Assembly (NCBI RefSeq): GCF_002006795.1
Contig: NZ_MVDN01000018.1
Coordinates: 1,329 to 34,371, forward strand
Origin: Wohlfahrtiimonas populi
GTDB taxonomy: Bacteria; Pseudomonadota; Gammaproteobacteria; Cardiobacteriales; Wohlfahrtiimonadaceae
Length of the DNA stretch: 33,043 nt
Reading direction: 5' to 3'
Shown here: positions 1-33,043 of the stretch, in pieces
Position numbering within the stretch: position 1 is the stretch's first letter
Layout of the letters: each line of letters starts with the position of its first letter
Notes under the pieces: model-generated
What the model saw: only the letters and a program-made list of their open reading frames with translations
Database searches by the model: none
Told to the model about the DNA's origin: nothing
Translations under genes and position numbers: made by a program

Positions 1-1
1 T

Positions 2-2731
2 TCAGATCGATTAGCACCGATTGCTTATCCTGTTTATAACAATCCTTCACATCTTCAAAGCAAAATCGCCCCATTTATATCTGTAGCAGAATCTTTAAAT
101 GCGCCACAATCCATTGAAGAGTTAGAAACAGCCATCTTCAATTGCCAAGGCGAAGATGGCGAACTCGATCAAAATCAAATCCAAGCGATCTTTTGGGCAT
201 TTGCAACACAGCAATGTCATAGTATTTTTTCAACATTGAAACAAAAAAATAACCTATTATTTTTTGATGATCTGATTAATGAAACTGAAAAGCTCATCAC
301 CAATGCAACACCTGAGCAATTAGAAAAAATTCGTGATCGCTATAAAATTGCCATGATCGATGAATTCCAAGACACAGATAATGTTCAATACAATATATTC
401 TCACAGCTCTTTGGTAATACAGAAGATCGCGCACTGTTAATGATTGGTGATCCTAAGCAATCCATCTATAAATTCCGCGGCGCAGATATCAATACTTATT
501 TGAATGCAAAACATTCCGCAGAACATCAATATTCATTAGGTACAAACTATCGCTCAAGCGAAGCTGTTGTTAAAGGTGTGAATGAATTATTCGAGCAAAA
601 TGACAATCCATTCTTAGCTGAAGACATTCCCTTCCAACCTGTTGCAACACCAGAAAAAGCAGTCCTCAACTATTTAACTGTGAATGATGTTCAACAAAAA
701 GGCGTTGGTATTGCATATTTAGAAGGTGACAATAATAAAGGAGGTTTTCAAAAAGCCTCTGCTGAATATATCACTCAACGCATTCAACAATTATTAGTAC
801 AAGGTAAAATTCACCAAAACGGCGAAGCACGTGCCATTGAACATCAAGACATCACTATATTAGTACGCGACAAAGGTGATGCGGACGCATTGCTTCGAGC
901 TTTACGCGATGCAGAATTGCCTGCCGTTTATCTCTCAGATAAAAGCAAAGTATTCAAAAGTAAAGCTGCAGGATTATTGCATCTATTCCTCACGAGCTTA
1001 TTAGATTCGCGTAACCAAGAGTTAATGAAGCAAACTTTCGCTTCCCTACTCTATCAACTCTCTTTGAATGAATTGCATCATCTATTAGAAGATCATCAGC
1101 AATATGAAGATTTCTTGATTGAGCGCGAACAATGCTTACAAGATTGGGATAAAGTTGGCATCATTCCAATGATGGATCAATTTTTACATCGCCATCATCG
1201 TATTCATCGCTTTAGAAATCATGATGAGTTTGATCGCATCATGACTGATCTTCGTCATCTCTGTGAATTATTGCAAACACAAAGCTTATTAGCGCCCACA
1301 AAAGAAGCCTTATTAGAATGGTTCACACAGCAAATCAATTCACCTGATGATTCTGTCGATGAACTCAGCGGAAGTAGCAATAGTTTGCGCCTAGAAAGCG
1401 AAATGAATGTCATTACAATCATGACGATTCATGGCTCGAAAGGCTTGGAATTCCCCATCACATTCATTCCATCGAACTTTGAAGCCAAAGTGGACAAACC
1501 GCCTTTCATCGTGAATCAAGAGAATGGACAGAAAACTTTAGATTACAGTAAAAATGAAGCGCAGGAATTGCTGTCACTCAGCAATGAACAAGCTGAAAAT
1601 GCCCGTTTATTATATGTTGCCTTAACGCGCGCTAAATACTATTGTGAGTTTGCGCTTTCTGAAAACTTCTTAGATCGTACAACCAATGTGAATGATAAAG
1701 TGGTTTTCTCCACATTATTCAATACAGAAAAGAATGAACCATTCTCTTTAGATCGTTTAGAAAAATTACAGCACGTGCAAATCTTGCCGATGAATACACA
1801 AGTACAAGTTGAATACAGTGCAAAACCTGAACTTACTGAAGATCTAACCGCAGCAACATTCACAGGTAAAATTAATCGAGCATGGAATATCTCGAGCTTT
1901 ACTCAGTTAACCAAAGATGCACCACATTCTTACTTTGTGCAAGAAAACCAAGATGAAGCTAATATTGATGAAGTGATTGTGGAATCAACTACCGAGCCAA
2001 TTCCTTCGATTTTCACCTTCCCAAAAGGTGCTCATACAGGAACATTCATGCATGAACTGTTTGAAAAGCATAAACCACAAGATCTACTCAATAAAGAGTA
2101 TCTCACCAATATATTAAGCAGAACATTCTTCTCCGAAGAAGTGAGCAATAATTTGGATATTTGGGTGGATGTTGTGTTGAATTGGTTAGCAGATATTTTC
2201 AAAAATGAATTGCTACCCAATTTAACCTTTGCTGAATCTTTGCAAACGAATGCTCTACATGAATTAGAATTCCTGTTCCCAGTAAAACAACCGTTCACAG
2301 CTGAAAAATTTAATCGTTATTTACAGAATTATCGTGACTCAGAAACTTTGCCTCAACTGAATTTCTTCACATTACAAGGCATGATGAAAGGCTTCATCGA
2401 CTTGATCTTTGTACACAATGGCAAATTCTACATTACCGATTACAAAACCAACTATTTAGGTGATTTACCTGAAGATTATCATGAAGCCAATGTTCATCAA
2501 GCGATGCTGGATGCTTATTATGATGTGCAATATCTCATTTATTCTGTGGCTTTAATGCGTTATCTCAAATTCAGAATGCCAGATTTTAATTATGATGAGC
2601 ATTTTGGTGGAATTTTCTATCTATTTGTCCGCGGCATGAGCCATTCAGGCAATCATGGCATTTACTTTAGGAAACCTAAGGAAGAAGATATTGTTGCATT
2701 GGATCAATTAATGGGAGCTGATCATGAGTAA
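2..2731 (+). CDS. recB: Exodeoxyribonuclease V (RecBCD) beta subunit RecB, 5'-truncated by the window edge
   Basis: RecB is the 3'-5' helicase and nuclease subunit of RecBCD, which processes double-strand DNA ends for RecA-dependent repair. The frame is open from base 2 and gives about 909 residues, against roughly 1180 in E. coli, so the N-terminal Walker A region lies outside the window. Visible UvrD-family motifs are the Walker B IDEFQD near base 357, the GDPKQSIYKFRG motif near 445, TIHGSKGLEFP near 1425 and VALTRAK near 1620. The C-terminal nuclease domain follows, with the GFIDLIF aspartate near 2390, the DYKTN motif near 2438 and a downstream QYLIY helix. The ATTG at 235 could be read as a TTG start at 236, but the frame is continuous upstream, so this is an interior position. 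The stop overlaps the recD start by 8 bases, indicating translational coupling. recC is expected upstream but not seen. Confidence 0.96.
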   Translation, partial: SDRLAPIAYPVYNNPSHLQSKIAPFISVAESLNAPQSIEELETAIFNCQGEDGELDQNQIQAIFWAFATQQCHSIFSTLKQKNNLLFFDDLINETEKLITNATPEQLEKIRDRYKIAMIDEFQDTDNVQYNIFSQLFGNTEDRALLMIGDPKQSIYKFRGADINTYLNAKHSAEHQYSLGTNYRSSEAVVKGVNELFEQNDNPFLAEDIPFQPVATPEKAVLNYLTVNDVQQKGVGIAYLEGDNNKGGFQKASAEYITQRIQQLLVQGKIHQNGEARAIEHQDITILVRDKGDADALLRALRDAELPAVYLSDKSKVFKSKAAGLLHLFLTSLLDSRNQELMKQTFASLLYQLSLNELHHLLEDHQQYEDFLIEREQCLQDWDKVGIIPMMDQFLHRHHRIHRFRNHDEFDRIMTDLRHLCELLQTQSLLAPTKEALLEWFTQQINSPDDSVDELSGSSNSLRLESEMNVITIMTIHGSKGLEFPITFIPSNFEAKVDKPPFIVNQENGQKTLDYSKNEAQELLSLSNEQAENARLLYVALTRAKYYCEFALSENFLDRTTNVNDKVVFSTLFNTEKNEPFSLDRLEKLQHVQILPMNTQVQVEYSAKPELTEDLTAATFTGKINRAWNISSFTQLTKDAPHSYFVQENQDEANIDEVIVESTTEPIPSIFTFPKGAHTGTFMHELFEKHKPQDLLNKEYLTNILSRTFFSEEVSNNLDIWVDVVLNWLADIFKNELLPNLTFAESLQTNALHELEFLFPVKQPFTAEKFNRYLQNYRDSETLPQLNFFTLQGMMKGFIDLIFVHNGKFYITDYKTNYLGDLPEDYHEANVHQAMLDAYYDVQYLIYSVALMRYLKFRMPDFNYDEHFGGIFYLFVRGMSHSGNHGIYFRKPKEEDIVALDQLMGADHE

Positions 2732-4535
2732 GTTACTGGATTATGCGAAGCAATCAGGATTTTTCAACAGCATTGATTACCATTTTGCAAAAGTTGTTGC
2801 GCCTGAGAATCTACAACATCAATTGATCGCGCTCCTAACAAGCCATGCTTATGGTATGAAGCATACGATGATTCCGCGTAGTTTCTTATATCAATCCAAT
2901 GATTGGATTTCTGATATCAATTATGAAAAAGCTATTGAATGTAGTAATACTTTAAAAGCTTTAGCTAACATTGATAGCCAAGCAGATTGGGATCAAGTTT
3001 TAAGCGAAATTCAGCATAAAAAGAATTTTCCCATCAGCGTTACTGAAGCAGGAATTTATCTCACAAAAAACCTTAATTATGAAAAGATCATTGTGGATTT
3101 TCTTAAAGCCAATCAACAAAGCACCATTGATCAGCCTTCAGAACAAACAATCGCCCTATTGCATGAACTATTCCCTAAAGAAGAAATTTTAAATAAACAG
3201 AAATTAGCCGCTGCTAATGTATTATTATCGCCTGTTTCAATCATTTCTGGTGGCCCAGGTACGGGCAAAACAACAACTGTTATTAAAGTTCTATTATTGT
3301 TATTGAATGAACATCCTGATTTACATATATCTCTAACAGCGCCAACAGGTAAAGCTGCTGCACGCTTAAGTGAATCCATCGAGAAACAAAAAAGCCAATT
3401 CAAAACATCACATCCTGAATTAGTAGATTTACTCGATAAAATTCCCAATAACAGTACAACTCTGCATCGCTTATTGAGTTTTAACCCTAGCCAAATTAAA
3501 CCAAGATTTCATTCCTATCATCCTTTGCCCACAGATTTAATCATCATCGATGAAGCATCCATGATTGATTTATATATCTTCAATCTATTGATTCAGGCTT
3601 TGCCACAGAATATTCGCATGATTATTTTAGGTGATAAAGATCAATTAGCATCTGTAGAAGCTGGCGCAATCATGGGCGAAATCTGCCAAGACATTGGTTA
3701 TGACCAAACTCGATTAACGCAATTGGAATCCATCGTTAGGCAATCATTAACAGCAGAATTCCTACCTAAAACTGTTCCTTTAAATAATGTGACATTATTA
3801 ACAGAGAGCCACCGCTTCTCTGCTGATTCAGGTATTGGTCAATTATCCAAAGCAGTGAATGAGCAAAAATATCGTGCATTTTTACCGACCATAGAAAAAC
3901 ATCCTGAAGAGCTAACCTTCATTAATTCACGTGATGAAGATTGGTTACAGCCCATCAATGATTTATTGAAGCCTTATATTGAACTATGCAAAACTGAAAC
4001 ATCACCCGAAGAATTATTCAAAGCATTGCATCAAGTCAGAATCCTATGTGCCACAAACATTTCAGAATTTGGCACAAAAGCTATCAATGAATATATCAGC
4101 ACACAATTATTCAAACTTGAAGATGATCGCCAGCTTTATCATGGCCAAGCGATTATGATTTTACAAAATGATTATGTGAATCATATCTTCAATGGCGATG
4201 TTGGTATCATTGTGCGAGAAGATAATCGTTTAATTGCTTATTTTGAAAGTGATAATGGCGAATTGCGGTATATTCCTGTTCAGCTTTTACCACAATATGA
4301 AACAGCATTTGCGATGACAATTCACAAATCACAAGGCAGTGAATTTGATCATGTGATTATTGTATTACCTGATTTCTCTAGTCAAATTCTCACGAAAGAG
4401 CTGTTATATACTGGCATCACACGCGCTAAAAATAATCTCACTATTATTGGCACGCCTTACAATATTCGCCAAACTATTGAGCGAAAAACTGAGAGATTCA
4501 GTGGGATTAGCCATCAATTACTCAATAAAATTTGA
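2724..4535 (+). CDS. recD: Exodeoxyribonuclease V (RecBCD) alpha subunit RecD
   Basis: RecD is the 5'-3' superfamily 1B helicase of RecBCD. The 603 residues match the family's usual length of about 600. Residues 1-150 form the poorly conserved N-terminal domain that contacts RecB and RecC. Walker A (GGPGTGKTTT) starts near residue 176, the Walker B DEASMID follows near 275, then GDKDQLASVEAGA near 310. The C-terminal 2B motif MTIHKSQGSEFDHV and the final YTGITRAKNNL complete the helicase. The ATG at 2724 sits inside the last codons of recB (ATGAGTAA overlap), and recB supplies the coupling. At the 3' end it overlaps the convergent SseB-like gene by 18 bases, so no terminator separates the two transcripts. 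Confidence 0.96.
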   Translation: MSKLLDYAKQSGFFNSIDYHFAKVVAPENLQHQLIALLTSHAYGMKHTMIPRSFLYQSNDWISDINYEKAIECSNTLKALANIDSQADWDQVLSEIQHKKNFPISVTEAGIYLTKNLNYEKIIVDFLKANQQSTIDQPSEQTIALLHELFPKEEILNKQKLAAANVLLSPVSIISGGPGTGKTTTVIKVLLLLLNEHPDLHISLTAPTGKAAARLSESIEKQKSQFKTSHPELVDLLDKIPNNSTTLHRLLSFNPSQIKPRFHSYHPLPTDLIIIDEASMIDLYIFNLLIQALPQNIRMIILGDKDQLASVEAGAIMGEICQDIGYDQTRLTQLESIVRQSLTAEFLPKTVPLNNVTLLTESHRFSADSGIGQLSKAVNEQKYRAFLPTIEKHPEELTFINSRDEDWLQPINDLLKPYIELCKTETSPEELFKALHQVRILCATNISEFGTKAINEYISTQLFKLEDDRQLYHGQAIMILQNDYVNHIFNGDVGIIVREDNRLIAYFESDNGELRYIPVQLLPQYETAFAMTIHKSQGSEFDHVIIVLPDFSSQILTKELLYTGITRAKNNLTIIGTPYNIRQTIERKTERFSGISHQLLNKI

Positions 4536-5408
4536 ATCAACAACAACTGATAGCTGACGGCGCACATTGAACCATCGTTTAATGGCGCCTTGCGGTTTCT
4601 CTCGATCAAACACTAAACAGCCATATCGGCTAACAACATCTTTAATCCAAGCTTCACTGCTTTTATAATCTTCAACAACGATACTCAATGGAATCTTAAA
4701 ATTATCGCCTAACTGTTTAGCTAGCAATACTTGCAAATCTGACTGTAAAATTTGCCATTGATTATTAGATAAACCACCATCCACAACGATATATATGGAT
4801 ATACCCTCGGCAAATAACCATAATCGATTAATTAATATATGTTCAGATGCAAATTGATAACTATATTTCTTTAATTCTTTAGCACTAATCATATTCCATA
4901 TTTGCACAGCATGCTCTGGCATCAAAACATGAGGATTGGCATACAATACTTTGGCGATATTCAACAAATTAATGGGCGAGAGAATGATTGGTGATTCGTA
5001 TTCAGAATGATTTAATGCTTCACTATGATGAAGTATTATCATGCATGATGAATTTTGATGCACGACGATTTCAGGTAATGCAAGGCTTGCCCATCCAAAA
5101 GTATTCTTTAAAATCGAAATATCTTTTGTTAGATGATTTGGAATACATTCTTTGCCAATGCTTTCATCCAAAAAAACATGCAAGTACATCGTATTCTTAC
5201 CACTTTCATCTTTTATCTCAGTGATCAAAGGGCGAATATTAGCTAATCCTTCACCTTCATTATTAATAAATGCGTTATTTGTATTTGGGATAAATACTTC
5301 TAGCGATTGCATCGCTGCGCCATTGGCTAATAATCTTTGCACATTATCGGGATTAAATTCATCCTCCGCCATTTGATGTAAGATGTGAATTAACTTCTGC
5401 TTTTGCAT
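4518..5408 (-). CDS. SseB-like protein, copy 1 (tandem paralogue)
   Basis: This 296-residue soluble protein has no signal peptide or membrane segment. Its layout, an N-terminal beta-rich segment with VFIPN near residue 38 and VFLDES near 79 followed by a C-terminal alpha/beta segment, resembles the SseB (enhanced serine sensitivity) family, but the match is by pattern only. It is clearly paralogous to the next gene upstream (5472-6362). Both are 296 residues and share the YQFA block near 187, the LYIVVDG or IYIVVDG block near 207, the LVFD near 264 and a C-terminal WFN-x-RR-x-L. A weak purine-rich Shine-Dalgarno (GAGAAAG) precedes the ATG. The 3' end overlaps recD convergently. The biochemical function of SseB-type proteins is not established, so no pathway is assigned. 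Confidence 0.7.
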   Translation of the reverse strand: MQKQKLIHILHQMAEDEFNPDNVQRLLANGAAMQSLEVFIPNTNNAFINNEGEGLANIRPLITEIKDESGKNTMYLHVFLDESIGKECIPNHLTKDISILKNTFGWASLALPEIVVHQNSSCMIILHHSEALNHSEYESPIILSPINLLNIAKVLYANPHVLMPEHAVQIWNMISAKELKKYSYQFASEHILINRLWLFAEGISIYIVVDGGLSNNQWQILQSDLQVLLAKQLGDNFKIPLSIVVEDYKSSEAWIKDVVSRYGCLVFDREKPQGAIKRWFNVRRQLSVVVDSNFIE

Positions 5409-5471
5409 GCTTTCTCATTCCGAATGATTCTTTTGGCATTTATTATTCTAAAAGTTGGGACATTTCACAAA

Positions 5472-6362
5472 CTATTCAGCTAATTCTGGGGCAACCAAAA
5501 CTGGTAACAATCGTCGAGCATTAAACCATTGCCCAATCATTCCTTTAGTCTGAGACTTATCAAAAACTAAACCACCATAAGACTCAATACCTTCTTTGAT
5601 CAACTCATCAATATCTTTATAATTTTGCACAATCACATCCACATTAATACTTAAACGCTTCTCGACCTGCTGTTTCAATAACAATTGTACCTCTGACTGA
5701 AAGTTTTTTTCCTGTTCATTGGACAAGCTACCATCCACAACAATATATAAAAACGCACCCATTGCACACATCCAAACGCGATCTACCGTAGGATGATTCA
5801 AAGCAAATTGATAACCATATTGTTTCAGCTTTTTAACATTAATTGCTCCCCAAAGCTCTTTAGATAAAGTTGGTGTATTAATCAAAGAATGTACTGTTAA
5901 AATTCTCTCAATTTGCGGAAGCATTACTTCTGTCAAAATCAATAACGATGTTTTAGTTTCTGACTCTAAATCGCTGTAATGATACACAAACATATAAGGC
6001 ATTTTTTGTTTGCCCAACAACTTTGGTAAATCCATAACTGACCAAGCAAAATTAGTTTCCAATAATGCTGTAGAACTTAAAACTTCTTCATCAAAATATG
6101 TTTCACTTGCTGCTTTATCTAGAAAAAGATGCACGCACATAATTTCTGTTTTATCTGTATCACCGCTCACGACTGTAATAAATGGTTCAATAGCCATTTG
6201 TGCTGGGCTATTTTCATCAATCGCTTCACCATTCATATTCGGTAAAAATACTGGTAATGCTGATATTTCATTTATGTTTTCTAATAGTTTTTGTGTATTT
6301 TCCTGTGAAGCATCTTCTTCAGTTACTTTTTGTAATAATTGAATCAACTCTTGATCTTGCAT
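5472..6362 (-). CDS. SseB-like protein, copy 2 (tandem paralogue)
   Basis: This gene encodes a 296-residue cytoplasmic protein paralogous to the one at 4518-5408, from which it is separated by 63 bases. The two are probably co-transcribed, with this gene first. Conserved features are VFLPN near residue 38, LFLDKA near 79, KQYGYQFA near 183, LYIVVDGSLSN near 206 and the terminal GQWFNARRLLPV. The N-terminal half is much more diverged than the C-terminal half, which suggests that the C-terminal domain carries the shared fold or function. AGGAAAG lies about ten bases before the ATG. It is downstream of lpdA on the same strand, but a strong terminator at 6446-6481 separates them, so it likely has its own promoter in 6363-6445. 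The SseB-like assignment is tentative. Confidence 0.7.
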   Translation of the reverse strand: MQDQELIQLLQKVTEEDASQENTQKLLENINEISALPVFLPNMNGEAIDENSPAQMAIEPFITVVSGDTDKTEIMCVHLFLDKAASETYFDEEVLSSTALLETNFAWSVMDLPKLLGKQKMPYMFVYHYSDLESETKTSLLILTEVMLPQIERILTVHSLINTPTLSKELWGAINVKKLKQYGYQFALNHPTVDRVWMCAMGAFLYIVVDGSLSNEQEKNFQSEVQLLLKQQVEKRLSINVDVIVQNYKDIDELIKEGIESYGGLVFDKSQTKGMIGQWFNARRLLPVLVAPELAE

Positions 6363-6445
6363 GATTATAGCTTTCCTTTCTGATTATTATTTGTATTAAT
6401 TATAATATTACTATCAAAAAAATACCTGATGCTAATCAAACCATT

Positions 6446-6481
6446 AAAAAAGCCTGCTAATCATTACATTAGCAGGCTTTT
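6446..6481 (-). terminator. Rho-independent terminator of the sucA-sucB-lpdA operon
   Basis: A perfect 14-base-pair stem (6448-6461 pairing with 6468-6481) closes a 6-base loop. Read on the minus strand, the hairpin is followed by a run of T residues (complement of 6446-6451 and onward). It lies just after the lpdA stop codon. Confidence 0.92.
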
Positions 6482-6508
6482 CATTCATTGTAATTTAATC
6501 AGATCAAA

Positions 6509-7936
6509 TTACTTTTTGTTTACTGTGTGGATTGCTTCTTTATGCACTGCCAACGCTGCTTCTTTTACAGATTCAGCTAATGTTGGGTGAGCATGCATGA
6601 TGCGAGCAATATCTTCAGATGAAGAACCAAAGCTCATTGCAACTACAGCTTCATGAATCAATTCAGAAGCATTTGCACCTAAAATATGTACACCTAAAAC
6701 GCGATCATATTTAGCATCAGCGATGATTTTCACTTGACCTTCAGTTGCATCCATCGCACGTGCGCGACCTGATGCTGCAAATGGGAATGTACCCACTTTA
6801 ATATCCAAGCCTTCTTGCTTACAAGCTTGTTCAGTTTTACCAACCCATGCAATTTCAGGGCTTGTATAAATGACAAATGGTACTAAATCATAGTCAACAA
6901 ATGCATATTTACCAGCGATACGATCAGCAACAGCAACACCTTCTTCAGAACCTTTATGCGCAAGCATTGGACCACGAACTAAGTCACCAATTGCCCAAAC
7001 GCCAGGAACGTTAGTTGCACAGTTACCATCCACGTGAACGCGACTACCATCCATCACTAAATCAACACTTGGATCTACCAAGTTAGCTGTGTATGGCGCA
7101 CGACCAACAGCAACCAATAAGTAATCAAATGTTTCGTTATGCTCACCTTCAGTATTTGAATATGTCACTTTTACATCTTTCTTAGATGTCGTTGTTGACA
7201 ATACGCGCGCGCCTAAACGCACATCCAAACCTTGCTTAGTGAAGCTACGCAATGCATCACGTGCAATTGCAGCATCAGCACCTGCTAAGAATGAATCCAT
7301 TGCTTCGAAAATAACAACTTCAGCACCTAAACGTGACCAAACACTTGCCATTTCCAAACCAATCACACCGCCACCGATCACACCTAAGCGCTTAGGTACT
7401 TCAGTCAATGCCAATGCACCTGCTGAATCAATGATGCGCTTGCCATCTAATGGTGCAGCACCGATATCAATTGGTGTAGAACCTGATGCTAAAATTACAT
7501 TATCAGCTTGGTATTCTTCAACTTTACCATCATGATCTTTAACTTTTACAACGCGCTCTGGGAATAAAGTACCTTCACCTTGCAACCAGTCAATTTTGTT
7601 TGCTTTGAACAATTGAGCGATACCACCCGTTAATTGCTTAACGATGTCATCTTTACGACCAATCATTTGTGCAACATCAATGCCTACGCCGCCCACTTTA
7701 ATACCGTGTTGGCTAAAGCCTTCTTTTGCATAAGCAAAGTGATGAGATGATTCCAATAATGCTTTCGAAGGAATACAACCAACGTTCAAACATGTACCAC
7801 CCAATGAAGGCGTGCCTTCTGGTGACAACCATTTTTCAACACATGCTGTTTTCAAACCCAATTGTGCTGCACGAATTGCTGCAACATAACCCGCAGGACC
7901 ACCGCCAATTACGATGACGTCATATTTTTTTGCCAT
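6509..7936 (-). CDS. lpdA: Dihydrolipoamide dehydrogenase (E3) of the 2-oxoglutarate dehydrogenase complex
   Basis: E3 reoxidises dihydrolipoyl groups on the E2 subunit with FAD and NAD+. The 475 residues match the family length. The FAD-binding GGGPAGYVAA is at residues 11-20, and the redox-active disulfide lies in GGTCLNVGCIPSK (C49 and C54). The NAD-binding GGGVIGLEMA lies near 187, and the C-terminal dimer interface carries the catalytic His-Glu in HAHPTLAE. AAGGAAA precedes the ATG at a good distance. It is the third gene of sucA-sucB-lpdA, about 100 bases after sucB, so it is presumably the E3 of that complex. It may also serve pyruvate dehydrogenase if no other lpd exists. sucCD do not follow; the operon ends here at a terminator. 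Confidence 0.96.
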   Translation of the reverse strand: MAKKYDVIVIGGGPAGYVAAIRAAQLGLKTACVEKWLSPEGTPSLGGTCLNVGCIPSKALLESSHHFAYAKEGFSQHGIKVGGVGIDVAQMIGRKDDIVKQLTGGIAQLFKANKIDWLQGEGTLFPERVVKVKDHDGKVEEYQADNVILASGSTPIDIGAAPLDGKRIIDSAGALALTEVPKRLGVIGGGVIGLEMASVWSRLGAEVVIFEAMDSFLAGADAAIARDALRSFTKQGLDVRLGARVLSTTTSKKDVKVTYSNTEGEHNETFDYLLVAVGRAPYTANLVDPSVDLVMDGSRVHVDGNCATNVPGVWAIGDLVRGPMLAHKGSEEGVAVADRIAGKYAFVDYDLVPFVIYTSPEIAWVGKTEQACKQEGLDIKVGTFPFAASGRARAMDATEGQVKIIADAKYDRVLGVHILGANASELIHEAVVAMSFGSSSEDIARIMHAHPTLAESVKEAALAVHKEAIHTVNKK

Positions 7937-7962
7937 GATGATTTCCTTGTAGATCGATTATG

Positions 7963-8017
7963 AGCCTCGCCATCAGCGAGGCTTGAATCAATGATAATCA
8001 ACAAAGTGATTATCATT
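7963..8017. promoter_or_regulatory. Two adjacent intercistronic hairpins between sucB and lpdA
   Basis: Two perfect inverted repeats lie in the 98-base gap. The first is GC-rich: 7963-7970 (AGCCTCGC) pairs with 7976-7983 across a 5-base loop. The second is AT-rich: 7990-8000 (AATGATAATCA) pairs with 8007-8017 across a 6-base loop. Neither is followed by a clear T tract on the minus strand, so mRNA processing, stability or partial attenuation of lpdA is more likely than full termination. That role is inference. Confidence 0.6.
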
Positions 8018-8034
8018 TAAGAAGATTGTTTCAA

Positions 8035-9243
8035 TTAGATGTCTAACAATAAACGAGTTGGATCTTCGATTGCATCTTTGATTGCAACTAAGAAACCAAC
8101 AGCTTCTTTACCATCGATGATTCTGTGGTCATAAGAATGTGCTAAGTACATCATTGGTGCAATAACAACTTGGCCATTTTCAGCGATTGGACGATCATAA
8201 GTTTTATGCATGCCCAAGATACCGCTTTGTGGTGGGTTGATGATTGGTGTAGACATCATAGAGCCAAATACACCACCGTTAGTTACAGTGAATGTACCGC
8301 CAGTCATATCTTCTAAGCCTAACTTGCCTTCTTTCGCACGGATTGCGAAATCCATGATTGTTTTTTCGATTTCAGCCAATGATTTTTGGTCAGCATCACG
8401 GATCACAGGAACAACTAAACCACGTGGAGATGAAACCGCAACACCGATATCGAAGTAACCATGATAAATCATGTCATTACCATCGATTGATGCGTTAACT
8501 GCTGGATATTTTTTCAATGCTTCAACAGCTGCTTTTACGAAGAAAGACATGAAGCCTAATTTGATCCCATGACGCTTTTCAAATTCATCTTTGTGCTTCT
8601 TACGTAATTCAATTACGTTTGCCATGTTAACTTCGTTGAAAGTTGTCAACATTGCTGTGCTGTTTTTAGCTTCTAATAAACGGTCAGCGATTGTTGCACG
8701 TAAACGTGTCATTGGAACGCGTTGTTCTGTGCGGTTACCCATTGGAATATTCAATGGTGCAGCTGTTGGTGCAGCTTTTGGTGCCGCAGGTGCTGCCGTT
8801 TTTGGTGCTGATTTGCCGTTTTCCAAGAATTTCAAGATATCTTCTTTAGTATGACGCCCATCTTTACCTGTTGCAGGAATAACAGATACATCCAATTTAT
8901 TTTCTTCAACCAATACTTTTACGGCTGGAGATAATTTGTGAGCATCATCAGCTGCCGCAGCGGCTGGTGCTTCTTCTTTAGCTGCAGGAGGAGCAGCAGC
9001 TGCCGCACCTTCTACTAAAATTGCTAAAATTTCGCCTGCAGTTACGTTTGTACCTTCAGGGATTTTGATTGATTGAATTGTTCCGCTAACTGTTGCAGGA
9101 ACTTCCAACATTACTTTATCTGTTTCTAAATCAACAAGGTTGTCACCTTCGTTAACGAAATCGCCTTCTTTGACGTGCCATACTGCCAATAATGCGTCTG
9201 CAACTGATTCTGGTAATACCGGAACTTTAATTTCAATACTCAT
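8035..9243 (-). CDS. sucB: Dihydrolipoyllysine-residue succinyltransferase (E2 of 2-oxoglutarate dehydrogenase)
   Basis: E2 transfers the succinyl group from lipoyl-lysine to CoA and forms the core of the complex. The chosen start (ATG at 9243) gives 402 residues, normal for SucB, and is preceded by AAGGAG; the longer open frame upstream overlaps sucA and is not homologous. The single lipoyl domain spans residues 1-78 with the lipoylated Lys43 in [10 protein letters not shown]. An Ala/Pro-rich linker is followed by the peripheral subunit-binding domain ([15 protein letters not shown]), a second Ala/Pro linker near 160-180, and the catalytic domain ending in [10 protein letters not shown], which supplies the catalytic His and Asp. 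It starts 31 bases after the sucA stop, in the same operon. Confidence 0.97.
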
Positions 9244-9274
9244 GAGATTCTCCTTAAAAATCTTTGGTGGTTCT

Positions 9275-12109
9275 TTATAAATCAATATTAAATACTTGCT
9301 GTAACAATTGGTTTTGCTGTTCAACGTGAACACTATTGTAACCAACTGCTGGAGATGCACTTGCGTCTCTCGCTACATAACGAACTGATACTTTCTTAGA
9401 TTTGTAAATATCAAGATAATCACGAACAAAGAAGGCGTAACCTTGATTAATTGGCTCATCCTGTACAAACACAATGTCTTTAACATTAGGATAAGTTGCC
9501 ACAATTTCAGCCAATTTAGCTGTTGGGAATGGATAGATCTCTTCTAAACGCACCAAAGCAAAGTTATTCAAACCTTTTTCTTCACGCATTTCGTATAAAT
9601 CGTAGTAAATTTTACCCACAGATACGACTAATGTTTCAACCTTCTTATTCTCAAGTTCTTTCACTTCAGGAATCATTGGTTGGAATTCGCCGTGTGTTAA
9701 ATCTTCCAAAGTATTCACTGCTAATTTATGACGCAATAAGCTCTTCGGTGAGAAGCACACTAATGGTTTACGATATTCTTGCAATACTTGACGACGGAAC
9801 AAGTGGAATGTTTGTGCTGGTGTTGTAGGAACAACTACAGACATATTATTTTCCGCACACATTTGCAAGAAACGTTCAGGACGAGCAGATGAATGCTCAG
9901 GGCCTTGACCTTCATAACCATGTGGCAATAACAATACTATGCCACATAAACGCATCCATTTAGTTTCACCTGCTGAGATGAACTGATCGATTACAACTTG
10001 TGCACCGTTTGCGAAGTCACCAAACTGGCCTTCCCAAATTACTAATGAATCTGGTTCAGTTGCTGCATAGCCATATTCAAAGCCCATTACCGCAGCTTCA
10101 GATAAGATTGAGTCGATGACAGTGAAACGTGCACCATTTTGCAAATGTTGAATTGGCGTATAGCTTGAGCCATCTACTTGGTTGTGGAATACAGCATGGC
10201 GATGGAAGAACGTACCACGGCCAGAATCCTGACCAGAAATACGAACCGCATGTTGTTCATTAACTAATGTTGCATATGCCATGTTTTCAGCAAAGCCCCA
10301 ATCGATTGGCAATGCACCTGAAGCCATTTTGATGCGGTCTTCATAGATTTTTTGAACACGTGGATGCAATGTAAAGCCTTGTGGCAATACACTCATTTGC
10401 TCTGCTAATGATTTAATTTCGTTTGCAGATACAGCTGTTTTTGGATTCTTCTGAGCATCTGTACCAAACTTTGGAGAATTCTTTAAGTATTTCGCCCAAG
10501 TTTTTGTATAAGTATCGTTGATTGCAGGAATTGTTGGGTAGCCAACAGATTTACCTTCTTCTAAACGCTCTTTATAAGCTTTAGTCATCACTTTGTATTC
10601 TGCATCAGTGATCACACCTTCAGCGACTAAACGATCAGCATAAACAGCAGCTGGTGTTTTGTGCGCTTTGATTTTCTTATACATCATTGGTTGTGTTGCA
10701 CTTGGCTCATCTGCTTCGTTATGGCCTAAACGACGATAAGAAACTAAGTCAATCACAACATCTTTGTTGAATTTTTGACGGTAGTTGATTGCCAATTCAG
10801 CAATGAATTTAACTGCTTCAGGATCATCACCATTCACGTGGAAGATCGGTGCTTGGATCAATTTAGCAACGTCAGAGCTGTAAGCTGAAGAACGAACGTC
10901 CAATGGGTTAGAAGTTGTAAAACCGATTTGGTTATTCACGATGATGTGAACTGTACCACCACAACGGTAACCACGAACTTCTGACAATTGTAATGTTTCC
11001 ATCACAACGCCTTGACCAGCAAATGCAGCATCGCCGTGGATTAATACAGGCAATACAGTATTAAATGGTAATGGAGATAAGTTTTCAGCACGGCGTTCTA
11101 AACGAGCACGTACAGAACCTTCTGTTACTGGGTTAACAATTTCCAAATGCGATGGGTTAAACATTAATGCTAAATGAACATCACCATGTTTAGTTTGAAT
11201 GCTTGAAGAGAAGCCCATGTGATATTTAACGTCACCTGCACCGCGTTCTACAGTACGCTTACCTTCAAATTCATCAAACAAATCTTTAGGTGCTTTACCT
11301 AAAATATTTACCAACATGTTTAAACGACCACGGTGAGCCATACCGATGATGATTTCTTCTGCACCTTCTTCGCTCGATTGGTCGATCAATTCATGCATCA
11401 TTGGAATTAACGCATCACTACCTTCTAAAGAGAAACGCTTTTGACCCACATAACGAGTATGCAAGTAACGCTCTAAACCTTCAGCAGAGATTAACTCTTT
11501 TAAAGTTTCAACTTTTTGTTCTTTAGAATATTTAATGTTTGTTTTAACACTTTCTAATTGATTCTGAATCCATGTGCGCTCTTCTGTTTTTGTTATATGC
11601 ATGTATTCAGCACCAATAGACTGTGTATAAGTTCTATTGAGAATTGCGATGATTTCTTTCAATTTCATCTGTGCAACATTTGTTAATGTGCCTGAGTTGA
11701 ACTCAGTTTCCAAATCATTTGCACTTAAACCGTGATATTCAGGAGACAATTCAGGAATCACTTGACGCTCTCTGATTTGTACTGGGCACAAATGCGCCGC
11801 TTGATGACCACGAATACGGTAAGCTTCAATCAAACGAAGAACAGCAGCTTGTTTTTCAGATGCAACAGGATCAATAGTGTATTGCGCAGCTGAGTTATTT
11901 TTAATTCTTGCTAATTCTTCAAAAGACTTTTTAACTGCTGAATGTGAAACATTGATTGTCTCATCATTTTTGAAGTCTTTAAAAAAAGACACCCACTCTT
12001 CTGATACAGAATGTGGGTCCGCTAAATAAGATTCGTACATTTCCTCAACATAGATCGCATTGGCACCATATAATGCTGACCACTGTTTAAATCTATCAAT
12101 CTGTTTCAT
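9275..12109 (-). CDS. sucA: 2-oxoglutarate dehydrogenase E1 component
   Basis: SucA is the thiamine-diphosphate-dependent decarboxylase that commits 2-oxoglutarate in the TCA cycle. The ATG at 12109, preceded by GAGG six to seven bases upstream, gives 944 residues, close to the 933 of E. coli. Longer readings up to 12250 run through the promoter and are rejected. The N-terminus carries the E2-contacting segment ([14 protein letters not shown]). Family blocks include [13 protein letters not shown] near residue 257, [10 protein letters not shown] near 360, VNNQIGFTT near 394 and [13 protein letters not shown] near 458 in the ThDP region. The transketolase-like pyrimidine domain follows, and the C-terminal domain includes [11 protein letters not shown]. 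It heads sucA-sucB-lpdA, divergent from oxyR. Confidence 0.97.
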
Positions 12110-12150
12110 TATTTTCCTCATTTGGTTTTGAGCTAGAAGAGCCACTATAA

Positions 12151-12179
12151 ATTTTATCGTTTTTCGTACAATAGTCCAA
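12151..12179 (-). promoter_or_regulatory. Sigma-70-type promoter for sucA-sucB-lpdA
   Basis: On the minus strand, TTGGAC (12174-12179) and TAAAAT (12151-12156) are separated by exactly 17 bases. The predicted start of transcription near 12144 leaves a leader of about 35 bases before the sucA ATG. Confidence 0.75.
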
Positions 12180-12220
12180 CTTTTTCGACAAAAAAGACAC
12201 CCCCCCTTATAGTTTTTGCA

Positions 12221-12238
12221 AAAAACTACAAAAACTAC
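12221..12238. repeat. Two tandem 9-base direct repeats upstream of sucA
   Basis: AAAAACTAC occurs twice back to back (12221-12229 and 12230-12238), followed by a partial third copy. It lies about 45 bases upstream of the sucA -35 element and overlaps a near-palindrome ending near 12228. It could be an activator or repressor site, or simply A-rich curved DNA. Confidence 0.6.
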
Positions 12239-12467
12239 AAAAATAAACACCGTTTTTCAGCACCCTATGAAAATTAGAGTTTTTATATACTTGGACTACA
12301 TTTTTATATATAATTATTAACGCAGTAACCAATAAAATAAATAAAAAATAGAAATTTTGACTGTAATATCATAATCCTGATTTGTCTAAGTAAAGATGGT
12401 ATTATTGAGTTGATAAATTAATTATAACCACCGGCTTTTGGTTTATCCTGACAGGAGAACATCCCAC

Positions 12468-13340
12468 ATGAAATTGAATGAACTTAGGTACTTTTTAGCT
12501 GTAGCGGAAGAAAAGCATTTTGGCCGCGCTGCTCAAAAGTGTTTCATCTCACAACCTGCATTATCCATTGGCATAAAAAACTTAGAGTATTCATTAGGCG
12601 TCGTACTTTTTGAACGTTCTGCCAGCGAAGTATTCTTAACACCTGAAGGTTTAGAAGCGTTACCTAAAGTTAAACAGATCTTCTCTATCGTACAACAATT
12701 AAAAGAATTGAGAGTTTCTATTAACTCAGCACAAGGCGAATTAAAATTGGGCATTATTTTCACAATTGCCCCTTATTTATTACCTCGTGTGATTCCTGTC
12801 TTAAAAGCATCAGCACCTGAATTAACTTTAAACATCTATGAAAATACAACGGATAATATTATCCCGATGTTAAAAAGTGGCGAAATCGATGCTGCAATTG
12901 TTGCACTACCCATTTATGAACCATCATTAGCAGTGGATGAATTATACGATGAAGAATTCTTTGTCATTACACCAAAGAACCATCCATTGGCAGCTGAATC
13001 TTCAATCGATGCATCAACAATCCATGAATATGATCCTTTACTATTGAATATTGGCCACTGCTTCCGCGATCAAGTTGTAGAGCAATGCCCTGAAATCAGC
13101 TCTAATAATGCACATCATTATTCATTAGAAACGATTCGTAATATTGTTGCTTCTGGCCAAGGCATTTCAGTCTTACCAAAATATGCGTTGATCCAAGACC
13201 ATTTACAGGAACTCATTTCATGCATTCCATTTAAAGGTCCTGTTCCTAAAAGAAAAATTGGTTTGATTTATCGAAAAGAGTATACTCAATTAAAGAAATT
13301 GGAACTCTTATCTGAATGCGTTAAGTCACTCCATCTGTAG
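12468..13340 (+). CDS. oxyR: Peroxide-sensing LysR-family regulator OxyR
   Basis: OxyR senses hydrogen peroxide by forming a disulfide and activates defence genes. The ATG at 12468, with AGGAG upstream, gives 290 residues. Residues 1-60 form the LysR winged helix-turn-helix (HFGRAAQKCFISQPALS). The regulatory domain contains TIAPYLLPRVIP, as in OxyR. The diagnostic feature is GHCFRDQVVEQC: Cys198 and Cys207 have the same nine-residue spacing as Cys199 and Cys208 of E. coli OxyR. Thr99, Thr128, His197, Arg200 and Asp201 match the peroxide-binding residues around the sensor cysteine. It is divergent from sucA and only 17 bases ahead of moaA, so the two are probably co-transcribed. Distance from E. 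coli OxyR is moderate, so target genes cannot be inferred. Confidence 0.88.
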   Translation: MKLNELRYFLAVAEEKHFGRAAQKCFISQPALSIGIKNLEYSLGVVLFERSASEVFLTPEGLEALPKVKQIFSIVQQLKELRVSINSAQGELKLGIIFTIAPYLLPRVIPVLKASAPELTLNIYENTTDNIIPMLKSGEIDAAIVALPIYEPSLAVDELYDEEFFVITPKNHPLAAESSIDASTIHEYDPLLLNIGHCFRDQVVEQCPEISSNNAHHYSLETIRNIVASGQGISVLPKYALIQDHLQELISCIPFKGPVPKRKIGLIYRKEYTQLKKLELLSECVKSLHL

Positions 13341-13357
13341 CCGTTGTTGAGGTTGTT

Positions 13358-14335
13358 ATGTTAGTTGATCAGTTTGGAAGAACCATAGATTATGTCAGAG
13401 TCTCTGTGACTGATAAGTGCGATTTACGTTGCACTTATTGCATCCCAGAAGGATTCCGAGATTTCGAAGTTCCACAGAACTGGTTAACTTTCGATGAGCT
13501 CACTCGCATCATTCGTAACTTTACAGAATTAGGTGTTAAGCGATTTCGTTTAACAGGCGGTGAGCCATTACTTCGCAAAGATTTACCTAAACTTGTGGAA
13601 TCTATTAAAAAAATTCCAGGTGTAGAAGATCTTTCCATGACAACCAATGCAACTCAACTCAGTAAACATGCTGTTGCATTGCGTAATGCAGGCTTGGATC
13701 GTTTAAACATCAGCTTAGACGGTTTGAGCACATCTGTAATTAAAGAGATCACAGGTTTAAACTGTTTCAATAAAGTTTATGATGGCATTATGGCAGCGAA
13801 AGATGCTGGCTTTGATCAGATCAAAATCAACATGGTGCCGATGCTCAATATCAATGACAATCAAATTGAACCAATGATTCAATTTTGCATTGATAATGGA
13901 TTTATCCTTCGCATGATTGAAGTGATGCCAATGGGGCATACAGGCCAAAGCACAACAGGCAAAAACCTCACAGACTTCTTACGACAAATCTATCAAAAAT
14001 ATGATTTGGTTGAATCTGCTGAAGTTCGTGGTGGCGGTCCTGCTCGCTATTGGAAATCCAAAGATGGTAAATTCACTTTAGGATTAATCACACCGATTTC
14101 CCAACATTTTTGTGAATCATGTAATCGCGTACGTTTATCTGTTGATGGCACCTTATATATGTGCTTAGGTCAAAATGATGATTATGCATTACGTGAATTG
14201 ATTCGCTCACCTGATTGCACAGATGATGCAATTAAGTCAGCAATCCACCAAGCTATTGATCTAAAACCACAGAAACATGAATTTATTGAAGATGATACAA
14301 AAATCATTCGATTCATGTCCATGACAGGTGGTTAG
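13358..14335 (+). CDS. moaA: GTP 3',8-cyclase MoaA (molybdenum cofactor biosynthesis)
   Basis: MoaA is the radical SAM enzyme that starts molybdopterin synthesis by cyclising GTP. The 325 residues match the family. The SAM cluster motif is Cys21-x3-Cys25-x2-Cys28, followed by RLTGGEPLLRKDL near residue 64. The second, C-terminal [4Fe-4S] cluster uses Cys252, Cys255 and Cys269. The protein ends in the conserved Gly-Gly tail. The ATG at 13358 follows oxyR by 17 bases with only a weak GAGG ahead of it. No other moa gene is in the window, which is unusual because moaA often clusters with moaC, moaD and moaE. The 68-residue gene at 14372 follows. Confidence 0.96.
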   Translation: MLVDQFGRTIDYVRVSVTDKCDLRCTYCIPEGFRDFEVPQNWLTFDELTRIIRNFTELGVKRFRLTGGEPLLRKDLPKLVESIKKIPGVEDLSMTTNATQLSKHAVALRNAGLDRLNISLDGLSTSVIKEITGLNCFNKVYDGIMAAKDAGFDQIKINMVPMLNINDNQIEPMIQFCIDNGFILRMIEVMPMGHTGQSTTGKNLTDFLRQIYQKYDLVESAEVRGGGPARYWKSKDGKFTLGLITPISQHFCESCNRVRLSVDGTLYMCLGQNDDYALRELIRSPDCTDDAIKSAIHQAIDLKPQKHEFIEDDTKIIRFMSMTGG

Positions 14336-14371
14336 TTATACATTATTAAATTAATAACCTTAGGAGTTTGT

Positions 14372-14578
14372 ATGAGTCAAAAGTATGGCGTAAAAATGAC
14401 GCTTCAAGAACATAGCCCATTAAGTGCTGAACATCTTTTAGGTGAAAATTTCGCTGCGGAAAGATGGTTCGATACTAAAGAAGAGCGCGCTGAATTTTTA
14501 AAATCATATCAAACACCTTTTATCTATTATCGTAGAAGCGATACAGCAACATTAAACTATGAGCTTTTAGAGAAGTAG
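14372..14578 (+). CDS. Small conserved-looking protein of unknown function (68 aa)
   Basis: I do not recognise a named family. The ATG at 14372 has a good AGGAG nine bases upstream and the gene ends directly before a terminator, so it is likely real and the last gene of oxyR-moaA. The product has no signal peptide, membrane segment or cysteine. It reads as a compact single-domain protein, with HLLGENFAAERWFDTKEERAEFL in two parts (residues 20-29 and 31-43) followed by a basic, Tyr-rich stretch (FIYYRRSD). The pattern of a Trp-Phe followed by a charged helix recalls short uncharacterised proteobacterial proteins, but no function can be given. Confidence 0.72.
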   Translation: MSQKYGVKMTLQEHSPLSAEHLLGENFAAERWFDTKEERAEFLKSYQTPFIYYRRSDTATLNYELLEK

Positions 14579-14594
14579 TTTTTATTTAATGCCC

Positions 14595-14623
14595 AAAGCC
14601 CATTTTATATGGGCTTTATTTTT
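14595..14623 (+). terminator. Rho-independent terminator after the oxyR-moaA transcript
   Basis: A 9-base-pair stem (14595-14603 with 14609-14617, AAAGCCCAT arms) and a 5-base loop are followed by ATTTTT on the plus strand. It overlaps the last codon of the convergent prmC gene. Confidence 0.85.
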
Positions 14624-15461
14624 GCCCAATGGTAATGCGATCATTCTCACACAAATCTTTTAAGGTTGCCACATTTTGATAACCTTGCTTTGTAAATTCA
14701 GCACGTAGTTTTTCGCCTTGTTCAAAGCCATGTTCCATCATCAACCATCCGCCTTCTTTTAATAATGGCAAAGATGCTTGAATCAAATGAAACAAATCAG
14801 AATAGCCATCATCATCAGCAACTAAAGCTGTTATTGGCTCATACTTAACGCCATCACCAACTAAATGTTCATCATGTTCTTCTATATAAGGTGGATTCGA
14901 TACAATCAGATCAAAATCATTACCTTGAACATTGCTAAACCAATCGCTGTGTATGAACTCAACATCCAAAGCCAATCGCTCACCATTTTCTTTGGCTACT
15001 AATAAAGCCTCTAAAGATTGATCCACTGCGATTACTTTAGTATTTGGGCGATGCTTTTTAATGGTTAAAGCAATTGCACCACTTCCCGTTCCCATATCAA
15101 TCACTTTATATGAATCATTGTCCTGCATTTTAGATAATGCAGTTTCCACTAATAACTCTGTATCTGCTCTTGGGATCAAAGTTGCTGGCGTAACTTTTAA
15201 AGTGAGGTCATAAAACTCTTTTTCACCTGTCAAATAGGCAAATGGCATACCTGATTCTCTTTGCTTGACCAAATTCATGTATTGCACATATTGGTCATGT
15301 TCTATTTTTTTTTCAGGAAAAGCGATAATTCGGCTACGGTTACATTGTAAAACAAATGCCAGTAATGATTCTGCCTCAAACTTTGGATTATCCAAGTGAG
15401 ATAATATAGCGACAGATTTATTAATAATCTCTTGATACGTTTTCACAATAAAGTAAGTCAT
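14616..15461 (-). CDS. prmC: Peptide chain release factor N5-glutamine methyltransferase PrmC
   Basis: PrmC methylates the Gln of the GGQ motif in release factors RF1 and RF2. The 281 residues match the family length. The N-terminal helical domain (residues 1-75) is followed by the PRADTELLVE block at 98-107, the SAM-binding GTGSGA at 124-129, and the catalytic NPPY at 189-192, which binds the substrate glutamine. No good Shine-Dalgarno is visible before the ATG at 15461; a GTG five codons in is possible but has none either. prfA, its common partner, is not adjacent: the gene stands alone, divergent from the TSUP transporter. Confidence 0.95.
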   Translation of the reverse strand: MTYFIVKTYQEIINKSVAILSHLDNPKFEAESLLAFVLQCNRSRIIAFPEKKIEHDQYVQYMNLVKQRESGMPFAYLTGEKEFYDLTLKVTPATLIPRADTELLVETALSKMQDNDSYKVIDMGTGSGAIALTIKKHRPNTKVIAVDQSLEALLVAKENGERLALDVEFIHSDWFSNVQGNDFDLIVSNPPYIEEHDEHLVGDGVKYEPITALVADDDGYSDLFHLIQASLPLLKEGGWLMMEHGFEQGEKLRAEFTKQGYQNVATLKDLCENDRITIGQK

Positions 15462-15579
15462 TTAGAAAAAATCACACATTACCATTTTTATGCCAAATTT
15501 GCAGGCAAGATATTATCAAGTTTGTTATGCTCAAGAATTCATCATTATTATATTACGCAGTGCCATCTTGGAGTTTCTC

Positions 15580-16389
15580 ATGTTGATTTTTATACTAGCA
15601 TTCATTGTTGTCGGTGCCTTAATTGGTTTTATGGCAGGTTTATTAGGCATTGGCGGAGGCACAGTCATTGTCCCTGTGATGCATTATATGACGGAGCAAA
15701 TGAATGTGCCCAACGAACTCACAATGAAAATGGCATTGGGAACTTCTTTCTCCATCATTATTATGTCCACAGCTTCATCTGCTTGGTCACATAATAAACG
15801 TGGTACTATCTTATGGAAAAAAATTCCTTATTTAGGTGCAGGTTGCGCATTGGGTGTAATGATTGGCAGCTTAATTGTGAATCAGCTCTCTAACTCTTTA
15901 TTACAAGCTATCTTCTGTATTTTCTTAGCTTACACAATCATTGCGATGATTAAACCTAAGAAAAAGAAAGGCAACACTGCTTCTGAACCAAACTTCCCAC
16001 TTTATTACTTTTTAATCTGCGGGTTAATCATCGGTTTCATCGCAAGTTTTATTGGTGTTGCTGGCGGTGTGATTGCCATTCCAATCTTAACTTACTTAGG
16101 TTATGAAATGCATAAAGCAATTGCAACTTCTGCAATGATTGGCGCTATTTTGTCCACATTTGGGGCAATCAGTTACATTTATAATGGCTGGGGCGTGGAA
16201 GGCTTACCAAGCTATTCACTGGGCTATGTTTATTTGCCTGCATTTTTTGGCATCGCGATCATGAGCATTTTGACGGCGCCTTTTGGTGTCAAACTCAGCT
16301 ATAAACTCCCTGTTGCACGAATCCGTCAAGTTTTTGCGCTCTTTTTGTTAGTGATATTGATTCGCATGCTCAGTAGTTTTATCGCTTAG
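15580..16389 (+). CDS. TSUP (TauE/SafE) family membrane transporter
   Basis: Members of this family move sulfur-containing anions such as sulfite, thiosulfate or organosulfonates, or other small anions; the substrate here cannot be told. The ATG at 15580, with a TGGAG Shine-Dalgarno, gives 269 residues. An upstream reading from 15490 adds 30 residues without support. About eight membrane segments are visible in two homologous halves. Each half starts with the glycine-rich family signature: GFMAGLLGIGGGTVIVP near residues 16-32 and GFIASFIGVAGGVIAIP near residues 152-168. A basic cytoplasmic loop (KPKKKKG) divides the halves. It stands alone between prmC and the sdh operon. Confidence 0.88.
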   Translation: MLIFILAFIVVGALIGFMAGLLGIGGGTVIVPVMHYMTEQMNVPNELTMKMALGTSFSIIIMSTASSAWSHNKRGTILWKKIPYLGAGCALGVMIGSLIVNQLSNSLLQAIFCIFLAYTIIAMIKPKKKKGNTASEPNFPLYYFLICGLIIGFIASFIGVAGGVIAIPILTYLGYEMHKAIATSAMIGAILSTFGAISYIYNGWGVEGLPSYSLGYVYLPAFFGIAIMSILTAPFGVKLSYKLPVARIRQVFALFLLVILIRMLSSFIA

Positions 16390-16508
16390 CGCCCATAGTT
16401 ATCGACCTCCCCCCATTAAAATTAAAGAAAATTGTAATAAATATGTAATCAATATTTTCAATATTTGCCATGGTTGGTCAAGATTCCATGAAGCAAGCAA
16501 GATTGAAG

Positions 16509-16537
16509 TTGAGTAAACTGCCGAAGTTATTTAAAAT
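16509..16537 (+). promoter_or_regulatory. Candidate promoter for sdhCDAB
   Basis: TTGAGT (16509-16514) and TAAAAT (16532-16537) are 17 bases apart. Predicted transcription from about 16544 gives a leader near 90 bases, which contains a small hairpin (16561-16566 with 16572-16577) before the sdhC Shine-Dalgarno. The rest of 16390-16635 shows no gene. Confidence 0.5.
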
Positions 16538-16635
16538 GATGAGTGTTTTTGTTCATCCCCTTCTCAAACCCTGAGAAATACTGATGAGCAATTGTTTAAA
16601 TAATTTTTACCACCAAAGTCTTACCAAGGAGTCGT

Positions 16636-17025
16636 ATGGAAAAGCATCAACGGCCTTTATCACCTTTTATGCTAGGTTCAGGCTACAAATTTCAGCAAAC
16701 ATCCATCATGAGTTTTCTACACCGTGCAACTGGTGTCGCTTCTCTTTTCGTAATGCTCGCAATTGGTTTATGGATCATTGCTATCCCGTTTAGCAAACCA
16801 TTATCACAAAGCATCCAAGCATTATTCACACACATTGCGTTCTTCCCTGTATTGGCATTGGGTGTTGCATCAACTGTTTATCATTTCTGTAATGGTATTC
16901 GCCATTTATTCTGGGATGCTGGTATTGGTATTAGTAATGAAGAAGCTGCAAAATCTGGCGTTTGGGTAATCGTAGCAACTGTTGTGATCACTGTTGCATT
17001 ACTTGCTGTTGGCATTTTTGCATAG
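16636..17025 (+). CDS. sdhC: Succinate dehydrogenase cytochrome b556 subunit SdhC
   Basis: SdhC is a membrane anchor of complex II and contributes to heme b and quinone binding. The ATG at 16636 follows AAGGAG and gives 129 residues, the family length. The quinone-site signature SFLHRATGV lies at residues 26-34. Three membrane segments follow, near 35-53, 65-85 and 107-128. HFCNGIRHLFWD, between the second and third segments, carries the heme-ligand histidine region. It is the first gene of sdhCDAB; sdhD starts nine bases after its stop. Confidence 0.94.
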   Translation: MEKHQRPLSPFMLGSGYKFQQTSIMSFLHRATGVASLFVMLAIGLWIIAIPFSKPLSQSIQALFTHIAFFPVLALGVASTVYHFCNGIRHLFWDAGIGISNEEAAKSGVWVIVATVVITVALLAVGIFA

Positions 17026-17034
17026 GAGAGAACA

Positions 17035-17451
17035 ATGAATTATCGTACACCTTTAGGCCGTGTTAAAGGACTAGGATCAGCACATGCAGGTTCAAAAGAA
17101 TGGTTATTGATGAAAGTTTCATCTGTCATCTTAGCCGTACTTTTCCTCTGGTTTGCATTCTCATTCGCATTTTTGGTTAAAGCTGATTACGCACAGATCT
17201 TATTATGGATCGATGCGCCATTGAATACAGCTTTATTGATTTTATTCATCACAGTAGGTTTACACCATGCTGCTATGGGTATCCAAACGATCATTGAAGA
17301 TTACGTTCACAAAACATCTAAACGTATTTTCTACATCTACTTGATCAAAACATTCTTAGCAATTATGTGGTTATTAATGATCATCGCTATCATCCATGTT
17401 GCAACTAATCTTGAGCTAATGCTTTCAAGTATGGATACGCTTTTTTCATAA
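17035..17451 (+). CDS. sdhD: Succinate dehydrogenase membrane anchor subunit SdhD
   Basis: SdhD pairs with SdhC to anchor the SdhAB catalytic dimer and bind heme b and quinone. The product is 138 residues, somewhat longer than the 115 of E. coli, with the extra length at both ends. Three membrane segments are visible near residues 27-48, 58-80 and 97-121. The second ends in HHAAMGIQTIIEDYVH, which contains the expected heme-ligand histidine and the Asp-Tyr seen at the quinone site of the family. AGGAGAG precedes the ATG. It sits between sdhC and sdhA. Confidence 0.93.
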   Translation: MNYRTPLGRVKGLGSAHAGSKEWLLMKVSSVILAVLFLWFAFSFAFLVKADYAQILLWIDAPLNTALLILFITVGLHHAAMGIQTIIEDYVHKTSKRIFYIYLIKTFLAIMWLLMIIAIIHVATNLELMLSSMDTLFS

Positions 17452-17483
17452 AGCTCGATGAACATTATTGAGGACTTAAATTA

Positions 17484-19286
17484 ATGAACTTAAACAAATA
17501 TAAAGACTACAACATTGTCGAACATGTTTATGACGTTGTAGTAGTGGGCGCTGGCGGTGCAGGTTTGCGAGCAACTTTAGGTATGGCTGAAAAAGGTTTC
17601 AAAACAGCTTGTGTGACTAAAGTATTCCCAACTCGTTCACATACTGTTGCTGCTCAAGGTGGTGTTTCTGCTGCATTAGGTAACATGGGGGAAGATGATT
17701 GGCGCTGGCACATGTACGATACTGTTAAAGGTTCTGACTGGTTAGGTGACCAAGATGCAATCGAATACATGTGTCGTGAAGCTATTCCTTCAATTTTAGA
17801 ATTAGAACATTATGGTTTGCCATTCTCTCGTACGAAAGAAGGTAAAATCTACCAACGTCCTTTCGGTGGTATGACAACTCATTACGGTGAAGCACAAGCT
17901 CAACGTACATGTGCTGCTGCTGACCGTACAGGTCATGCGATGTTGCATACTTTGTATCAACAATCATTGAAGCACCATGCTGAATTCTACATCGAATACT
18001 TTGCATTAGACTTAATCATGGAAAATGATGAGTGTCGCGGTGTGATCGCTTGGAACTTGGCAGATGGTACAATTCACGTATTCCGTGCACAAATGGTTGT
18101 ATTGGCAACTGGTGGTTACGGCCGTGCTTACTTCTCTGCAACATCAGCACATACTTGTACTGGTGATGGTGGTGGTATGGCAGCTCGTGCAGGTGTTCCA
18201 TTACAAGATATGGAATTCGTACAGTTCCATCCTACTGGTATTTATGGTGCAGGTTGCTTGATCACTGAAGGTGTTCGTGGTGAAGGTGGTTACTTAACGA
18301 ACTCAAATGGTGAGCGTTTCATGGAACGTTATGCGCCTAACGCAAAAGATTTGGCATCTCGTGACGTTGTTTCACGTTCTATCTTATTAGAAATTCGTGA
18401 AGGTCGTGGTGTTGGTCCTAAGAAAGATTACATCAACTTGCATCTTGAACATTTAGGTCCAGAAGTTATCAATGAACGTTTACCAAGTATCGCAGAAAGC
18501 GCGAAAATCTTTGCTAACGTGGATGTAACTAAAGAACCAATTCCAATCATCCCAACAGTTCACTACAACATGGGTGGTATTCCAACGAACTATCATGCTG
18601 AAGTTGTAACATTGAAAGGTGACAATCCTGATCATGTTATCCCAGGTTTGATGGCGATTGGTGAAGCTTCATGTGTATCAGTTCATGGTGCTAACCGTTT
18701 AGGTTCTAACTCATTACTAGACTTAGTTGTATTTGGCCGTGCTGCTGCAAACCGCGCTGCTGAAATCTTAACTCCTGGCGCTTCACAAAAAGATTTACCA
18801 GAAGATAAGATCTTAGCAATCTTGGATCGTTTCGATAAAATCCGTCATGCTGATGGGTCTATCTCTACAGCTCAATTACGTAGCAAAATGCAAGATGCGA
18901 TGCAGGCAGACGTTTCAGTATTCCGTATGGAAGAAACATTGAAAGATGGCGTAGATGCAATCACAGAAGCATACAACGAATTCAAAAACATTAAAGTCCA
19001 CGATCGTAGTTTGATTTGGAACTCAGACTTAGTTGAAACATTGGAATTATCTAACTTGTTAGCTAATGCGATGACAACTGTTGTTTCTGCATACAACCGT
19101 AAAGAATCTCGCGGTGCGCATGCTCGTGAAGACTTCCCAAATCGTAATGATGAAGAGTGGATGAAGCATACTTTAGCGTGGTTGGATGAAGAAAGTGGTG
19201 AGGTAACAATTGATTACCGCCCTGTTCATACTTACACATTGACTGATGATGTGGAATACATCCCACCTAAAGAAAGAACATACTAA
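17484..19286 (+). CDS. sdhA: Succinate dehydrogenase flavoprotein subunit SdhA
   Basis: SdhA oxidises succinate to fumarate on a covalent FAD. The 600 residues match the family (588 in E. coli). The FAD-binding GAGGAGLRA lies at residues 22-30, and His53 in [10 protein letters not shown] is the covalent FAD attachment site. Catalytic blocks visible are [17 protein letters not shown] with the substrate His, the SRDVVSR segment with the proton-relay Arg, [10 protein letters not shown], and [13 protein letters not shown] near the flavin. The C-terminal helical domain ends in the usual RPVHTYTL region. Codon use is more regular here than in the secreted-paralogue array, consistent with high expression. 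It could also run in reverse as fumarate reductase if rhodoquinone is made. Confidence 0.97.
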
Positions 19287-19298
19287 AGGATATTGGTT

Positions 19299-20078
19299 AT
19301 GGCTGAGTTTAAATTGCCTGCGAATTCTATTGTCAAAGAAAACGGACAATATTTTAAAGCAGAAGGCGCTAATAAGCGTGTATTTAAAATCTATCGTTGG
19401 AATCCTGATACAGGTGAAAATCCACGTTTTGATCGTTACGAAGTGAACATGGACGAATGTGGTCCAATGGTTTTGGATGCATTGTTGAAGATCAAAAATG
19501 AAATTGATCCAACTTTGACATTACGCCGTTCATGCCGTGAAGGTGTTTGTGGTTCATGCGCAATGAACATTGATGGTACGAATACTTTGGCTTGTACAAA
19601 AGCAATCGAATCTATTGATGGCAACGAAGTACGCATTGCACCATTACCCCACATGCCAGTTATTAAGGACTTAGTTCCTGACTTAACACACTTCTATGCA
19701 CAGCATGCTTCTGTTCAACCTTGGTTGCAATCAGATACGCCAAACCCACCACGTGAACGTTTACAATCTATTGAAGAGCGCCGCAAGTTGGATGGTTCTT
19801 ATGAATGTATTTTGTGTGCAAGCTGCTCTACATCTTGCCCAAGCTACTGGTGGAACTCTGATAAATACTTAGGTCCTGCTGTTTTACTACAAGCATACCG
19901 TTTCATCATGGATTCACGTGATGAATATCAAGGTGAGCGTTTAGCTGAATTGGAAGACCCATTCAAACTATATCGTTGCCATACGATCATGAACTGTACT
20001 AAAACTTGTCCTAAAGGTTTGAACCCTGCTAAAGCAATCGCAGAGATCAAAAAATTAATGGTAGCAAGACACAACTAA
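19299..20078 (+). CDS. sdhB: Succinate dehydrogenase iron-sulfur subunit SdhB
   Basis: SdhB passes electrons from FAD to quinone through three iron-sulfur clusters. The ATG at 19299 (AAGGA upstream) gives 259 residues; a TTG six bases earlier is possible but less well spaced. The N-terminal plant-type ferredoxin domain carries the [2Fe-2S] ligands in CREGVCGSC plus a later Cys near residue 93. The C-terminal domain carries [12 protein letters not shown] and [12 protein letters not shown], which ligate the [4Fe-4S] and [3Fe-4S] clusters. The protein is about 20 residues longer than E. coli SdhB, mainly at the N-terminus. It is the last gene of sdhCDAB, followed by a terminator. Confidence 0.97.
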
Positions 20079-20099
20079 GATTCATTTCTTAGATCAATC

Positions 20100-20132
20100 A
20101 AAAAAGGAAGCTCACACAGTGCTTCCTTTTTT
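20100..20132 (+). terminator. Rho-independent terminator of sdhCDAB
   Basis: A 12-base-pair stem (20100-20111 with 20121-20132, AAAAAAGGAAGC arms) with a 9-base loop ends in TTTTTTATTT. It is likely effective in both directions. Confidence 0.93.
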
Positions 20133-20162
20133 ATTTCATGATGATTATTTATCCAGTTGAAC

Positions 20163-20168
20163 TATAAT
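20163..20168 (+). promoter_or_regulatory. Consensus -10 element ahead of the DUF1287 gene
   Basis: A perfect TATAAT lies 22 bases before the preferred ATG. No good -35 element is found at 16-18 bases upstream, so activity is uncertain. Confidence 0.4.
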
Positions 20169-20189
20169 AGGGCAATCATAATTATCATA

Positions 20190-20774
20190 ATGCCAAATAT
20201 CATGATCAAACAAATATCGCTCGCTGTTTTACTCACCTCAATGTCTTTAAGCTTTGCTAATGATGTTTCTGATGCTGCCAAATCTATCGTCAATCGCTTA
20301 GTGATCTACGATGGTCGCTATGAGAAAATTGATTATCCTAATGGTGATGTTTCACCCAATCGAGGTGTTTGTACTGATGTTGTGATTCGTGCTTATCGCA
20401 AGCTAGATATTGATCTCCAAAAGCTTGTGCATGAAGATATGAAGCAGAATTTCAGCCAATATCCAAGCCAAAGAATGTGGGGATTAAAATCTACAGATCG
20501 TAATATTGATCATCGCCGTGTGCCCAATTTAGAGAAATTCTTTGAGCGCAATGGTAAATCTCTATCCTTATCTAAAAATGCGGAAGATTATAAAGCTGGT
20601 GATATTGTTTCATGGCGCTTAGATAATGGCTTGCCACATATCGGCATTGTGATTGATCAAAAATCTAAAGATGGCAAACGCCCTTTAGTGGTTCACAATA
20701 TTGGCTTTGGACAAGTCCCTGAAGATGTTCTATTTAATTGGAAAATGATTGGGCATTATCGTTATCAACCATAA
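20190..20774 (+). CDS. DUF1287-family secreted protein, NlpC/P60-like cysteine hydrolase fold
   Basis: The protein has a Sec signal peptide (MIKQISLAVLLTSMSLSFA) and a mature domain that reads as a full DUF1287 member. Visible blocks are YDGRYEKIDYPNGD, NRGVCTDVVIRAYR with the candidate nucleophile Cys61, IDHRRVPNLEKFF, AGDIVSWRL, LPHIGIVID with the candidate catalytic His, and VVHNIGFG. The Cys-then-His order fits the papain/NlpC-like amidase superfamily, so a peptidoglycan or peptide amidase acting in the periplasm is plausible but unproven. ATG 20190 is chosen; ATG 20202 and TTG 20157 are alternatives, and none has a clear Shine-Dalgarno. Its 3' end overlaps the first possible start of the secreted-paralogue array by 37 bases. 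Confidence 0.85.
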   Translation: MPNIMIKQISLAVLLTSMSLSFANDVSDAAKSIVNRLVIYDGRYEKIDYPNGDVSPNRGVCTDVVIRAYRKLDIDLQKLVHEDMKQNFSQYPSQRMWGLKSTDRNIDHRRVPNLEKFFERNGKSLSLSKNAEDYKAGDIVSWRLDNGLPHIGIVIDQKSKDGKRPLVVHNIGFGQVPEDVLFNWKMIGHYRYQP

Positions 20775-21712
20775 AATCAAGCACAATATCAATAAAAATA
20801 ATAACTATATTAATTCTTTGTTTAACCGCATCATTATCCTTGGCTCACTCTACACTATCTTATAAAGAAAGAGGGGATGCATTTGCTTATGATTATTCAG
20901 AGATATGCACTGATAATGTAAATTGTGATTTAACATTAATTAATCGCATTCCTCAAAATATTAATCTTTGGCTAGATACTATTGGTTATCCAAAAATTTT
21001 CTCATCAGCTCCACCTGAAACTTTTCTGCCCCACTTTCCCTATAGAGCGACTACTGCAAATTATTTCGGCTTTGCATCAGAAACAGATCAAAATATTCAC
21101 TTTTATTATCATCCTTTGGCGAAATTCTCTTCTCCATCTGATGCCAATGCTTATTTTAATATCCATATTCTGAATAATATGCCTAATAATCAATTAGGTT
21201 ATTTACGTTGGATAACCTATGATTTTCAAATATCCAATGATCAACATAGAACATCTACCGAAGTCTACCAAAAAAGTTATTTTTTATCATTTGGAACTTT
21301 TATCATTCAAAAATTCAAGGATATTGAAACAAACCTCATTTATATATTTACAAAGGAAGACCTTAACAAGGTAGAATTATCCTATAAATCTCAATTATGG
21401 CCTAAAAAATATAATCTGATACCTCAAAAATTTGAAAAAATGCCATATCCTTATTACATTAATAAAAATGATTTGTACCTTTTTAACATGAGAGAAACTT
21501 ATTTTCCTTCAGAAGTACTGATAACAATAAAAAATAAAGATAAAAATATTTATTCCCTCTCGAATAAAACAAAATATATCCAAAATTCATACTTTTGTTT
21601 ATCCACACCCAAAGAATATTCTATTTCTAATAATTGGTTAGCAGAAAACCATTGTCGAGAATTTAAATTAGCACCATCAATCTCTATAGAAATTAACATC
21701 GACGAGATCTAG
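20738..21712 (+). CDS. Secreted paralogue 1 of a four-gene tandem array, ancestral start codon lost
   Basis: I do not recognise the family. The open frame carries a signal peptide matching the other copies (KIITILILCLTASLSLAHS), then AFAYDYSEICTDNVNC (Cys-x4-5-Cys module), a SPSDANAYFNIHILNN block, GYLRWITYDF and a short LAPSISIEI tail like that of copies 2 and 3. At the position of the paralogues' ATG it has ATA (20792-20794), and the TAGGAATATTGAT leader of copies 3 and 4 has decayed to a form lacking AGGA. The only upstream start is TTG 20738, inside the DUF1287 gene, which would lengthen the signal peptide's n-region to about 19 residues. The rest of the frame is free of stops for over 300 codons. 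It may be a recently silenced copy or one translated by coupling to the upstream gene. Confidence 0.55.
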   Translation: MENDWALSLSTIKSSTISIKIITILILCLTASLSLAHSTLSYKERGDAFAYDYSEICTDNVNCDLTLINRIPQNINLWLDTIGYPKIFSSAPPETFLPHFPYRATTANYFGFASETDQNIHFYYHPLAKFSSPSDANAYFNIHILNNMPNNQLGYLRWITYDFQISNDQHRTSTEVYQKSYFLSFGTFIIQKFKDIETNLIYIFTKEDLNKVELSYKSQLWPKKYNLIPQKFEKMPYPYYINKNDLYLFNMRETYFPSEVLITIKNKDKNIYSLSNKTKYIQNSYFCLSTPKEYSISNNWLAENHCREFKLAPSISIEINIDEI

Positions 21713-21723
21713 AGGTTATTGAT

Positions 21724-22569
21724 ATGAAAATAATAACTATATTAAGCCTTTGTTTAACTGCATCATTATCATTTGTTCACTCTGAAACATTAGATAAAAC
21801 AAATGATAATATTTTTACTTATGATTATTCACAAGTATGCGCTGATACTAAAAACTGTATTTTTCCAGCAACATTTGATGCCCTGTATAAAAAAACCTAT
21901 AGCTTTTTTGATATCTATGACTTTACTGAATGCACTAATTCAGAATTTATTACTGATGTTCATGACATTCCTCCTTGCCCCATCCAATATAAAGATTTGA
22001 GTATAAAAAAGTATGGTTTTTCATCAAAAACTGATGCCAATGCTTATTTAAATATTTTAGATCCGATTCCATCACCTCAAATATCTTCTTTAGGAAACTC
22101 ACGTAGTATTATTTTTGATTTCAATATCTCGATTAATCAAGATGCATCAATTATAGAAATACAGCAAAATCAATATATGCTTGGATTTGGAGCAAAAAAA
22201 GTAAAACGATTAGGGCAACTCACCAATCCTAAGCTATTGAATATTATACAAGAACCTAATAACCAATCTATCTTTAGACGAAGATTTACTTTGGTATATG
22301 AGCATGCGAATAAAGAAATATGCCCACAAGTATTTAAATTAAATTTCATTTATTTAATTCCAATACAACCCCCTTCAAAAATATATGCACAAACTAATCA
22401 AGATGGTAGTTACAGCATCATGAATCAAAATGAGAATGAAAAGCAAGCCTTTATCTGCCCTAAGATTCCGGATGAAATTCGCTCTATTGCAGATTTAGAG
22501 AAAAAATATGGATGCCAACGAATACAACTAGCACCATCAAGCTCTATAGAAATAAAACCACAAGAATAA
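21724..22569 (+). CDS. Secreted paralogue 2 of the tandem array, function unknown
   Basis: This is a 281-residue secreted protein with a Sec signal peptide (KIITILSLCLTASLSFVHS). The N-terminal module FTYDYSQVCADTKNC matches the other copies, followed by additional cysteines (ECTNSEF, IPPCPIQ) and the SKTDANAYLNIL block. The middle part diverges strongly. The C-terminal 70 residues (KIYAQTNQDGSYS through CPKIPDEIRSIADLEKKYGC to SSSIEIKP) are nearly identical to those of copy 3, indicating recent exchange. The ATG at 21724 lies 11 bases after the copy 1 stop with a weak GAGG. The paired cysteines suggest a disulfide-stabilised periplasmic or exported protein. There are no catalytic motifs that I can name. 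Confidence 0.75.
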   Translation: MKIITILSLCLTASLSFVHSETLDKTNDNIFTYDYSQVCADTKNCIFPATFDALYKKTYSFFDIYDFTECTNSEFITDVHDIPPCPIQYKDLSIKKYGFSSKTDANAYLNILDPIPSPQISSLGNSRSIIFDFNISINQDASIIEIQQNQYMLGFGAKKVKRLGQLTNPKLLNIIQEPNNQSIFRRRFTLVYEHANKEICPQVFKLNFIYLIPIQPPSKIYAQTNQDGSYSIMNQNENEKQAFICPKIPDEIRSIADLEKKYGCQRIQLAPSSSIEIKPQE

Positions 22570-22705
22570 CTAGGAATATTGATATGAAAAAGATATTAGC
22601 AATCATTATTAATTTGGCAATATCATTATCATTTGCTCACTCTGAAACTCAAGATAAAGTAAAAGATGATGTTTTTACTTATAATGACTCAGGATTATGT
22701 GAAGA
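22351..22705 (+). repeat. Direct repeat A of the tandem array (copy 2 end to copy 3 start)
   Basis: It matches 23490-23844 without gaps at an offset of 1139 bases. By eye there are about 33 mismatches over the first 300 positions (about 89% identity). The repeat covers the 3' end of one gene, the intergenic leader and the signal peptide of the next, the footprint expected from tandem duplication. Confidence 0.85.
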
Positions 22706-23705
22706 TATTCCAAATTGCTATCCTTCAATGAAAAACCTTCCTGAGATTGATGACAATTCACAATTTCCACCAATGCCACTACGTGTTGGAAAATCAGCAT
22801 CAGCATGTGGAGCATCTTTTGGGAGTAATTTTAGCTTTATTATTGCTGGAGCAGATGGCGGCAGAAAAATTATAAATTCTAATAAAAAAATAGATGAATA
22901 TGAAGCCATATACAATAAGTACAGTGCATTAGGTTTTCCATCAGAAGCAAATGCCAATACTTTTTTTAATATCCATATTTTAAATAATACTTCTAGCAGT
23001 CGACTTGGTTATTTACGTTGGATAAACTATGATTTTAATCTGATCATTGATCGAGATGCATCTGCTGTTGAACTACATAAAAATAGTTATTTGATGAATT
23101 TTGGCACAACCATAACAAAACAATTAGCACATCAAAAAGACTCTAAAATATTACATATAGCATCAATGCAAGACCTAAAAAACCCCACAACTAATCCAAC
23201 AGCAGTACAACCATATATCATCATTCCTCAATTATTTAAGGTATTTAATAATTCAATAGTAGGTTTAAGTGATAGTTCTATGTCTATAGTAAGTAGTTCT
23301 CCTAGGCATACATCCAACGATAGATTAGAATCCTTCTATCCTACAACTTGCGTGTATAAAACTAAAGAACCTATCAGTATCATCCAACAACCTAAGAATC
23401 AAATAATTTCCACCAAAATAATGAACTTTGTGCATGAACAAATTAATGACTGGTACTGCCCTGAAGCATTTGCAAAAACGTATCCATTATATTTAATTCC
23501 AATACAAACTCCATCAAAAATATATGCACAAACTAATCAAACTGGCAGTTACAGTATCGTGAATCAAAATGAGAATGAAGAGCAAGCCTTTATCTGCCCT
23601 AAGATTCCTGACGAAATTCGTTCTATTGCAGATTTAGAGAAAAAGCATGGATGTCAACAAGTGCATCTAGTACCATCAAGCTCTATAGAAATAAAACCAC
23701 AATAA
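22584..23705 (+). CDS. Secreted paralogue 3 of the tandem array, function unknown
   Basis: This is a 373-residue secreted protein, the longest copy. The start is ATG 22584, with TAGGA upstream and a signal peptide (KKILAIIINLAISLSFAHS); a longer reading from 22512 overlaps copy 2 and is rejected. Module order is FTYNDSGLCEDIPNC, a Gly/Ser-rich insertion with GKSASACGASFGS unique to this copy, FPSEANANTFFNIHILNN, GYLRWINYDFN and YLMNFGTTITKQL. A low-complexity Ser/Thr/Pro insertion and the C-terminal block CPKIPDEIRSIADLEKKHGC, shared with copy 2, complete it. It lies 14 bases after copy 2 and 17 before copy 4, so one transcript is likely. Confidence 0.75.
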   Translation: MKKILAIIINLAISLSFAHSETQDKVKDDVFTYNDSGLCEDIPNCYPSMKNLPEIDDNSQFPPMPLRVGKSASACGASFGSNFSFIIAGADGGRKIINSNKKIDEYEAIYNKYSALGFPSEANANTFFNIHILNNTSSSRLGYLRWINYDFNLIIDRDASAVELHKNSYLMNFGTTITKQLAHQKDSKILHIASMQDLKNPTTNPTAVQPYIIIPQLFKVFNNSIVGLSDSSMSIVSSSPRHTSNDRLESFYPTTCVYKTKEPISIIQQPKNQIISTKIMNFVHEQINDWYCPEAFAKTYPLYLIPIQTPSKIYAQTNQTGSYSIVNQNENEEQAFICPKIPDEIRSIADLEKKHGCQQVHLVPSSSIEIKPQ

Positions 23706-23844
23706 TAGCTAGGAATATTGATATGAAAAAGGTATTAGCAATTATTATTTATTTAACTGCATCATTATCATTTGTTCATTCTGAAATATTAGATAAAATA
23801 AATGATGATGCTTTTACTTATGATTATTCAGGATTGTGTTCTAA
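23490..23844 (+). repeat. Direct repeat B of the tandem array (copy 3 end to copy 4 start)
   Basis: This is the second copy of the repeat at 22351-22705. The best-conserved stretch runs through the C-terminal block and the TAGGAATATTGATATG leader. Confidence 0.85.
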
Positions 23845-24505
23845 TACACAACACTGTCAATTGATAAAGTACTATGACATATGTAGTGCTGTTTTGGTGA
23901 GTAGTTGTGGCAATCCTCACGATTTTCTAGGTGGTTACATGTGTCCCGTCTATCGCAGGGAACCCCCCATATATACTCCACCCAAATATCTAGAGTTTCC
24001 ATCAGAAGCAAATGCCAATGCTTTTTTTAATATCCATATTTTGAATAATTCACCTAACAGCCAGCTAGGTTATTTACGGTGGATAACTTATAAATTTAGC
24101 GATTCTATTAAAAGCTATATAATAAATTTTGGTGCAACGATAACAGAACACCTAGTACCACCATTATTCCCACTTTATAAAACGCTCAACGATATAACTG
24201 ACAATACCTTCACTTATAAATATTTATGGCTATGTAATGATGCTATGAACTGCCAATTTATTAAACTCTCAGACATATGCGATACATCTCCAAAACCCCC
24301 AGCACCTCTACGATTCTCTTATGGCCATTATTATCCAGAGACAACTAACCACGACTGCACATCATTTCTAAGCATTCCAACATTATTACAAGGTTTTTCA
24401 TCAGAAGCTGATGCCAGTATTAACATTCAGCTTTTTGATTCACCTACTGCTCTAAAAGATAAAGATAAACAAAATCACTCAACTAAAATTAAACATGATT
24501 TTTAA
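23723..24505 (+). CDS. Secreted paralogue 4 of the tandem array, with internally duplicated module
   Basis: This is a 260-residue secreted protein. ATG 23723 has TAGGA upstream and a signal peptide (KKVLAIIIYLTASLSFVHS). It contains two copies of the N-terminal unit. The first has FTYDYSGLCSNTQHC and FPSEANANAFFNIHILNN, the second FTYKYLWLCNDAMNC (near base 24200) and GFSSEADASINIQLF. Both units share the following IKxxDIC. It then ends abruptly at KIKHDF and lacks the CPKIPDEIRS C-terminal block of copies 2 and 3. Traces of the family's 3' sequence (AAGCTCTAT at 24505-24513) lie just beyond the stop, which suggests that the tail was lost by deletion. Function is unknown and it may be a degenerate copy. 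Confidence 0.65.
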   Translation: MKKVLAIIIYLTASLSFVHSEILDKINDDAFTYDYSGLCSNTQHCQLIKYYDICSAVLVSSCGNPHDFLGGYMCPVYRREPPIYTPPKYLEFPSEANANAFFNIHILNNSPNSQLGYLRWITYKFSDSIKSYIINFGATITEHLVPPLFPLYKTLNDITDNTFTYKYLWLCNDAMNCQFIKLSDICDTSPKPPAPLRFSYGHYYPETTNHDCTSFLSIPTLLQGFSSEADASINIQLFDSPTALKDKDKQNHSTKIKHDF

Positions 24506-24563
24506 AGCTCTATCTATTTAACTAAACTAAAAGAAGAATAGGATGAACCAATTTATAAGCATT

Positions 24564-24590
24564 AAAAAAGCCTTTTTGATTCAAAAGGCT
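24564..24590 (-). terminator. Rho-independent terminator of the Slp-family lipoprotein gene
   Basis: An 8-base-pair stem (24569-24576 with 24583-24590, AGCCTTTT arms) with a 6-base loop is followed by TTTTTTAAT on the minus strand. On the plus strand the T tract is missing, so termination of the paralogue array here would be weak. Confidence 0.75.
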
Positions 24591-24623
24591 CTGAAATAAT
24601 TAATTTATAATACACATCCGAAT

Positions 24624-25139
24624 CTATTTAACAGCTTCTATTGTTTGGCGTGGATAGAGATAACGGCCAGGGCTAAATTCCCACCAATCATCATCGTATT
24701 TATTTGGGAATTGGCTTGTCCAAGCGCGGTAATCACTAGCTTTTACTTTTAGGATTGTTATGTCATTGCCTGCGATATTTTCTTTGCTCAAGCTTTCAAC
24801 ATTGCCCAAAACCACAACACGATCACCAATCACAGTACCATCAAAGTCAAAGCGTACTTCTGGTGTAAAGGTTACGATAATACGTTCATTCGGCACATTA
24901 GTACCTTGCACAGGATACCCTGAACTATTGATAGTGCGCTTGATGATCTCCATCTGCTTTTTATTTGCATCAATAATCGCAATTTCACCACCAACGTAAA
25001 CGCGTTGCCCGACAGCTTCTTTCGCTGGCATATTTGCAATTTCATCAAATCTTGTTGCACCTTCAGCTTGATGCACTAAAAAATTTGTCATACAGCCCTG
25101 CAACGCAAAAATTGTTGCCAATAGCATTATCTTTTTCAT
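24624..25139 (-). CDS. Slp-family outer membrane lipoprotein
   Basis: This 171-residue protein has a lipoprotein signal peptide ending in the lipobox LQGC (Cys16), so it is probably acylated and anchored in the outer membrane (no Asp follows the Cys). The mature part matches the layout of the Slp/YeaY family: VGQRVYVGGEIAII, a variable middle with PVQGTNVPNERIIVTF, GDRVVVLGNVES, and ITILKVKASDYRAWTSQ near the end. The similarity is to the family as a whole, not to Slp itself. Slp of E. coli is starvation-induced and its molecular role is unclear. GGAAAAAAG precedes the ATG. It is monocistronic, with its own terminator, and divergent from the PhzF-family gene. Confidence 0.8.
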   Translation of the reverse strand: MKKIMLLATIFALQGCMTNFLVHQAEGATRFDEIANMPAKEAVGQRVYVGGEIAIIDANKKQMEIIKRTINSSGYPVQGTNVPNERIIVTFTPEVRFDFDGTVIGDRVVVLGNVESLSKENIAGNDITILKVKASDYRAWTSQFPNKYDDDWWEFSPGRYLYPRQTIEAVK

Positions 25140-25319
25140 CTTTTTTCCATTATTTGAGTGATTAATATTTTTAGCTAAAACACAGGACTAAGAATATCAA
25201 AAGCAGACGTTAAATACACAATATACAGCACTCAATTGAATTATGATTGCCACATCAAATATCTTCCCAAATTATCCTACAATTAAGTTATATTACGAAT
25301 TAAAATTATTGGAACATTT

Positions 25320-26171
25320 ATGCAATCTCTTACTTATTATTGGATCAACGTTTTCACCTCAGAACAAGACAAAGGCAACCCATTGCCTGTGTTTGTTTTA
25401 AAGAAAGCATTGTCAAAAACTGCGATGCAACAGATCGCAACGATGATGAATCAATCTGAAACTGTATTCATCGAAAACTTGAATCGTGATTTACCTAAAT
25501 TACACATTTACACGCCAATGCAAGAATTGCCATTTGCAGGTCATCCTATCATTGGTGCATTGCAAATCATCAAAATGCTTAAAAACTCTAGCGGTACTAA
25601 GCAAGTTGAAACTTTAGCTGGCATTGTTGATATTAAGATTGATCAAAATAAACAAATCTATTGGATTAAAGCGCCTGTTGCACCGAAAGAGCGCGCAAGC
25701 ACTTTAGATATTCCATTAACGAGCCAAATGCTAAACATTCCTGAATCAAAAATTTTAAGTCAACCAAAATGGCTAAATACAGGCAGTGAACAATTATTGG
25801 TGGAAGTGAAAGATCAAGAAACTGTAGATTCCATAAAAATTAATTTAGATTTATTCGAACAACATGCGACATTGTATGCAGGTAGAACAATGATCTATAT
25901 TTGGACAAGAGATAACCAAGATGTTTATGTGCGTTATATGTACTTCAAAAATGGTGCATTGGGTGAAGATAGCGGCACAGGCTCAGCATGCTCTAACTTA
26001 GGTGGTTTACAGGTTTTAGAAGGTAATAATGATTTTGAATGGACAATTCGCCAAGGCTGTTTATTGGGCCGTGAGAATGTCTTATTCCTAAAAGTCACAG
26101 CCAACCAAGAAATTTGGATTGGCGGACAAAACCGATTTATGGGCAAAGGAGAATTGCTCTGGGCTGATTGA
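25320..26171 (+). CDS. PhzF-family isomerase/epimerase-like protein
   Basis: The 283 residues show the PhzF diaminopimelate-epimerase-like fold. The N-terminus has YYWINVFTSEQDKGNPLPV and NQSETVF, where Glu47 matches the catalytic acid of PhzF. Other blocks are YTPMQELPFAGHPIIGAL near residue 62 and, in the second half, GEDSGTGSACSNLGG and GRENVLFLKV. PhzF itself isomerises trans-2,3-dihydro-3-hydroxyanthranilate, but most family members outside phenazine clusters have unknown substrates, and there is no phenazine cluster here. ATG 25320 has a modest TTGGA upstream. The next gene starts 19 bases after its stop and is probably co-transcribed. Confidence 0.9.
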   Translation: MQSLTYYWINVFTSEQDKGNPLPVFVLKKALSKTAMQQIATMMNQSETVFIENLNRDLPKLHIYTPMQELPFAGHPIIGALQIIKMLKNSSGTKQVETLAGIVDIKIDQNKQIYWIKAPVAPKERASTLDIPLTSQMLNIPESKILSQPKWLNTGSEQLLVEVKDQETVDSIKINLDLFEQHATLYAGRTMIYIWTRDNQDVYVRYMYFKNGALGEDSGTGSACSNLGGLQVLEGNNDFEWTIRQGCLLGRENVLFLKVTANQEIWIGGQNRFMGKGELLWAD

Positions 26172-26190
26172 TTATCAATAAGGAAAGATA

Positions 26191-26727
26191 ATGGAAGGAA
26201 TAGCAGTTTTAATTCAACTATTAGGTTTAATTATTCCTGATGCACCTAATATTAAAGAAGAAAAAACTTACAGAAAAGTTCGCCGTTATTCATGTATTAG
26301 CTACGCGTGGTACTGCTTTTATCGCTTTTTTCTTATTTTTTTGGGCATCTTTCTTTCCTTAATCATTCTCATTATATTCCCCAATTATTGGGGGATCACA
26401 GGCACCTTATTAGGTTTCTATTTTATTGGATATGCTAGCATTAACTTTTTCACCATTGTACAAGCTCGCAAAAAGCCGTTTAAAGGCATTTTTACTGATC
26501 GTGAATATAAAAACTTAACAAAAAAAGAATGTAATTATCGCTTAACATTACAATTAATCGCTACTTTTGGTTGTTTTACGTTCTTTTTAGCAGGATTCAC
26601 AACATTTGAATCGAATGGATTAATTTGGTTTTGGGGTATTTTATTTGCTTGGCCACCATTCTTGTCTTTATATGATATGTACCAAAAATATCAAGAATGG
26701 CGACTAGCTCAATCTACAGTTAAATAA
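26191..26727 (+). CDS. Four-segment inner membrane protein of unknown function
   Basis: I do not recognise the family. The 178-residue product has four predicted membrane segments near residues 44-64, 68-88, 117-137 and 143-161, with a basic cytoplasmic loop (QARKKPFKGIF) between the second and third. The short amphipathic N-terminus contains GLIIPDAPNIKEEK, followed by a Tyr/Cys-rich run into the first segment. AAGGAAAG precedes the ATG. It follows the PhzF-family gene by 19 bases and overlaps the convergent MORN lipoprotein gene by 8 bases at its 3' end. Confidence 0.7.
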   Translation: MEGIAVLIQLLGLIIPDAPNIKEEKTYRKVRRYSCISYAWYCFYRFFLIFLGIFLSLIILIIFPNYWGITGTLLGFYFIGYASINFFTIVQARKKPFKGIFTDREYKNLTKKECNYRLTLQLIATFGCFTFFLAGFTTFESNGLIWFWGILFAWPPFLSLYDMYQKYQEWRLAQSTVK

Positions 26728-27142
26728 TTGGCATCGTGCGGCCATCCGTAAAATGCATTGTGCCTTTATGAACTTTGTTATTTCTCATCATGCCAATAAA
26801 ATATGATCCATCACTTAATGTAAGTTTACCTCGGCCATGAAATTCACCATTTACATGTTCACCATCATAAATCGCGCCATCACTTGTTACTGTTTGACCA
26901 AATCCATTCGGCTTACCATTTTTAACAGCACCGTTATATACTGCGTCTTTCGATTTCACAGTGCCAAAACCAGTGGCTTTTGAATCTTTAATCTCACCTG
27001 AATAAACAGTACCATCTGCTAACGTGATCGAACCATAACCATTGTCAGGTGCAATTTGTGCAACTGGCTTTGCATCACCATAAGTTGAACAACCCGTCAC
27101 AATACTTAAAACGCCCACTAATAATAAAATCTTTTTCATCAT
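26720..27142 (-). CDS. MORN-repeat lipoprotein
   Basis: The start ATG at 27142 overlaps the stop of the RquA-like gene (ATGA) and has GGAAG upstream; the longer reading from 27166 is rejected. The product is 140 residues with a lipoprotein signal ending in the lipobox VTGC, followed by five or so MORN-type repeats of about 23 residues. Each has the pattern G-x-G-x-x-x-x-x-D-G-x-x-Y-x-G (for example GYGSITLADGTVYSGE and GRGKLTLSDGSYFIG). MORN repeats form extended beta-hairpin rods used in protein or lipid contacts; no enzymatic role is implied. Translational coupling to the upstream gene hints at a shared process or simply shared expression. Confidence 0.85.
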   Translation of the reverse strand: MMKKILLLVGVLSIVTGCSTYGDAKPVAQIAPDNGYGSITLADGTVYSGEIKDSKATGFGTVKSKDAVYNGAVKNGKPNGFGQTVTSDGAIYDGEHVNGEFHGRGKLTLSDGSYFIGMMRNNKVHKGTMHFTDGRTMPII

Positions 27143-27864
27143 TTCTTCCGAGTTGCAATAACACATTGATAAACACTACCGAAAACTGTCTCTTTTTGCC
27201 AATCAAATTCATCTTTTCGACTCGCATAACTTTGAATCTCATTTCTCCATAATGCATTAGAAAAGGGTTCTAAATAATAGTTCACTAACTGCAAAATTGT
27301 ACGAAACGGCTGCCAATATTTCTTAGGATTATGATAATCCACAAAAATTACTTTGCCATCTTCAGCAACATTATCCAACATACGATCCACAATTTTATGT
27401 TTCATATCTTCAGGTACTTCATGAAGTAACATGAAACTACAAACCACATCAAAAGGCTGATCCGCCTGATACAAAGCAGCATCAGAAGCAATCACTTTAG
27501 CTTGGCTTAAACCATCTAATTTTCTATGGGCTTGCTCTAGTTGCACGGGTGTACAATCCGTTAAATGAAACGTGCCATCCTCCCCTACTTTATTCGCAAC
27601 ATCCACAACCAACGAGCCATAAACATGAGCAACCTGCCAAACGCGCATACCAGGCTCAATTAAATCCAAATAGCGATTCATCAATCGCCCTGCATTTAAA
27701 AACAACAAACTCCAAACAGTTGCATCATGATCCAAAAATCGAACATATTTAGGATTCACATAAGCCCAATCATAAACTTCTTTTAAATAATCAGGGACAT
27801 TTTCCTCTACACACGAGACATCTTCTGAATGCTCAGCCATCTCATTTTTATATTGTTCTATCAT
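27139..27864 (-). CDS. rquA: RquA-like rhodoquinone biosynthesis protein
   Basis: RquA belongs to the class I SAM methyltransferase fold and converts ubiquinone to rhodoquinone by replacing a ring methoxy with an amino group. The 241-residue protein shows several RquA hallmarks: VPDYLKEVYDWAYVNP near residue 24, WSLLFLNAGRLMNR, QVAHVYGSL in place of the usual Gly-rich SAM motif, FMLLHEVPEDMKHK, KVIFVDYHNPKKYWQPFR near residue 165 and LEPFSNALWRNEI. The C-terminal FGSVYQCVIATR matches as well. AGGAAAA precedes the ATG. Alternatives are another quinone or small-molecule methyltransferase, but UbiE/UbiG-type motif I is absent. The stop overlaps the MORN lipoprotein start. Confidence 0.78.
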   Translation of the reverse strand: MIEQYKNEMAEHSEDVSCVEENVPDYLKEVYDWAYVNPKYVRFLDHDATVWSLLFLNAGRLMNRYLDLIEPGMRVWQVAHVYGSLVVDVANKVGEDGTFHLTDCTPVQLEQAHRKLDGLSQAKVIASDAALYQADQPFDVVCSFMLLHEVPEDMKHKIVDRMLDNVAEDGKVIFVDYHNPKKYWQPFRTILQLVNYYLEPFSNALWRNEIQSYASRKDEFDWQKETVFGSVYQCVIATRKK

Positions 27865-27942
27865 TATTTTTCCTAAATTAACTGTTACATTAATTTTTAC
27901 CTAGGATGATTATAACCAATATTGTTAATACTTATAAAATAT

Positions 27943-29052
27943 ATGAGTTTTGATTTGTACATGAATAAACTACGCTCTCTAGTTAGCTCAATGTTACAAT
28001 TAACAAGATATATACAAACCATAAATTTCAATGATATGAATACAAAACAAAATTTCTATGCCACCACTCTATCTTGGTTATTTGTATTAGCATTTATAGT
28101 TATTCCTTTGCTATATCGAATATTATCTAATTTTATAATGAATCAAACTCTAGACAATTTTGATCTGTATTTCATTCTACCGCTCACAATATTATCAATA
28201 TTACTTACCCTCAAAGGTTTTAAAGATTGGCGTAAAAGCAATATTTCCATTTCTAGCCAAGAAATTATTTTATACTCTGGCATCAGAAAAAAATTGATCA
28301 TTCCTTGGAAGAACATCCAATCTCTTCAATACACGATTATTCCTAATCAAATGAGAATACTACTTGGCTATCGCTCTGAGCATATCATTATCACGTACTA
28401 CGACCATCATGTCACCTTACAAACAAAGCAAATTCCTCTAGCAAATTTTTTCAAGTACTCTCAAAAGTCTGCTTTTGAAATGATTGAAAGCCAATATTTT
28501 AAAAATACTCAACGCATCAAGGAACCTAAAACACCTAAATTGAATGAAGTAGTCAAATATAATGCTCTCAATATTTTTTCATCTCATGTCATACTTATCC
28601 TGTGTATTGTACTATTCCTTGGCATCACTATCATTACAGAGAATCTATATACAATGCTTGCTCTGATAGCAATGATTCCATACTTTCTATATTCTAATTA
28701 TAAAAAACATAGAAAAATTGCATTAATCATGACTCAAGATGGTATTCAAGACCAATGGTTATATCAACGAAATACTTTTATCGCTTGGGCAGATATTCAA
28801 GCTATATCTATGAACGATTATAATAATGCTTATTTCATGGATACAACGCCATTGGGTCGAGTCATTACGATTACATTGAAAGATCAAAATATTTATAGCC
28901 AAAAGTGCAACGTTTATCAAAGGCTATTATTGAAGTTTGGACAAGAAAATAAACAAACGCCTTTTCTTATCACTGAAAACTTACAAGATTATTCTCTTGA
29001 TGAAATTCTTATCGCTCTTCAACAAAACTTATCACGATTTACACATGAATAA
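27943..29052 (+). CDS. Membrane protein with two PH-like halves, function unknown
   Basis: The product is about 369 residues from ATG 27943; ATG 27961 and ATG 28036 are alternatives, and none has a visible Shine-Dalgarno. It consists of two similar halves. Each has a pair of membrane segments (near residues 43-64 and 75-92, then 211-233 and 238-252) followed by a beta-rich domain. The domains share a parallel motif: IIPWKNIQSLQY in the first half and FIAWADIQAISM in the second. This resembles bacterial PH-domain membrane proteins, in which such segments sit at the membrane surface, but the assignment is by pattern only. AT-content is high. The 3' end overlaps recG convergently by 14 bases. 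Confidence 0.65.
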   Translation: MSFDLYMNKLRSLVSSMLQLTRYIQTINFNDMNTKQNFYATTLSWLFVLAFIVIPLLYRILSNFIMNQTLDNFDLYFILPLTILSILLTLKGFKDWRKSNISISSQEIILYSGIRKKLIIPWKNIQSLQYTIIPNQMRILLGYRSEHIIITYYDHHVTLQTKQIPLANFFKYSQKSAFEMIESQYFKNTQRIKEPKTPKLNEVVKYNALNIFSSHVILILCIVLFLGITIITENLYTMLALIAMIPYFLYSNYKKHRKIALIMTQDGIQDQWLYQRNTFIAWADIQAISMNDYNNAYFMDTTPLGRVITITLKDQNIYSQKCNVYQRLLLKFGQENKQTPFLITENLQDYSLDEILIALQQNLSRFTHE

Positions 29053-31075
29053 ACTGCGTGCGATGATTTAACCAGCGCTTGATCAATCCATTCACCACTT
29101 CATCATTATTCAATAGCTTTGGCACCATTTTCTGTGCTTTCTCAATAATGTCTTTATGCTGGAAGATATTCGCCACTTTAAATATTACTTCGCCTGTTTG
29201 TTTCGTGCCGATGATTTCACCTGTACCACGCAATTCTAGATCTTTTTCCGCAATCACAAAGCCATCTTCCGTTTGTTGTAAGATTCGTAAGCGCTCTTGC
29301 GCCACTTGCGATAAAGGTGGCTCATACATCAATAAGCAGAATGATGCTTTACTACCGCGCCCAACTCGTCCACGCAATTGATGCAATTGGAATAAACCTA
29401 AACGCTCTGCATTTTCGATGATCATAATAGAAGCATTTGGCACATCCACACCAACTTCAATCACAGTCGTTGCCACCAATACATCCAACTCATGATTTTT
29501 AAAAGATTGCATGATGGATTCTTTATCTTTAGGTTTCATCTTTCCATGCAATAAACCAATGCGTAAATCAGGCAAAGATTCCTCGAGTAATCGATGGCTT
29601 TCTTCTGCAGCTTGCGCTGTTAATGTTTCATTGGATTCAATCAAAGTACAAACCCAATAAGCTTGTACGCCTTCAGCACATTGCAAAGCCAAGCGTGAGA
29701 TTAATTGATCACGCTTTTGGTGATTCACTAATGTGGTTGTAATAGGAATTCGGTTTGCAGGCTTTTCATCAATGATGGAATGTTTGAGATCAGCATAAGC
29801 AATCATTGCTAAAGTTCGTGGAATCGGCGTTGCTGTCATCATCAAAAAATGTGGCTGCTGTAATTGATTCTTCTCTTGCAGTGCTAAGCGCTGTTCTACA
29901 CCAAAGCGATGCTGTTCATCCACAATCACTAATGCTAAAGATGCATATTCAACACTTTCTTGGAAAGTTGCATGCGTGCCAACGATCACTTGTACTTCGC
30001 CTTTTTTAATGGCTTCACCACGAATACGTTTCTCTTTCGCGGTTAATCCACCTGATAAAAATGTCACAGAAATGCCAAGCGGAGTTAATAATTTGCTGAT
30101 GGTTATATAATGTTGCTCTGCCAATAATTCTGTGGGCGCAATCATAATCGCTTGCTGATTCATCATCGCAACATGCAATAAAGCAACCGTTGCCACAATT
30201 GTTTTTCCTGAACCAACATCACCTTGCACCAATCGCATCATCGGTTTATCTAACATCAAATCTTCTTTGATTTCTGCAATCACGCGATTTTGTGCATTCG
30301 TTAATTGATATGGCAATGCTGATAACAATGTTTTTTCAGCACTGAAAGATAACTCAATCGGAATGCTTTGCTTATGAGATTCTTGTTCTCTTGCTCTATT
30401 CAATGCCAATTGATAAGCGAGAATTTCTTCCAAAGCTAAAGCCTTTTGCCAAGGATGTAATCCTTCAGATAATAAGAATAAATCCGCATCTGGCGGTGGA
30501 TTATGCAAATAATGGAGCGCTTCTGATAGCGAATATTTTTGACTCACAAAGCTTGGAAAAGAATCTGGTGTAATCAATTTCATTGCAGAAGCCACAATTG
30601 TACGAATCTGCTTCTGTGTTAAACCTGCAGTTAATGGATAAATTGGCGTTAATCGCTCTTCCACAGGGATATTTTCATGCAAAGCCTTAAACTCAGGATG
30701 CACCATTTCTAAATAAGGATAGCCTTTTTTCACTTCACCAAAAGCACGAATCAATCCATCATCATCAAAAGTTTTCAACATGCCATGATTGAAATTGAAA
30801 AATTTCAGCATCATTAAGCCTGTGCCATCTTTAATCCACACAGTTAAATATTTGCGTTTGCCCTGTGATAACTCTTTTTTCACAACACGCGCTTCCACAA
30901 TTGCAGTATCGCCAATTCGAAGCGCTTCGATCGGCATTAAACGTGTGCGATCCTGATAACGATAAGGCAAATGAAAGATTAAATCTTGGATCGTATGAAT
31001 GTGTAATTTTTCCAAAGTCTTAGCCATTTTTGGCCCAACACCCGGAAGTTGTGTGATGGATTGCTCAAGAATCAC
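29039..31075 (-). CDS. recG: ATP-dependent DNA helicase RecG
   Basis: RecG remodels stalled replication forks and branched DNA. The 678 residues match the family (693 in E. coli). The N-terminal wedge/OB domain occupies about residues 1-230, followed by the superfamily 2 helicase core. Visible motifs are Walker A GDVGSGKT, APTELLAEQHY, the Walker B DEQHRFG, MTATPIPRTLAM, TTVIEVGVDVPNA and HQLRGRVGRG. The start is GTG at 31075, because no ATG lies nearby and the protein begins with the expected LPGVGPKMAKTLEKL segment (residues 9-23). The 88-base divergent gap to ispB must hold promoters for both genes. Confidence 0.96.
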   Translation of the reverse strand: MILEQSITQLPGVGPKMAKTLEKLHIHTIQDLIFHLPYRYQDRTRLMPIEALRIGDTAIVEARVVKKELSQGKRKYLTVWIKDGTGLMMLKFFNFNHGMLKTFDDDGLIRAFGEVKKGYPYLEMVHPEFKALHENIPVEERLTPIYPLTAGLTQKQIRTIVASAMKLITPDSFPSFVSQKYSLSEALHYLHNPPPDADLFLLSEGLHPWQKALALEEILAYQLALNRAREQESHKQSIPIELSFSAEKTLLSALPYQLTNAQNRVIAEIKEDLMLDKPMMRLVQGDVGSGKTIVATVALLHVAMMNQQAIMIAPTELLAEQHYITISKLLTPLGISVTFLSGGLTAKEKRIRGEAIKKGEVQVIVGTHATFQESVEYASLALVIVDEQHRFGVEQRLALQEKNQLQQPHFLMMTATPIPRTLAMIAYADLKHSIIDEKPANRIPITTTLVNHQKRDQLISRLALQCAEGVQAYWVCTLIESNETLTAQAAEESHRLLEESLPDLRIGLLHGKMKPKDKESIMQSFKNHELDVLVATTVIEVGVDVPNASIMIIENAERLGLFQLHQLRGRVGRGSKASFCLLMYEPPLSQVAQERLRILQQTEDGFVIAEKDLELRGTGEIIGTKQTGEVIFKVANIFQHKDIIEKAQKMVPKLLNNDEVVNGLIKRWLNHRTQFIHV

Positions 31076-31118
31076 AAATTATCTCTTCTGTTATGAATAC
31101 TTTTTGGTGAACTACCCT

Positions 31119-31124
31119 TATAAT
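31119..31124 (+). promoter_or_regulatory. Consensus -10 element for ispB
   Basis: A perfect TATAAT lies about 40 bases ahead of the ispB ATG. The matching -35 region (near 31096) is poor, so strength is uncertain. Confidence 0.4.
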
Positions 31125-31163
31125 ACATGAATTCATTGTAAAAAGAGAAACTGAGGCGACTGG

Positions 31164-32144
31164 ATGTCAATCAAAAATGTTCAAGCGTTAATTGCAGAAG
31201 ATTTTAATAAAGTTAACGAATCAATCATGGCAGCACTATCTTCTGATGTTGCATTAATTAACGAATTGGGTGCTTACATCATTTTGTCGGGCGGGAAACG
31301 TTTACGTCCTATGATGACAGTTTTATGTGCAAAGGCAGCACACTATACTGGTGACAAACATATTTCAGCGGCAGCTTTAATTGAATTCATTCACACTGCA
31401 ACATTATTGCATGATGATGTTGTGGATCACTCAGATATGCGCCGTGGTAAAGAAACTGCCAATGCCATTTGGGGCAACGAAGCAAGCGTTTTAGTGGGTG
31501 ACTTCTTATATACGCGCGCTTTCCAAATGATGGTGGATTTAGATTCAATGCAAGTGATGCGCGTATTGGCACAAGCAACCAACCGCATTGCAGAAGGTGA
31601 AGTTCTACAGTTATTAAACATCAAAGAACCTGATATTACAGAAGAAAACTACTTCAATGTGATCTATTCTAAAACTGCTAAATTATTTGAAGCAGCAGCA
31701 GAAGTTGCAGGCATCATGGCTTATGAAACATCTGGCCAACCTGAATATCAGATCGAAGCTTTCCGTGAATATGGAAAATTTGTTGGCACAGCATTCCAAT
31801 TGATTGATGATATTTTGGATTACACCGCAAGTGCTGAAGAAATGGGCAAAAATACAGGTGATGATTTAGCTGAAGGCAAACCAACATTACCATTAATTCG
31901 TGCCATTCAAATGGGTACACCAGAAGAAGCTGAATTGGTTCGTACAGCATTATTGAATGCAGATGTAAGCCAATTGGATGAAATCTTAAAAATCATTGAG
32001 CGCACAGAATCTTTAACTTACACATATCAAAAAGCATGTGAACAAGTGGAAATGGCGATCAAAGCAATTAAACCAATTGCTGATTCACCATATAAAGAAG
32101 CATTAGTGGAACTTGCAAAATACTCGATTGCACGTAAGTTTTAA
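31164..32144 (+). CDS. ispB: Polyprenyl (probably octaprenyl) diphosphate synthase
   Basis: The enzyme elongates farnesyl diphosphate with isopentenyl units to make the quinone side chain. The 326 residues match IspB (323 in E. coli). The first aspartate-rich motif is DDVVD at residues 84-88, within LLHDDVVDHSDMRRG. The second is FQLIDDILDYT, followed by GDDLAEGKPTLPLIRA. GGKRLRP near residue 43 binds diphosphate. Chain length cannot be fixed from sequence by eye, but the alanines and small residues ahead of DDxxD fit a long-chain enzyme. It stands alone, with its own terminator, divergent from recG. It would supply side chains for ubiquinone and, if RquA acts, rhodoquinone. Confidence 0.94.
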   Translation: MSIKNVQALIAEDFNKVNESIMAALSSDVALINELGAYIILSGGKRLRPMMTVLCAKAAHYTGDKHISAAALIEFIHTATLLHDDVVDHSDMRRGKETANAIWGNEASVLVGDFLYTRAFQMMVDLDSMQVMRVLAQATNRIAEGEVLQLLNIKEPDITEENYFNVIYSKTAKLFEAAAEVAGIMAYETSGQPEYQIEAFREYGKFVGTAFQLIDDILDYTASAEEMGKNTGDDLAEGKPTLPLIRAIQMGTPEEAELVRTALLNADVSQLDEILKIIERTESLTYTYQKACEQVEMAIKAIKPIADSPYKEALVELAKYSIARKF

Positions 32145-32156
32145 TATTTGTTATCC

Positions 32157-32184
32157 AAACCCTTCTTTGAAGGGTTTTCTTTTC
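32157..32184 (+). terminator. Rho-independent terminator after ispB
   Basis: A 9-base-pair stem (32157-32165 with 32169-32177, AAACCCTTC arms) with a TTT loop is followed by TCTTTTCT. It ends shortly before the glnE Shine-Dalgarno, so some read-through into glnE is possible. Confidence 0.82.
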
Positions 32185-32198
32185 TGTAGGAAATGATC

Positions 32199-33043
32199 AT
32201 GTTGAATTATTGGTTACAATTTGAAGAGCGCCATCCAGATCTTTATCAATCACTCAAAGCACATCATCATTTTCTTGCACTCAATCTATTCATTGAAGCT
32301 TCACCTTGGGCTGGGCGTTTAATTCTCAATCGCCCCGCTTTGTATCTCAATCATTTTTTGGATGGCATTTGGGATTTACCTTTGGATCTATCCATTTATC
32401 CCATTCAAACAGAAAATGAAGATAAAGCTTCCATTTGCCTTCGCCAAGTACGCAATCAATTGCTCCTCAAAATGGGTTATCGTGATATCAATCACTGCGA
32501 TGATATTATGATCATCAATCGTAATTTAACAATGATCGCAGATTTTTTCTGTGAGCAAGCATTGAATATCGCTTATGAAATCACAAGTCGAAATAATGAA
32601 GTGCCAGTGGATGAATCAGGCAAAGCAATTCAGCCTTACATCATTGGCATGGGAAAAATGGGCGGTTATGAGCTGAACTTTTCATCCGACATTGATCTCA
32701 TTTTTGGTTATGCAGGCGATGATGCGCATTTCTTCCATAAAGTCGCACGTCGATTCATCCATCTATTACATAACAGCACAGAAGATGGTTTTGTTTATCG
32801 TGTAGATTTACGCTTGCGCCCGTTTGGTAGTAGTGGTCCAATTGCCTTGTCAACACAAGCGATGGTAAATTATTATTTCCAATATGGCAGAGATTGGGAG
32901 CGCTATGCACTCATTAAAGCTCGAGTTGTAGCTGGTAATTTTGAAGAAGGCAATGCATTTTTAACAGAAATCGAACCATTCATTTATCGTAAATCCATTG
33001 ATTATGAATTGGTGGATGCACTGAAAAACATTAAAGAGATGAT
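32199..33043 (+). CDS. glnE: Bifunctional glutamine synthetase adenylyltransferase/deadenylase, 3'-truncated by the window edge
   Basis: GlnE adds and removes AMP on glutamine synthetase in response to nitrogen status. The frame opens with ATG 32199 seven bases after AGGA (an in-frame ATG at 32193 is less well placed) and runs without stop to the window end, giving 281 of an expected 900 or so residues. The adenylyl-removase nucleotidyltransferase core is recognisable: GMGKMGGYELNFSSDIDLIF, with the metal-binding aspartates, then RVDLRLRPFGSSGP and GRDWERYALIKARVVAG. The initial NYWLQFEERHPD segment fits the family N-terminus. The glnB/glnD partners are not in the window. Confidence 0.93.
   Translation, partial: MLNYWLQFEERHPDLYQSLKAHHHFLALNLFIEASPWAGRLILNRPALYLNHFLDGIWDLPLDLSIYPIQTENEDKASICLRQVRNQLLLKMGYRDINHCDDIMIINRNLTMIADFFCEQALNIAYEITSRNNEVPVDESGKAIQPYIIGMGKMGGYELNFSSDIDLIFGYAGDDAHFFHKVARRFIHLLHNSTEDGFVYRVDLRLRPFGSSGPIALSTQAMVNYYFQYGRDWERYALIKARVVAGNFEEGNAFLTEIEPFIYRKSIDYELVDALKNIKEM

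Follow-up and report, generated by a model that had tools for sequence, protein, structure and literature searches.

Immunity proteins of polymorphic toxin systems have been sorted into families and all but a few are cytoplasmic, according to the available part of the survey by Zhang et al. (2012, PMC3482391), which also describes polyimmunity loci that in several cases adjoin a recombinase gene. A precedent for immunity outside the cytoplasm is TilA, an exported immunity lipoprotein that neutralises a toxin (PMC10730906, in its available part). The locus of Wohlfahrtiimonas populi described here is like the polyimmunity loci presented in that survey in consisting of tandem, co-directional paralogues with short gaps and no gene between them, in having a gene number that differs between related genomes, and in the fusion of domains within one protein (C4). 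Unlike polyimmunity proteins as the same source presents them, its four products (C1 to C4) have signal-peptide-like starts and match no library family. Like the lpl cluster of Staphylococcus aureus, as far as the available text of PMC4470592 describes it, the locus is a tandem array of (here probably) exported paralogues; unlike both lpl proteins and TilA (same sources), C1 to C4 lack a lipobox cysteine after the signal region, and they belong to a different phylum. No toxin or recombinase was recognised near the array on reading the list of open reading frames of the window, the whole stretch of 33,043 nucleotides that was analysed.

The array comprises four co-directional paralogues on the + strand, encoding 306, 281, 373 and 260 amino acids in order, in agreement with the preliminary description of four adjacent frames of 260-373 residues. 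It is flanked on one side by a gene for a DUF1287 protein (amidase-like family; PF06940, E=3.4e-71) with a signal-like start (20157..20774, + strand, directly upstream of C1) and on the other by a converging Slp-type lipoprotein gene (24624..25139, - strand; PF03843, E=4e-10). Gaps of 11, 14 and 17 nt separate the four genes. C2 (21724..22569), C3 (22584..23705) and C4 (23723..24505) start with ATG, and the mechanically called frames of C3 and C4 reach up to 22512 and 23651, respectively. C1 (20792..21712) is read from ATA, which stands where the other copies start; no ATG, GTG or TTG is present at that position, no clear ribosome-binding site was seen by eye, and the frame is opened farther 5' by an in-frame TTG at 20738. 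A scan for promoters and terminators returned fewer sites than the means of shuffled sequence (27 vs 32.7 and 1 vs 2.2).

Paralogy of the four proteins is far above chance: BLAST of the mature regions gave 48-152 bits for the six pairs, vs a maximum of 22.3 bits when each pair was shuffled 30 times. Each protein contains a CX5C motif and a common core block, both part of a module A; the core block lies, with approximate bounds from alignment, all on the + strand, at 21089..21316 in C1, 21985..22221 in C2 (the most divergent), 22896..23129 in C3 and 23960..24163 in C4. C1, C2 and C3 also share a C-terminal domain B with a CX18C pair of its own (+ strand, approximately 21443..21709, 22306..22566 and 23445..23702, respectively). 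C4 has no domain B; according to self-match scores and alignment, a truncated repeat of module A that has no signal peptide comes after the first (24170..24502, + strand; residues about 150-260). Two of the motifs previously proposed, F-x-Y-x4-[LIV]-C-x4-[NH]-C in all four copies and GYLRWI-x-Y in C1, C3 and C4, are present as described; the third, S-x-[AT]-[ND]-A-x3-[FL]-N-I, had been assigned to all four and occurs in C2, C3 and C4 but not in C1, which has S at the [AT] position. Because the mature proteins of C2, C3 and C4 have odd numbers of cysteines (seven, seven and nine), not all of these can pair within the chain. AlphaFold models were unusable (mean pLDDT 33.5 for C3 and 46.3 for the C1 core block).

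The family is probably exported, as had been proposed from the signal-peptide-like starts of all four proteins. Hydrophobicity over 12 residues at the N-terminus is 2.2-2.8, vs maxima of 1.2-1.7 farther along the same proteins, and the first 22 residues fit Sec/SPI signals, with a basic n-region, a hydrophobic core and small residues before the putative cleavage site; this assignment rests on hydropathy and inspection rather than on a dedicated predictor. None of C1 to C4 has a lipobox cysteine after the signal region or any cysteine near residue 20, the first cysteines being at residue 10 (C1 and C2, within the hydrophobic part) and residue 39 (all four). The signal regions, which had been called near-identical, share only 42-62% of their first 45 residues in the six pairs, and the first 11 or so residues split into two types, C1/C2 and C3/C4. 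The mature proteins may reside in the periplasm or at the cell surface and may carry disulphides.

Searches of whole genomes found the family in two of six Wohlfahrtiimonas genomes, those of W. populi and W. larvae kbl006, and in none of the other genomes searched, in overlapping sets of 57 relatives, 32 genomes of the order, 369 of the class and 398 of the phylum; the suggestion that the family is lineage-specific thus holds among the genomes searched. A contig scan with C3, of a type that may pass over near relatives, gave 20 pattern matches and no relative, and did not return W. larvae kbl006. The family had been called unrecognised, and all library matches (Pfam, NCBIfam, PHROG, PADLOC, PDB) are indeed sub-threshold. 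Against Pfam, NCBIfam and PADLOC, the only match of C1 to C4 with an E no higher than 1 was FliO (PF04347), for C2; it was rejected because, at E 0.068, it does not reach the cut-off and concerns that single copy. The best E of C1 to C4 and the W. larvae protein against PHROGs and PADLOC without curated cut-offs was 0.16, for phrog_2682 with C3, which covers only the signal region. Profile searches of the PDB gave a best E of 0.36, and the matches to carcinoembryonic antigen (E 0.36) and RagB/SusD (E 1.4) were rejected. Nothing was found to support an origin of the array from a mobile element or phage: no relatives were found in phage records (C3 as query) or plasmids (C2 and C3 as queries), and IMG/VR scans from short peptide patterns yielded 183, 5 and 152 matches of which none was confirmed, a type of scan that distant relatives could escape. 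Titles and abstract openings of literature on DUF1287, Wohlfahrtiimonas larvae and bacterial tandem arrays contain nothing on the array. As orphan families go, this one is of a familiar type.

The single family gene of W. larvae kbl006, the nearest species among those searched, lies at the same site as the four of W. populi, and the same site carries no family gene in the three congeners in which it could be read. This difference, four genes vs one, bears out the earlier expectation that copy number changes, in a comparison that covers two species; the direction of the change is one that we infer. The W. larvae gene is a mosaic, with a start like those of C1 and C2 (residues 1-24: 19/24 identical to C2 and 17/21 to C1), a tail like that of C4 (33/35 over residues 140-175) and perhaps a middle like that of C3, the best match of residues 70-112 (14/32, z 5.0; next C1, z 1.6). 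Both cysteines of CX5C are absent from its first module. In W. populi, 300 nt from the end of C2 into the start of C3 (22351..22650, + strand) are 88% identical to the stretch from the end of C3 into the start of C4 (23490..23789, + strand), a repeat that we read as the mark of duplication of a 1139-bp unit. Diversification by duplication, as first proposed, is only part of the picture: mosaics also form by recombination, which probably eliminates copies as well, and some of the genes look weakened. The start codon of C1, the truncation in C4 and the missing first CX5C pair of the W. larvae protein speak against simple expansion.

The same features (the lack of a standard start codon in C1, of domain B in C4 and of both first CX5C cysteines in W. 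larvae, together with the latter's single gene) would also be expected of an array in decay, whose genes would have little or no present use and, retained by chance, would drift and shrink. Constraint is in fact weak beside that on the flanking genes, for which omega is 0 (sdhB), 0.03 (IspB-like), 0.05 (DUF1287), 0.12 (PhzF) and 0.17 (Slp). For the core block, the bootstrap upper bound of omega exceeds 1 in five of ten pairs (C1-C2, C2-C3, C2-C4, C2-kbl006 and C3-kbl006), so that a value near 1 is possible for these, and omega over the first 45 residues is 0.33-1.01 in the ten pairs; both sets of values also fit relaxed constraint. However, the five long frames (C1 to C4 and that of W. larvae) have no internal stop, whereas genes simulated to evolve neutrally to 0.2 substitutions per site acquired 7-10 stops on average and were stop-free in only 0-0.25% of 400 runs per gene. 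This, with the shuffle-tested paralogy, rules out chance open frames. The tails are under weak purifying selection, far weaker than that on the flanking genes, with omega below 1 for C4/kbl006 (0.45, bootstrap 0.27-0.76) and C2/C3 (0.38, bootstrap 0.21-0.67), which argues against decay and makes it a rather doubtful explanation. The family is thus real, genus-restricted, probably exported and changing by recombination.

The DUF1287 gene is separated from C1 by 17 nt on the same strand, and is likely to share a transcript with the array. In each of the two species that have the family, DUF1287 and the family share this site, and no DUF1287 match was found in the other four Wohlfahrtiimonas genomes. 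DUF1287 has been placed with NlpC/P60, CHAP and amidase families (PMC10318531, in its available part). These observations would suit array proteins that act as periplasmic inhibitors of, or immunity proteins to, the adjoining amidase-like enzyme, but such a role is improbable: no array-like neighbour was seen by eye beside 17 DUF1287 loci of other genomes (frames of at least 80 aa, first 70 residues), family profiles matched none of 60 DUF1287 loci except the W. larvae gene itself, and the slow change of DUF1287 (omega 0.05) beside a fast array is unlike that of a co-evolving pair. DUF1287 thus occurs elsewhere without the array, and no similarity between DUF1287 and the array proteins was seen. 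Equally improbable is the broader proposal of a new class of periplasmic, disulphide-bearing immunity proteins or inhibitors that would perhaps shield the cell wall from DUF1287-type amidases, foreign or native, and whose array would shuffle itself and rebuild its members through recombination.

The reading that we prefer, with a probability of roughly 0.4, is that of a young, genus-restricted, Sec-exported family with cysteine pairs, located in the periplasm or at the surface, encoded by a recombining array and having an exported binding or inhibitory role. Its genes would occupy a site of gene turnover that lies downstream of sdhCDAB, and would most likely form an operon with the DUF1287 gene. 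Copies may arise, fuse and disappear when starts, tails and cores that resemble one another recombine unequally, and the array would encode a varying set of mosaics that agree in the type of export signal and in the core and differ in the middle part. C1 to C4 may bind or inhibit shifting targets while their own sequences are only loosely constrained, and antagonism or an immunity-like role would rank above metabolism; a binding, conflict or surface role, like the effector, immunity and host-interaction roles first suggested, is conjecture. The type VI secretion family PF05943 had no match in the genome of W. populi (the Escherichia coli control was positive), and an immunity role has no such context there; a scan for the TPS family PF05860 is uninformative, its control having matched nowhere.

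Proteins with export signals that change rapidly and are confined to the W. larvae clade could also be surface or secreted interaction factors acting on or in fly larvae, the genus being fly-associated according to published abstracts. No host-interaction motif, fold or link to a secretion system was found, however, and nothing sets the array apart from other fast-evolving orphan families, which makes a host-directed function unlikely. One species of Wohlfahrtiimonas infects people. The array is a clean case of a probably exported orphan family in a fly-associated bacterial genus, and because its site has no family gene in three congeners, one in W. larvae kbl006 and four in W. populi, gain, shuffling and loss can be traced. 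Should a protective or host-directed function be borne out, the array would point to what the clade is adapting to.

The four-gene tandem array proposed in the preliminary description is a true feature of the Wohlfahrtiimonas populi window: C1 (20792-21712, 306 aa), C2 (21724-22569, 281 aa), C3 (22584-23705, 373 aa) and C4 (23723-24505, 260 aa) are co-directional plus-strand frames, and their mature proteins score 48-152 bits in all six pairwise comparisons, against at most 22.3 bits for shuffled sequences (30 per pair). The family, also as described there, is unrecognised within the libraries used; lineage-restricted tandem arrays of exported orphan proteins are of a familiar kind. Upstream are genes assigned from their translations as sdhCDAB, and a DUF1287 gene (PF06940, E 3.4e-71); the array ends ahead of a convergent gene for an Slp-type lipoprotein (PF03843, E 4e-10). 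Because the intergenic gaps are only 17, 11, 14 and 17 nt, counted from the DUF1287 gene onward, a single transcript of DUF1287 and C1-C4 is suggested; a promoter scan found no more sites than in shuffled sequence. The array genes have 28-33% GC, compared with 37-42% in five neighbouring genes. The Slp-type lipoprotein (24624-25139) has a second relative, 51% identical, elsewhere in its own genome (contig 34), and a close relative (79%) only in W. larvae kbl006, among 18 family genomes searched. Elsewhere in the window (4518-6362), two adjoining 296-aa minus-strand frames resemble a tandem paralogue pair by eye, and neither matched Pfam at E 0.01 or better.

By inspection and hydropathy, C1-C4 each begin with a Sec-type signal: a basic start, a hydrophobic stretch, then A-H-S or V-H-S. 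In module A, a CX5C motif and a variable-length middle precede a core block containing S-x-x-[DN]-A, after which C1, C3 and C4 have GYLRWI-x-Y. C1, C2 and C3 end in domain B with its CX18C pair; in its place C4 has a second, truncated module A that lacks a signal peptide and scores 75 in a self-match of 24 residues. The mature proteins contain four, seven, seven and nine cysteines, respectively. Structure predictions were unusable (mean pLDDT 33.5 and 46.3).

The frames are under selection, though loosely. Omega, a measure of such selection, is 0.45 (0.27-0.76) for the tails of C4 and the single array gene of the sister species W. larvae kbl006, and 0.38 (0.21-0.67) for those of C2 and C3. Over ten core-block pairs of the five genes it is 0.16-0.73, with a bootstrap upper bound above 1 in five (four that include C2, and C3-kbl006); over ten pairs of the first 45 residues it is 0.33-1.01 (no bootstrap), and in five flanking genes 0-0.17. 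In neutral simulations (400 runs for each of the five genes), the stop-free fraction did not exceed 1.5% with 0.1 substitutions per site, or 0.25% with 0.2. Some of the array looks weakened. At 20792 C1 carries ATA in the position that a standard start codon occupies in the other copies, and its 306-codon frame is open; C1 may be translated weakly, initiate from the TTG at 20738, or have been silenced recently, and a single-base sequencing error is possible. No clear ribosome-binding site was seen by eye in C1, but this says little, since the kbl006 gene, with a standard start at that place, likewise shows no clear one.

All eight matches to the family at E 0.01 or better in its own genome (2.78 Mb, 74 contigs) are at the array locus, and one weak match (E 0.11) lies elsewhere. 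Matches were found in 2 of 57 relatives, 2 of 32 genomes of the order, 1 of 369 in a class sample and 1 of 398 in a phylum sample (the last two being its own genome), these samples overlapping. Within Wohlfahrtiimonas the family is present in two of six genomes, W. populi and kbl006. The array site is readable in three of the other four: sdhB is followed by a PhzF-like gene in two (G001 and G003) and by an outer-membrane-like protein in G005; no sdhB was found in G002, where the site is hence unreadable. Neither the family nor DUF1287 has a match in these four congeners. It thus looks as if the array and DUF1287 were gained in this clade, between sdhB and the gene that formerly adjoined it. 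In G005, a 1706-aa frame (L078:17-5137) adjoining an IspB-like gene near the end of a contig stretch might, at a guess from its first residues and repeats, encode a putative adhesin-like protein.

The kbl006 gene (274 aa) is at the same site. Its residues 1-24 match C2 (19/24) and C1 (17/21) better than C4 (11/24) and C3 (10/20); residues 24-50 best match C4 (14/25) and C3 (12/27), and residues 70-112 C3 (14/32, z 5.0). Identity to C4 is 33/35 over residues 140-175 and 36/43 over 165-207. Residues 46-80 and 205-240 have no good match among the copies (best z 1.3 and 2.7). In kbl006 the array gene is separated from the Slp gene by an interval (L079:5359-6482) with two genes that are absent from the window, one for DUF488 and an outer-membrane-like one; the protein beside sdhB in G005 looks similar to the latter. 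Two window frames (26191-26727 and 27922-29052) lack both a Pfam match and an equivalent at the kbl006 locus; gene content downstream of the array thus differs as well.

The age of the duplications is uncertain. Between the species, the synonymous difference (pS) over the whole C4/kbl006 tail is 0.30, with 0.22 in its first part and 0.49 in its last; in flanking genes it is 0.19 (sdhB), 0.27 (DUF1287), 0.32 (IspB-like), 0.47 (Slp) and 0.48 (PhzF). Among paralogue segments of the window it is 0.24-0.74. Because these ranges overlap, some duplications probably predate the species split, such as those separating the C1 tail from C2 and C3 (pS 0.69 and 0.74), and others may not. A 300-nt repeat (88% identity) spans the C2/C3 and C3/C4 junctions. 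We lean towards an older array, reduced in kbl006 through recombination; expansion in W. populi starting from one mosaic gene is possible. Both assemblies are drafts (74 contigs and, for kbl006, about 280), and collapse of copies during assembly is unlikely but possible at less than 90% identity.

DUF1287 is placed as a family of unknown function in the NlpC/P60, CHAP and amidase group (PMC10318531). That the array proteins are partners of the DUF1287 protein is a weakened proposal: none of 17 DUF1287 loci has an array-like neighbour by eye, family profiles match nothing in 60 loci beyond kbl006's own gene, and DUF1287 itself changes little. The type VI secretion family PF05943 has no match in the W. 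populi genome, and an E. coli control matched. Polyimmunity loci (PMC3482391) have the layout of the array in common, but not the signal peptide or membership of a known family. That immunity outside the cytoplasm exists is shown by TilA, a Staphylococcus aureus immunity lipoprotein (PMC10730906). A conflict role for the array proteins would be a guess, and we commit only to C1-C4 being exported, loosely constrained putative binding proteins.
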